Below are positions 1-50,720 of a DNA stretch of 50,720 bases, one piece after another. The DNA comes from Myxococcales bacterium SG8_38. GTDB lineage: Bacteria > Myxococcota_A > Polyangia > Polyangiales > Houyiibacteriaceae. Made by a program: the position numbers and the translations under genes. A model generated the notes under the pieces. It had not been told where the DNA came from, did no database searches, and worked only from the letters and a program-made list of their open reading frames with translations. Where the stretch lies: positions 1 to 50,720 of the forward strand of contig LJTN01000036.1 in assembly GCA_001303415.1 (NCBI GenBank), read 5' to 3'. Every line of letters begins with the position of its first letter. Positions within the stretch are counted from its first letter, which is position 1.

Positions 1-1
1 G

Positions 2-511
2 CATCTCGCGATGATCGTCGGCGAGGTCGAAGGCGCAGAGGATTTGCTCGTTCGTGTGCACAGTGAGTGTCTGACCGGGGAGGGATTCCACTCACTTCGA
101 TGCGACTGCCGCGACCAGCTCGATCTGGCCCTCGCACGGATTCAAGACGCGGGAGCCGGCGTTCTGCTGTACCTCCGGCAAGAAGGCCGTGGCATCGGTC
201 TCGGAAACAAGATTCGGGCGTATGCCAAGCAGGATGAGGGCCTCGATACGGTGGACGCGAATCTCGCGCTCGGTTTCGAAGACGATCTACGCGGCTACCA
301 AGTCGCTGCGGACATGCTGAGGGACCTCGGTGTCCGCTCGGTGGTCTTGATGACGAACAATCCGCGGAAGGTCGAGGGTCTGAAACAAGACGGCATCGTC
401 GTCACTCGCCGCGAGCCCCACGAGGTCGAAGCCCACGAACACAACCGCGAGTATCTGAAAACCAAACAAGACCGCCTCGGTCACCTGGGAAACAACGGCA
501 ACGAAGAGTGA
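2..511 (+). CDS. ribA: GTP cyclohydrolase II (RibA or RibA domain of RibBA), 5' end missing
   Basis: Opens GTP to 2,5-diamino-6-ribosylamino-pyrimidinone phosphate, formate and pyrophosphate, the first committed step of riboflavin synthesis, in the cytoplasm. Counting from the ATG at 11, the zinc ligands C20, C31 and C33 have the spacing of E. coli RibA C54/C65/C67 (motifs HSECLTG and LRCDC). The GTP-binding stretch LRQEGRGIGLGNKIRAYA and the C-terminal TNNPRKVEGL are intact. The frame is open to the window edge, and the codons before the ATG (His-Leu-Ala) fit the family's 'HLA' segment, so the true start lies upstream. I cannot tell whether an N-terminal RibB domain was present. The C-terminus ends normally just after GHL. 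Confidence 0.93.
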   Translation, partial: HLAMIVGEVEGAEDLLVRVHSECLTGEGFHSLRCDCRDQLDLALARIQDAGAGVLLYLRQEGRGIGLGNKIRAYAKQDEGLDTVDANLALGFEDDLRGYQVAADMLRDLGVRSVVLMTNNPRKVEGLKQDGIVVTRREPHEVEAHEHNREYLKTKQDRLGHLGNNGNEE

Positions 512-528
512 CGAGGCCGCTCGCTCGC

Positions 529-892
529 TCCCCGGAGGACGGGTCGCGACGGGCGTAAGGACCGGGCTCGGAAAAACGCGACACGAGGTTCCACGGAACG
601 GGGCGGCTTGCATAGGTGCCCCGATGCACTTGTGGGCTTGGGGCACGCAAGCCGCCCCTCGGGCGGCGTGCCAATCGGAGGTGGTTGCTGTCTTGCCGAT
701 TGGCACTTCGCACGTCCGTTCCACCTCATGTCGCGTTTTTCCGAGCCCTCCATACGTCGACGTGTACGGAGGAGGACGGGTCGGGATGGGCAGCACAGCG
801 AGGGGGCGGGAGCCTAGTCGTTTGATGACTTGGGGAGTCGGGCGAGCGGGTCCCGCTCGCGAGCACGGCCGTCGCGACCCGTCCTCCGGGGA
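529..892. repeat. Foldback (nested palindromic) repeat element, copy A
   Basis: Fills most of the gap between convergent ribA and the SDR gene. Outer 27-nt inverted arms lie at 529-555 and 866-892 (one mismatch). Inner 25-nt arms lie at 565-589 and 723-747 (one mismatch). Between them are a 12-bp perfect stem (600-611/647-658) with a nested 7-bp stem (616-622/640-646) and an 11-bp perfect stem (668-678/696-706). A further 7-bp hairpin is at 843-849/853-859. The arm motif GGAGGACGGGTCG (534-546) recurs internally at 771-783. Two blocks, about 529-628 and 720-801, match copy B at 19946-20239 with few differences; the hairpin-rich centre, about 75 nt longer than in copy B, is present only here. 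It encodes no convincing protein. It could be a MITE-like element, a structured RNA or a bidirectional terminator. Confidence 0.85.
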
Positions 893-933
893 TCTGGTCG
901 TGAAACGCGGGCGCTGCGGATGCTGAGGCTTGG

Positions 934-1848
934 TCAGTCTGCTGTGCGGAAGGCGTTGATGGTTTCGCGCTCGTCGTAGTCGTGCCTGTACCCCGTCGCG
1001 CGGCGAAACGCGTCGCTGTCTACCACGATCGGATAACGCAGGTGGTCGAGGGCGCCTGCCGGAAGGTTTGGAAGGCCGAGACGTCCGAGGCCGGCCTTGA
1101 ACAACACCGCCGGAATGGGAAGCGGTCGTCTTCCCGCGGCTCGAACGATCGTCGAAAGAGGCACCGGCGTCGGGCCGGATACGTTGAAGATTCCATGAAG
1201 CTTGTGGGTGAGTGCCGTGACGATCGCTTTGGCAGCGTCTTGCTCGTGCATGAAATGAAAAAGCGGGTCGAAGCCCATGATCAGAGGGACCGTCGGCCCC
1301 TCGAGGAAGGCGGCCAGGGTTCCGTGCTTGCTCGGCCCCAGGGTGTAGACCATGCGCAGCACACAGGTCGCGATCTCGGGGTAGCGCCACAACGCCGACG
1401 CCGCGTACAAGTCAGCAGCGACCAAATCCGCGAGCTCGGGGAACGTGTGCGCCGACATCGGAGGCTCGTCCTCGGTGTGATAGAGCGGGGAGTCTGCTGC
1501 GGCCCCATAGTACGTATGCCGCCCCACGAAGATCGCCTGCTTCACCCCGTAGTTGTGGCAGTGATGAATGAACGCCCGGGTTCCGTACAAGTTGACGCGC
1601 ATGCGGTCTGGGCTGCGGTGCACCAGGTGTGTCACCGTGGCCATGTGGATCGCGGCGTCGGGCCGGTGGGTGCGAAAGACGTCCTCCGCAGGTCTCTTTC
1701 GGATGTCGACCTGATACAGCTCGAGGCCTTCGGGCGAGTCGGGCCACGCCCTTCGGTCGATGCCGATCACCTGATGGCCCGCATCGATGAGCTTCCGCGC
1801 CGTGAGGCGCCCGAGCTTCCCCGCAATTCCTGTAACCAAGACTTTCAT
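934..1848 (-). CDS. Extended SDR (NAD-dependent epimerase/dehydratase-like), catalytic Tyr/Lys not conserved
   Basis: A 304-residue Rossmann-fold protein. The N-terminal MKVLVTGIAGKLG carries the extended-SDR dinucleotide motif GxxGxxG, and D-rich IDRR follows strand 2 as in NAD(H)-binding members. At the usual YxxxK position (after EPPMSAHT) the sequence reads FPELA, so both catalytic Tyr and Lys appear replaced. It may bind the cofactor without classical dehydrogenase chemistry or be a divergent enzyme. The start is the ATG at 1848, which overlaps the TGA of the upstream acyltransferase gene by one base (TGATG), indicating translational coupling. It is the last gene of the minus-strand operon beginning near 5.9 kb. 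The substrate is unknown; pairing with an acyltransferase hints at lipid or envelope metabolism. Confidence 0.85.
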   Translation of the reverse strand: MKVLVTGIAGKLGRLTARKLIDAGHQVIGIDRRAWPDSPEGLELYQVDIRKRPAEDVFRTHRPDAAIHMATVTHLVHRSPDRMRVNLYGTRAFIHHCHNYGVKQAIFVGRHTYYGAAADSPLYHTEDEPPMSAHTFPELADLVAADLYAASALWRYPEIATCVLRMVYTLGPSKHGTLAAFLEGPTVPLIMGFDPLFHFMHEQDAAKAIVTALTHKLHGIFNVSGPTPVPLSTIVRAAGRRPLPIPAVLFKAGLGRLGLPNLPAGALDHLRYPIVVDSDAFRRATGYRHDYDERETINAFRTAD

Positions 1849-2684
1849 CACAGCACGAGGTCTTCCTCGGAAATGGTCCCCTCTCGAAGCGCCCGACCTT
1901 GGCCTACCAGATTGCGTATCCGCTCTTTCACTTGATCGACCATGGCGTGGACCACCTCGTCTGGCTCGTGGCCGCTGCCCTCGAATCGCATCGGTCTTCC
2001 GTAAAGAAGCTGAAACCGGGTGGGCTTCGGTATGAGGAAAATCCACTTCGTGATGGGCACGTACGGGACGCCCAGCAACCGCCCGAGCCGTTTGAGGTTC
2101 GCAATGGTAGGAAGAGCCTCGCCTCCGCCCACGAACCCGAATGGCACGATCGGGCTATCGGTCTCGAGCGCCAGGCGCATGAAGCCGGTACCGAACTCCA
2201 CCAGCGAATCGGAGTCTTTTGCGAGCTTGGCGGTGCCCCTCGCACCCTCGGGAAAGGCGAGTATCAAGCGTCCGGCCTCGAGCAGGCGCTTCGCTTGGTC
2301 TGGATTTCCCGTGAACTGGCCGGTACGGCTCATGAACTGAGACGCGCCGGGGAAGTGGTGGATGAACTTGTCGAGCATGGCGTGTGGCAGCCGTGGCGGC
2401 TCGGCATCGAGCAGCATCGAGCCCATGACCATGGCACCGTCGATCGCCACTCCGCCCGAGTGGTTGCCGACCAGAACGGCCCGGCCCCTCGACGGCACGT
2501 TGTCGAGCCCGTACACATCCACCTTGAAGTAGTAGCGGTACAACAACGCAAAGGCAGAGACGAAACGCGCCAGGTCATGCTTGTCGATTCCGTACGGATC
2601 GACGCCGAACTTGTTGAACTCGAGGTCCAAAGCCTCGATGCGCGCAGCGATTTCGGGATCGACGGGAAGCAGATTGTCCAGCAA
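1848..2684 (-). CDS. Lysophospholipid acyltransferase family protein (PlsC-like)
   Basis: 278 residues, probably transfers acyl groups to a (lyso)phospholipid or other glycerolipid at the inner membrane. The catalytic block is NHSGGVAID (residues 74-82), the His...Asp form seen in the HSGG-type LPLAT branch, and the acceptor-binding block is FPEGARG (144-150). A hydrophobic helix precedes the first motif. The start is a TTG at 2684: no ATG or GTG lies between it and the in-frame stop upstream, and a GAGG sits a suitable distance before it. It follows the NtrX-like activator gene by 68 nt and is coupled to the downstream SDR gene. The substrate cannot be read from sequence. Confidence 0.87.
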   Translation of the reverse strand: MLDNLLPVDPEIAARIEALDLEFNKFGVDPYGIDKHDLARFVSAFALLYRYYFKVDVYGLDNVPSRGRAVLVGNHSGGVAIDGAMVMGSMLLDAEPPRLPHAMLDKFIHHFPGASQFMSRTGQFTGNPDQAKRLLEAGRLILAFPEGARGTAKLAKDSDSLVEFGTGFMRLALETDSPIVPFGFVGGGEALPTIANLKRLGRLLGVPYVPITKWIFLIPKPTRFQLLYGRPMRFEGSGHEPDEVVHAMVDQVKERIRNLVGQGRALREGTISEEDLVL

Positions 2685-2752
2685 TGGAACCTCGGGGGGC
2701 TTGCCGATCTCTATGTCGCGTTGGCGAGAAACGCAATCTCAGTCAAAGTCGC

Positions 2753-4123
2753 TCAGTCGGAGCCATCCTTGCGGATACCGAGGGCGCGCATCTTCTTGTA
2801 GAGATGGCTTCGTTCGAGGCCGAGATCGGCTGCGGTTTTCGTCACGTGTCCACCGCGGTGCGCGAGCGCTCGCTCGATCAGCTCCCGCTCGACCTCTTCG
2901 AGCATCTCCCGCAGCGGTGTTTCGGGTCTGAAATGGGACCCCCGAGACCCGCTCGCTTCCCCTGGAAGCAGGGCCCGGGCCTCCGCTTCGGTGATGGTGA
3001 CGCCCGGAGTCAGAATCACCAGGCGCTCGACCAGGTTTCGAAGCTCTCGGACGTTGCCCGGATACGGATACGACTCGAGGAGCCGCATGGCTCCAGCCGA
3101 AATCTTCTTGCGAGGCCGGCCGTGCACCTCGCAAGCGAGTGCGAGGAAGTGATTGGCCAACAGCGGAATATCCTCGCGTCGTTCGCGAAGCGCCGGGACC
3201 TTGAGCGGAACGACATTGAGACGATCGAACAGATCCGCGCGAAAACGGCCGGCCTCGATCTCTTGCTGGAGCGACTTGTTCGTCGCCGCGACGACCCGCA
3301 CGTCGACTTTGCCGCTCGGCCCTCCGCCGACGCGCTCGACCTCGCCGTCCTGAAGGACACGCAGGAGCTTCGCCTGCATCTGGGGGGGCATGTCGCCGAC
3401 CTCGTCGAGGAAGAGCGAGCCTCCGTCCGCCCGCTCGAACTTCCCATGGCGCCGTCTGGTAGCCCCGGTGAAAGCGCCCGCCTCGTGTCCGAAGAGCTCG
3501 CTTTCGATGAGCCCCTCCGGCACCGCGGCACAGTTGAGCTTTTCGAACGGCCCCCTTGCTCGGGCCGAACCGGCATGAATCGCAGCCGCTACCAGCTCCT
3601 TGCCGGTACCCCGTTCCCCGAGGACGAGGACGGCCGCGTTCGAACGGGCCGCGAGCGCGATCTGCTCCCTGAGCCTCTGGATCGGCCCGCTTTGACCGAG
3701 CAGCAATTCGCCGGCTCCGAACCTGCGTCGCAGCTCGCGATTCTCGTCCTGGAGCTCGCGGACTTCGAGGCTGCGCCGGAGCGACAAGACGAGCCGATCG
3801 CTGCCGATCGGCTTCTCGATGAAATCGTCCGCGCCGCGGCGAGTGGCTTCCACCGCCACCTCGATCGTCGCGTGGCCGCTCATCATGATGACCGGCGTCG
3901 AAATCTCGCGCTTGCGCAGCTCGTGCAGCATCTCGAGCCCGTCCGTTCCGGGGAGCTGCACATCGAGCAGAATTGCATCGAATGACTGCTTTTCGAGCTT
4001 CTCGAGCGCAATCTCGGCCGAGCCGGCGATTTCCACGTCGTACCCCTCGAGAGCAAGCGCGCGCGAAATCGACGTCAGAATGTTTTGTTCGTCATCGACG
4101 ACGAGCACCGTCGCGACCGCCAT
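2753..4123 (-). CDS. Sigma-54-dependent response regulator (NtrC family, NtrX-like)
   Basis: 456 residues: receiver (residues 5-120, acidic pair D10/D11, phosphoacceptor D54, K104), AAA+ activator domain (Walker A GERGTGKE 169-176, sigma-54 loop GAFTGA 216-221, intact), and a C-terminal Fis-type helix-turn-helix ending LERSHLYKKMRALGI, which resembles NtrX proteins. It should activate sigma-54 promoters after phosphorylation by a kinase. No kinase is in its operon; the nearest is the divergent hybrid kinase at 6029. It lies 30 nt downstream of the REC-GGDEF-EAL gene, so c-di-GMP turnover and sigma-54 control are probably co-expressed, with the acyltransferase and SDR genes following. Confidence 0.95.
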   Translation of the reverse strand: MAVATVLVVDDEQNILTSISRALALEGYDVEIAGSAEIALEKLEKQSFDAILLDVQLPGTDGLEMLHELRKREISTPVIMMSGHATIEVAVEATRRGADDFIEKPIGSDRLVLSLRRSLEVRELQDENRELRRRFGAGELLLGQSGPIQRLREQIALAARSNAAVLVLGERGTGKELVAAAIHAGSARARGPFEKLNCAAVPEGLIESELFGHEAGAFTGATRRRHGKFERADGGSLFLDEVGDMPPQMQAKLLRVLQDGEVERVGGGPSGKVDVRVVAATNKSLQQEIEAGRFRADLFDRLNVVPLKVPALRERREDIPLLANHFLALACEVHGRPRKKISAGAMRLLESYPYPGNVRELRNLVERLVILTPGVTITEAEARALLPGEASGSRGSHFRPETPLREMLEEVERELIERALAHRGGHVTKTAADLGLERSHLYKKMRALGIRKDGSD

Positions 4124-4153
4124 ACGCCCACGCTAGCACAACGAGCCAACCCT

Positions 4154-5929
4154 TCAGGCGCCGGTCTCGCCTGCCTTGGGGACGGGAATCGAGCGAACGT
4201 AGGTTTCCGAGATGCGTTGATTTGCCGCAAGCCACGGTGTGAGCTGCTCTGGAGCCTCGGGGCGGGCATAGAGATATCCCTGGGCGATGTCGCAGCCCTG
4301 GTTCCGCAGATACTCGAGCTGCATTTCGGTTTCCACCCCTTCGGCGATGATATCGAGGCCGAGATTCTTCCCGAGGCCGATGATCATGTTTGCAATCGGT
4401 GCGCCCCGATCGTTCGACTCCATGCTCTGCACGAAGCGTTTGTCGATCTTCAAGGCGTTCAGCGGAAAATCGTGCAGGTACGTCAGCGACGAGTAGCCCG
4501 TGCCGAAATCGTCGATGGCGATGCGCACCCCCACCTTGCGGATCTCGCGAAGCAGGGCACCGGCTTCGGCCGGATCGGACATGAGGGAGCTCTCGGTGAG
4601 CTCGAGCTCCAGGAACTCGGGAGGCAGCTTGGTGTCGTTCAGGGCGCTCCTGATCTTGTCGATGAACATGGGATCTTCCAGCTGTTGCGCCGAGACGTTG
4701 ACGCCGATGCGCATGGGCTCGAAGTCCATCCCATGCCACCGCCGCACCTGCTCGCACGCCGTCCGCAATACCCACTCGCCCACCTCGTGGATCAATCCGA
4801 ACTCCTCGAGACCCGCGATGAAGCAGTGCGGGGTCAAGAGCCCGCGGGCGGGGCTGCTCCACCGAAGCAGCGCTTCGACACCGATGACCGTCCCCGTCCG
4901 CAAGCAGAGCTGGGGCTGATAGACCAGCCGGAACTCGCTCTTTTCTACGGCGCGGAGCAATGACCACTCGAGAGCGTGCCTCGACTGGGCTTCCTCTTGC
5001 ATCGCATCGGCGAAGAACTGATACCGGCCACGGCCCAACGACTTGGCCTGATACATCGCGAGGTCAGCCGCCCGGAGCAGCTCCGACAAATCGCTCCCGT
5101 TTTCCGGATACATCGCGATTCCGATGCTGATCGAGCTCTTGATCTCGTGACCGTCGATGCTGGTCACGTCGCTCAGGCCGCACGTGATCCGCTCGATTAC
5201 GGCCAACACCTCTTTGGCCTCGCTCACGCCTTCGAGGATGACCGCGAACTCGTCTCCACCGAGTCGTGCGACGGTATCCTGATCGCGGACGCTCGCCCGG
5301 ATGCGCCGTCCCGCCTCGATCAACAGCTTGTCGCCCACCTCGTGCCCGAGCATGTCGTTGATTTCCTTGAAGCGGTCCATGTCGAGGACGAGCGTTGCCA
5401 TTCCCGTGCCGGAGCGCGTGGCACGCGCCAGGGCGTGGCCGACCCGCTCGCGAAGGAGCGTGCGGTTCGGGAGCGAGGTGAGCTGATCGTAGTGGGCCAG
5501 CCGAACCAGCTCGAGCTCCGTGCGTTTTCGCTCGACCGCGTAGCGAATCACTCGGTGCAGGTTGGCAGCGTCGATGTGGCCCTTGACCAGATAGTCCTGC
5601 GCCCCGGCCTTGACCGACCGAAGCGAAATCGCTTCATCCTCCCACGAGCTCACGATGACGAGCGGGATGTCGGGATACGAAGTCTGGAGGCTCGTGACGG
5701 TTTGTGTTCCCCTCGAATCGGGCAGGTTCAGATCGGCCAAGATCACGTCCGGCGTCAGCTCTTCGGCCGACAAGACGGCGTCGTTCAAGGTTCGTACGTG
5801 CGTGATCCGGTAGTAGGCACCGGTCACACGCCGTAGAAGCCGGCGCATGAGCTGGGCGTCGATGAGGTTGTCCTCGACGAGAAGGACTTCCCGAATCTCA
5901 TGCTCCTCCCCCTCGCGCCTATCCAGCAT
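4154..5929 (-). CDS. Response regulator with GGDEF and EAL domains (c-di-GMP cyclase/phosphodiesterase)
   Basis: 591 residues from the ATG at 5929: receiver (D66 phosphoacceptor in LADLNLPDS), GGDEF domain with an intact GGDEF at 224-228 and an inhibitory site RDQD at 215-218, and an EAL domain with EAL at 352-354 and DDFGTGYSSL. Both enzymatic signatures look complete, so it could make and degrade c-di-GMP, with the receiver setting the balance. An in-frame TTG at 5950 would add seven residues (MRARWWG); I prefer the ATG but neither has a well-spaced ribosome-binding site. It is the first gene of the minus-strand operon and divergent from the hybrid kinase at 6029, a plausible phosphodonor. 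Confidence 0.93.
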   Translation of the reverse strand: MLDRREGEEHEIREVLLVEDNLIDAQLMRRLLRRVTGAYYRITHVRTLNDAVLSAEELTPDVILADLNLPDSRGTQTVTSLQTSYPDIPLVIVSSWEDEAISLRSVKAGAQDYLVKGHIDAANLHRVIRYAVERKRTELELVRLAHYDQLTSLPNRTLLRERVGHALARATRSGTGMATLVLDMDRFKEINDMLGHEVGDKLLIEAGRRIRASVRDQDTVARLGGDEFAVILEGVSEAKEVLAVIERITCGLSDVTSIDGHEIKSSISIGIAMYPENGSDLSELLRAADLAMYQAKSLGRGRYQFFADAMQEEAQSRHALEWSLLRAVEKSEFRLVYQPQLCLRTGTVIGVEALLRWSSPARGLLTPHCFIAGLEEFGLIHEVGEWVLRTACEQVRRWHGMDFEPMRIGVNVSAQQLEDPMFIDKIRSALNDTKLPPEFLELELTESSLMSDPAEAGALLREIRKVGVRIAIDDFGTGYSSLTYLHDFPLNALKIDKRFVQSMESNDRGAPIANMIIGLGKNLGLDIIAEGVETEMQLEYLRNQGCDIAQGYLYARPEAPEQLTPWLAANQRISETYVRSIPVPKAGETGA

Positions 5930-5958
5930 CCCCCACCATCTTGCCCGCAAAAATACCG

Positions 5959-5987
5959 TTCACAGCGCCTTATTACAGTGCTATGGT
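5959..5987 (+). promoter_or_regulatory. Candidate sigma-70 promoter of the hybrid kinase gene
   Basis: TTCACA (5959-5964) and TATGGT (5982-5987) are separated by 17 nt, in the short gap between two divergent signalling genes. A transcript would begin near 5994, about 35 nt before the ATG at 6029. Hexamer match is moderate; no experimental support. Confidence 0.35.
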
Positions 5988-6028
5988 TTTAGAGGGGCGT
6001 CAAGGCTGATCCGCCCCGGGGGTTAAGC

Positions 6029-7999
6029 ATGTTGCTCGACAAGGCGCAGATATCCGCGGTTTCGGCGCCCCGACGCGTTCGGGTTCTGATCGTCTCCGGA
6101 AACCCCGAGCGCATCATGCTGGTCCGCGAGAGCTTGCATGCATGGCCCGAGGTCGTCGTTTGCCGCGTGGCCGTCCACCGCGAGGATGCCGCCCACCACT
6201 TCGAAAGTCACGCTCCGCACATCGTCTGCTGGGACACGGCGCTCGGTGCCGAGCTGCCGTTGATGGGGGTTGGCGTCTGCACCCTGCTCCTCGGTGAGGA
6301 TTCCTGCACGCTGCCCGACGAGAAACCCTGGGCGATGTCCTTGCCCGATGAGTACGTCGCGGGCCTGCAGCAGTCGATCAACCGGGAGTACGAGCTGCGC
6401 CGGCTTCTGGTACAGCTCCGCGATGCGCACGGCACGGAGACCCAAAGCCGGCTGCTTTTGAACCGGGCGACCGACGGTATCGTCGTGGTCGACGCCGTCG
6501 CTCGTGTGTCCTACGCAAATCCGGCGGCTTGCGCCATGCTCGGAGTCGAGTGTGAGCAGATGCTGGGCGAGCCGTTCGGGCACGCCGTTCCCGAGGAAGG
6601 CCGCCCGGAAGGCTACGCCGTGGCGCGACCAGACGGCTCCACGATTCAGCTCACGGCGACCGCGATGCTCTCGATCTGGGAGGGCCAAGAGGCGACCATC
6701 ATTCAACTGCAACCCGCCGTCCGCCCCAGCATGCCGCCCAGCGCTCCGCCCAGCAGCTTGCCGGTCGCGTCCGGACCGCGGGTTTCCGAGGACCGCCTTC
6801 GCACGGTGGGCCGCCTCGCCGCCGGCCTCGCCCACGAGGTGAACAATCCGCTCACGTTCGTGCTCGCCAACCTGGAAAGCCTACGCGAGTCTCATCAGTC
6901 GTTTCGTCGATTCATTCGCAAGCTGCGCGTCGAGCTCGCCACCCAAGAGGCCGTCACACCCCAATCCTTCGAGCAGATCGCGGCCGAATCGAATCTGCAG
7001 GAGCTGATCGACGACGTCGCCGACATGCTCACCGATTGCTACAAGGGCATGCATCGAATTCAGGACATCGCGCGCAGCTTGGGCACCTTCTCGCGGGCCG
7101 ATGATGATCGGGCCGAGATGGTCGATATCAGCCGGATCGTCGACGATGCCTGCGCGATGGTCTTCAACCAGATTCGGTACCGCGCGCGGTTGGTCAAGCG
7201 ATTCGATCCGATTCCGCTCATTGCCGCGTTTCCGGGGCGCATCGCGCAGGCGCTGGTCAATCTGCTCACCAATGCGGCCGAAGCCATCGAAGGAGGAGCC
7301 TACGACCGGCATCGCATCGTCGTTTCAACCCGCGTGGAAGAGGGGTGGCTGCGCATCGGTGTGAGTGACACCGGCGCCGGGATCGGAAAGCTGGATCGCG
7401 ATCGGATCTTCACGGCTGGCTTCACCACGAAGGCGCATCAGGGTGGCCTCGGCCTCGGTCTCACCGTCTCGAAGCGCGTCGCCGAGGAGCATGGCGGGCG
7501 GCTTGAGGTCACCGATCTCCCGGATCGGGGCACGCGCTTCGAGCTCGTCCTCCCCATCGACACGGGACTGACCGTGGTGGAAAACCCCAGAGACAGTCGG
7601 CCGGTTTCGGAGAATCCTCTCAGGCGGTTGCGGCTCCTGATCATCGACGACGACGCCATGGTGCTGTCCGCCCTGCGAAGGCGCCTTCGTCGCCGATACG
7701 ACACGGTCACGGTGCTGGGGGGCGCAGAGGCTCTCGCCAGAATCGAAGAGGATCCAGACTTCGATTCGATCATCTGCGACCTGATGATGCCGGAGGTCGA
7801 CGGGAAGTCCTTCTACGATCAGATCCAGCGAGATCAGCCTCAACTGGCCGATCGGATCATATTCATGAGTGGTGGCGCATTCACACCACGGCTCCGAAAG
7901 TTCGCAGCCGCCATTTCCAACCCGGTGCTGCAAAAGCCGGTGACCCGTGAGGATCTCGAAGCCGCGCTCGTTGCGCATCTCCAAGACGGCGGTGAATGA
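6029..7999 (+). CDS. Hybrid sensor histidine kinase (pseudoreceiver-PAS-HisKA-HATPase-REC)
   Basis: 656 residues, no membrane segment, so cytoplasmic. Residues 16-115 look like a receiver fold that lacks the acidic pair (VLIVSGNPE) and the conserved Lys, i.e. a pseudoreceiver. A PAS domain (about 140-225) is followed by a Pro/Ser-rich linker, a HisKA domain with H269 in AGLAHEVNNPL, an HATPase domain (NLLTNAAEAI, DTGAGIG, GLGLGLTVSK), and a C-terminal receiver with D584 in CDLMMPEVDG. It converges with the NtrC-type regulator gene at 8002 with only two bases between stops, suggesting a kinase/regulator pair. Kinase core and C-terminal receiver closely resemble those of the gene at 10243. Confidence 0.93.
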   Translation: MLLDKAQISAVSAPRRVRVLIVSGNPERIMLVRESLHAWPEVVVCRVAVHREDAAHHFESHAPHIVCWDTALGAELPLMGVGVCTLLLGEDSCTLPDEKPWAMSLPDEYVAGLQQSINREYELRRLLVQLRDAHGTETQSRLLLNRATDGIVVVDAVARVSYANPAACAMLGVECEQMLGEPFGHAVPEEGRPEGYAVARPDGSTIQLTATAMLSIWEGQEATIIQLQPAVRPSMPPSAPPSSLPVASGPRVSEDRLRTVGRLAAGLAHEVNNPLTFVLANLESLRESHQSFRRFIRKLRVELATQEAVTPQSFEQIAAESNLQELIDDVADMLTDCYKGMHRIQDIARSLGTFSRADDDRAEMVDISRIVDDACAMVFNQIRYRARLVKRFDPIPLIAAFPGRIAQALVNLLTNAAEAIEGGAYDRHRIVVSTRVEEGWLRIGVSDTGAGIGKLDRDRIFTAGFTTKAHQGGLGLGLTVSKRVAEEHGGRLEVTDLPDRGTRFELVLPIDTGLTVVENPRDSRPVSENPLRRLRLLIIDDDAMVLSALRRRLRRRYDTVTVLGGAEALARIEEDPDFDSIICDLMMPEVDGKSFYDQIQRDQPQLADRIIFMSGGAFTPRLRKFAAAISNPVLQKPVTREDLEAALVAHLQDGGE

Positions 8000-8001
8000 C
8001 G

Positions 8002-9396
8002 TCATTCGCTGCGGAGGCCGAGCTCCTTCATCTTGTTCTGTAGGCTCTTCCGAGAGATCTTGAGCAGCCGCGCCGTGTGGGTGACGTTACCCCCGGTTTG
8101 TTCGAGCGCACGACCGATGAAGGCTCGCTCCAGCTTGAGTGTCGCCTCGCGGATCGCCTCCTTCAGCCCCGTCCGACCAGGCGTGGCATCGATGCCCTCG
8201 ATGATGCTCGCACCGACATCGCCGTCCGACTCGCGGATCTCGGCTGGAAGATGCTGCGCGCCGATCTTACCGTCCTCCGCGAAGATCATGCACCGTTCCA
8301 CGACGTTTTCGAGCTCTCGAATGTTTCCGGGCCAGCCGTATCGAAGCAGCTGGCTCATCGCCGGATCCTCGAATCCCGTCACGGCCCGGTTCAGCTTTGC
8401 GTTGAACTTTCGGACGAAATGATCGACCAGCAAAGGAATGTCGCTCGGACGGTCGCGCAGCGGTGGAAGATGGACGTGAACCACGTTCAGCCGGTAGTAG
8501 AGGTCTTCGCGAAAACCGCCATCGGCGATCCGTGCCTTCAGATCACGATTGGTGGCGGTGACGAGCCGAATGTCGACCGTGATAGTTTTGATGCCGCCCA
8601 CCCGCTCGAACTGCTGCTCTTGTAGGGCACGGAGCAGCTTGACTTGCATGCTGACCGGGATCTCCGCGATCTCGTCCAGAAACAACGTACCGCCGTCCGC
8701 GAGCTCGAAACGTCCCGGCTTGCTGGTCACTGCACCGGTGAACGCGCCTTTCTCATAGCCGAAGAGCTCGCTCTCGAGGAGGTCCGGTGGAATTGCGGCA
8801 CAGTTCACGCTGACGAAGGGCTTGTTCGCGCGGCTGCTGTTCTGATGAAGGGCGCGCGCGATGAGCTCCTTGCCCGTGCCGCTCTCTCCGGTGATGAGCA
8901 CCGTGCTGGGCGTATCGGCGACCTTTTCGATCACATCATAGACGGCGCGCATCGGTGGTGACTGGCCGATGATGCGGTATCGGCCTCGCTCGTTCGGATC
9001 GCCACTGACGTGCTTTTTCGATAGCTCGCTCGTGCGGGCTGCTTTGCTCACCACGGCCCTGAGCTCGGTGCGGTCGAAGGGTTTGGTGACGTAGTCGAAC
9101 GCGCCCAGCTTGAGTGCCTCGACCGCGGTGTCGACGGTTCCGTGGGCGGTGATCATGATCACGGGCACGTCGGGGTGCCGCTCGCTCACTGCTTTGAGGA
9201 CCTGCATGCCGTCGAGCTTGGGCATCCGCAGATCCGTGATCAGGACGTCGATGTGGTGCTCGGACATCGCCTCGAGCACGGCCTCGCCGTCGCCCACGCA
9301 GTGGACCTCGTACCCGTCGTGCTGCAGTTGCGCCTTTAGGACGCGACGCAGATTGCCCTCGTCATCGGCGACGAGCACCTGTTTCGTTTCACCCAC
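8002..9396 (-). CDS. Sigma-54-dependent response regulator (NtrC family)
   Basis: 464 residues: receiver with D55 (ITDLRMPKLDG) and K105 (TKP), AAA+ domain with Walker A GESGTGKE (170-177) and sigma-54 contact loop GAFTGA (217-222), and a Fis-type helix-turn-helix at the end (HTARLLKISRKSLQNKMKELGL). All hallmark residues of an active enhancer-binding protein are present. It lies between two hybrid kinases (6029 and 10243), each a possible partner. A linker of about 25 residues between AAA+ and HTH (residues 388-412) is unlike the NtrX-like protein at 2753, so the two regulators are not recent duplicates. Targets are unknown. Confidence 0.95.
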   Translation of the reverse strand: MGETKQVLVADDEGNLRRVLKAQLQHDGYEVHCVGDGEAVLEAMSEHHIDVLITDLRMPKLDGMQVLKAVSERHPDVPVIMITAHGTVDTAVEALKLGAFDYVTKPFDRTELRAVVSKAARTSELSKKHVSGDPNERGRYRIIGQSPPMRAVYDVIEKVADTPSTVLITGESGTGKELIARALHQNSSRANKPFVSVNCAAIPPDLLESELFGYEKGAFTGAVTSKPGRFELADGGTLFLDEIAEIPVSMQVKLLRALQEQQFERVGGIKTITVDIRLVTATNRDLKARIADGGFREDLYYRLNVVHVHLPPLRDRPSDIPLLVDHFVRKFNAKLNRAVTGFEDPAMSQLLRYGWPGNIRELENVVERCMIFAEDGKIGAQHLPAEIRESDGDVGASIIEGIDATPGRTGLKEAIREATLKLERAFIGRALEQTGGNVTHTARLLKISRKSLQNKMKELGLRSE

Positions 9397-9447
9397 CAGG
9401 CGAGTGTAGTCCAGCCGGTCCGGCTGTACACATGGTGGGGTACCGGC

Positions 9448-10116
9448 TCAGCTCGCCGCAGCCAAACGCTGCTCGGCCGCGCGGATCACGGTCGCCCGCT
9501 TCTTGCGCGCCCGTTCGTAATCGAGAACCGCCGCGACCTGTGGAGCGGGCAGCTTGCCGACTCGGGTCGCCAAGTCCTTGGCGGTCAGCTGGTCATAGTC
9601 CCGAAGTGGGGCTTCGGCCTTCTTTGGTTTCGAGGCCTTCGCCTTGGTGGCTGTCTTCCGGGACTTCGCGGGCCGCGCCGGCTTTGCCGGTTTCGTCGTC
9701 TGTTCGAGGCGCTCGTCCACCTTCTGGTGGGCCCGCTCGAGCAGGCCCCGTGCCGACTCGAGAACGGTGGTCTCGACGGCGTCGGGCTTGAGGGCTTCCC
9801 GGGTGCTCGAAGCCTGCTGCTCGAGCCGTCCGAGCTGGGCCTTCCAGGCGGCCACGTACGCCTCTCGCGTCTTCACCGCCAGCGCGCGCCAATCGTGCGC
9901 CTCCTTGTGAACGGCCTTTTGCAGTCCCTGGGTCGCCTCCCAGAGCGTGTTGACGAGCTTGTTGCCGGCCGCGCCGAAATCATGCGCAAAGGTCAGGCTC
10001 GCATCCCATGACTCCTCCACGAACGTCTCACCAGCTTGCCAGCTCTGATCGAGCCAAAGGGCGCCCTGCTTCTGAAGGCGGGTTCCGCTACGCCGAAGTT
10101 GATTCCTACCAGTCAT
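9448..10116 (-). CDS. Phasin-like/AlgP-like helical protein with basic linker
   Basis: 222 residues from the ATG at 10116, which has a GAGGGGA upstream; an upstream extension exists but its composition looks non-coding. Residues 1-130 are predicted amphipathic helices rich in Trp, Gln and Ala, reminiscent of phasins that coat polyhydroxyalkanoate granules. Residues about 140-170 are a Lys/Ala/Pro-rich tract (KPAKPARPAKSRKTATKAKA) like AlgP or histone H1 tails. The last 48 residues (YDQLTAKDLATRVGKLPAPQ...) form a separate compact helical segment. No enzyme motif is visible. Granule or nucleoid association is inferred from composition only. Confidence 0.72.
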   Translation of the reverse strand: MTGRNQLRRSGTRLQKQGALWLDQSWQAGETFVEESWDASLTFAHDFGAAGNKLVNTLWEATQGLQKAVHKEAHDWRALAVKTREAYVAAWKAQLGRLEQQASSTREALKPDAVETTVLESARGLLERAHQKVDERLEQTTKPAKPARPAKSRKTATKAKASKPKKAEAPLRDYDQLTAKDLATRVGKLPAPQVAAVLDYERARKKRATVIRAAEQRLAAAS

Positions 10117-10242
10117 TTCCAGATCCCCTCTTTCGGGATGACGCGTCGCGTTACCCCCTGGGAACATAGCCAGCCCAGCCCCAAGGTCAAGACGAGTCGA
10201 AACCATGAACGTTTCCGCCAATTGGATTAGACTTTCGGGCTA

Positions 10243-11796
10243 GTGACGGGTGTGGGCTTGCGAACGCTGGTCGTCGACGACTCGAGCTCGATGCGAGGGC
10301 TACTGCGGGAGCTGTTGCGTGAGCGCAATTACCAAGTGACCGTGGCGGGGTCTGCCGAAGAGGCCCTCGACGCGCACCACAAGCAGCCCTTCGAGCTGAT
10401 GCTCGTCGACTGGACGCTGCCCGGTCTCTCCGGACTCGACTTGTGTCGCGAGGTGCGCGCTGCCCCTGGCGGCGCAGATGTGTTCATCCTCATGATCACC
10501 GGTCGCGATCGTACCGGCGACCTCGCCGAGGTCATCGACGCGGGCGCCTCGGACTATCTGCCGAAGCCAATCGACCCGCAGGTTCTGAGCACCCGGCTTC
10601 GGATCGCCGAGCGCGAAATAGCGGAAAGGGCAAGGCAGCGGGTACAGCGAAAGGAAATGCAGTCGCGGCTCGCCTTTGCAGATCGCATGGCCTCGGTGGG
10701 CACGCTCGCGGCAGGGGTCGCGCACGAGCTCAACAACCCGCTGCTCTACGTGTTGTCCAATCTTCGGCTCACCCGCGAAGAGCTCGAGGCTGCCGACCCG
10801 GCCGAGTGGACCCAACGCGCAATACAGCAGCTCGACGAGGCAATCCAGGGCGCCGTCCGCATGCAGAACATCGTACGCGATCTGAAGACCTTTTCGCGAC
10901 CCGACGACGAGCAGTCGAATGACGCGGACCTTCGAGAGGTTCTCGAGTCTGCGATCAACATGTGCTCGAACGAGGTGCGCCACCGGGCGAGCCTCGAGCG
11001 CGACTTCGGCGAGACGCCCCCCGTGGCCGCAGCCGAATCGAGGTTGGTTCAGGTCTTCGTGAATCTCCTCATCAACGCCGCGCAAGCCATGCCCGACCGT
11101 CCGGAGCAAGCGAATCGCATCGTCGTCCGAACCCGCACGGACGAGGAAGGCTTCGCGATCGTGGAAGTCATCGATAACGGGATCGGCATCGACCCGGATC
11201 GATTGAGCCGCGTTTTCGATCCCTTCTTCACGACGAAGGGGATGTCGGAGGGAACCGGCCTCGGTCTCTCGATCTGCCGAAACATCGTCGAGGACGTCGG
11301 CGGAACGATCGAGGCGCAAAGCGAGGCCGGCAACGGCACCACGTTCATCGTTCGACTGCCCGCGTCCGATCGTCCGAGGCGCGCAAAGCCGAGCACGGGC
11401 GTCCGGCGAGCCCCGTTGGTCGGCGCCCGGGCGCGCGTGGTGGTCGTCGACGACGAGCCGCTCGTGGGCCGCTCGATTCGGCGTGCGCTTCGCGGTCACG
11501 AGGTCCAAGTGTTTTCGAACGGACAAGAAGCGATAGAGCGTTTGTGCTCCGGCGAGCCTTTCGATTTGGTGTTGTGCGACCTCATGATGCCGGAGGTGAG
11601 CGGCATGGAGGTCTTTGGAAAGGTCTCCGCCCACTGCCCCGACCTCGCGTCGCGTTTCGTGTTCATGACGGGCGGTGCGTTCACGGAGCGTGCTCGAGAG
11701 TTCCTCAAGGAGACCTCGGTGACTTGTCTGGAGAAGCCCTTCGAGCTCAATCAGATACGCGAGCTGGTCAGGGAACGCGCGGAGCCCCTCGGCTGA
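10243..11796 (+). CDS. Hybrid histidine kinase (REC-HisKA-HATPase-REC)
   Basis: 517 residues, soluble. N-terminal receiver with acidic pair and D56 (LVDWTLPGLSG) and the LPKP lysine; a short coiled-coil; HisKA with H161 in AGVAHELNNPL; HATPase (NLLINAAQAM, DNGIGID, GTGLGLSICRN); C-terminal receiver with D446 (CDLMMPEVSG). Unlike its relative at 6029, the N-terminal receiver is complete, so phosphate can enter at either end. The start is a GTG at 10243; a second in-frame GTG at 10252 is possible. The last 46 nt overlap the 3' end of the convergent cyclase gene at 11751. Confidence 0.92.
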   Translation: MTGVGLRTLVVDDSSSMRGLLRELLRERNYQVTVAGSAEEALDAHHKQPFELMLVDWTLPGLSGLDLCREVRAAPGGADVFILMITGRDRTGDLAEVIDAGASDYLPKPIDPQVLSTRLRIAEREIAERARQRVQRKEMQSRLAFADRMASVGTLAAGVAHELNNPLLYVLSNLRLTREELEAADPAEWTQRAIQQLDEAIQGAVRMQNIVRDLKTFSRPDDEQSNDADLREVLESAINMCSNEVRHRASLERDFGETPPVAAAESRLVQVFVNLLINAAQAMPDRPEQANRIVVRTRTDEEGFAIVEVIDNGIGIDPDRLSRVFDPFFTTKGMSEGTGLGLSICRNIVEDVGGTIEAQSEAGNGTTFIVRLPASDRPRRAKPSTGVRRAPLVGARARVVVVDDEPLVGRSIRRALRGHEVQVFSNGQEAIERLCSGEPFDLVLCDLMMPEVSGMEVFGKVSAHCPDLASRFVFMTGGAFTERAREFLKETSVTCLEKPFELNQIRELVRERAEPLG

Positions 11797-13232
11797 ACGG
11801 CCTCGACGACGCAGTTTCGGCCCGCGTCCTTGGCCTCGTAGAGGGCCGTATCGGCGCGCGACATCAGATCCGTGCCGGTCTCTCCTGCACGAAGCGACGC
11901 GACCCCGACGCTGATCGTCAGCCGTCCCCCCGGTTGCCCTTCACCACCTGGAAACTCCGTCTGCTCTACCATCGACCGCAGCTTGTTCGCGACCTGGACG
12001 GCTTCTTCGAGGGTCGTCCTCGGAAGGAGCACGACGAACTCCTCGCCGCCGATCCGGGCGATGGTGTCGATTCGGCGCAGGTTTCGGGTCATCAGACCGG
12101 CGAGCTTGCGAAGCGAGGCATCGCCGGTGGGGTGTCCGTGCCGATCGTTGAGCGCCTTGAAATGGTCGATGTCGATGGCCAGAAGGCTGACGGTCTGTCC
12201 AAATCGTGCGGCGCGGTGAAGCTCGTCTTCCAGACGCAGCCGGAGGAGGCGGCGGTTGCCAAGCCCCGTGAGATCGTCGTGCTGCGATCCGCGCCTGAGC
12301 TCGTCGAAGAGCTGCGTGTGCCGGATCGCCAGCCCGAGTTGGTCGGCGATCGCTTCGAGCAGACCCATTTCGACCTCGGAAAAGCCGCTCGTCTGCCCGC
12401 GGGTCGCAGCCATCACGCCCGTGATGCGGCCGTGATGTGAGATGGGCAGCACGGCGATGGAGCCGCGTTGCGGGATGGGGCCCCACAGAGGCTCGGCATT
12501 GGGCGTGCCCAAATCATCGATGACCATCGGCTCCCTGGTCCGTGCCACGCGCCCGAGGACGCCCTCATCGAACAAGACGATGCGCTCGAGGACCTCCCCG
12601 GGCCGTTCGAACCCGTACGCGGCCCGCAGCGTGAGGCGGTGGGTCTCGGCATCCACCAGGAACAGCAGGCACTCGCGCAGCTCGAGCGCCCTACCCAAGC
12701 GCGTCGCAATGTCATGCAGGACGGTGTCCAGATCGCGCTCCGATGCGCTGGCACGCAAGATGTCGAAGAGCAGCGCGCGCTCTCGGAGACGTTGCTCGAG
12801 CTCGGCCGACTTGAGGCTGAGCGCCTTCTTCAAGATCAGCTCCTCACGGGTATGGCGGAGCTCCTGGCCCTGCTCGATCATCCGAGCCTCGAGCGAGGTG
12901 AGATGGGCGAGCAGGTCGTTGACCGCGTGGGCGATTTCTCCGATCTCGTCGTAGCCGAGCTCGGGAAGCCGTTGCAGCCTGCCATGCTCGGTATGTGCGC
13001 GCAGGACGCGAGCGACGCTGCTGACGCGCCGGCCGATCGCACGCTCGACGCACAGCGCCGTGAGCAGCCCGACGAGCCCCACCGTAACGGCGGTTGCCGA
13101 GGCCAAGACCAGCGGCTCGACCGCGATCTCCAGTCGTCGCAAACCAAGCCATCCCGCTCCCGAGAGGGCTAGAGACAACGCAGCGGCCTGAAACCCAGCT
13201 TGCCGGGCGAGCCGCCCGACGACGACGGGCAT
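11751..13232 (-). CDS. Membrane-bound HAMP-GAF-GGDEF diguanylate cyclase
   Basis: 493 residues. Two hydrophobic segments (about 14-30 and 41-61) with almost no periplasmic loop, a HAMP-like region (about 62-115), a coiled coil (about 116-150), a GAF domain (155-305) and a GGDEF domain with active GGEEF at 395-399 and inhibitory site RRID at 386-389, the canonical five residues upstream. It should synthesise c-di-GMP from two GTP at the inner membrane under GAF control and product inhibition. The 3' end overlaps the convergent kinase gene by 46 nt. Upstream on the same strand, 118 nt away, is the tRNA-Met gene, whose transcript may run into this gene because I see no T-rich terminator between them. 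Confidence 0.93.
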   Translation of the reverse strand: MPVVVGRLARQAGFQAAALSLALSGAGWLGLRRLEIAVEPLVLASATAVTVGLVGLLTALCVERAIGRRVSSVARVLRAHTEHGRLQRLPELGYDEIGEIAHAVNDLLAHLTSLEARMIEQGQELRHTREELILKKALSLKSAELEQRLRERALLFDILRASASERDLDTVLHDIATRLGRALELRECLLFLVDAETHRLTLRAAYGFERPGEVLERIVLFDEGVLGRVARTREPMVIDDLGTPNAEPLWGPIPQRGSIAVLPISHHGRITGVMAATRGQTSGFSEVEMGLLEAIADQLGLAIRHTQLFDELRRGSQHDDLTGLGNRRLLRLRLEDELHRAARFGQTVSLLAIDIDHFKALNDRHGHPTGDASLRKLAGLMTRNLRRIDTIARIGGEEFVVLLPRTTLEEAVQVANKLRSMVEQTEFPGGEGQPGGRLTISVGVASLRAGETGTDLMSRADTALYEAKDAGRNCVVEAVQPRGSARSLTSSRI

Positions 13233-13316
13233 TCCTTCACGCTACAGAGCACACGCGTTCAGTCAAGTGAGACACATCGCGTTTGTCGGTGAATGCCGCT
13301 GTCCTGAGGCAGTACA

Positions 13317-13338
13317 GCAACCCATGTGCCCGGGTTGC
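13317..13338 (-). other. Hairpin downstream of tRNA-Met
   Basis: A 7-bp perfect stem, GCAACCC (13317-13323) with GGGTTGC (13332-13338), just after the tRNA 3' end in its direction of transcription. It lacks a T-run, so it is not a typical intrinsic terminator; it could be a processing or attenuation signal between the tRNA and the cyclase gene. Confidence 0.35.
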
Positions 13339-13350
13339 ACCCGTTGGACC

Positions 13351-13427
13351 TGGTGGCGATGGGTGGATTCGAACCACCGACCTAGCGCGTATGAAACGCC
13401 CGCTCTAACCACCTGAGCTACATCGCC
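13351..13427 (-). tRNA. tRNA-Met (anticodon CAT), elongator type
   Basis: Complete cloverleaf on the minus strand. The acceptor stem GGCGATG pairs perfectly with CATCGCC. The D arm is GCTC/GAGC. The anticodon loop TTCATAC has T33 and anticodon CAT (complement at 13391-13393) on a stem with two G-T pairs. The T arm is GGTGG-TTCGAAT-CCACC, and A73 and an encoded CCA (13351-13353) complete it. The perfect first pair G1-C72 excludes the initiator type. A CAT anticodon could also belong to lysidine-modified tRNA-Ile2, but the body looks like elongator Met. Confidence 0.93.
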
Positions 13428-13438
13428 AGAGGGCCGCG

Positions 13439-13466
13439 AGTATAGGCGCGGCCGACTCGCGTGCAA
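13439..13466 (-). promoter_or_regulatory. Promoter of tRNA-Met
   Basis: On the minus strand TTGCAC (13466-13461) and TATACT (13444-13439) are spaced by 16 nt, ending 11 nt before the first tRNA base. A GC-rich block between -10 and the start resembles the discriminator of stable-RNA promoters. Confidence 0.55.
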
Positions 13467-13517
13467 TGTGGACCCATGGGGCCGGAAGGCTGCTTGGCAC
13501 GGCCGCGACTTTGGTTT

Positions 13518-14609
13518 ATGGCCGGGCTCGTGCCCAGCGCAAGACGTCTCATGTTGCTCCTCGTCGTCGCGTGGATCAGCTCGTCCTCCTCCGCGGCGTT
13601 CGCCCAGTCCGGTTGGAGCGAGCCCATCGCCCCACCCGCCGAGCCCGAGCCCCCGCCCGCGGGCCCCAATCCGGACTGGGAGGAGCCACCGCCCGTCCGC
13701 TCCGAGGACAGCGCCCCGCGGAATCCCGATTGGGTCGAGGAGGACGAGCCACCTCCAATGCGCAAAGTGAAGCGCAGCGCCTCGGAGCTCTACGGGCTTC
13801 GTTACGCGACCCGGAGCCTCACCATGCCGCGCGGCATGATGCGCGGAACGTTCGATACAGTGGTGGGCCGCGATACCGTGGCCGGTAGCAGCTCGGCAGA
13901 GACGGTTTCCACGATGAGCTTTGGGGCCGCGATCACACTAGCCGACGATTTCGAGATCGGCTTTTCCCGGTACCGGATGGCGTCCTTTCCGAGCATCTCG
14001 CTCTTTCCGACCTTCGGCTTCGGGGGCGAGGGGCTGATTGCCTTCAGCATGTCGCCCGAGGCGCAGTTCGGAGACATCCCGTTTTATGGGCGTTTCGAAG
14101 CGCTCGATCGAGAGGTGGTCAAGCTAGCGCTGGATGCGGTCTTCCGAATTCCCACGCAGACGAATTTCGGCTTTCTAGGCGGGGCGACGCTTCGCTTCGT
14201 CATTCAGGATCGATTCGCAATCGACACGGGCCTGGACTTCACCGTCGACCACAACTCGCAGGGGCCCGAGCTTTGGAGCCTCGACTTGCCCTTGAAGCTC
14301 GTCGCCAATGCGACCGATCGGTTGTTTATCGAAGTCAGAAGCGGCATGACGATCTACGACTTGAGCCAGACGATTCGAACGGTCACCTCCGGGCTTCTGC
14401 AAGGACCTTTCTATTTCATTCCACTCGGCTTGCGTGCCGGTTACACGGTCGAGCCGCGCGCCACGATGCTGGACATCTTTGCAAGCTTTGGTTTCCCGAC
14501 CCTGTACGGATTCACGACCCGCGACTCTTCGCTGACGCCCGAAACGTGGCAGGTGACCATCGGGCTCAACATCTACTCACCGGCTTTGTTCAAGGGGAGC
14601 GCGCTCTGA
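13518..14609 (+). CDS. Exported protein of unknown function, probable outer-membrane beta-barrel
   Basis: 363 residues from the ATG at 13518. A signal peptide (Arg-Arg, hydrophobic core [19 protein letters not shown], cleavage after AFA) is followed by a Pro/Glu-rich segment of about 60 residues containing a repeated 'NPDW' motif, then roughly 260 residues of alternating polar/hydrophobic strands (for example [32 protein letters not shown]) with the rhythm of a transmembrane barrel. No catalytic motif is seen. ATG codons at 13476 and 13551 are alternative starts. Its TGA overlaps the ATG of the gamma-carbonic-anhydrase-like gene (TGATG), so the two are translationally coupled. Confidence 0.75.
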
Positions 14610-15160
14610 TGATCTACGAGCTCGGCGATCGACGCGTGGAGATCGAAGGTGAGGTCTTCGTCGCAAGCTCAGCTGACGTGATCGGATCGGTCGTGCTGAA
14701 GAATCAAGCGAGCGTTTGGTTCAATGCGGTGATTCGCGGCGACTCCGATCAGATCATCGTCGGCGAAGAAACCAACATCCAGGATGGCGCCGTGCTCCAT
14801 ACCGATCCCGGAATCCCACTCGTCCTCGGCCGGGGCGTCACGGTCGGGCATCACGCAATCGTTCACGGTTGTGAGATCGGCGACTACAGCTTGATCGGGA
14901 TCAACGCGGTGGTGCTCAACCGCGCTCGAATCGGGCGATTCTGCACGATTGGAGCCAATGCGCTAATCGCGGAGGGCAAGGAAATTCCGGACTATTCGGT
15001 CGTCCTCGGCTCTCCCGGTAAGATCGTACGCCAGATCGATCCGAGCGATACCGATGGCCTCGAGCGAAGCGCGGCGGGCTACGTCACGCGCGCCCGCCGG
15101 TATCTCACCGCGCTCAAGGCCGACAGCCGGTTCGGTCTAGTCTCAAATCCGATCGAGTAG
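14609..15160 (+). CDS. Gamma-carbonic-anhydrase-like left-handed beta-helix protein
   Basis: 183 residues of hexapeptide repeats forming a left-handed beta-helix. Family signatures are present: [15 protein letters not shown] with the first metal-ligand His, and GHHAIVHGC with the other two, so a trimeric Zn/Co/Fe site at subunit interfaces is possible. The extended acidic loop of archaeal Cam is absent, as in the YrdA/CaiE/PaaY branch, so CO2 hydration is not certain. The ATG at 14609 overlaps the stop of the preceding exported-protein gene. The 3' end overlaps the convergent exonuclease gene by 18 nt. Confidence 0.9.
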
Positions 15161-16003
15161 CGCGCGCTCTCCAATTTCTCGGCATAGCGCCTCGAGGGCA
15201 GGGCGATCGGGTCCCCTCCAGCGCAGGTCTTCGAGCGTTTCCCCGATGGGCCCATCGACCCGCAAGGTCGCCAGCCTTCTGTACAACAAGGCATCGGCTC
15301 GCCGTTCGCGAAGCTGCTGCGCCAGCGCGGCCGCGCCGCGCACTCGGATGCCCCACTGTTCGGGGTCGTCGGGAATGTCCTCCAGGTGACCGAACTTCGC
15401 GAGCACGAGCGCAGCGCTCTTCGCTCCCCACCTCGGGATGCCGGGGATGCCATCCGCGGCGTCGCCAACCAGCGCCAGGTAGTCGGGGATTGACTCCGGT
15501 GAGACGCCGAACTTCTGCCGCACGCCGTCTTCGTCGAGGACGATGTCCCGCCTCCGGTCCCATGTGACCACTTCGTGGCCTCGCACGCACTGGCACAAGT
15601 CCTTGTCGGGCGAGCAGATGATCACCTGATCCGCCGCTCCCTCCGCGTGGAGCTTCGCCGCCGCGGTCGCGAGCGCGTCATCGGCCTCGAGCTCCGTCAT
15701 GGGCCACGTCACCAGGCCGAGTGCGCGACTCGCACGCTCCGCCAACGGGAACTGATCGAGGAGCGCAGGCTCGAGCCCCTCACCGGTCTTGTAGCCGTCG
15801 AAGAGCGTGTTGCGGAACGACTCCACCGTATGGTCAAAAGCGCAACCGACATGCGTGACCCCCTCGTCCCGCAACAAGGCGGCCAGCGAGCGGAGCAATC
15901 CCCGAGTCGCACCAACCTCCCGCCCATCCGGCGAGGTCGCTTCCGGCGCGCCGAACCACGCTCGAAAGAGCTCGTAGGTTCCGTCGATCAGGTGCACCTT
16001 CAC
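15143..16003 (-). CDS. Stand-alone 5'-3' exonuclease / flap nuclease (Pol I N-terminal domain family)
   Basis: 286 residues covering a full PIN-like 5' nuclease domain without a polymerase. Acidic metal ligands are visible in [10 protein letters not shown] (D7), [21 protein letters not shown] and SPDKDLCQ, and the helix-hairpin-helix region is [28 protein letters not shown]. The arrangement matches Taq-type or Xni/ExoIX-like flap endonucleases that process RNA primers or flaps. Start is an ATG at 16003. The stop codons of this gene and the convergent carbonic-anhydrase-like gene are 18 nt apart in overlap. Confidence 0.9.
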
Positions 16004-16165
16004 GGCCGGGTCCTACCGAATCGCCCCAGACGGGATCGTGTCGCTCTTAGAACGGCTCGCATTACGGGAACTTGTAGCGCGATCTTGAGAGGACCACAGC
16101 GGCCTTCGAAAGACACCCCGTGTGACCAGGGCCCGGCCGACTGTCGGGCACATGCCTACACGGAA

Positions 16166-16181
16166 ACCCAAAATGTTGCGC
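16166..16181. promoter_or_regulatory. NrdR box 1 upstream of nrdJ
   Basis: ACCCAAAATGTTGCGC compared with the published NrdR consensus acaCwAtATaTwGtgt agrees at about 11 of 16 positions, including the outer C and G of the core. It lies upstream of the -35 hexamer. With box 2 the core-to-core distance is 32 bp, the roughly three-turn spacing known for NrdR pairs. Confidence 0.6.
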
Positions 16182-16186
16182 CTTTC

Positions 16187-16216
16187 TTGAGTCGGCCCCC
16201 CAATATCTTGTATGAT
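16187..16216 (+). promoter_or_regulatory. Candidate sigma-70 promoter of nrdJ
   Basis: TTGAGT (16187-16192) and TATGAT (16211-16216) are separated by 18 nt. Both differ little from consensus. Transcription would start near 16223, about 350 nt before the chosen nrdJ start. NrdR box 2 overlaps the spacer and -10 region, as expected for repression. Confidence 0.55.
16198..16213. promoter_or_regulatory. NrdR box 2 upstream of nrdJ
   Basis: The core CAATATCTTG (16201-16210) matches CwAtATaTwG at nine of ten positions; flanks are weaker. It sits between and over the -35/-10 elements of the proposed nrdJ promoter. NrdR is an ATP/dATP-sensing repressor of ribonucleotide reductase genes. Confidence 0.65.
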
Positions 16217-16569
16217 GGGAAAATGACCATACATAACATGTCATCTAATGCAGAGTGACGGAACCGACCTCGTCACGCAGTGCGAAATGGCTGAAAACCG
16301 GACGGCTGGGCCTCCTTCAAGCCGTGGAATTGGCTTGTTAAATGAGGAAAGCACAAGACGCCGATCATTTGTGCTTGACGGCGGCCGGCTCGCAGCGCTA
16401 CTTGGCAAGCTCGCCCCAAGCAGTTGTGGTGGCAAGGAGGCTGCCAGCGCAATCTGTTGTGGGATGTTTGTGGATTACGGGGGTTCCGCCTGGGGATAGG
16501 CAGTGGAATTCGCTCGGGTGGTCGGCTGTGTCTGGATGGAGGTATGCTGTGGCGCTAGAAACTAGGGGA
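16217..16569 (+). other. Long nrdJ leader with hairpins, no recognised riboswitch
   Basis: About 350 nt between the proposed promoter and nrdJ. Two clear stems: CAAGCC/GGCTTG (16318-16323/16332-16337) and AAGCACAA/TTGTGCTT (16349-16356/16369-16376, 12-nt loop). Third-position G/C preference is weak here compared with nrdJ, arguing against an N-terminal extension. I looked for the conserved B12 box of cobalamin riboswitches and did not find it. Confidence 0.4.
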
Positions 16570-19500
16570 ATGACGAGCAATTTGGAGATCGAAGGAACCC
16601 GCAGAGCCGAGGTCTCACAGCAGGCAGGCGGTCTAGCCATGGAGCGGCGTTTGACGAAGCCCGCCGAGGAACCGCTCGAGACGGTCGACTACGTGCTTCG
16701 GGACAGTCAGATCACCAACTCCGACGGCTCGATCGTGTTCGAGCTCAAAGGGGCGCAGGTCCCCGAGGGGTGGAGCCAGCTGGCCACCGACATCGCGGTT
16801 TCGAAGTACTTCCGCAAAGCGGGGATCGAGGGCGAGAAGAACAAGGGCGAGCGCAGTGTTCGTCAGCTCGTCTATCGAATCGCCCACTCCATTCGTGAAG
16901 CGGGGGAGAAGTTCGGAGGATACTTCGCCGACGAAGCAACGGCCGACACCTTCGAGGCCGAGCTTTCCCACTTGCTGGTCTACCAGAAGGCAGCGTTCAA
17001 CTCTCCCGTTTGGTTCAACTGCGGCCTGTATCAGCGGTACGGCATCGAGGGGTCGGGCGGCAACTACGCCTGGGATCCCGAGCAGGACGTCATCTTCAAA
17101 ACCGACAACGCGTACGAGCATCCCCAGTGCTCCGCGTGCTTCATCCAGGCGGTCAATGACGATCTCATGGCCATCTACGACTTGGTCAAGAACGAAGCAC
17201 GGCTCTTCAAATACGGCTCGGGCACCGGCACCAACTTCTCGAAGATTCGCGGCAAGCAGGAAAAGCTTTCGGGCGGCGGGACCTCCAGCGGTCTCATGAG
17301 CTTCCTCGAGGTGCTCGATCGGGCGGCGGGCGCCACCAAGTCCGGCGGCACCACGCGGCGTGCAGCCAAGATGGTCTGTCTCGATCTCGATCACCCTGAA
17401 ATCGTCGATTTCGTCGAATGGAAGGAGCGCGAGGAAAAGAAGGCGCGCGCCCTCATCGAGGCCGGTTACGAGTCCGACTTCAACGGCGAGGCCTACCATA
17501 CCGTCTCCGGCCAGAACTCGAACAACTCCGTCCGTGTTACCGAAGATTTCATGAAGGCCGTGGAAGCGGACGGCGAGTGGAGGACCACGTTTAGGACCAC
17601 TGGCGAGGTTTGCGACACCTACCGTGCGCGGGACCTCTGGCGAAAGATCGCGGAGTCTGCATGGAGCTGCGCCGATCCGGGCGTGCAGTACGACACCACG
17701 ATCAACGATTGGCACACCTGCCCCAACACCGATCGCATCAACGCGTCGAATCCTTGCTCCGAGTACATGTTCCTCGACGATTCGGCGTGCAATCTCGCTT
17801 CGATCAATCTCTCGAAGTTCCTCGACGAGGACGGCCGCTTCGACATCGAGGGGTACCGCCAGGCCATTCGGGTTCTGATCATCGCGATGGACATCATCGT
17901 CGACTACGCGAGCTATCCGACCCGATCGATCGCGAAGAACAGCCACAATTACCGGCCGCTCGGCCTCGGGTACGCGAACCTCGGCACGCTGTTGATGCAG
18001 CTCGGCATCCCATACGACAGCGACGAAGGCCGGACGATCTGCGCCGCGTTGACCGCGATACTATGCGGCCACGCCTATGCGACCTCCTCGGAGATCGCAG
18101 CTAGCAAGGGCCCCTTCGCAGGCTTTCAGCGCAATCGCCAACCGATGCTTCGAGTCATGGGTAAGCACCGCGAGGCGGCGTATCGCATCAACGAGCCAGA
18201 CGGCCCAGGCATGACCGAGGACCGGCCCACCGCCTGCCCCGCCGAGCTCATTCAAGCCGCACAGGAAGATTGGGACCTGGCCTGCAAGCTCGGGGAGATG
18301 TACGGCTACCGCAACGCGCAGGCCACGGTGCTGGCGCCCACCGGCACGATTGGGCTTTTGATGGACTGCGACACGACGGGTATCGAGCCGGATTTCGCCT
18401 TGGTGAAGTTCAAGAAGCTCGCCGGCGGCGGCTACTTCAAGATCGTCAATCAAAGCGTGCCCAAAGCCCTTCAGAGGCTCGGCTATACCGAGGCGCAGAT
18501 CGCCGACATCGTCTCGTATGTCACCGGCACCAACACCTTCACGGGAGCACCGCATTGTGGGCGCAAGGCGTTGCTCGAGCATGGCCTCACCGAGCGCGAG
18601 ATCGAAAAGGCCGAGGCAGCGCTTCGCGGTGTGTTCGACGTCGGATTCGCCTTGGCCCCTTGGGTCATCGGAACCGAAGCGTACGAGCGGCTCGGAATCA
18701 AGCCCGAGGTCTATAACAAGCCAGGCTTCCACCTGCTTCGTTTCTGGGGTCATAGCGATGCCGAGATCGGCGAGATCAACGACGTGGTGATTGGCCGCAT
18801 GACCGTCGAAGGAGCGCCGCATCTACGGGCCGAGCACCTGCCGGTGTTCGATTGCGCCAATCGCTGCGGCAAGATCGGCAAACGGTTCCTCAAGCCGATG
18901 TCGCACATTCACATGATGGCTGCGGCCCAGCCCTTTTTGTCCGGCGCGATCTCGAAGACGGTGAACCTCCCGAAGGATTCGACCGTCGAGGATGTCGAGG
19001 AGATCTACAAAGAAGGTTGGAGGCTCGGGCTCAAGGCCATCGCGCTCTATCGCGATGGCTCGAAGTCGTCGCAGCCCTTGAGCACGAAGGACGACTCCAA
19101 GAGCGAGGAAAAGGAAGAAACGCGTGCGCGAGCCAAGACCGAGCCCAAGGCTCCGGTTAAAGAGGCGCTGGTCAAGGAGGGGCTCACACCACCGACGACG
19201 CGACGACACCGGCTTCCGAAGAAGCGCAAAGGCTTCACCCAGGAGGCGCGCATCGGTGGCCATAAGGTCTTCCTGCGCACCGGTGAATACGAGGACGGCT
19301 CCCTCGGCGAGATCTTCGTCGACATGCACAAGGAGGGTGCGGCGTTCCGCTCGCTCATGAACTGCTTTGCGATCAGCGTGTCGATGGGGCTCCAGCACGG
19401 CGTGCCCCTCGACGCGTACGTGCGGCAGTTCACGTTCACCAGGTTCGAGCCGCAAGGCATCGTCGAGGGCCACCCGAACATCAAGTTCGCCACGTCGATC

Positions 19501-19845
19501 ATCGACTACGTGTTCCGCGTGCTCGGGGTGGAGTACCTGAAGCAATACGACTTCGCGCAGGTGCCGCCCAAGGAGGAGCAAGAAGAGCTCCAAAATCCAA
19601 CCGACGTCGCGGCCGCTCACCGGCTGGAGGCGGCGCCGCCAACCGACGCGGCCCCTGCCATCGAGCCGGCCGAGCAGGTCACCTTCGGCTTCGACGAAGG
19701 CGCCCAGCATCCGAGCGCGCTCGACCAGCAGCTCGGCGAGATGATGGGTGACGCCCCGATGTGCGACAAATGCGGTCACATCACGGTGCGCAACGGCGCT
19801 TGCTACAAGTGCCTGAACTGCGGCAACTCGATGGGTTGCTCCTAG
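16570..19845 (+). CDS. nrdJ: Vitamin B12-dependent (class II) ribonucleotide reductase
   Basis: About 1,091 residues; reduces ribonucleotides to deoxyribonucleotides using adenosylcobalamin, oxygen-independently, in the cytoplasm. The active-site triad is seen as N394/C396/E398 (NPCSE), with redox Cys in PQCSACF, the ten-stranded barrel signature APTGTIGLLMDCDTTGIEP, and a C-terminal zinc-ribbon/thiol tail (CDKCGH...CYKCLNCGNSMGCS). A Lys/Glu-rich linker (near 19080-19170) precedes the C-terminal domain. Start is uncertain: the ATG at 16570 is used here, but the ATG at 16639 has a better-spaced AGGCGG. An ATG at 16342 would include poorly coding leader. Preceded by two NrdR-like boxes and followed by foldback repeat copy B. 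Confidence 0.95.
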   Translation: MTSNLEIEGTRRAEVSQQAGGLAMERRLTKPAEEPLETVDYVLRDSQITNSDGSIVFELKGAQVPEGWSQLATDIAVSKYFRKAGIEGEKNKGERSVRQLVYRIAHSIREAGEKFGGYFADEATADTFEAELSHLLVYQKAAFNSPVWFNCGLYQRYGIEGSGGNYAWDPEQDVIFKTDNAYEHPQCSACFIQAVNDDLMAIYDLVKNEARLFKYGSGTGTNFSKIRGKQEKLSGGGTSSGLMSFLEVLDRAAGATKSGGTTRRAAKMVCLDLDHPEIVDFVEWKEREEKKARALIEAGYESDFNGEAYHTVSGQNSNNSVRVTEDFMKAVEADGEWRTTFRTTGEVCDTYRARDLWRKIAESAWSCADPGVQYDTTINDWHTCPNTDRINASNPCSEYMFLDDSACNLASINLSKFLDEDGRFDIEGYRQAIRVLIIAMDIIVDYASYPTRSIAKNSHNYRPLGLGYANLGTLLMQLGIPYDSDEGRTICAALTAILCGHAYATSSEIAASKGPFAGFQRNRQPMLRVMGKHREAAYRINEPDGPGMTEDRPTACPAELIQAAQEDWDLACKLGEMYGYRNAQATVLAPTGTIGLLMDCDTTGIEPDFALVKFKKLAGGGYFKIVNQSVPKALQRLGYTEAQIADIVSYVTGTNTFTGAPHCGRKALLEHGLTEREIEKAEAALRGVFDVGFALAPWVIGTEAYERLGIKPEVYNKPGFHLLRFWGHSDAEIGEINDVVIGRMTVEGAPHLRAEHLPVFDCANRCGKIGKRFLKPMSHIHMMAAAQPFLSGAISKTVNLPKDSTVEDVEEIYKEGWRLGLKAIALYRDGSKSSQPLSTKDDSKSEEKEETRARAKTEPKAPVKEALVKEGLTPPTTRRHRLPKKRKGFTQEARIGGHKVFLRTGEYEDGSLGEIFVDMHKEGAAFRSLMNCFAISVSMGLQHGVPLDAYVRQFTFTRFEPQGIVEGHPNIKFATSIIDYVFRVLGVEYLKQYDFAQVPPKEEQEELQNPTDVAAAHRLEAAPPTDAAPAIEPAEQVTFGFDEGAQHPSALDQQLGEMMGDAPMCDKCGHITVRNGACYKCLNCGNSMGCS

Positions 19846-19945
19846 GCGCTCGCGTGGGGGCGGCGGGGTGGGGATGATGGGCCCACAACGCAGCGTCCAC
19901 ATTTCGCCAACGGTTCGGCAAAGCGCCAACGTGTCGTCGACCAAG

Positions 19946-20239
19946 TCCCCGGAGGACGGGTCGCGACGGGCGTAAGGACCGGGCTCCGAAAAACGCGACA
20001 CGAGGTTCCACGGAACGCGGCGGCTTGCATAGGTGTCCGTATGCACTTGTGAGCTTGGTCCGCTCCACCTCATGTCGCGTTTTTCCGAGCCCTCCATACG
20101 TCGACTTGTACGAAGGAGGACGGGTCGGGATGGGCAGCACAGCGAACGGGCCGTCGCCTAGTTGTAGGTGGACTTGAGGGGGCGGGGGCGACGGGGCGCC
20201 CGAGCGCGAGCACGCCCGTCGCGACCCGTCCTCCGGGGA
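19946..20239. repeat. Foldback (nested palindromic) repeat element, copy B
   Basis: Lies between nrdJ and dapF, both on the plus strand. Outer arms 19946-19972 and 20213-20239 are a perfect 27-bp inverted repeat. Inner 25-nt arms 19982-20006 and 20067-20091 have two mismatches. Blocks 19946-20045 and 20064-20145 are nearly identical to copy A (529-892), but the central hairpin array of copy A is missing and the segment 20146-20212 differs. The differing centres around conserved arms suggest the arms and their pairing are what is maintained. Flanks (19846-19945 and 20240-20290) show nothing I can identify. Confidence 0.85.
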
Positions 20240-20290
20240 TCGAGGTGCGCGGATCGGGGGTTCGGGGATCGCCCGTCTGCAGGCGCTGCG

Positions 20291-20319
20291 TTGCTGTTTC
20301 GTGCGTTGCGCCTTAGAAC
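20291..20319 (+). promoter_or_regulatory. Weak candidate promoter of dapF
   Basis: TTGCTG (20291-20296) and TAGAAC (20314-20319) with a 17-nt spacer. A start near 20326 would give an almost leaderless dapF mRNA (GTG at 20329). Hexamer match is modest, so this is tentative. Confidence 0.28.
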
Positions 20320-20328
20320 TGTCGCGCC

Positions 20329-21156
20329 GTGCTTCTTCCCTTCTACAAGTACGAGGGTCTAGGGAACGACTTCCTGCTCATCGAGACGGACGCGCTCGGT
20401 GGCTTACAGCTCAGCACCGATCAAGCCATTACGCTCTGTGACCGGCACCGCGGCGTGGGTGGCGACGGGGTGCTCCTGCTCGAGGTCGCTGTGCCTTCGA
20501 TGGGCGTCATCAACTCGGATGGCTCGGTGCCGGAGATGTGCGGCAACGGGATTCGATGTGCGGCTCTGCATCTGGCGAGGCGCGCCGGTGAGTCGGCGCT
20601 GGAGGTGACCATCGATACCGTGGCCGGCCCTCACTCCTGCCTGGTCGTGAATCGGCCTGGTGCGGAGTCGGTGGCGGTGCACATGGCGCCCCCCTCACTC
20701 GTGCCCTCCGATCTTCCATTGCATGCCGACGCGCCGTGGCTCGACCATCCCCTCGCAGTGAACGACCGCACGGTTCATCTGACCGGAGTGTCTTTTGGCA
20801 ATCCTCACGCGGTTACGTTCGACCCCGTCGGCGACCAACGGTTCCAGATCGGCCCGGCCATCCAAAGTGACCCCCACTTCCCCGAAGGCGTCAACGTAGG
20901 CTTCGTCTCGGAGCATGACGGATCCAGCATGCGACTCGACGTGCTCGAGCGCGGCGCGGGATGGACGCTGGCGTGCGGGACCGGGGCTTGCGCCGCCGCC
21001 GTGGCAGCCGTGGAGACCGGACGGGCCAAGCGCGAGCAACAACTCAGCATTCGGCTTCCCGGCGGCACGCTGATGGTGACCGTCGGCGCGCCCGGCGACA
21101 CCGTCCTCATGCAGGGTCCCGCGCGTTTCGTTTTTCGCGGCGAGGTCGAGCTCTAA
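20329..21156 (+). CDS. dapF: Diaminopimelate epimerase
   Basis: 275 residues; interconverts LL- and meso-diaminopimelate for lysine and peptidoglycan synthesis, without cofactor. The two catalytic cysteines are C71 (EMCGNGIRC) and C216 (LACGTGACAA), and the substrate-binding segments NSDGS, GNPHAV and GVNVGFV are present. Length is normal for the family. The start is a GTG at 20329, giving MLLPFYKYEGLGNDF, which matches the usual N-terminus. The next gene begins 38 nt downstream on the same strand but is functionally unrelated. Confidence 0.96.
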   Translation: MLLPFYKYEGLGNDFLLIETDALGGLQLSTDQAITLCDRHRGVGGDGVLLLEVAVPSMGVINSDGSVPEMCGNGIRCAALHLARRAGESALEVTIDTVAGPHSCLVVNRPGAESVAVHMAPPSLVPSDLPLHADAPWLDHPLAVNDRTVHLTGVSFGNPHAVTFDPVGDQRFQIGPAIQSDPHFPEGVNVGFVSEHDGSSMRLDVLERGAGWTLACGTGACAAAVAAVETGRAKREQQLSIRLPGGTLMVTVGAPGDTVLMQGPARFVFRGEVEL

Positions 21157-21194
21157 CTCGTTGCAAAATCGGGCGCTTCCGTTACGGTTCCCGG

Positions 21195-23207
21195 ATGCTT
21201 CGTAGCCCGATCGCGGTGCTCACCGCATTTCTGATCGCTGCTCTTTCGGGATGCGGCAGCGACGATTCGGCATTCACGGATGAGCTCGGACGCTGCGCCG
21301 AGTTCGACAAGCAACGCCAGGTGTACTGGGGCGACACGCACGTCCATACCGAGCTGTCGTTCGACGCCAACCTCCAAGGCACGCGAACCACCCAAGAAGA
21401 TGCCTACGACTTTGCCAGGGGCGTGACCATTGACCTTCAGCCCTACGACGAGGACGGCGTAGCCACTCGCACCGCTACGATCGATCGTCCCCTCCACTTC
21501 GTCATGGTGAGCGACCACGCGGAGTTCCTCAGCACGATCGCGCTTTGCAACGATTCGAGCTCCCCTGCCTACGGCGCGGACCAATGCGTCGACTACCGGG
21601 CAGCAAAGGAAGCCACCACTCCAGAAGGAGTGTTCTCGACGTTCGCGTTGATCAATGCGCTGACAGCGGTTCAGCAGGAGAATGTTCGGTACCCTGCGCT
21701 CTGCGGGCCGGGTGACGAGGATTGCCTGCAATCCGGCATGGACGTGTGGAGCCAGATCGTCGAGAGCGCCGAAGCCGCATACGACCGAAGCGATAGCTGC
21801 CAGCTCACCACGTTTCCCGGCTACGAATGGAGCGGCGGGCCAGAAACGAAGAACCTCCATCGCAACGTCATGTTCAAGGACGGCAACGTGACCGCGCTTC
21901 CCTACAGCTACTTCGACGAGCCGTATCCCGAGGGGCTGTGGGCGCGCCTCAAAGAGGAGTGCCTCGACGCGGACAACGGCTGCGACGTCCTGGCGATTCC
22001 GCACAATAGCAACCTTTCGGACGGCATTTTCTTCGAAAACAAGATGGCCAACGGGCAGCCCTTCACGACGGAGTATGCCCAAACGAGCCATGCCATCGAG
22101 CCGGTCATCGAGATCTACCAGCACAAGGGCGCGTCCGAATGCTTGCCGGGCGGGACGGCTCCCGACGAGCTCTGCGGTTTCGAGGTGCTGCCATTCCCGG
22201 ACCTCGCGGCCACCAACCTCGAGAACGTTGGCGAGCCGGATCCCAAGGGCTTTTTGCGATTCGCGTATGGCGAGGGGATGAAGCTCGAAGACAGCCTGGG
22301 GGTCAATCCGTTTCAGTACGGGATCACCGCCGCCACCGATACCCACATCTCCGCATCTGGCTTCGTCGCGGAAAACGACTTCAAAGGTCATGGAGGCGCG
22401 GGTCAGCCCAATCGCTTTCTTCCGGCTCCCGAGGGCTTTCCCGACATCGAGTACCTCAGCCCGGGCGGCCTGACCGCCGTGTGGGCCGAGGAAAACGCGC
22501 GAGAGGCGATCTTCTCGGCGTTTCGCCGCAAAGAGACCTTCGGGACGAGCGGTCCTCGCATCAAGGTCCGGATGTTCGGCGGCTGGGATTACCCGAGCGA
22601 TCTTTGCAATGCTGCGGAGCTGGAGCGGGCCGCGCAGGGCTATGCAGGCGGGGTTCCCATGGGCGGAACGCTCCCGCCTCGGTCCGGCTCCGCTGCGCCG
22701 AAGCTCGTCGTGCACGCCATGCAGGACAGCATGGGTGCGCCGCTTCAGCGGATCCAGATCGTCAAGGGCTGGCTCGAAGGGCAGGAGCACCGGGTCGAGG
22801 TGTACGATGTTGCCGGCAATCCCGATAACGGTGCCAGCGTCGACATGAGAACCTGTGAGAGGCGGGGAGAGGGCTTCGGCGACCTCTGTACCGTTTGGGA
22901 AGACCCTGCTTTCGACCCGAGCCAGCGAGCGTATTACTACGCGCGCGTCATCGAAGTCCCCACTTGTCGTTGGACCACGTGGCAGTGCGTGCGGGCCGTT
23001 TACGACTGCAACGATCCCGTACGGCAGATCGACCTCGACTGCTGCGACCCCGTCGCCGGCCTCAACGTCGATTGGTGCGAAAGCGTCGACTGCAGGGATC
23101 CGGAAAGCCTTCCCCCTGCCGATGCACGGTGCTGCGACCCACGACTCGAGCCCACGATTCAAGAGCGGGCCTGGACCTCGCCAATCTGGTACCAACCCGC
23201 TCCTTGA
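21195..23207 (+). CDS. DUF3604 lipoprotein (PHP-like metal-dependent hydrolase family)
   Basis: 670 residues. A lipoprotein signal with lipobox LSGC (C20) predicts attachment to a membrane outside the cytoplasm. The mature part starts with YWGDTHVHTELSFD, the His-x-His metal motif typical of DUF3604 and PHP-type phosphoesterases. Further His/Asp blocks follow: VMVSDHAEFL, AIPHNSNLSDG, EIYQHKGASE and ITAATDTHISASG. These suggest a multi-metal active site; the substrate is unknown. It ends in a Cys-rich tail (several CCDP-type motifs) that may be disulfide-bonded. The ATG at 21195 follows a short gap after dapF. Its TGA overlaps the start of the PPIase gene (TGATG), making it the head of a coupled three-gene unit. 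Confidence 0.9.
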   Translation: MLRSPIAVLTAFLIAALSGCGSDDSAFTDELGRCAEFDKQRQVYWGDTHVHTELSFDANLQGTRTTQEDAYDFARGVTIDLQPYDEDGVATRTATIDRPLHFVMVSDHAEFLSTIALCNDSSSPAYGADQCVDYRAAKEATTPEGVFSTFALINALTAVQQENVRYPALCGPGDEDCLQSGMDVWSQIVESAEAAYDRSDSCQLTTFPGYEWSGGPETKNLHRNVMFKDGNVTALPYSYFDEPYPEGLWARLKEECLDADNGCDVLAIPHNSNLSDGIFFENKMANGQPFTTEYAQTSHAIEPVIEIYQHKGASECLPGGTAPDELCGFEVLPFPDLAATNLENVGEPDPKGFLRFAYGEGMKLEDSLGVNPFQYGITAATDTHISASGFVAENDFKGHGGAGQPNRFLPAPEGFPDIEYLSPGGLTAVWAEENAREAIFSAFRRKETFGTSGPRIKVRMFGGWDYPSDLCNAAELERAAQGYAGGVPMGGTLPPRSGSAAPKLVVHAMQDSMGAPLQRIQIVKGWLEGQEHRVEVYDVAGNPDNGASVDMRTCERRGEGFGDLCTVWEDPAFDPSQRAYYYARVIEVPTCRWTTWQCVRAVYDCNDPVRQIDLDCCDPVAGLNVDWCESVDCRDPESLPPADARCCDPRLEPTIQERAWTSPIWYQPAP

Positions 23208-24085
23208 TGCTGCGCACGCTCCTGCACTTTTTCCTGATCGGCGGCGTGCTTTTCAGCGCGAAAACCGCTTTTCAGAGAGGCGAGCAGGCAGGACCCGAGA
23301 TCACGGTCCGCGTTCGGTCGGATGCCACCCCGGGCGAGATCGAAAAGGAGATCCGCGAGGCGATCCTACTCAACGAGGTGCGGCGCTACGGATGGGACCG
23401 CACCGATCCCATCGTGTTCGATCATCTCGTACGCAACATGCGTTTCATCGAGCCCGAGTCGACCGACGACGATCTCCGGCTCTACCTGAGAGCCCTCCAG
23501 ATGGGCATGCACGAGCACGACCCGATCGTGAGAGCGCGCCTTCTCTATCGCGCTCGCCAGGCGCTCGAATCGATTCCCGAGGACCGTATGCCGAGCCGGG
23601 CGGATCTACAGTCCCATCTCGAGTCACATCCCGACCGTTTCGAACGGGAGGGCCGCGTTCGCATGCAACATGTCTTTTTGAGCCGCTCCAAGCGCGGCGC
23701 GGCGCTCGCTACCGATGCGCGCGAAATGCGAGAGAAGCTCTCCGGGCTCGGTGAGCGACCGCCCACCGGGCTCGGGGACCCGTTGCCGGGCTTGCGCGCG
23801 GAGCAGCTCGTCACGGCTTCCGAGATTCAAAATGACTACGGGGCAGAGCCCGGCCGAGTCGTCGAGGAGGGAATCATAGGTCCATGGCGCGGCCCGGTGT
23901 CGTCGGTATACGGCCTTCATTTCGTTCGAATTCTCTCGAAGGAGCCGGCCTACGTTCCGTCGCTCGACGTCATCGGCGCCGAGGTGCGGGCCGACCGGTT
24001 GCGTGAGATTCGGAAAGAGCTTCGCGAGCAACGCATGGCGGCGCTTCGAGACGCCTACACCGTTCGCGTGGTGAGGGCTCCATGA
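23207..24085 (+). CDS. Parvulin-like peptidyl-prolyl cis-trans isomerase, membrane-anchored or exported
   Basis: 292 residues. An N-terminal hydrophobic segment (LRTLLHFFLIGGVLFSA) acts as anchor or signal. Residues about 60-125 are a helical chaperone-like region, and residues about 130-255 resemble a PpiC/parvulin domain (RVRMQHVFLSRSKRG near its start; GPWRGPVSSVYGLHFVRIL matching the family's final strand). It probably assists folding of an exported partner in the periplasm. Start ATG at 23207 overlaps the DUF3604 stop, and its own stop overlaps the hupE-like start by 4 nt (ATGA), so production of the three proteins is likely linked. Confidence 0.82.
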   Translation: MLRTLLHFFLIGGVLFSAKTAFQRGEQAGPEITVRVRSDATPGEIEKEIREAILLNEVRRYGWDRTDPIVFDHLVRNMRFIEPESTDDDLRLYLRALQMGMHEHDPIVRARLLYRARQALESIPEDRMPSRADLQSHLESHPDRFEREGRVRMQHVFLSRSKRGAALATDAREMREKLSGLGERPPTGLGDPLPGLRAEQLVTASEIQNDYGAEPGRVVEEGIIGPWRGPVSSVYGLHFVRILSKEPAYVPSLDVIGAEVRADRLREIRKELREQRMAALRDAYTVRVVRAP

Positions 24086-25089
24086 TCCGCATCGCCATTG
24101 CCTTATGCCTGCTCGCTACGGGTTGGTCATTCCCACACGGGGCCTCGGCGCATCCGCTCGCCCCCTCGGTGCTCTCGTTCGAGCCAGGCGGCGATGGCAC
24201 CGTGACCATGACCTGGAGAGCGCCGGCAACGCGCGCCACCGGACAGTCGCTCCGGCCTCGAGTTCCCGAATCATGCGAAGCGCTAGGCCCGGCCGAGCAG
24301 AGCCGGACCGAGGACGGGCTGGCCGTCATCGAGACCGTGAAGCTCCGCTGCGCGCGGGAGGACATGCTCGGAGCCGTCATCGGTGTCCATGGTTTCGAGG
24401 ACTCGACGATGAACGTGGTGGTTCGGATCGTTCGGCCCGACGGCGGCGTTCATCACGTGATCCTCGATGCAGGAACGCCAGAGCTCGTGGTGACGGCACC
24501 CGAGCAACGGTCGCATTCCTTCTTCGAGTATCTGACGCTCGGGGTCGAGCATTTGCTGACGGGATGGGATCATCTGACGTTCGTCATCGGCTTGCTCGTC
24601 CTCTTCGGATGGAGACGGCGCCTCGTGGCAGCCGTCACGGCGTTCACGATCGGCCACAGCCTCACCTTGGCTCTTTCGGTCATGGGCATCGTCGAGGTGC
24701 CGCAAATGGCGGTGGAGGCGCTGATTGCCATGACCATCGTGGTTCTCGCGCTCGAGATGCGATCCGGCGCGCATGGTCCGGTCTGGAAGCACCCATGGAG
24801 CCTCCCGGGGGCGCTCGGTTTGCTGCACGGTCTCGGCTTTGCATCGGTCTTGTTCGACGCGGGCCTTCCGGCCGAGGAGATCCCGCTTGCCTTGCTCGGT
24901 TTCAATTTGGGGCTCGAGCTCGGACAGTTGATGGTCATCGTCATGGGTTGGGCCAGCTACACCGCCCTTCGCTCGGCGATTCCGTCCAGTTGGCGATCTC
25001 GACCCACCATTCCGGCCTATGCGATCGGTTCGCTCGCCGCGTTCTGGGTGATCGAACGCACCCTCGCCGCGTTCGGAATCCTCGTCTAG
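24082..25089 (+). CDS. HupE/UreJ family membrane protein
   Basis: 335 residues. A signal peptide (cleavage near GASA-HP) is followed by a periplasmic domain of about 120 residues. Then come six or so membrane helices with HupE/UreJ_2 motifs: GVEHLLTGWDHLTFVIG, FTIGHSLTLALS, LLHGLGFASVL and FNLGLELGQLMV, whose His, Asp and Glu residues are proposed metal ligands. HupE and UreJ proteins are linked to nickel or cobalt uptake, but no hydrogenase or urease gene is here. The start overlaps the PPIase gene by ATGA. The TAG stop shares the palindrome CTAG (25086-25089) with the stop of the convergent gene at 25086. Confidence 0.9.
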   Translation: MIRIAIALCLLATGWSFPHGASAHPLAPSVLSFEPGGDGTVTMTWRAPATRATGQSLRPRVPESCEALGPAEQSRTEDGLAVIETVKLRCAREDMLGAVIGVHGFEDSTMNVVVRIVRPDGGVHHVILDAGTPELVVTAPEQRSHSFFEYLTLGVEHLLTGWDHLTFVIGLLVLFGWRRRLVAAVTAFTIGHSLTLALSVMGIVEVPQMAVEALIAMTIVVLALEMRSGAHGPVWKHPWSLPGALGLLHGLGFASVLFDAGLPAEEIPLALLGFNLGLELGQLMVIVMGWASYTALRSAIPSSWRSRPTIPAYAIGSLAAFWVIERTLAAFGILV

Positions 25090-26636
25090 CCGGTTTGCGT
25101 GCGTGCCGGATCGAGGAGGCCAAAGGCGGCCGCCGCGGCTCGTTCGCTTGCTTGCCGATGCCTGGCCGCAGCGAGATAGTCCCTCAGACCGGCCGCAGCC
25201 GCGTGTTTGTCGAACGGCGCGAGCCGGGACCGGGGCATCCGTTCGAGCGACGCGTCGAGGTGCTCGGCGAACGATTCGCACTCCCGAATCGCATCACCCA
25301 GGGTTTCCGTGTTGATCGTTTCGCGCTTGCTCAGCGCGCTCACCGTTCGAATCAACGCATCGCGCTCCGCATAGTCGGTGGCGCGACTCAACCGCGGGCC
25401 GAATACACGAAAGTGACGAACGAACTCCCGCACGAACTCGAGGTTCTCGGCATCGTTCCAGTCGTCGGCGGCCGCTGCCGCGACCGAGGCCTTGTCGATG
25501 AACGCCCTCAAGATGAACCGAAATCCCCAGATGTCCGAATAGACGCTCTTCGGTACCTGCTCGCTCACTCGCTTCGTCCGCTCCATCGGGGAGGGGTTTC
25601 CGAGGCGGTGGAGCTGTTTGGCCGCGTCTCTGAGCGCGGCGCGAACCTCACGGATCCCGTTTCGCATGCGTTCGGCGGGAAGCGCGAGGCTCTGCACCGG
25701 CTCGAGCCCAGGAACCGGAGGATCCAGCCCGGCGCAGGCCTTGCCATGGATCCCCGTGGCCAACGCCTCGACCGCTTCGCGAAGACGTTGGAGCTCTTGG
25801 GACGATCTGCCGATCTCCGCCCGTGATTCGTGGATGTGGCCAGCGTCGACGGACAGCAGTCTTGCCTCCAGCTCGTCGGCAAACGTTTCGACGCCCTGCA
25901 CCAGCACGAAGCGCGTCCAGGTCTCGAGCTCCTTTCGCACGGCTGCAATCACGACGTGCGCTCGGCAGAGATCTTCGCCAAGCAGGATCTGACGGTCGGC
26001 GATTCCCAAAAGCCGGTGCGCGCGAAGCAGGGTGAGAAACGAGATCAATACGGTGGTTTTGGCCGAGGCGCTCTTCCAGGACGCGAGCTCGGGCGCGACG
26101 CTGTCCGCCGAGACGAGGTCGGATACGTTCGAAAACTCGAGGGGCTCGGGGGGGCAGAAGTACGGATTGCGCCCGAGGTCGCGCAGGAAGAGGTCCGCGC
26201 TCGCCTGAAAGGAGCCCGCGTCGACGATGGGCAGCTTCAAGAGCCGTTCGCTCACCCGAAGCGCGTCGGTGAGGGAGCGTTCGAGCGAGCGAAGCGACAA
26301 TTCGGGCGGGCCCAGCCCGTCGCGCCGTGGGTGTGCGCCGCGATCGGAAGGTCCCGTGCCTCGAAGATGCGCCACGAGCTCGAGCGCCCACTCGTAGGCG
26401 ATGCCGAGTGCGCGCAAGTGGGGTCGAAAATCCGTCCCCGGTGCATCGTCCGCCCGGCCCTCGCGTCCCCGAAACGCGACCAAGCCGGTGAGGACCGCTT
26501 GCAGCGGGAGCACATCGGCCCGTTGCTCCACCGTCAGTGAGCTCCGCCATCGATCCCAGAGCTCGGCCTCTGCCGGGGTCCACCGTTCCACCTGACGAAG
26601 CAGGTCCTCCTCGATGGTATGGGAGTCGGAAATCAT
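25086..26636 (-). CDS. Hypothetical helical protein, family not recognised
   Basis: 516 residues from the ATG at 26636 (a TTG at 26684 would add 16 residues). Rich in Ala, Arg, Glu and Leu and predicted almost wholly helical. No signal peptide, membrane segment, nucleotide-binding motif or known domain is seen. A PxxC-containing loop (NPYFCPPEPLEF) and a hydrophobic helix (TTVLISFLTLLRAHRLLGI) are its most distinctive stretches. It begins 57 nt after ruvB on the same strand and may be co-transcribed with the yebC-ruvCAB group, although a role in recombination cannot be inferred. Confidence 0.75.
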   Translation of the reverse strand: MISDSHTIEEDLLRQVERWTPAEAELWDRWRSSLTVEQRADVLPLQAVLTGLVAFRGREGRADDAPGTDFRPHLRALGIAYEWALELVAHLRGTGPSDRGAHPRRDGLGPPELSLRSLERSLTDALRVSERLLKLPIVDAGSFQASADLFLRDLGRNPYFCPPEPLEFSNVSDLVSADSVAPELASWKSASAKTTVLISFLTLLRAHRLLGIADRQILLGEDLCRAHVVIAAVRKELETWTRFVLVQGVETFADELEARLLSVDAGHIHESRAEIGRSSQELQRLREAVEALATGIHGKACAGLDPPVPGLEPVQSLALPAERMRNGIREVRAALRDAAKQLHRLGNPSPMERTKRVSEQVPKSVYSDIWGFRFILRAFIDKASVAAAAADDWNDAENLEFVREFVRHFRVFGPRLSRATDYAERDALIRTVSALSKRETINTETLGDAIRECESFAEHLDASLERMPRSRLAPFDKHAAAAGLRDYLAAARHRQASERAAAAAFGLLDPARTQTG

Positions 26637-26693
26637 GGGGAAATGGGACTCTAGCAGGGCCCTCTTTCGGAAGGCAGCCTCCAAGGAAGCGAC

Positions 26694-27731
26694 TCAGAAC
26701 AGACCGGTCTGTGTCCCAGCTGGTTGTTCCTTGCCGAGGTGCTCGAAGGCGTGACGGGTGGCCACACGTCCCCTCGCCGTGCGTGCCAAAAAACCCCTCT
26801 GAAGCAGATAGGGCTCGTACACGTCTTCGAGCGTATCGCGCGGCTCGCTCAGCGCAGCCGCCAAAGTCTCGATTCCCACCGGGCCGCCATCGTAGTGATC
26901 GATGATGACGGTGAGGTAACGGCGATCCATCTGGTCGAGGCCCGCACTGTCGACTTCGAGCCGTTCGAGCGCCTCGCGTGCGGTCTTCGCGTCGAGCTTT
27001 CCGTTCGACAACACTTGCGCGAAGTCACGCGATCTTCGCAGCAAACGATTGGCGATGCGCGGCGTGCCACGGGATCGGCGTGCCAGCTCGTGCGCTGCCT
27101 CTTTTGTGATGGTGAGATCCAGAAGTCGAGCGCTGCGCTCGATGATCGATCGCAAGGCGTCGTCAGGGTAGTAGTCGAGACGCGCCACGTAGCCGAAACG
27201 GGAGCGCATCGGGTTGGTCAAGAGACCGGTTCGTGTGGTGGCACCGATCAGCGTGAAAGGCCTCAACGGCAGCTGAAGCGTCTGCGCGTATGGGCCGTCT
27301 CCATTGACGATGTCGATCCGAAAGTCTTCGACCGCCGTGTAGAGATTCTCCTCCACGATGGCATTGAGCCTATGGATCTCGTCGATGAAGAGCACGTCGT
27401 TGGGTTCGAGCTTGGTGAGGAGCGCAGCGAGCTGCCCCTTGTGCTCGATGGCCGGCCCGGACGCCGAGTGGAGCGTGACACCCCGCTCCGACGCCAGGAT
27501 CAGCGCCAGGGTGGTCTTCCCGAGCCCGGGCGGCCCGCAAAAAAGCGTGTGATCCACCGGATCACCGCGCCGCCGGGCCGCCTCCACGAAGACACGCAGG
27601 TTGTCCTTGATCCGGTCCTGGCCGACGAAGTCATCGAACCGCGTCGGACGAAGGCTTCGATCGAAGATGCGGTCTTCCGACTGCTCGGCGACGCTGAGAT
27701 TGTCGTTTGCTCTGGCTTCCATTTCGGTCAT
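26694..27731 (-). CDS. ruvB: Holliday junction branch migration ATPase RuvB
   Basis: 345 residues; the AAA+ motor that drives Holliday-junction branch migration with RuvA. Walker A GPPGLGKT is at 66-73 and Walker B IDEIH at 116-120. Sensor 1 ATTRTG, the RPxRF N-terminal motif ([12 protein letters not shown]) and the C-terminal winged helix ([30 protein letters not shown]) are all present. Its ATG overlaps the ruvA stop by 4 nt. Confidence 0.98.
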
Positions 27732-28333
27732 GACAACGCGGACAGGGCGGCACGCAACAGCCCCTCGAGGTCATCCTCCGAGGCACCCACCGCGTTGCCG
27801 ACTGCAGCCTCCGCTTCGCTGCGTTTGTATCCCATTTGCACGAGCGCACCAACGACCGTGTCGCTCGCCGACGTCGAAGGGCTCGGAACCGCCCGCAGGC
27901 GAACGCCCGTCTTGCCCGTTGCAGCAAAGTCGAGCTTGTCTCGCAGCTCGACGAGGATGCGCTCGACCGTCTTCTTCCCGACGCCTGAGATGCCCCTGAA
28001 GGCGGTCTTGTCCTGCCTTGCGATCGCATCCTGCAGCTCGCCCGCGCTCAATGCCCCGAGGATGGCAAGCGCAAGCTTCGGACCGATGCTGCTCACCTTC
28101 AGCAGCGCGCGAAACGCCGCCCGGTCCTCGGCCGAGGCGAAGCCAAAGAGCGTGAACACGTCCTCTCGCACGTGGGTGTGGATGAACAGGCACACCGGCT
28201 GCCCTGGCTCGGAGCTCACGCGGCCCATGGCTCCCGGAGGAAGAAAAACCTCGTACCCGACGCCGTTCACGTCGACGATGACGGAGCCGTCCGCCTCCCA
28301 ATGTGCGATGGCCCCTGTCAGCCTCCCAATCAC
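27728..28333 (-). CDS. ruvA: Holliday junction DNA helicase subunit RuvA
   Basis: 201 residues; tetrameric junction-binding protein that loads RuvB. The OB-fold N-terminus (MIGRLTGAI...[13 protein letters not shown]), the tandem helix-hairpin-helix region ([13 protein letters not shown] and [16 protein letters not shown]) and the C-terminal RuvB-binding domain ([18 protein letters not shown]) are complete. It lies 69 nt downstream of ruvC and overlaps ruvB by ATGA. Confidence 0.97.
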
Positions 28334-28402
28334 CGGGTGGAGGGTAGCAGGTTACTGAACAGATGTATGCAATTCGGGCAGCGGAGCCCCGCCCCGAATG
28401 GG

Positions 28403-28882
28403 TTAGCGGCCCCCGGAGCGGGCGGCCTGGATGTGGGTAATCGCTACGGCCAGCGCGTCGGCCGCATCCTCCCCGGGAGGGGTGTGGAGGCCCAGGAGCG
28501 CCATGACGAGACGCCCCACCTGAGCCTTGTCGGCGGCGCCTCGCCCCACGATGGTGCGCTTCACGATCGCCGGCGGATACTCGTGCACTCCGATCTCGGA
28601 CTCGGCTGCCACCAGCAGGGCCACGCCCCGTGCATGCCCGAGCTTCAAGGCGGCGTTCGCATACTTGGCGAAGAAGATTTCCTCGACGGCCATTGCATCG
28701 GGCCGATGCAGGGCGATGATCCCGGCAAGCTCCTCGTGGATCAGTCGAAGACGCATCGGGAGCGGGACCTTGTCCGACACCAGGATGGTGCCGGCCCCGA
28801 GGTGGCGCAGACGCGTCCCTTCGAGCTGCACGACCCCCCACCCGGTACGCCGGCTGCCGGGGTCGATGCCGAGCACACGCAT
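28403..28882 (-). CDS. ruvC: Holliday junction resolvase RuvC
   Basis: 159 residues; metal-dependent endonuclease that cuts Holliday junctions symmetrically. The catalytic acids match E. coli D7/E66/D138/D141 as D7 (LGIDPGSRRTGWG), E67 or E68 (VEEIFF), D139 and D142 (GEDAADALA). Start ATG is at 28882, seven nt after the yebC stop. RuvC, RuvA and RuvB in one unit provide the complete resolvasome. Confidence 0.97.
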   Translation of the reverse strand: MRVLGIDPGSRRTGWGVVQLEGTRLRHLGAGTILVSDKVPLPMRLRLIHEELAGIIALHRPDAMAVEEIFFAKYANAALKLGHARGVALLVAAESEIGVHEYPPAIVKRTIVGRGAADKAQVGRLVMALLGLHTPPGEDAADALAVAITHIQAARSGGR

Positions 28883-28889
28883 TGCCCGC

Positions 28890-29636
28890 TCAGGCCATCT
28901 CGGCGAGCGCTTGCTCGCTCAGCTCGAAGTCGGAGAAAACGGCCTGGATGTCGTCGTGGTCCTCGAGGGCCTCGTAGAGCTGGATCAGCTGCGCCGCCTC
29001 TGGTCCTTCGACGATCTTTGGATTGTTGGGGATGTACTCGAGGCGAGCCTCGTCGACCTCGATGCCAGCCCTGGCGATGGCGTCGCGCACGGCGTCGAGA
29101 TCGTTTCGTGCGGTCGTGACCACCCATTGGTCGCCGATCAGCTCGAGGTTCTCAGCGCCCGCCCCGACCGCGACCTCGAAAAGCTGCTCTTCACTGGCCG
29201 CCTGCTTTCCCATTCGCACGACGCCCTTCTGCTCGAATGCCCACATGGCCGAGCCGCTGCCGCCGATCTGCCCTTGGTTCTTGTCGAAGATCTTCCGAAC
29301 TTCCGCGATGGTGCGATTTCGGTTGTCCGTCACGACCTCACACACGAATAGGACACCATCCGGTCCGATTCCTTCGTAGACCAGCTCGTCGTATTGCACG
29401 CCCTCGAGCTCGCCGGTGCCCTTTTTGATCGCACGGGTCACGTTGTCGGCCGGCATGTTCACGCTTCGCGCCAGATCGACCGCCCGCCGCAACCGGGGGT
29501 TTCCATCGGGATCGCCGCCGCCGGTGCGCGCCGCGATCGTGATCTCCTTGATCACTTTCGTGAACAATTTCCCACGCTTGGCGTCCTGCGCGCCTTTTCG
29601 CCGTTTGATCGTCGACCATTTGCTGTGGCCACTCAT
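28890..29636 (-). CDS. yebC: YebC/PmpR/TACO1 family protein
   Basis: 248 residues starting MSGHSKWSTIKRRKG at the ATG of 29636, the near-invariant N-terminus of the family. Later signatures GGGDPDGNPRLR, NMPADNVTRAIKKG, YEGIGPDGV and GGSGSAMWAF are intact. Members are described as transcriptional regulators or as translation factors that help ribosomes through proline-rich stretches. First gene of the yebC-ruvC-ruvA-ruvB arrangement found in many bacteria. Confidence 0.97.
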   Translation of the reverse strand: MSGHSKWSTIKRRKGAQDAKRGKLFTKVIKEITIAARTGGGDPDGNPRLRRAVDLARSVNMPADNVTRAIKKGTGELEGVQYDELVYEGIGPDGVLFVCEVVTDNRNRTIAEVRKIFDKNQGQIGGSGSAMWAFEQKGVVRMGKQAASEEQLFEVAVGAGAENLELIGDQWVVTTARNDLDAVRDAIARAGIEVDEARLEYIPNNPKIVEGPEAAQLIQLYEALEDHDDIQAVFSDFELSEQALAEMA

Positions 29637-29722
29637 ACGCGCTCTGTTATTCAACGGAATTCTTCGGTTTTCAAGGGCGGGTCGTCGATGAATATGCGGT
29701 TGCCGCGCGCGTCGAACCGCTC

Positions 29723-30535
29723 ATGAGACGCTTCGGGATTCTGTTCATCGCGCTATTCGGGGTCGCCGGCTGCAACGACGATGCCCGCTACGTCTGCATC
29801 ACGGAAGGGCCTCTCGACGAGCGGGGTTGCTTCCTTTGCCAGGGGAACGAGTGCGATCCCCAGCCTGCGCCCGACCGGACCACGTGTCTCGTGGAAACAG
29901 ACTGCGCGCTAGGCGAGGTCTGCACGACCATCGGCTGCGTAGCCGAATGTCAGGGTCCCCACGAGTGCCCCATTGGGACCACCTGCGCGGACAATGGCTT
30001 GTGTCTCAACCCGCTCGAAGAAGAGCCGGAAGAAACAGAAGAACCGGAGCCTCCTCCGTTCCGATGTCAGTTCAACTTCGAGTGTGGCGACTCGAGAATA
30101 TGCATCGACGGGGACTGCCTTTCGACGTGCCTCGACGCCCCTTGCCCGGACAATCAACAGTGCATCGATGGAGCATGCCGGCCCTGTACGGATCAGAGCT
30201 GCCTCACCAGCTGCGCCGAAGACGCCGATTGCGCCGAGCACGAGTACTGCAGCTCCTTCCAGTGCATCCTCGATACCCGGCCCGAGCAGTTCTGCCCCGA
30301 AAACGAGTGCCAGCCAGGCCGCATCTGCCTTCGCGGTCAGTGCCGGACGCCCTGCGAAAGCGACGACCAGTGTGCCCGGATCGATGCCACCATCCGCTTC
30401 TGTGCACCCGTGGAGGGACAAAACCTCTGCGTGCGAAGCAGTGAGGTGCTGGCGGAGTGTCAGCTCAACATCGATTGCGGACTCGGCGAGGAGTGCGTCG
30501 ATGGCGCTTGCTCCCCGAGCTCGGCGACGCTTTGA
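29723..30535 (+). CDS. Cys-rich lipoprotein with repeated disulfide-type motifs
   Basis: 270 residues. Lipobox GVAGC places the lipidated Cys at 17. The mature protein has over 30 cysteines in loosely repeated units of the form CxxDxxC...GxxC (for example CLVETDCALGEVC, CAEDADCAEHEYC, CQLNIDCGLGEEC), interrupted by an acidic Pro/Glu linker (LEEEPEETEEPEPPP). Such units resemble the Cys-rich repeats common in myxobacterial surface lipoproteins; function is unknown. The last 76 nt overlap the 3' end of the convergent glycosyltransferase gene. Confidence 0.82.
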   Translation: MRRFGILFIALFGVAGCNDDARYVCITEGPLDERGCFLCQGNECDPQPAPDRTTCLVETDCALGEVCTTIGCVAECQGPHECPIGTTCADNGLCLNPLEEEPEETEEPEPPPFRCQFNFECGDSRICIDGDCLSTCLDAPCPDNQQCIDGACRPCTDQSCLTSCAEDADCAEHEYCSSFQCILDTRPEQFCPENECQPGRICLRGQCRTPCESDDQCARIDATIRFCAPVEGQNLCVRSSEVLAECQLNIDCGLGEECVDGACSPSSATL

Positions 30536-32007
30536 CGAGGCCCTAGGCGCAGACCTTCGTAGAGGCTCGTCGCCCCCACGTAGAGGAAGCCGGCTGAAAA
30601 CAAGAGCACGAATGGGATGCTCGCCCAGCTCTGCGTCGTGATCGCGGTCAGCAAGGTGAGCACGCAGTAGAGCGCGAAGGCGAGCTCGATCGTGTTGTGC
30701 CAGGACCACCGACCCCGGTAGCGAGCGATCGACGCCGCTCCATCTTCATGGGCATCTCCGCGCTTTGGCGTCCGGACGAACTCCACGTCGCCTCCGAAGA
30801 GACCGGCAAGCACGGCCCGTCCGTTGTTGACGGCGAGGCCGATGCCGAGCGCCATCATGACTGGAAGCCACTTGATCGCCCCCGTCCACCCGCCGCGAAG
30901 ATCCCGATGCGCGACGAGGTAGAAAGCCGCGACCGACCCGCAAGTCGCGAGGAACAGTGGCACATCGAGCAGAAGAAGCGCGGGGTGCGCCATCTGACGC
31001 CGAATCAGCATGTTGGGAAGCTGGAGCATCGCCAGCACCAACAAGAATACGTATGCGACGTTGTTGGTGAGGTGAAAGCATGCTTCGCTCTTCACCTCGA
31101 AGGGCACCGGTGCGCGCATGATGCGACCCAAGAGCTTTCGCGCGGTCTGTGCGGATCCTTTTGCCCAACGGTTTTGCTGGCTCTTGAAGCTGCTCATGTC
31201 GGAGGGCAGCTCTGCCGGGACGCTGATCTCCGGCGCGTAGACGAACTTCCACCCCGCTAGCTGAGCACGGTAGCTGAGATCCATGTCTTCGGTGATCGTG
31301 TCGTGCTGCCATCCGCCCGCCCCCATGATGGCGGCCTTGCGCCACATGCCGGCCGTGCCGTTGAAGTTGAAGAACCGGCCTGACCGGTAGCGCGCTCCGT
31401 GCTCGATCGCGAAATGCCCGTCGAGAAGCATCGCTTGGCATCGGGTGAGCAGAGACTGATCCGGATTCAAGTGTTCCCAGCGCGCCTGAACCATGCCCAC
31501 GCCTGGATCGGTGAAGAAATGCGCCAACTCCCGGACGATCTCCGGCCCCGGCACGAAGTCGGCGTCGAAGATGACGACCAGCTCTCCGGTGGCGTGCTTC
31601 AAGCCCGCCCCGAGCGCGCCGGCCTTGTAGCCCGTGCGGTCCTGTCGATGAAAATACGAGATGGCGACGCCCTGGTTGCGTAGGGCTTCGCATCGATTGC
31701 GCGCGATGTGCGCCGTAGCGTCGGTCGAGTCGTCGAGAACCTGAATCTCGAGCTTGTCCCGGGGGTAGTCGATTCGCGCCGCAGCGTCGATCAATCGCCG
31801 CGCGACGCACATCTCGTTGAACATCGGCAATTGCACCGTGACCCGTGGCAGCTCGGCCTCGGAATATCGCGACCTGGGGCTGGTTCGCTCGTTCCGGTGC
31901 CGTAGGTAAAGGAAGAGAAGCGCGGTTCGGTGGGCGCCGAAAACCGCAAGCACCCCCAGTGTCAGCAAGTACGCGACGATGACGAAGGTCTGAACGATCG
32001 GTTCCAT
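30460..32007 (-). CDS. Family 2 glycosyltransferase, membrane, cellulose-synthase-like
   Basis: 515 residues. One N-terminal membrane helix, a cytoplasmic GT-A domain and about five C-terminal helices. Catalytic motifs of processive GT2 enzymes are complete: DDS at 92-94, DAD at 148-150, TED at 239-241 and QQNRW at 277-281, with FFNFNGTAGMWRK acceptor region. It probably polymerises or adds a sugar from a nucleotide donor to an exported glycan. No PilZ domain or cellulose accessory gene is adjacent. Its start lies 21 nt after the gltX stop, so it may be read through from gltX. Confidence 0.92.
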   Translation of the reverse strand: MEPIVQTFVIVAYLLTLGVLAVFGAHRTALLFLYLRHRNERTSPRSRYSEAELPRVTVQLPMFNEMCVARRLIDAAARIDYPRDKLEIQVLDDSTDATAHIARNRCEALRNQGVAISYFHRQDRTGYKAGALGAGLKHATGELVVIFDADFVPGPEIVRELAHFFTDPGVGMVQARWEHLNPDQSLLTRCQAMLLDGHFAIEHGARYRSGRFFNFNGTAGMWRKAAIMGAGGWQHDTITEDMDLSYRAQLAGWKFVYAPEISVPAELPSDMSSFKSQQNRWAKGSAQTARKLLGRIMRAPVPFEVKSEACFHLTNNVAYVFLLVLAMLQLPNMLIRRQMAHPALLLLDVPLFLATCGSVAAFYLVAHRDLRGGWTGAIKWLPVMMALGIGLAVNNGRAVLAGLFGGDVEFVRTPKRGDAHEDGAASIARYRGRWSWHNTIELAFALYCVLTLLTAITTQSWASIPFVLLFSAGFLYVGATSLYEGLRLGPRQSVAELGEQAPSTHSSPSPQSMLS

Positions 32008-32028
32008 TACTCGAACGACGCGGCGAAG

Positions 32029-33483
32029 CTACGCTGTCGTCTGCTCCGGATATGCTGCGAGCCGAGCACCGGCTCGCAATCGCTGGACGGTCTTTTCCTT
32101 GCCGAGCACTTCCATCACCTCGAAAAGGCCCGGGCTCTGTGTGCGTCCCGTCATCGCGACACGCGCCGGCTGCGCCACGCTCTTCATGGCCAGATCGTTG
32201 TCTTCGAGCCAAGACTTCACCCGCTCTTCGAGCAGCTTCTTGTCGAATGGCTCGATCTTCTCGATCAGGTCTGCGAGGCGAACGAGGTTATCGGCATTGC
32301 CGGGGACGAGGAACTTGCGCCGGGCTTTCTCCTCCGGCTCGACGTCTCTGAAGAAGTAGTCGACCGCTTCGGCAACGTCGACGAGGGTGGCTGCCCTCGG
32401 TTTGACGTAGGGGATCGCCTTTAGCAAAACGGGATCTTCCGCACGGACGTCGATCCCGCGTTTGGCGAGAAAGGGAACCGTGCGTCCCGCAACATCGGCA
32501 TCGGACAACATGCGAAGATGCTCCGCCTGCACGTGTAGGAACTTCTTGGCGTCGTAGCGTCCCGCTGTCGATCCTACGCGATCCCAGCTGAACTTCTCGA
32601 TGAGCTCCTGCCGCGTGAAGATCTCCTGATCGCCATGCGACCATCCGAGCCGCGCCAAGTAGTTCAAGACCGCATCGGGAAGGTAGCCCATGTCTCTGTA
32701 CTCGAGGACTCCAACGGCCGCGTGACGCTTCGAGAGCTTCTCTCCGTTCGGCGCGAGAACCATCGGCATGTGCGCGAACGTCGGCACCGGCGCGTCGAGC
32801 GCTCGGTAGAGGAGAATCTGGGGCGCCGTGTTGATCATGTGGTCATCGCCGCGCGCCACGAGCGTCACCTGCATCGTGAGGTCGTCGATGACGCAACCGA
32901 AATTGTAGAGCGGCATGCCATCGGGACGCAGAAGGATGAAATCTTGCAGCGTCGAGTTCAGGATGTCGATCCTTCCCTTGACCTCGTCGTTCCAGCTCGT
33001 GGTTCCTTCTTGCGGCGCGCGGAAGCGAATGACGTACGGGGTAGCGGCATCTGCGGGCGGCTCGGTACGATCGCGCCACGGGCTCTGAAAACGAAAGCCC
33101 TCCTTCGTGCCGGTGCGTTGGTGCGCTTCGCGTGCCTCTGCGATTTCCTCCTTGGTGGCATAGCAACGATAGGCGTGACCCAATTGGATCAGCTTCTCCG
33201 CATAGGCAGCATAGATGTCGAGCCGTTCGCTCTGCACGTAGGGGCCGTGATCGCCCCCCACCTCGGGGCCTTCGTCCCAATCGAGGCCGAGCCATCGCAT
33301 CGACTCGAGCACTATCTGGATGCTTTCGGCGGTGCTCCGCTCGCGATCCGTGTCCTCGATGCGAAGGATGAACGTGCCCTCATGCTGGCGCGCCCACAGC
33401 CAACTGTAGAGCGCGGTTCGCACGCCGCCGATGTGCAAGTATCCCGTGGGCGACGGCGCGAAACGAACCCGAACTTCCGGCAT
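32029..33483 (-). CDS. gltX: Glutamyl-tRNA synthetase
   Basis: 484 residues; charges tRNA-Glu with glutamate. The HIGH-equivalent HIGG is at 17-20 in APSPTGYLHIGGVRTALYS, and the KMSKS-equivalent KLSKR at 249-253. The Glu-recognition and anticodon-binding regions are of normal length. The ATG at 33483 (MPEVRVRFAPSPTG) gives the standard N-terminus; an upstream in-frame start would add 12 unlikely residues. Divergent from the M16 peptidase gene across 97 nt containing an 8-bp inverted repeat. Confidence 0.97.
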   Translation of the reverse strand: MPEVRVRFAPSPTGYLHIGGVRTALYSWLWARQHEGTFILRIEDTDRERSTAESIQIVLESMRWLGLDWDEGPEVGGDHGPYVQSERLDIYAAYAEKLIQLGHAYRCYATKEEIAEAREAHQRTGTKEGFRFQSPWRDRTEPPADAATPYVIRFRAPQEGTTSWNDEVKGRIDILNSTLQDFILLRPDGMPLYNFGCVIDDLTMQVTLVARGDDHMINTAPQILLYRALDAPVPTFAHMPMVLAPNGEKLSKRHAAVGVLEYRDMGYLPDAVLNYLARLGWSHGDQEIFTRQELIEKFSWDRVGSTAGRYDAKKFLHVQAEHLRMLSDADVAGRTVPFLAKRGIDVRAEDPVLLKAIPYVKPRAATLVDVAEAVDYFFRDVEPEEKARRKFLVPGNADNLVRLADLIEKIEPFDKKLLEERVKSWLEDNDLAMKSVAQPARVAMTGRTQSPGLFEVMEVLGKEKTVQRLRAGARLAAYPEQTTA

Positions 33484-33513
33484 GGCGGAAGGGCTACCCG
33501 CCCCCCGTTCCGC

Positions 33514-33548
33514 GGTCAAGCAAAGGCCAGGCCCGCATCGGCTTGACC
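33514..33548. promoter_or_regulatory. Inverted repeat in the gltX/M16 divergent region
   Basis: GGTCAAGC (33514-33521) and GCTTGACC (33541-33548) form an 8-bp perfect inverted repeat with a 19-nt gap. Each arm contains TTGACC reading outward, usable as a -35 hexamer in each direction, but I see no good -10 partner. It may be an operator or chance. Confidence 0.28.
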
Positions 33549-33580
33549 CTCAAGGCCAGGATGCGCAAGGTCGGGCCTTC

Positions 33581-34924
33581 ATGGCGGCGCCTGATGTCTT
33601 GGTCGAGCGGCTCAACCGCGGCGTTCGAAAGCGCAACGCGCGGTGGACATTCGTCAGCGAGCAAGCATTCGGAGAAGCCCTCGAGCTGAGGCGTTTTCGA
33701 TTGGGCAATGGGCTGGCCGTGCTGACGCTCGTCGATCGGGCAGCGCCGACCATCAGCTACCACACCTGGTTTCGCGTCGGCTCCCGAGACGAGCGACCCG
33801 GAAAGACGGGGCTCGCACACTTGTTCGAGCACCTGATGTTCAACGAAACGCGGAGTCATGCTCTCGGCGAATTCGATCGATTGATGGAGCGTGCCGGAGC
33901 CGAAGCGAATGCGGCGACCTGGACTGATTGGACGTTCTTTTACGAGAACGCGCCGCGCGGCGCCTTGCCGCTTCTCATCGAGCTGGAAGCGGACCGGATG
34001 TCGAATCTCGTGCTTCGCGTCCCGCAGGTCACTTCGGAAAAGGAGGTCGTCGCAAACGAGCGAAAGCTACGCGTGGAGGATGACGTCGAGGGCAAAGCAC
34101 TCGAGCTCCTCTACGCCAACGCTTTTCGCCGGCATCCTTACCGTTGGCCGACCATCGGTTGGATGGAAGACATTCGTGGGTTCACCGTGCGCGACTGCCG
34201 CGATTTCTATCGAGCTCATTACGCGCCGAACAACGCTACCGTCGTCATCGCGGGCGACTTCGATGAGAAAAAGGCCCTCGCCTCGATGCAAGAGCACTAC
34301 GGGGGTCTCTCCGGAACCCGCTTGCGGCCGAAAAAGCGAGTGAAAGAGCCGTCTCAACGCGCGGAGCGCGTCGTGCATTTCCCCGCACCGACACCCACGC
34401 CGAAGCTGCTCGTCGGCTACCCCGCACCTGCTTTTTCCCACCCGGACACGGCTGCCTTGGTCGTCGCAAACGAGCTCTTGTTCGGCGGACGAAGCTCTCG
34501 ATTGCACCGGCTGCTGTGCGTCGACCGAGAGGTGGCGCTGTCGGTGCGAGGCTCCATCTCGCCGTTCGTCGACCCAGGCCTGTACGAGATGTGGTTTGCG
34601 ATTCGTGAAGGAACCAAGATTCAACGCGTGATCGCGTTGCTCGACAAGGAGCTTCGCAGGCTCGAATCGCGCGGCCCCGCCGCGACCGAGCTGGAGAAGG
34701 CCATCAACCAGCTCGAGCTTTCATTCCTTCACACCATGGAGACGGCCGGGGGCAAGGCGGAGCAGGTTGGGTTTCACGAGACGGTCGTGCACGACGGAGC
34801 TGCCGTGTTCAAGCGACTGGCTTCCTATCGGCAAGTCACTGCGGAGGATGTTCGGCGCGCGGTCGTGAAATATCTTCGTCCCTTTCGTCGAACGCGTGTC
34901 GAGATCACGCCAAAGACGCCATGA
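33581..34924 (+). CDS. M16 family zinc peptidase, catalytic subunit
   Basis: 447 residues. The inverted zinc motif HLFEH (HxxEH, H80-H84) with the third ligand E160 in VVANERKL is intact, so this is the active member. The C-terminal half is the second M16 domain (LLVGYPAPAFSHPDTAALVVANELLFGG). The ATG at 33581 is chosen; an upstream extension overlaps gltX and looks non-coding. I see no signal peptide, so location is unclear. Coupled by ATGA to the second M16 gene. Confidence 0.92.
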   Translation: MAAPDVLVERLNRGVRKRNARWTFVSEQAFGEALELRRFRLGNGLAVLTLVDRAAPTISYHTWFRVGSRDERPGKTGLAHLFEHLMFNETRSHALGEFDRLMERAGAEANAATWTDWTFFYENAPRGALPLLIELEADRMSNLVLRVPQVTSEKEVVANERKLRVEDDVEGKALELLYANAFRRHPYRWPTIGWMEDIRGFTVRDCRDFYRAHYAPNNATVVIAGDFDEKKALASMQEHYGGLSGTRLRPKKRVKEPSQRAERVVHFPAPTPTPKLLVGYPAPAFSHPDTAALVVANELLFGGRSSRLHRLLCVDREVALSVRGSISPFVDPGLYEMWFAIREGTKIQRVIALLDKELRRLESRGPAATELEKAINQLELSFLHTMETAGGKAEQVGFHETVVHDGAAVFKRLASYRQVTAEDVRRAVVKYLRPFRRTRVEITPKTP

Positions 34925-36195
34925 AGGTTTTCGTGGAATCGAGCGACGTATTGCCCCTCGTCGACGTCGAGATCGCGCTGCCTGTGGGTAGCCTGAGAGA
35001 TCCGGCCGGTCGCGAGGGGCTCGCGCAGCTCACCGGTCAATTGATGAGATTCGGGCCGCGCGGTCTTTCTCGGGAGCGTTTCGAAGAGCGGCTGGCGCAC
35101 CTCGGCGCTCGGTTGTCGGTCGAGGTCTCCATGCGCACGACCCGCATCCGCGCCACCGTGCTGCGCCGGAACCTCGAGCCGTTGCTCGCGCTGTTGGCTC
35201 GCATGGTTTGGGAGCCCGCGCTTCGTGGAAGGGACTTCGCCAAGCTCAAGCGCCAAGCACAGGCATCGCTCGTCGCCCGCTTGGACGACGACCAGACCTT
35301 GGGTGCCATTTGTTTCCGCGAAGCACTCTTCGGCACTCATCCGTACAGCCGCCCCTTGAGCGGTCACCCGGAAAGCATCGCCCGCATCGGCGTCGATCAG
35401 GTCGAAGACTTCTATTCGCGCCACGTGGGCCATGGGGCATTTTTCGTTGGGATTGCGGGAGACGTGATCGATGCCGAGGCGCGAGCGATGATCGCCTCGG
35501 TTTTCCCGGCGGCCGGACACAGGACCAGCCGAAGCGCGGAGGTTCCACCGACTCGAGCGAGGCCTGGCCGCCACGTGGTCATCGTGGACAAGCCGGAACG
35601 GGCGCAGACGCAGCTCTTCATCGGGACGCTCGGAGCACGGACGCGCGATCGAGACCTGTTTCCACTCATTGTCTCGAACACTGCGTTTGGAGGCACCTTC
35701 AGCAGCCCTCTCATGCAACAAGTGCGCGCGGTGCGTGGTTGGAGCTACGGTGCCTATAGTAGGCTCCTCCACTCGACGCAGAGGGACGCTTGGTACATGT
35801 GGAGCGCGCCCGCAGCGGAGTACTCGGCCGAGTGCGCGGCGCTGCAGCTCGAGCTGCTCGAGCGCTGGGTCGAACGTGGCATCACGCGCGCCGAGCTCGG
35901 CTTCGCGCAACGCTATCTGATCAACAGTCACTGCTTCGATCGCGATACACCCGCCAAGCGCCTCGAGGCCAAGCTCGACATCGAGCTTTTGGGCATACCC
36001 AGAAGCTACATCGAAAAACACGATGAGCTGGTCGCGGGAGTCGACCGGCAACGCGCGAATGATTCGACCCGGGCGCGCATCTCAACGCGTGATCTCATCA
36101 TCGTCGTGGTGGCGACCGCGAACGACGTGGTTGCTTCCTTCGAGGCGCTCCCAGGCGTGCAGTCGGTCGAGATCTTGCCCTTCGACGAAGTCTAG
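34921..36195 (+). CDS. M16 family protein, non-catalytic subunit
   Basis: 424 residues with the same fold as its upstream neighbour (LVDVEIALPVGSLRDPAGREGLAQLTGQL...), but where HxxEH is expected it reads QLTGQ, so no zinc site. Bacterial M16 pairs of one active and one inactive subunit form heterodimers like mitochondrial processing peptidase, and the 4-nt overlap supports equal production. The family's RxY-type substrate region is seen as RAVRGWSYGAYS. Its TAG stop shares the palindrome CTAG (36192-36195) with the convergent PilZ gene. Confidence 0.9.
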   Translation: MKVFVESSDVLPLVDVEIALPVGSLRDPAGREGLAQLTGQLMRFGPRGLSRERFEERLAHLGARLSVEVSMRTTRIRATVLRRNLEPLLALLARMVWEPALRGRDFAKLKRQAQASLVARLDDDQTLGAICFREALFGTHPYSRPLSGHPESIARIGVDQVEDFYSRHVGHGAFFVGIAGDVIDAEARAMIASVFPAAGHRTSRSAEVPPTRARPGRHVVIVDKPERAQTQLFIGTLGARTRDRDLFPLIVSNTAFGGTFSSPLMQQVRAVRGWSYGAYSRLLHSTQRDAWYMWSAPAAEYSAECAALQLELLERWVERGITRAELGFAQRYLINSHCFDRDTPAKRLEAKLDIELLGIPRSYIEKHDELVAGVDRQRANDSTRARISTRDLIIVVVATANDVVASFEALPGVQSVEILPFDEV

Positions 36196-36905
36196 TGGTT
36201 CAGCGCGCGCCGCAGCTCGGCGCGGCTCCAGATGCGGGGGACCCGGACATGCGGAAGCCTGGCTAGGCGTTCGGCTCGCTCGCAGAGGGCCCCATTGGGA
36301 TCGGGTAGGATGATGGTCGGGAGGTCCTCGGACCGCGTGAAAAACTCGATGACCTCCATGGCACGGGGGTCGTGCGTGACCGAGTGAATCACCAGCCCTG
36401 CGTATTCGGTCTCCTCGTCCTCGAGCTCTCGCACGGCATCCGCGAGGCAATCGACGCCGATCGCGGGGATGCCGAAGCTGCGAATCTCGGACTCGATCTC
36501 TTCGCGGACTCGCCGACGGGGCTCGAAGACCAAGAGCGGTCGACGCTGCGAACGCGTATCGCGGCGCAAGAGCGCGCGCAGCACGGCGTCTTGAATCGCA
36601 TCCTCTTGGTCCGCGGACAACGACGGAAATGCAATTGCAATGCCGAGGGCGCCGTTGCCGTCCCGCACGCGACGAACCGCCCCGGTGAGGCTCATGGTTT
36701 GTTCGCCCGCTGCAAGGTCAATCAACACGTGCACCAGGTGACCCGGCCGCAAGTCGCCTTCGCCCGACACCATCACGCCTCCTGCGGACAAATTCTCGAC
36801 CGCGTATTGACCGATCGGATCGCCACGCTGAAACAGGAGCGCACGGCCGTCGAGATCCACCCTGTGGTGATCACGTCGATCGCGCTGTGTCCTGACGTGT
36901 CCCAT
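36192..36905 (-). CDS. PilZ domain protein with C-terminal receiver-like domain
   Basis: 237 residues from the ATG at 36905. The PilZ domain carries both c-di-GMP motifs: RxxxR at 11-15 (RDHHR) and N38xS40xxG43 (NLSAGG). Residues about 115-237 resemble a receiver (RPLLVFEPRRRVREEIESEIRSFG; TIILPDPN) but lack the acidic pair and a clear phosphoacceptor, so it is a pseudoreceiver or output module. It should be a c-di-GMP effector responding to cyclases such as those at 4154 and 11751. A TTG at 36965 would add 20 residues. Its stop overlaps the M16 gene in a CTAG palindrome. Confidence 0.82.
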   Translation of the reverse strand: MGHVRTQRDRRDHHRVDLDGRALLFQRGDPIGQYAVENLSAGGVMVSGEGDLRPGHLVHVLIDLAAGEQTMSLTGAVRRVRDGNGALGIAIAFPSLSADQEDAIQDAVLRALLRRDTRSQRRPLLVFEPRRRVREEIESEIRSFGIPAIGVDCLADAVRELEDEETEYAGLVIHSVTHDPRAMEVIEFFTRSEDLPTIILPDPNGALCERAERLARLPHVRVPRIWSRAELRRALNH

Positions 36906-37024
36906 TGCGTCTTCAGCTTGCCCAGACACGATGCCGAAAGCTAGTCCACAGGGGGGGATACCCAATGGATTGCATGTGATTTCGAAAGGACGTTCTTTGG
37001 GCTTCTCAAATCATTGGATGATTG

Positions 37025-37030
37025 TATAAT
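37025..37030 (+). promoter_or_regulatory. Perfect -10 hexamer upstream of the CBS gene
   Basis: TATAAT matches the sigma-70 consensus and lies 24 nt before the ATG at 37055, in a noticeably AT-rich stretch (about 36965-37035). No convincing -35 hexamer at the right distance was found. Confidence 0.38.
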
Positions 37031-37054
37031 CGGCCAGAGGCGCGCGTCGGGCCC

Positions 37055-37501
37055 ATGATCAACAAACGAATACGAGACATATTGCGCAGCAAAGGCGACG
37101 AGGTGTTTGCCGTCGGCCCCCTTGCAACGGTGATCGACGCTGTCAACCTCATGAATGATCGCCACGTCGGCGCAGTGCTGGTGGTCGAAGGAGGGGATCC
37201 AGTTGGAATTTTCTCGGAGCGGGACGTTCTAGTCCGCGTGGTCGCCGCGCACCGAGACCCCCGCCAGACGTTGGTGCGTGACGTGATGACCACCAGGCTC
37301 CACACCGCGTCGCCAGACGACTCGCTCCTCGATGTCATGCAGTTGATGACGGACCGACGATGCCGGCACGTTCCCGTCCTGGAAGGGGATGACCTGGTTG
37401 GTTTGGTTTCGATCGGTGACCTCACCAAAGCGATTCAGCACAATCTCCGGCAGGAAGTGCGCGAGCTGTCGAGCTACATCGGCGGACCCTTCCTCGGCTG
37501 A
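37055..37501 (+). CDS. CBS domain-pair protein
   Basis: 148 residues made of two CBS motifs (residues about 10-65 and 75-135) with the typical GIFSERDVLVRVVA and GLVSIGDLTKAI ends. Such stand-alone CBS pairs bind adenosine nucleotides or SAM and regulate partner proteins. No enzyme domain is attached. The ATG at 37055 is preceded by a TATAAT hexamer. It stands alone; the next gene begins 58 nt later. Confidence 0.92.
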   Translation: MINKRIRDILRSKGDEVFAVGPLATVIDAVNLMNDRHVGAVLVVEGGDPVGIFSERDVLVRVVAAHRDPRQTLVRDVMTTRLHTASPDDSLLDVMQLMTDRRCRHVPVLEGDDLVGLVSIGDLTKAIQHNLRQEVRELSSYIGGPFLG

Positions 37502-37559
37502 GTCGAGATCCCGCGTTCCGGTGACACCTCGACCGGCAGTCTGTTAGAGTTTCCCACCG

Positions 37560-39383
37560 ATGCCCAGCCTCAAGTGGATGGTGCCTCAAGGACCGCCGCG
37601 GGTCTTTGGGATCTACAAGCGCGTGACCTCGATCGGGCGCGCCGGGGCCAACGACGTCTCCATCGATTCAGAATCGTTGGAAGCGCATCATGCACAGATC
37701 GTGTTCGACGGACGCGATTTCAGCGTCGCCGCGGTCGATCCGGACGCCGTCGTGCAGGTCAATGGGAAGAAGAAGAAGAAGTCGAAGGTCTTTCACCAGG
37801 ACAAGCTGACGCTCGGCGACGTCGAGCTGGTGTTTTCGCTCTACGACGAGAGCGCCTCACGAGACGCCGCCGTTCGTGCCGAGCCCTCGGATGGCGCCGA
37901 GATCCAAGGCATGATGAAGCTCAGTGATTTCAATCGACGGCTGCTCGAGATCCGGTCGATTCCCGACCAGATCGAGGCCCTGCTCGACGCGGTGATCGAG
38001 GTAGTTCATGCGAACAAGGGGTTCGTGATCCTTCTCCGCGACGGCGAGCCCGAGGTTGCGGCGGCCCGCAATGTCGATCGACAGACGATTCCCGATGCGG
38101 TTACCCAGCTTTCGGACAGCATTCTGCGCCGCTGCATCGATACCCGTCAGCCGCTGATCGTCAGCGACGCGGTCAACGACACCATGTTCAACTCGAGCGA
38201 GAGCGTGCTCAACCTGCAGTTGAGCTCCGTGATGGTCGCGCCGCTGATCGCGCAGGGTCAGCTGCTCGGTTTGATCTACGTGGGCAACGACAACGTGGTG
38301 AATCTCTTCGAGCAATCCAGCCTGCAGATTCTGACCGTATTCGCCGGCCAGGCTTCGCTCATCCTGCAAAATGCAATTCTGCTGAATCAGCTCACGACCG
38401 ACAGGGACCGGATGGCCGGGCAGCTCGAGGCGCAGCGGTTTGGCGACATCATTGGAAGCTGCCCGAGCCTGCAACAGGTTTTTCGGCGTGTAGAAAAGGT
38501 GGCGGCCGCAGACGTGAACGTGCTCATCACCGGCGAAACCGGCACCGGAAAGGAGCTCTTCGCCCGCGAGCTCCACCGCCGCTCCAACCGGGCCGAGGGT
38601 CCGTTCATCGTCGTCAATTGCGGGGCGATCCCCGAGAACCTGATGGAGTCGGAGCTTTTCGGTCACATTCGGGGGGCGTTCACCGGAGCGGTCTCCACGC
38701 GACAGGGCAGCTTTCAAGCCGCCGATGGTGGAACGCTCTTCCTGGATGAGATAGGCGAGATGCCGCTCGCCCTACAGGTGAAGCTCTTGCGCGCCTTGCA
38801 GGAGCGCGTGGTCGTCAAGGTCGGCGATACCAAGCCTGAGGCGGTGGATATCCGAGTGCTTGCTGCGACCAACCGTGATCTCGAGGTCGCGATCAAGGAA
38901 GGGAGCTTTCGTGAGGATCTGTACTATCGGCTTAATGTCGTGAATCTTCACTTGCCTCCGCTCAGGGAGCGTGGTGACGACATCGTCATCCTCGGCAAGT
39001 TTCTGCTCCACAAGTACGCGGCCGAGTTCAAGTCCCCGGTCAAGGGGTTCACTCCCAAGGCAATCGAAGCGATGCGGAGCTACGAGTGGCCGGGCAACGT
39101 GCGTCAGCTGGAGAACCGAATCAAGAAAGCCATCGTGCTCGCCGACAAGACCCTGATCGGAGCCGAAGACCTCGACCTCGGCGACGACCCGCAGCGCGCC
39201 GTGGCTCCGCTGTCCCAAGCCCGTGAAGACTTCACGCGCCGTTACATCTTGGAGGTCCTCGAACGCAACGGCGGGAATCGGACACGCACCGCGCGCGACC
39301 TCGGCGTCGACCCGCGTACGATCTTCCGATACCTCGAGCGCGAGCCCGAGGCGCCCGAGCCCGGCGGGGTGACCGAGGGCTGA
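37560..39383 (+). CDS. FHA-GAF sigma-54-dependent transcriptional activator
   Basis: 607 residues. The FHA domain (8-95; [19 protein letters not shown]) should read phosphothreonine. A GAF domain spans about 125-275. The AAA+ domain has Walker A GETGTGKE (325-332) and sigma-54 loop GAFTGA (372-377). A Fis-type HTH ends the protein ([20 protein letters not shown]). This architecture lets Ser/Thr kinase signals control sigma-54 promoters and is abundant in myxobacteria. A Lys-rich loop (NGKKKKKSK) interrupts the FHA domain. No Ser/Thr kinase gene is in the window. Confidence 0.95.
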
Positions 39384-39417
39384 CATTCCTGTCATAGCCA
39401 TGCCCCTGTTTTCGTGG

Positions 39418-39441
39418 AACACTGAGGAAAACCACAGTGTT
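39418..39441 (+). other. Hairpin between the sigma-54 activator and lipoprotein genes
   Basis: AACACTG (39418-39424) pairs with CAGTGTT (39435-39441). An alternative stem GAAAAC/GTTTTC (39427-39432/39439-39444) overlaps it. It is 34 nt after one stop and 20 nt before the next start, so it may be a weak terminator or a regulatory hairpin for the lipoprotein mRNA. Confidence 0.32.
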
Positions 39442-39461
39442 TTCGGGCCTAGCGCAGCGGC

Positions 39462-40013
39462 ATGAGCTTTGCTTTCCCCCTTTTGAGGATGCTTTTCTTC
39501 GCTTCAGGTGCGGCGTTGTCAGCTTGCGCCCTCTTGGGCGGATGCATTGCTACGGACACGATCGAGTTCGAGCCCGACGAAAATTTCCCTCCATCGATCG
39601 TGAGTCAGCCCAATGCTGACTTTCCCCTCAACGCGATCGGGCAGATCAACAAGGACGACCCCGCAGACCGTGTGGAGATGCCGCTCCAGGTGATCGTGCG
39701 CGACCCCAACTTCGATCAGACCTTGGAGTATCGAATCTTCCTCGACTCCCCCCCGCCGCCTGCGTCGGAGTTCCCCATCCTCTCCGGAGACATCGATTCG
39801 AGCGGCTCGCTCGAGCGCGACTCCGAGTTTGCAATTCCCTATGAGCTTTTGGCTCCCGGCATTTGTCACAAGATCGAGCTCGTGGTGGTTGGACAGTTCT
39901 TGAACTTCGTCGAGCCGAGGCGCCCGGTCGAGCCGGGAGACGTGGATGAAGTAACCTGGTGGGTCGAAGTCGTCGACGACGACAATCCGGTGATCGTGCA
40001 GGAGTGCCGATGA
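39462..40013 (+). CDS. Predicted lipoprotein, family not recognised
   Basis: 183 residues. The signal region ends in a lipobox-like LLGGC (C28; LSAC at C22 is a second candidate). The mature part is acidic, beta-rich and contains a Pro run (DSPPPPAS), with no known domain. It ends ATGA-coupled to the next lipoprotein gene, and the two are probably made together and act at the cell surface. Confidence 0.75.
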   Translation: MSFAFPLLRMLFFASGAALSACALLGGCIATDTIEFEPDENFPPSIVSQPNADFPLNAIGQINKDDPADRVEMPLQVIVRDPNFDQTLEYRIFLDSPPPPASEFPILSGDIDSSGSLERDSEFAIPYELLAPGICHKIELVVVGQFLNFVEPRRPVEPGDVDEVTWWVEVVDDDNPVIVQECR

Positions 40014-41731
40014 CCAGGCCGTGGACTCTCCTGCTCGTCGGCATTGCCGGCTGCAGCTTCAGCTCCTCCGAGATGGCGATGGTCATCGACAACTCGTGCG
40101 TCGACGACACCGGCTGCCAGCAGGGCGTCTGCAGCGATCGCATCTGCATCGACGACTCGGGCGCCTCCGTAGAGGTTGCGATCGAGGTCTTGCGGAGCTC
40201 GTCGGACGTCTGGGGCCTGACCCCGGCGAGCTGGGCGTTCGGAGCGGAGCAGGCGTCGAGCCCCACGACTCGCGATCTCCAGTTGCCGGCGACCCGGCAA
40301 GTTCGAGGCACGGTTCGTTGGAACGATTTGCGCATTCCCGCCACGCTGCGGTTCGTCCGTCGCATGGCCGACTCCGTGCAGTCGCTCACGCCCGTGGCCG
40401 TCGAAGCGCAAACGTTGCGGGAGGAAGCGGGCGCAGACGAACTGACCCGCTTCGACTTCAGCGCCATCCTGGTCGCTCAGGAGACGTACGACGTCGTCGT
40501 GCTGCCGAGCACCGACATGGTGATGGCGGCCACGGGGGAAGCGTCCGCCCCGGCGCTTCGAAGCCTACCCCCGCTCTATCTCGAGCTCGTGATCGACGAT
40601 GGAGATCCCGGGGAGCCGTTCCGCTTCGACATCGAGTTTCCGAGCGATCTCGCCAGCCCATGCACGACGAGCGAGGATACCGGGTGCACGCTCGAAGCGG
40701 AGGTGCTCAGCGTAGACGGCCTGACGGAGCTACCCGAAGCGGGGCTTCAGGTTCGCGCAATCGAGATGGAGACGGGACGGATCGTCTCGTCCATCGGGGA
40801 AACCGACGAAACCGGCCGTGTATCGATTCGCATCAGCGACACTGCGGCCGACTACTGGATTCGCATCACCTCCAGCGTCGGCCGTGCGCCCTTTCCCGCC
40901 GTATCGGTCGATCCCGACGTGGTATTCGACAGCCAGTCCGAGACGAGGTTCATCTACATTCCTCGCCTCCCTCCGGTGCGCTACACCGGCACCGTGCGCG
41001 ATGCGAACGATGCTGCAGTGCCCGGTGCGACCCTGCGATTCTTGTCGACCGGGATCTTCGGTGGCAGCCAACTCGGGCTCGAGGGATCCTTCAGCGGATC
41101 CGCAACCACCAACGAGGACGGCACCTTCAGCGTCGAGCTCTTGCCGGGTTACTACTCGATTAGCGTGACTCCGCCGGCCGACGTCGAGAACAACTGGGGA
41201 GTCTTGACCACGGAGGCACTCTTGGTCGGAGAGCAGCTTACCGCAGCCGAAGCCTTCATCGTGCCGCCGCAAATCGGGCTCCAAGGTTTGGTGACTACGT
41301 TTCGGGACGAAGCCGCGTCCGGTGTGACCATCGTCGCCCGTGCCCGGTCGCACGCCGACTCGATTGCAATGCACCGATCTCAGGAGGTGGTGTCCAATTC
41401 GATCGGCGCTTTCGCCATGACTGTCGACGAAGGAATCTACGATCTGCAAGTCAGGGTGCCTTCCGAAACCGGTTTCGCCTGGTTGATCGAGCCGAATCTC
41501 GCCATGAGCGGTGACCGCGGCGATCTGTCGCGCTCGTATCGGCTCGTACCGCCCATTCCAGTGCGGGGATTCCTTCGGGCCAGCGACGGCAGCCCCGCGG
41601 CGGGCGCGCTGATCCGCGGTTACCTGTCGATCGACGACGGAGGCGGGTCGCGCCGCATTCAGATTGCAGAGACCACGTCCCGCGAAGACGGGAGCTATGA
41701 GTTGCTCATCGCTCCCGGACTCGGCGAGTGA
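40010..41731 (+). CDS. Lipoprotein with repeated carboxypeptidase-regulatory-like (Ig-type) domains
   Basis: 573 residues. Lipobox GIAGC puts the lipid Cys at 15, followed by a Cys-rich start (CVDDTGCQQGVCSDRIC) like that of the lipoprotein at 29723. Then several beta-sandwich modules follow with the pattern GxVxDxxGxPxxGAxVxxxxxxxxxxxxTxxDGxYxxxLxxG (examples: YTGTVRDANDAAVPGATLRF, TTNEDGTFSVELLPGYYSI). Such modules are structural and bind ligands or glycans. The last module stops after SREDGSYELLIAPGLGE, shorter than expected, so the gene may be C-terminally truncated. It overlaps the convergent lnt gene by 26 nt. Confidence 0.8.
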   Translation: MTRPWTLLLVGIAGCSFSSSEMAMVIDNSCVDDTGCQQGVCSDRICIDDSGASVEVAIEVLRSSSDVWGLTPASWAFGAEQASSPTTRDLQLPATRQVRGTVRWNDLRIPATLRFVRRMADSVQSLTPVAVEAQTLREEAGADELTRFDFSAILVAQETYDVVVLPSTDMVMAATGEASAPALRSLPPLYLELVIDDGDPGEPFRFDIEFPSDLASPCTTSEDTGCTLEAEVLSVDGLTELPEAGLQVRAIEMETGRIVSSIGETDETGRVSIRISDTAADYWIRITSSVGRAPFPAVSVDPDVVFDSQSETRFIYIPRLPPVRYTGTVRDANDAAVPGATLRFLSTGIFGGSQLGLEGSFSGSATTNEDGTFSVELLPGYYSISVTPPADVENNWGVLTTEALLVGEQLTAAEAFIVPPQIGLQGLVTTFRDEAASGVTIVARARSHADSIAMHRSQEVVSNSIGAFAMTVDEGIYDLQVRVPSETGFAWLIEPNLAMSGDRGDLSRSYRLVPPIPVRGFLRASDGSPAAGALIRGYLSIDDGGGSRRIQIAETTSREDGSYELLIAPGLGE

Positions 41732-43265
41732 CGACCATCAGGGCGATCATCAACAGGCTGAGCCAGCCGGGCCAATCTCCGAGCATCGTGTAGACGGTGT
41801 CCTCGTCGAGCATGTGCACCTCGTAGCGGAGGTTCTCGCGTGTGAGCAGGCCGGTCCGAGCGACCACGCGCCCCACCGGGTCGACCACGGCGCTGATCCC
41901 GCTGTTGGTCGATCGCACCAGATACCGGCGATGCTCGACAGCGCGATACTTGGCCAGAACCAAGTGAATCCAGGGCTCTTGCGTGTCGCCGAACCAAGCG
42001 TCGTTGGTCATGTTGATCAGCACGTGCGGCTTGGCCTCGCGCACCATCTTTCGTGTGAAGCGAGCGAGGACATCCTCGTAGCAAACCGGGGTCGAGATGC
42101 GCCACGGTCCGAGGGTCAACGGCCGCACGTGGCTTCCCGCCGTGAACCGACTGCTGTTGGGCGAGAGCTCGTAGAGCATGGGCAAGAGATCGCCGAAAGG
42201 AAGGTACTCGCCGAACATCAGCAAGTAGGTCTTGTCGTAGCTCGACCGCACGACCCCCTCTTCGGTGACGAGAAACACGGTGTTGTAGACCCTCCGTCTT
42301 CCATCGACCATCTCGGCGGATATTCCGCCAAACAAGAGTGGCGTTTGCAGCTCTTGCCGCACGCGTCCTGCATACCAGGGAAGTTGGCGCGGCAGGACGT
42401 CTACGTAGGCCGACTCCGGCCACACGATAAGATCGAGCTCGCCGCCTTCTTCGAGCTCGCGGCTTTGCTCCAGGTGCCGCCGGTGGCCCTCGATCGCCTC
42501 GGCACGCTTTTCGAAGATGCCCATGTTGACCTGCACGATGCCGATTCGGAGTACGGGTGCCTCGTCCATCTTGGCTACGAGCTGGTGAATGCGTACGGCG
42601 CCGTAGACCGCAGCCAGGGCGACCAGAGCCGCGCTGATGCCCACGAGACGCACCGGTGCGCCGCGCTGTCGGCGCCACCAACGCCAGCCCTCGAATACCG
42701 AGAGATTGACGAGCGCGACAAGGAGCGTGACCAGCAAGACCCCGCCGAGGTCGGCGACCTGGACGAGGGTCGTGCACATGTGAAGGCTGTTGCCGAGGTA
42801 GGTGGGAAATAGGGCGGGATAGAGCCACTCGATGAGCAGCAAGGGTGGAATGGCGGCGGCGACCGAAGGCCATCCGCGCCGGCGGAGCGCCCAGTACATC
42901 CCGCCGTAGAGCGCATAGTTGAACCCGAGATAGACGGCGAAGAGAAACCAAAACAAGATGCACGCCGCCAAGCCGTAACCGGAGAACACCTTCAGGAACT
43001 CGATCAGCCAGTGGTATCCGCCCGCGTAGGCGACCGTTCCGTACAGCCAGCCGAGGGCGAGACTGTGCCACCACTTACGCTCCAGGCTCAGCTCAAGGGC
43101 GCCCCAAAGCGGAACCAGGCAAAGCAGCGCCAGCGGCCAAATCCCAAACCCCGCCCAGCCGAGAAAGTAGAAGACCCCCCCGAGGATCGCGAGACCGTAC
43201 GCTTCGTTGCGCGGAGGTCGGTTGGCGGAGCTCGGACTGCTTTCGGAGTGGCTCGGGCTGGTCAC
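41706..43265 (-). CDS. lnt: Apolipoprotein N-acyltransferase
   Basis: 519 residues; adds the third acyl chain to the N-terminal Cys of lipoproteins in the inner membrane. Seven or so N-terminal helices are followed by a nitrilase-like domain with the triad E284 (VWPESAY), K345 (YDKTYLLMFGEYLPFGD) and C395 (PVCYEDV), matching E. coli E267/K335/C387. The start overlaps the bioA stop (ATGA). Its product would mature the many lipoproteins encoded nearby. Confidence 0.97.
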   Translation of the reverse strand: MTSPSHSESSPSSANRPPRNEAYGLAILGGVFYFLGWAGFGIWPLALLCLVPLWGALELSLERKWWHSLALGWLYGTVAYAGGYHWLIEFLKVFSGYGLAACILFWFLFAVYLGFNYALYGGMYWALRRRGWPSVAAAIPPLLLIEWLYPALFPTYLGNSLHMCTTLVQVADLGGVLLVTLLVALVNLSVFEGWRWWRRQRGAPVRLVGISAALVALAAVYGAVRIHQLVAKMDEAPVLRIGIVQVNMGIFEKRAEAIEGHRRHLEQSRELEEGGELDLIVWPESAYVDVLPRQLPWYAGRVRQELQTPLLFGGISAEMVDGRRRVYNTVFLVTEEGVVRSSYDKTYLLMFGEYLPFGDLLPMLYELSPNSSRFTAGSHVRPLTLGPWRISTPVCYEDVLARFTRKMVREAKPHVLINMTNDAWFGDTQEPWIHLVLAKYRAVEHRRYLVRSTNSGISAVVDPVGRVVARTGLLTRENLRYEVHMLDEDTVYTMLGDWPGWLSLLMIALMVVTRRVRER

Positions 43266-44566
43266 GGGGTGGTTCGTAGCACGCGCTCGGTGGATTCACG
43301 CACGATCTCGAGCAGCCGTCCGAGGTCGGCATCCTCGATGTTGAGCGGAGGCACCAGGTAGACGGTGTTCCCGAGCGGGCGCAGATGCGCCCCCAGGTCG
43401 AGCGCCACGTCGGAAATTCTCCAGCCGAGCGAGCCCATGTAGCCCGGCGCGCCGACGTCGAAGGCCGCACACATGCCGAGCGCGCGCGGCGCGGTGACGC
43501 CGGCCACCTCCGTCATTGCCGCGATCGCGGTCGCCAGCTTTCGGGCCTTTTCCTTTGCCGCCTCGAGCACCTGGTCGTCTCGGTAAATGGCCAGAACCTC
43601 GCGCGCGACCGCGGCGCCCAAGGGATTCGCGAAGAAGGTGTGCCCATGCATCAGCGCCCGGCGCTTGTCGCCGCGAAATCCATCGTAGATGCGATCGGTG
43701 GCGAGCGTCGCCGCAAACGGAAGCATGCCGCCGGACAACCCCTTCGCGGTACAGAGGAGGTCGGGTGCAATTCTCGCATGCTCGCTTGCCCACATGGGCC
43801 CCGTCCTCCCGAAGCCCGTGAACACCTCGTCGGCGATCAAGAACGTATCGACCCGCTTCGTCTCCTCACGCACCCGGGCCAAGAGCTCCGGAGGGTACAT
43901 CCGCATTCCGGCGGCCCCCTGAACCACGGGCTCGACGATGACGCCGGCCAGCTCGTTTGCGCTTTTTCGAATCATCTCCAGCAGACGCTCGAACACCGGC
44001 TCCCAGCGGTTCTCGATCGGGTCCGGAGGGCGCTCGACCTCGAACAGGAGGGGGCGGAACACGCGATTGAACTCGTCGACCTGACCGACGCTCATCGCGC
44101 CCAAGGTGTCGCCGTGATAGGCGCCTGGCAGCGACAGGAAGCGCTTGCGGCGCGGTCGTCCGTTTTGCTGCCAGTACTGAAAGGCGATCTTCAGCGCGAC
44201 CTCGACGGAGGTCGAGCCGTTGTCGCTGAAGAAGACGCGGCGAAGACCGTCCGGCGCGACGTCGACGAGCTCCGCTGCCAAACGGCAGGCCGGCTCATGA
44301 GTGGCTGCCGCGAACGTGCAATGCATGAGGTGCTCGGCTTGACGTGCGATGGCCTCGCGCAGCCGGGGATGACCGTGGCCGAGGTTGTTGCACCACCACG
44401 ACCCGCTAGCATCGAGCACCCGGCGCCCTTCGGGCGTGATCAGCCACGGTCCGTGCGCGCGTTCGACCACGAGCAAGCGGCGGTTTTCATGGTCTTCGCT
44501 CGACGTGTAGGGACGCCAAACGTGTGCGCGATCCAGCGCGATCAGCTCGTCTTCGGCCGTCACCAT
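43262..44566 (-). CDS. bioA: Adenosylmethionine-8-amino-7-oxononanoate aminotransferase
   Basis: 434 residues from the ATG at 44566 (GTG at 44581 adds five). A PLP-dependent class III aminotransferase of biotin synthesis, using SAM as amino donor to make 7,8-diaminononanoate. The HVWRPYT motif near the N-terminus is typical of BioA; PLP-binding D246 (IADEVFTGFGRTG) and Schiff-base K275 (TAKGLSGG) are present. No other bio gene is adjacent. It lies between ftsK (72 nt or more upstream) and lnt (overlapping). Confidence 0.95.
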   Translation of the reverse strand: MVTAEDELIALDRAHVWRPYTSSEDHENRRLLVVERAHGPWLITPEGRRVLDASGSWWCNNLGHGHPRLREAIARQAEHLMHCTFAAATHEPACRLAAELVDVAPDGLRRVFFSDNGSTSVEVALKIAFQYWQQNGRPRRKRFLSLPGAYHGDTLGAMSVGQVDEFNRVFRPLLFEVERPPDPIENRWEPVFERLLEMIRKSANELAGVIVEPVVQGAAGMRMYPPELLARVREETKRVDTFLIADEVFTGFGRTGPMWASEHARIAPDLLCTAKGLSGGMLPFAATLATDRIYDGFRGDKRRALMHGHTFFANPLGAAVAREVLAIYRDDQVLEAAKEKARKLATAIAAMTEVAGVTAPRALGMCAAFDVGAPGYMGSLGWRISDVALDLGAHLRPLGNTVYLVPPLNIEDADLGRLLEIVRESTERVLRTTP

Positions 44567-44653
44567 CGAACTGTGCTGCACCCGCGCCTCGCTCGCAAAA
44601 CGCGCACGATCGCCGGTTGCATCGGCTCCACCGGGCGCGAAGCGGCGCTTTTT

Positions 44654-47038
44654 CTACATCGGGCCGACCAAGACCTCGCGCCGGCCGCCGGCTTTCGAGC
44701 TCGGCGGTCCCACCACGCCTTCTTGCTCCATGCGCTCGACGAGCTTGGCAGCCTTGTTGTAGCCGACGCTGAGCTGACGTTGGACATGACTGATCGAGCA
44801 GTAGCCGGCGTTTGCCACCACGGCCACCGCCTGGTCGTAGAGCGGGTCGTCGCTTTCGGCGCCCATGGCGTCGTCATCACGCGGCTTGAGAATCTCCTCG
44901 CGGTATTCGGGGTCGCCCTGCTCGCGCAGGTAGTCGCAGACCGCTCTCACTTCGTCCTCGCTCACGAAAGCCGCGTGCACGCGTTGCAGATCGCTCGAGC
45001 CTGGCGGGATCATCAGCATGTCTCCCATGCCGAGGAGGTGCTCGGCGCCCGAGCGTCCGAGAATCGTCATGGAGTCCTGCCGCTGCGATACCTTGAACGC
45101 GACCCGCGCGGGGAAGTTCGCTTTGATCATCCCCGTGATCACGTCGACGCTCGGCCGCTGCGTCGCCAAAATCACGTGAATGCCCGCGGCGCGCGCTTTT
45201 TGGGCCAACCGGGCGATGCACGCCTCGACGTCTTTGGCGGCGACCATCATCAGGTCCGCGAACTCGTCGACGACGACCACCACGTAGGGAAGCTTCTCCG
45301 GCGTGAAGCTTTCCGCGTCGGCTGTCTCACCGTCGACCGGATCGAGCAGGATCTCCTGGCCGTTCTCGTCCTGCGCGCTGACCTTGCCCTTTCGCTTGGG
45401 CATGAACTTGTCGAGCGACATGTCGCCCCGAAGCACCCGATCCACGCGCCGGTTGTAGGTATCGATGTTGCGCGTGCCGGCGTCCGCAAAAAGCTGGTAG
45501 CGGCGCTCCATTTCATCGACCGCCCAACGGAGGGCGAGCGCGGCCTTCTTCATGTCGGTGACCACCGGGAGGAGCATGTGTGGGATTCCGTCGAATACCT
45601 GGAGCTCGACCACTTTTGGGTCGATCATGAGCATTCGGACCTCTTCCGGGGTCTTCTTGGCGAGAATCGAGGTGAGCATCACGTTGAGCGCGACGCTCTT
45701 GCCGGAGCCGGTTGCGCCCGCGACGAGCAGATGAGGCATCCGCGCGAGGTCAGCGTAGACAGGTTGGCCCGCGATGTCCTTGCCGAGCGCAATGGGCAGC
45801 GCGCCCGCATGCTTCTCCCATCGCCGATCTTCGAGGATCTCGCGCAGGTGAACCGTCTGGCGAGTGTCGTTGGGCAGCTCGAACCCGACGCGTGCCTTAC
45901 CGGCAATCGGTGCGACGATGCGAACCTTTTGTGCGGCCAATGCCATGGCGAGGTCATCGGCCAGCCCTGCGATTTTCGACACTTTGGTGCCGCTTTGGGG
46001 CTCGAACTCGTACATCGTGACCACGGGCCCCGGATGGATCTCGTCTACCCGGCCGCGAACGCCATACGCCGCGAGCTTTTCGGTCAGCAGCTCGGCATTC
46101 TCCCGCAGCGCGTCCGCATCGACGTGGATGACCGATGCATCCGGCTCTTCCAATAGATCCGTGGACGGCAGATGAAAGTCTCGGTGGCCGCGCTTGAGGC
46201 GCGTCGAGATGTCGAGGGGCTTCTGCTTCGTCTCCTTCGGCGCAACGATGGTGGGGCCCTGCTGAGCAGAAGGCGCTTTGGTCTTTCGCGAGGCTAGAGA
46301 CCCGAAGGCGCGTGCGATTGCGTTCGGTTCCTCTTCTTCATCGAGGTCGTCCCAGTCTTCGTCCTCTCCTTCATCCTCGTCGTCGAGGCTCACTCCCATG
46401 ATGCGAGGCTGACTCGCGCGGATCTCCTCCCGATGGATCTCCCGCGCTTCGGCCCACGCCTCGCGAAGCGCCGCCACCAGGCCACGCCCCTTCGCCCACA
46501 CGGCATGCGCCAGGCACGTGAAGGCCTGCACCACCTCCTCGAGCGTCCAGGGCGTGCGCAAGATCACCGCGGTCCCCACGATCGCGAATCCGATGATCAC
46601 CGTTCCATAGAAGCCCAGCAGGGAGCGAAGGACCTCGCCGAGCAGCTCCCCGACCGCACCCCCGGGAGAGGCTCCCCAAGCGGCCTGGGGCTCGAGCAAC
46701 AAGTGGGCAAGCGCCGCGCCGATGACGACGAGCACCAGCGTCGAAGCAATGGTCGCCAAGCCGAGCAGCGCGGAGCGGCGCCGAAAGAGCCGGAAGGTCA
46801 GCAGCGCCCCCTCGAGCGGCACGAACCACGCGACCCACCCAAAAGCCTTCATCACCGCCTTGGCCAGGCGATGGCCGACCGGTCCCACCAAATTGGCGCC
46901 GCCATTGCGGGCGTCGTATGAGACGAGGGCAAGGGTCAGCAGCACGGTCGCGGTCAGGGTCAGGATCGCAAGCACGTCCTGCCGCCGACCCTCCGGCGCC
47001 GCCAGGTCGCCCGAAGAGGTGGTTTCATGTGCGCCCAA
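44654..47038 (-). CDS. ftsK: DNA translocase FtsK
   Basis: 794 residues; septum-anchored ATPase that pumps chromosome ends during division. Four N-terminal membrane helices (about 22-160) are followed by an acidic linker (219-237, almost all Asp/Glu), a short basic stretch, the RecA-like motor with Walker A GATGSGKS (441-448) and Walker B VVVVDEFADLMM, and the C-terminal gamma winged helix (SISHVQRQLSVGYNKAAKLVERMEQEGVV) that reads KOPS sequences. The motor holds an insert (PKRKGKVSAQDENGQEI...) that varies in the family. It heads the ftsK-bioA-lnt unit. Confidence 0.97.
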   Translation of the reverse strand: MGAHETTSSGDLAAPEGRRQDVLAILTLTATVLLTLALVSYDARNGGANLVGPVGHRLAKAVMKAFGWVAWFVPLEGALLTFRLFRRRSALLGLATIASTLVLVVIGAALAHLLLEPQAAWGASPGGAVGELLGEVLRSLLGFYGTVIIGFAIVGTAVILRTPWTLEEVVQAFTCLAHAVWAKGRGLVAALREAWAEAREIHREEIRASQPRIMGVSLDDEDEGEDEDWDDLDEEEEPNAIARAFGSLASRKTKAPSAQQGPTIVAPKETKQKPLDISTRLKRGHRDFHLPSTDLLEEPDASVIHVDADALRENAELLTEKLAAYGVRGRVDEIHPGPVVTMYEFEPQSGTKVSKIAGLADDLAMALAAQKVRIVAPIAGKARVGFELPNDTRQTVHLREILEDRRWEKHAGALPIALGKDIAGQPVYADLARMPHLLVAGATGSGKSVALNVMLTSILAKKTPEEVRMLMIDPKVVELQVFDGIPHMLLPVVTDMKKAALALRWAVDEMERRYQLFADAGTRNIDTYNRRVDRVLRGDMSLDKFMPKRKGKVSAQDENGQEILLDPVDGETADAESFTPEKLPYVVVVVDEFADLMMVAAKDVEACIARLAQKARAAGIHVILATQRPSVDVITGMIKANFPARVAFKVSQRQDSMTILGRSGAEHLLGMGDMLMIPPGSSDLQRVHAAFVSEDEVRAVCDYLREQGDPEYREEILKPRDDDAMGAESDDPLYDQAVAVVANAGYCSISHVQRQLSVGYNKAAKLVERMEQEGVVGPPSSKAGGRREVLVGPM

Positions 47039-47114
47039 GTAAGCGGCCTCCTACACAGCGGAGGCTATGCGGCGAGCGCGCCGTTGGTCAAGAAACCACG
47101 GCTTTGGGGCGTTC

Positions 47115-47142
47115 TTGATCGAGCCGCGGAATCCTCTATTAT
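47115..47142 (+). promoter_or_regulatory. Candidate sigma-70 promoter of the HEAT-like lipoprotein gene
   Basis: TTGATC (47115-47120) and TATTAT (47137-47142) with a 16-nt spacer. Transcription would start near 47149, about 37 nt before the ATG at 47186. It lies between divergent ftsK and this gene. Confidence 0.42.
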
Positions 47143-47185
47143 CTTGGCGGGTTGCAGACCCAAGGGGGATGGCTCGGCGAGTCGG

Positions 47186-48745
47186 ATGGGTTGGACGACG
47201 AAGATCATGGTCCTTTGCTCGGCCGTCGTGATGTGGACGGCCGCGTGCAAGGTCGACAGCGACGACGTCCAGGAGTGGAAGGGGACCGTCAAGGGACCCG
47301 CCCGGCTCACCGCCGTCATCCGCAGCGATCGCTATAGCCCCGAGCTGCGAACCGAAGCCGCCATGGCGATGGTCGAGATGGATCGCAGCGACGTCGACGG
47401 CGTGACCCTTCTCAGAAAGTCGCTCGACGATTTGCAGACCGAGGATCCGCGAGCTGGTCAAGCGATCGTGACCGGAATGATTCCGCGTCTGAAGGCATTG
47501 CTCGCGACGGAGCCGGAGCCCGAGAGCGGCGGCCTGGACCCGGTGCAGGTGCGCGCGAAGGATGCCGCGTACATGGTGATTCCGTATGCCCGCACGGAGG
47601 ACAGAGATCCTTTGGTGCGTTCGGTCGTCGGTTGGTACTCGGTCGACTTCGAAGGTCGGAGCCTCGCCGGCGACTACAGCGCCGAGCAGGTGACTCGTGC
47701 TTTGGGCGCCGAGGCGGCGGAGATGCTGGTCGACACGCTCGACGAGAAAATGACGCCGCAGGCGATGATCAAGATCGCCGAGATCATCGCAGAGGACGGC
47801 AACGAGGCCACCAAGAAAAGAGCTGCCGATCGTCTGATCGAGATCGAGAGACGGATGGAGAAACCGGCGTTCGTCTCCTGGCTCGGCGAGCAGATTCGTG
47901 CCTCGGTGAAGGCATCGGGCGAGGAGCTCGACCCGCAGCGGATCGACGCCCTCGCGCTCTACAATCGGGAGAACTACGTGAACCAGGGGGCGCTCGCGGC
48001 GATGCACCATCTCGGCGGCCAGGAAGCCGTCGCAACGCGCTTGCTGCGCATTGCGGACACCAAGCCCGGGCCGAACGATCCAGAGGCGTGGGTCGAACGG
48101 CTGAGCACGCGGCGGGCCACGGCGCTCAAGGCGCTCGAAGGGCACGTGGGCCGCGTGCATCTAAATCGTCTCTTGGCAATCGCCCTCGATCCGAGCAACC
48201 CGATCGAAGTGCGAGACTATGCATTCGACCGCGTGGGCGACATCCAGAGCGCCGATGCAATCCCCCGGCTCTGGCCGCTTGTGGAGCGCGTGGGCTGTGG
48301 CGGCGGCACGTGCGCAGCTGCGCAAAAGCTCGACAAGCGTCTTCGCTGGCGTGCGGGAGAGCTGGTGCTCTCCTTGAGCGGCCCTTCCATGATCAGCCCA
48401 TTTTCACAACGATTACCAGCGGTTCCGGGAATCGAGTACGAGCCCGAGGAGCTCGAGGGATACGCCACGCGGATGAGCCAGATGACGCCTCCTCCCACAT
48501 CGGCGGTGCTCGGTCTGCTCGATTCGCAACAGTGGTGGAATCGTGTGGTCGCATTGCGCTATCTTGAGCGCAGGGGTGGGGAGGCCGATATCCCCGCGAT
48601 GAAGCGACTCGTGTCGGATGAGACCCAGGTATCAGGGCAGGGATGGTCGGAGCTGAACCCACCAGTAAAGACGGTGGGCCAAGTCGCACAAGCCGCGATC
48701 GAGGCGCTTCGGACGCGGGAGCAGAGTGAACAGAGAGGTGAGTAG
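47186..48745 (+). CDS. Lipoprotein with HEAT-like helical repeats
   Basis: 519 residues from the ATG at 47186. The signal MVLCSAVVMWTAAC has a lipobox (C21). The mature protein consists of repeating pairs of helices with alternating Leu/Ala and Asp/Arg, as in HEAT or armadillo repeats (for example AMAMVEMDRSDVDGVTLLRKSL, VVALRYLERRGGEADIPAMKRLV), likely a protein-binding scaffold in the periplasm. A CGGGTC segment is a possible disulfide. Eight nt separate it from the FHA gene downstream, so they are probably co-transcribed. Confidence 0.8.
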   Translation: MGWTTKIMVLCSAVVMWTAACKVDSDDVQEWKGTVKGPARLTAVIRSDRYSPELRTEAAMAMVEMDRSDVDGVTLLRKSLDDLQTEDPRAGQAIVTGMIPRLKALLATEPEPESGGLDPVQVRAKDAAYMVIPYARTEDRDPLVRSVVGWYSVDFEGRSLAGDYSAEQVTRALGAEAAEMLVDTLDEKMTPQAMIKIAEIIAEDGNEATKKRAADRLIEIERRMEKPAFVSWLGEQIRASVKASGEELDPQRIDALALYNRENYVNQGALAAMHHLGGQEAVATRLLRIADTKPGPNDPEAWVERLSTRRATALKALEGHVGRVHLNRLLAIALDPSNPIEVRDYAFDRVGDIQSADAIPRLWPLVERVGCGGGTCAAAQKLDKRLRWRAGELVLSLSGPSMISPFSQRLPAVPGIEYEPEELEGYATRMSQMTPPPTSAVLGLLDSQQWWNRVVALRYLERRGGEADIPAMKRLVSDETQVSGQGWSELNPPVKTVGQVAQAAIEALRTREQSEQRGE

Positions 48746-48753
48746 TCGACGAG

Positions 48754-49380
48754 ATGGGTGATCAGGGCGACAGAAAAACGGTGCGGGCCTTTCAGTGCCG
48801 CGACTATCTCTTCGAGATCTACGACCGCATGAGCTCCGAGCTCGGCTGCTCGGTGGACTATCTGATCAACGAGGCGATGCGGGAGTATGCGCGGTCCCGC
48901 GAGCAGACCGTTGCCGCCATCGAGGCGCAGCACGTGGCAAGCTCTGCTGCAGCGAGTGCTTCTCGCGGAGCGCCAGCCCACGTCGAGTCGAGGCCCGCGC
49001 CACTGCTCACCCCGATGCCCTCCCGAAGGCCGACGGCGCAGCCGCGGGTCACCGCGCCGCCGCCGCTTCCCGGACACCGGCCCTCCGAGAGTGCATCGCG
49101 CCGCGTCTTGATGCTTCACTTCAATGGGGAAATCGTGCCGATCGACAAGGACGAGTTCATCATCGGACGAGGAGCGCGGACCGCGGACCTGGCCATTCGT
49201 GATGGGAACATTTCGCGACGGCACGCCGCGGTCGTGTTTCACGATGGCGCATACTTCATGAAGGATCTGGGCAGCACGAATGGAATCGAATTTGCGGGTC
49301 AACGCGTCGAATCCAAGCGCATCGAAGAAGGCGACGTCTATCGCATCTGCGACTACGAGCTCCACTTCAGCTATCAGTAA
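48754..49380 (+). CDS. CopG-like N-terminal region fused to an FHA domain
   Basis: 208 residues. Residues 8-47 (strand, two helices: KTVRAFQCRDYLFEIYDRMS, then SVDYLINEAMREYAR) resemble ribbon-helix-helix DNA-binding proteins. A Pro/Ala/Ser-rich linker (60-115) leads to an FHA domain (118-208) with GR at 138-139, SRRHA at 154-158 and GSTNG at 173-177, all phosphothreonine-binding positions. It may connect Ser/Thr kinase signalling to DNA binding. The RHH assignment is by pattern only; the FHA assignment is firm. Its 3' end overlaps the proposed start of the next gene. Confidence 0.85.
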   Translation: MGDQGDRKTVRAFQCRDYLFEIYDRMSSELGCSVDYLINEAMREYARSREQTVAAIEAQHVASSAAASASRGAPAHVESRPAPLLTPMPSRRPTAQPRVTAPPPLPGHRPSESASRRVLMLHFNGEIVPIDKDEFIIGRGARTADLAIRDGNISRRHAAVVFHDGAYFMKDLGSTNGIEFAGQRVESKRIEEGDVYRICDYELHFSYQ

Positions 49381-49816
49381 GCAAGGCGCGGCACGGGCGC
49401 TTTGCGGGGCCTTGCTCGGCTTGGCGCTCGCGTGGGGCGCTCCCGATGGCTCCACGCGGGCCGAGGATACGCAAGAGCAGGTCACGATGGCTGCTCTCGA
49501 GATCCGGTTGGACGAGCTCTTGGCGCGCGACGACGCGAAGCACGCGCAGGGCGCGCTCGATCAGGCGCGCAAAGCCCTGCGCGTGGCTTCGGACTCCGCC
49601 GAGGATTCCGCCGCGGCTTCGCGGGCGCGCGACATCGCCCGCGCCGCGTTGGTGTTGGCCGGCCGGCAGCTCGATCGCCACCAGGCGCAGTCCGAGCTCT
49701 TTGCCGCGCGACGGCGCTTGGACGCGACGCGTGCGCGCGCCGAGGCGCAAAGAAGGGCCCTCGAGGCGTTGCTCAGAGAGAGGGCTTCGCTTGCCCGGGC
49801 GAGAGAGCAACCATGA
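49280..49816 (+). CDS. Exported coiled-coil protein, start uncertain
   Basis: Up to 178 residues. The stretch ALCGALLGLALAWGAPDGSTRAED looks like a signal peptide, followed by about 110 residues of Arg/Ala/Glu-rich coiled coil (QEQVTMAALEIRLDELLARDD..., ARRRLDATRARAEAQRRALEALL). The only upstream ATG (49280) would overlap the FHA gene by 101 nt and place 35 residues before the signal; TTG codons near 49413 or another non-ATG start are more likely. It is ATGA-coupled to the OmpA-like gene, suggesting a joint role in the envelope. Confidence 0.6.
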   Translation: MESNLRVNASNPSASKKATSIASATTSSTSAISKQGAARALCGALLGLALAWGAPDGSTRAEDTQEQVTMAALEIRLDELLARDDAKHAQGALDQARKALRVASDSAEDSAAASRARDIARAALVLAGRQLDRHQAQSELFAARRRLDATRARAEAQRRALEALLRERASLARAREQP

Positions 49817-50720
49817 CGTGGCGCCTCTTGGCGTTTGCAAGTGTGCTCGCGCTCGGCTGCGGAGCGCGACAGAGCGCCAGGACATCGGAGTCGATCTTCA
49901 CCTCGCCAGCGGCCGAGGTCGCACAGGAGCTCGCGCCCGATTTGTACGAAGAGGCGAAGGTCGCCGCCGCGCGGGCCGAAGAGGCGCAGCGCCGCAAGGA
50001 CGAGAAGGCCACGGAGGACTCCCGCACCGAGTCCCGTCTATGGTTCGCGGCTGCGGTTGCAGAAGCCGAGCGAATCCAGCTCGATCGCCTTCGCGACGAG
50101 ATCGAACGAGAGGAGGAGCGCTGGGCCAAGCAGCTCGCGCGCGACCAGGAAGCCTCTGCAGTCGTGGCTGAGGACATCTCGCGATACCAGGCCCAGGCCG
50201 TGGCGCTTCGCGAAGCCGAGCGCGTGTCGGGAATCGCACGCGGAGCCCCCGCGGATGCGGCCGCCATCGATGCCATCGTCACCCGGGCGCGTCTCAACTT
50301 GGCGCTTGCCGAGGCCCTCGGCGCCACCGAAGCCGAGGTCGGGCCTCTCAGGTCGCGTGTGGACGCAATGGCAGAGCGAGGAACCGGGTCTGCGCAAGGC
50401 GCCGAAGGCTTGCTCCGCGATACCGAGGCGCTGATCGGAGCCATGCGTGCCGAGTGGCCTGCGCCGCGTCCGGGCGCTTCGATCGCGCTGGTGGAGACCG
50501 CGACGGCCTCCGGGTTCGCCGCGGACCGAGCGGCCACGGGCGTAGTCGTGCGTTCCGGGCGCTTCTTCGGCCCCGACGGGAAAGTCTCCGCGGCTACGTT
50601 GAAGCGGTTTCGCACCGTGGCGGCCGCGTTTCCCCACGGCCCAATCGGTTGCCAGGTCGCGGTGCCGAACGACGCAAGCCGGGTTTGGGCGCGCCGCGTG
50701 GCAGAGCTGGCCACGGAGCT
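49813..50720 (+). CDS. OmpA-like lipoprotein with coiled coil, 3' end beyond the window
   Basis: At least 302 residues, still open at the window end. Lipobox LALGC puts the lipid Cys at 16 of MTWRLLAFASVLALGC. Residues about 40-130 are a charged coiled coil (DLYEEAKVAAARAEEAQRRK...), resembling DUF4398-type spacers. The last 80 residues (TGVVVRSGRFFGPDGKVSAATLKRFRTVAAAFPHGPI...) have the layout of an OmpA peptidoglycan-binding domain, but the usual GHTD is replaced by AVPND, so it is divergent. It starts at ATG 49813, overlapping the previous stop by ATGA. Probably links outer membrane and cell wall. Confidence 0.75.
   Translation, partial: MTWRLLAFASVLALGCGARQSARTSESIFTSPAAEVAQELAPDLYEEAKVAAARAEEAQRRKDEKATEDSRTESRLWFAAAVAEAERIQLDRLRDEIEREEERWAKQLARDQEASAVVAEDISRYQAQAVALREAERVSGIARGAPADAAAIDAIVTRARLNLALAEALGATEAEVGPLRSRVDAMAERGTGSAQGAEGLLRDTEALIGAMRAEWPAPRPGASIALVETATASGFAADRAATGVVVRSGRFFGPDGKVSAATLKRFRTVAAAFPHGPIGCQVAVPNDASRVWARRVAELATE

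Follow-up and report, generated by a model that had tools for sequence, protein, structure and literature searches.

Gene ends and foldbacks of the window

The window, i.e., the whole analysed stretch of 50,720 nucleotides from Myxococcales bacterium SG8_38 (genome G000), contains two copies of a large nested foldback, each located between two genes. Copy A has a GTP cyclohydrolase II gene (stop at position 511) before it and, facing it from the opposite strand, an epimerase-family gene (934–2046). Copy B lies between an ORF with a TSCPD domain that ends at 19845, presumably encoding a vitamin B12-dependent ribonucleotide reductase, and a diaminopimelate epimerase gene (20329–21156). The parts of both copies, scored with covariance models built from 15 5′ modules (R1) and 12 3′ modules (R2), are as follows:

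529–556, plus strand: left outer arm of copy A (28 nt), pairing with 865–892 at 96% complementarity
563–748, predicted folded strand minus: copy A, 5′ module (three-way foldback), R1 match of 224 bits
564–597/715–748, ~600–658 and ~660–714: closing stem and hairpins H2 and H3 of the copy A 5′ module, from fold and covariation
771–887, predicted folded strand plus: copy A, 3′ module (long hairpin), R2 match of 128.5 bits
865–892, plus strand: copy A, right outer arm, inverted repeat of either 529–556 or 771–791, both possible partners
19844–19884, minus strand: arm of a second foldback, X (95% match to its positions 117–157), placed after the upstream stop codon and before copy B
19946–19973, plus strand: left outer arm of copy B (28 nt), pairing with 20212–20239 at 100% complementarity
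19980–20092, plus strand: copy B, shortened 5′ module, R1 match of 68.6 bits over 113 nt
20115–20234, plus strand: copy B, 3′ module, R2 match of 107.1 bits
20212–20239, plus strand: copy B, right outer arm, inverted repeat

The left outer arm of copy A is nearly repeated at 771–791, within the 3′ module, as the 5′ arm of its hairpin, which leaves the right outer arm with two possible partners. The folding energy of copy A is 13.1 standard deviations below that of dinucleotide shuffles and that of copy B 8.4 standard deviations below, and none of 100 and none of 200 shuffles, respectively, folded as well. Considering these energies and the genome-wide recurrence of the family (see below), the foldbacks of copies A and B are not due to chance.

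Modular anatomy and composites

The element consists of two separable modules, a three-way foldback of 186 nt (5′ module) and a hairpin of 117 nt (3′ module), usually in that order: in 20 of the 22 loci with both modules, the 3′ module is located 22–198 nt downstream in the same orientation. The 5′ module is composed of a closing stem of ~20 pairs, H2, the word CTCGG, and H3 with a CCAATC/GATTG stem, and the 3′ module of GGAGGACGGGTCGGGATGGGC ... GCCCGTCGCGACCCGTCCTCC surrounding CAGCACAGCGA. The two modules also occur apart in G000, and modules lacking the outer arms are present as well; the overall size of the element is 290–530 nt or more.

Nineteen 5′ modules of G000 were located by their inner arms alone. 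Both hairpins are found in 15 of them (185–192 nt), repeat X takes the place of the inner hairpins in three (L066, L071, and L084), and one, copy B, is short (113 nt). As both hairpins are usual in this genome and only copy B is short, this copy is a deletion derivative; compared with the 15 modules of regular length, it has lost H3 and half of H2. A preliminary description of the window had placed two nested foldbacks at 529–892 and 19946–20239, where both are indeed present, and had correctly noted that they encode no credible protein, as the only frames overlap in several directions and none is long and credible. Its measures need revision. The outer arms are 28 nt long in both copies, not 27 nt, and the inverted inner arms, given as 25 nt, exist with lengths of 34 nt in copy A (88%; 564–597/715–748) and 26 nt in copy B (92%; 19981–20006/20067–20092). 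The near-identical sequence common to the copies, put at about 180 nt, is more extensive, with 113 nt at 95% and 129 nt at 88% identity. Of the perfect 11- and 12-bp hairpins that were regarded as an extra of copy A, one is a perfect 12-bp stem (600–611/647–658), whereas the other has arms of 19 nt matching at 84% (660–678/696–714), and, far from being extra, both belong to the usual form of the 5′ module. The proposed variable core is therefore a loss in copy B as far as the difference between A and B is concerned, but replacement of the core is real in other copies.

Foldback X is 157 nt long (L071:440–596) and also occurs in L236–L254. G000 has whole copies of it, whereas G013, G016, and G018 have for the most part one arm only, and arms of the 5′ module border X also in L245 and in G013 (L237). 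By eye, L238 (G018) and L239 (G016) show, at ~1450–1700, a partial tRNA-Leu-like copy with an X arm immediately behind it and, further on, a complete copy, an arrangement that looks as if insertion had been accompanied by duplication of the 5′ part of the tRNA gene.

In G002, the 5′ module is part of a different composite, in which a palindrome precedes it on the left and mini-hairpins form an array to the right (20 copies). These mini-hairpins (L127–L146) have the loops GAA, GCA, or GTA (GCCCGAAGGGC, GGCGCGAAGCGCC), and their stems vary in concert from copy to copy. Loops of the GNA kind have high stability in single-stranded DNA (ssDNA), and those of the d(GCGAAGC) type are likewise very stable. 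An ORF-like start behind the 5′ module of G002, ATGAACGACTC, was rejected owing to single-base indels and altered start codons among the copies. Runs of GCTGNC-type short repeats (CTGTCGCTGACGCTG...) are found beside or inside elements of several genomes (L064, L066, L068, L070, L072, L069, L283, and others).

Copy number and host range

With copy B as DNA query, 135 matching pieces were obtained from the 3.62-Mb, 105-contig assembly of G000, and 36 of the 37 stretches fetched from it contain at least one arm. We estimate that 30 to 38 copies are whole, a number that is uncertain because many of these stretches are contig ends. R1 has matches in 18 of the 19 genomes of the genus, with a maximum of 56 in a single genome; since the R1 palindromes match the reverse strand too, there are fewer places than matches. 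Among the 14 genomes that belong to the same taxonomic family but not to the genus, one has matches (G020, five R1 matches), and an order-wide survey of 183 genomes with stricter filters retrieved the same 19 genomes, i.e., one of 164 outside the genus. Weak matches of the DNA query, one each, occur in G032, G051, and G069 (E 3e-5 to 1.5e-4). Named records that carry the pattern are the metagenome-assembled genomes Myxococcales bacterium Ww259 and Ww639.

Phage or plasmid cargo was rejected as an explanation, as collections of both gave no blastn match, and the viral contigs of IMG/VR contain no exact match of one element pattern. Rfam has no entry over the element, neither for the window at the gathering score nor for both copies at E ≤ 1, in agreement with the preliminary description, which had recognized no named family. 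No description of this foldback family is apparent in the available portions of the literature searched, including PMC3116915, PMC3733652, PMC8266576, and PMC2229807. The element represents a real family of large extragenic foldbacks that is new to Rfam and to the literature searched.

Genomic place and turnover

Among 34 copies for which a simple ORF finder called both neighbors, 25 are situated between convergent, seven between co-directional, and two between divergent genes, given as raw counts; a coarser pass over contigs of G002 (n = 23) yielded nine, 11, and three, respectively. The upstream gene is directed at the element in 49 of 61 called cases, and 44 of these 49 genes end 4–100 nt before the 5′ module. 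Many extragenic copies that mostly do not lie between divergent genes are also what characterizes repetitive extragenic palindromes (REPs).

The sites of both copies differ among relatives. At the site of copy A, none of the 14 relatives whose DNA was compared has an R1 or R2 match, and the next gene is unlike that of G000. Excisions, insertions, or clean empty sites were not seen. Of the 15 informative relatives at the site of copy B, 12 carry, as judged by eye, another foldback, Y (~124 nt), and one a fragment. Other matches at or near this site are an inverted one of R1 in G002, further downstream, and those of R2 within the gap in G009 and ~1 kb away in G013. The contents of this site differ by species, and one gene end can thus carry foldbacks of different families. 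Foldback Y begins within the stop codon of the TSCPD-domain gene (TGACGGGG...CCCCGTCAG; first ~130 nt of L273–L288) and comprises two sequence types with two-sided changes in the stems. In the nine of 12 sites that fit the pattern used for fold analysis, the minus strand of Y is the stabler one by predicted energy (9/9), and the skew of events is not clear.

Conservation of the fold

For the 5′ module, 65 forward R1 matches of at least 100 bits from 14 genomes were aligned with MAFFT (mean identity 77%). The underlying R1 scan covered loci already known to contain matches, and L158, L159, a second match in each of L074 and L077, and copy B were omitted as they score below 100 bits. The 3′ module set consists of 32 of the 38 forward R2 matches of at least 60 bits, leaving out L067 and L147 (insertions), one match each of L081 and L085 (truncated by contig ends), L086, and L131.

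In the 5′ module alignment, 97.6% of the cells pair, and 32 of the 53 pairs have changed on both sides, a number reached by none of 500 shuffles. Two-sided cells amount to 358 compared with 93 in the shuffles. The shuffle counts are inflated by the relatedness of the copies, whereas a control that slides the partner by 1–3 columns retains this relatedness and lets pairing fall to 35–47%. Direct double changes from one Watson-Crick pair to another are frequent (89) versus few intermediates, and an A.C mismatch persists at columns 19/189 in 37 of the 65 modules. In G020, the outer stems have a different sequence, and H2, H3, and the words TTGCAGATGCGG and GTGCCAACCGG are kept in most of the five copies. 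A covarying fold, as expected of a structured RNA, is hence present, but covariation by itself does not prove an RNA gene.

The probable folded strand

Which strand of a repeat folds can be asked by comparing, strand by strand, the changes toward G.U with those toward A.C. We counted such changes by parsimony on a tree. In RNase P, a known RNA that served as control (13 genomes of the genus), the sense strand shows 21 changes to G.U and five to A.C. The 5′ module has six changes to G.U and 25 to A.C, which means that wobble is tolerated on the minus strand, and the 3′ module has 15 and one, respectively, in favor of the plus strand; the difference between the modules is significant (p = 1e-6). 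Unpaired columns are skewed like the paired ones, with G>A exceeding C>U in the 5′ module and C>U exceeding G>A in the 3′ module, and mutation may therefore account for some of the strand signal. With this skew built in, one-sided p-values are 0.0016 for the 5′ and 0.018 for the 3′ module, and 0.003 for the 5′ module without its most variable pair. The strand signal therefore holds for the 5′ module, with the 3′ module giving a weaker one.

Predicted energies favor the same strands, minus in 62 of 65 5′ modules and plus in 32 of 32 3′ modules, and for RNase P the sense strand is favored in all 13 sequences; as the copies are related, the p-values of the energies are not independent tests. When DNA parameters and a shuffle control were used, the effect persisted in both modules and disappeared in RNase P. 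G.U pairs are scarce in the 5′ module alignment, with nine (plus) or 40 (minus) of 3,416 cells. The corresponding figure for the RNase P of this genus, a less diverged molecule (92% vs. 77% identity), is 187 of 1,407, and neither strand of the whole element has an ordinary G.U level. Reading this scarcity as a lack of strand preference was overturned by the event count. Together, the data point to one folded strand per module, minus for the 5′ and plus for the 3′ module. Such opposite strands weaken the case for the whole element as one folded molecule, and, along with the scarce wobble, two separate ssDNA hairpins within one composite would fit better than a single RNA.

A short word at the base of the stem shows the same polarity. 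Within a fixed 10-nt window, to which the same rule was applied on both strands (68 of 72 5′ and 36 of 37 3′ modules counted), TAG occurs on the minus strand of 23 of 68 5′ modules (10 of 17 genomes) versus the plus strand of two, and on the plus strand of 14 of 36 3′ modules (nine of 13 genomes) versus the minus strand of none; genomes are the fairer count here, because copies within a genome are related. The longer word GTAG is found on the predicted folded strand of eight of 68 5′ modules compared with one on the other strand, and of seven of 36 3′ modules compared with none. It is present in all five copies of G020, and by eye six of seven 3′ modules of G016 and G018 have GTAG and one CTAG. 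Copies A and B lack the tag, which in G000 is confined to one of 13 5′ and three of 12 3′ modules, and none of 20 copies in G002 has it.

The modules might instead be transcribed into structured RNA, whether within 3′ untranslated regions or in the form of small RNAs, and act on mRNA ends or as regulators, with their spread being secondary. Strong covariation, a strand-specific tolerance of wobble, conserved words in the loops, and the position shortly after co-oriented genes all agree with this idea, and for published REPs a similar location and GT pairing are taken as signs of transcription in the parts of the literature available to us. However, the two modules favor opposite strands, and a single transcript cannot serve both; furthermore, G.U pairs are much scarcer than in the less diverged RNase P, and Rfam offers no match. 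We therefore regard a role as structured RNA as unlikely.

Search for a partner enzyme

Genes for Y1 transposases (PF01797) exceed the family cut-off in 12 of the 19 genomes of the genus. Since R1 and R2 have no match near any of their 20 places (~1.5 kb per side, less at contig ends), the Y1 transposase was rejected as a linked partner and is a candidate partner in trans, no more. No Y1 was found in G016 and G018, although both are rated 100% complete and contain copies, nor in G009 and G001, which have many copies (rated 80% complete); G008 possesses Y1 and no copy. The Y1 genes of G000 and G002 occupy the same genomic place, between genes that we take to be mglA and leuS. By eye, the Y1 gene of G000 (L226:1462–2112) is bracketed by GGGGACAC inverted repeats, the whole spanning ~1355–2180, and those of L226 and L333 (G017) have a perfect inverted repeat on both sides, AGGGG(G)ACACTCTCCACCCC. 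A second, longer Y1 type with frames of 318–345 amino acids (L320, L321, and L323 in G013, G007, and G015) has its own inverted repeats, AACCTTCCCACGTT or ACCTTCCCAGGTTC. In the fetched stretches, in which Y1 was the family searched, the arms do not enclose any visible transposase gene; nor was a parent transposon with the same ends seen, in an assembly of 105 contigs with many copies at contig ends.

The outer inverted repeats of 28 to ~40 nt, the lack of a credible protein, and the many copies at species-specific sites would suit a classical miniature inverted-repeat transposable element (MITE), whose terminal inverted repeats are moved in trans by a DDE transposase and whose inner fold is incidental. 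Against such an element speak the strong constraint on the inner fold, ends that vary from copy to copy, the existence of modules without outer arms, the missing transposase gene between the arms of the fetched stretches, where Y1 was the family searched, and the lack of a visible target duplication at the ends examined, few copies having both ends intact. A MITE in this strict sense is thus quite improbable.

Proposed mode of spread

The preliminary description had left the choice between a MITE-like element and a structured RNA family, and had named further copies and compensatory changes in the arms as support for a real family. Both were found, the copies across G000 and the genus and the changes in many of the pairs, but the opposite folded strands, the strand of the tag in relatives, and the lack of a visible target duplication argue for a REP/REPIN-like element rather than a plain MITE or a single RNA. 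On a narrow balance of probabilities, we favor a non-coding, multi-copy, mobile extragenic element that resembles REPs and REPINs and is recognized as a folded single strand. We infer that the folded molecule is ssDNA and that it is moved by a protein acting in trans; the mechanism proposed here rests on the strand and tag signals. A module would fold when its strand becomes single, e.g., as lagging-strand template. A protein could then recognize the shape, the mismatches, the loops, and a short word (GTAG/NTAG in the relatives, worn in G000) at the base of the stem, and might move the element to other extragenic places without target duplication. Badly folding copies would not be spread, leaving the paired changes behind, and the two recognized hairpins would face opposite ways, similar to the two REPs of a REPIN.

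That the fold is under no selection, and the arms are kept alike by quasi-palindrome correction at replication or by conversion between copies, would account for the direct double changes, for three arms that are alike within and different between species, and for gene ends that hold different foldbacks in different species, but is very unlikely in view of persistent mismatches that correction would remove, such as the A.C at columns 19/189, of a strand asymmetry and tag strand that differ between the modules, and of G020, which retains the three-way shape with other outer stems.

A further, rather doubtful possibility is a new class of single-strand mobile hairpin, in which a three-way junction swaps the sequence of its outer stem while keeping its shape, each module has a reading strand of its own and a GTAG-type word, and the element spreads without a neighboring transposase and hosts other foldbacks in its loops. 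If this were true, the gene ends of the genus would turn over between several such foldback families.

Comparison with known systems

Integron attC sites may be compared in kind, as they too are recognized by shape over sequence on one strand of folded ssDNA according to the available parts of the literature, but the present element is dispersed and has no cassette gene. With bacterial MITEs that contain transcribed foldbacks (Correia/NEMIS, ERIC, RUP, and Bcr1), it shares the non-coding nature, inverted ends, and long stem-loops. As far as the sources at hand describe them, however, these elements measure ~100–200 or 70–300 bp and mostly have target duplications, as opposed to 290–530 nt or more and none seen here. 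TIRtrons (TIRYT) contain a Y1 gene flanked by long inverted repeats with GGGGWSAS in the published excerpts available, and thereby resemble the Y1 genes of the genus, that of G000 being flanked by GGGGACAC repeats; the repeats at these genes are unlike the present element in sequence.

The closest likeness is to the REP/BIME/REPIN systems and their TnpA_REP (RAYT) transposases. The accessible parts of the literature describe REPs as palindromes of 20–40 bp (PMC3733652) that are located at gene ends, bear GTAG (or CGTC) at one hairpin end as a hallmark, form inverted doublets, and are bound as ssDNA by TnpA_REP in a strand-specific manner. Judged by these sources, the element agrees with them in being extragenic and multi-copy, in its location at gene 3′ ends and between convergent genes, in hairpins with compensatory changes that are strand-specific and, taken as a pair, of opposite polarity, and in the stem-base word, which is of the GTAG type in several relatives of G000. 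It differs in that this tag is mostly worn in G000, and in that a REPIN consists of two like hairpins in inverted orientation, whereas the modules here differ in sequence and have opposite predicted folded strands. Moreover, its modules measure 186 and 117 nt and include a three-way junction, in contrast to the 20–40 bp described for REPs, and no Y1 gene is flanked by copies (0/20). How REPs spread is still unsettled in the literature available to us, and a family with a large kept shape in 18 species of one genus offers natural covariation data on what a hairpin-recognizing protein must see. Although it departs from the REP/REPIN family in two defining features, the element most likely works like a REP or REPIN.
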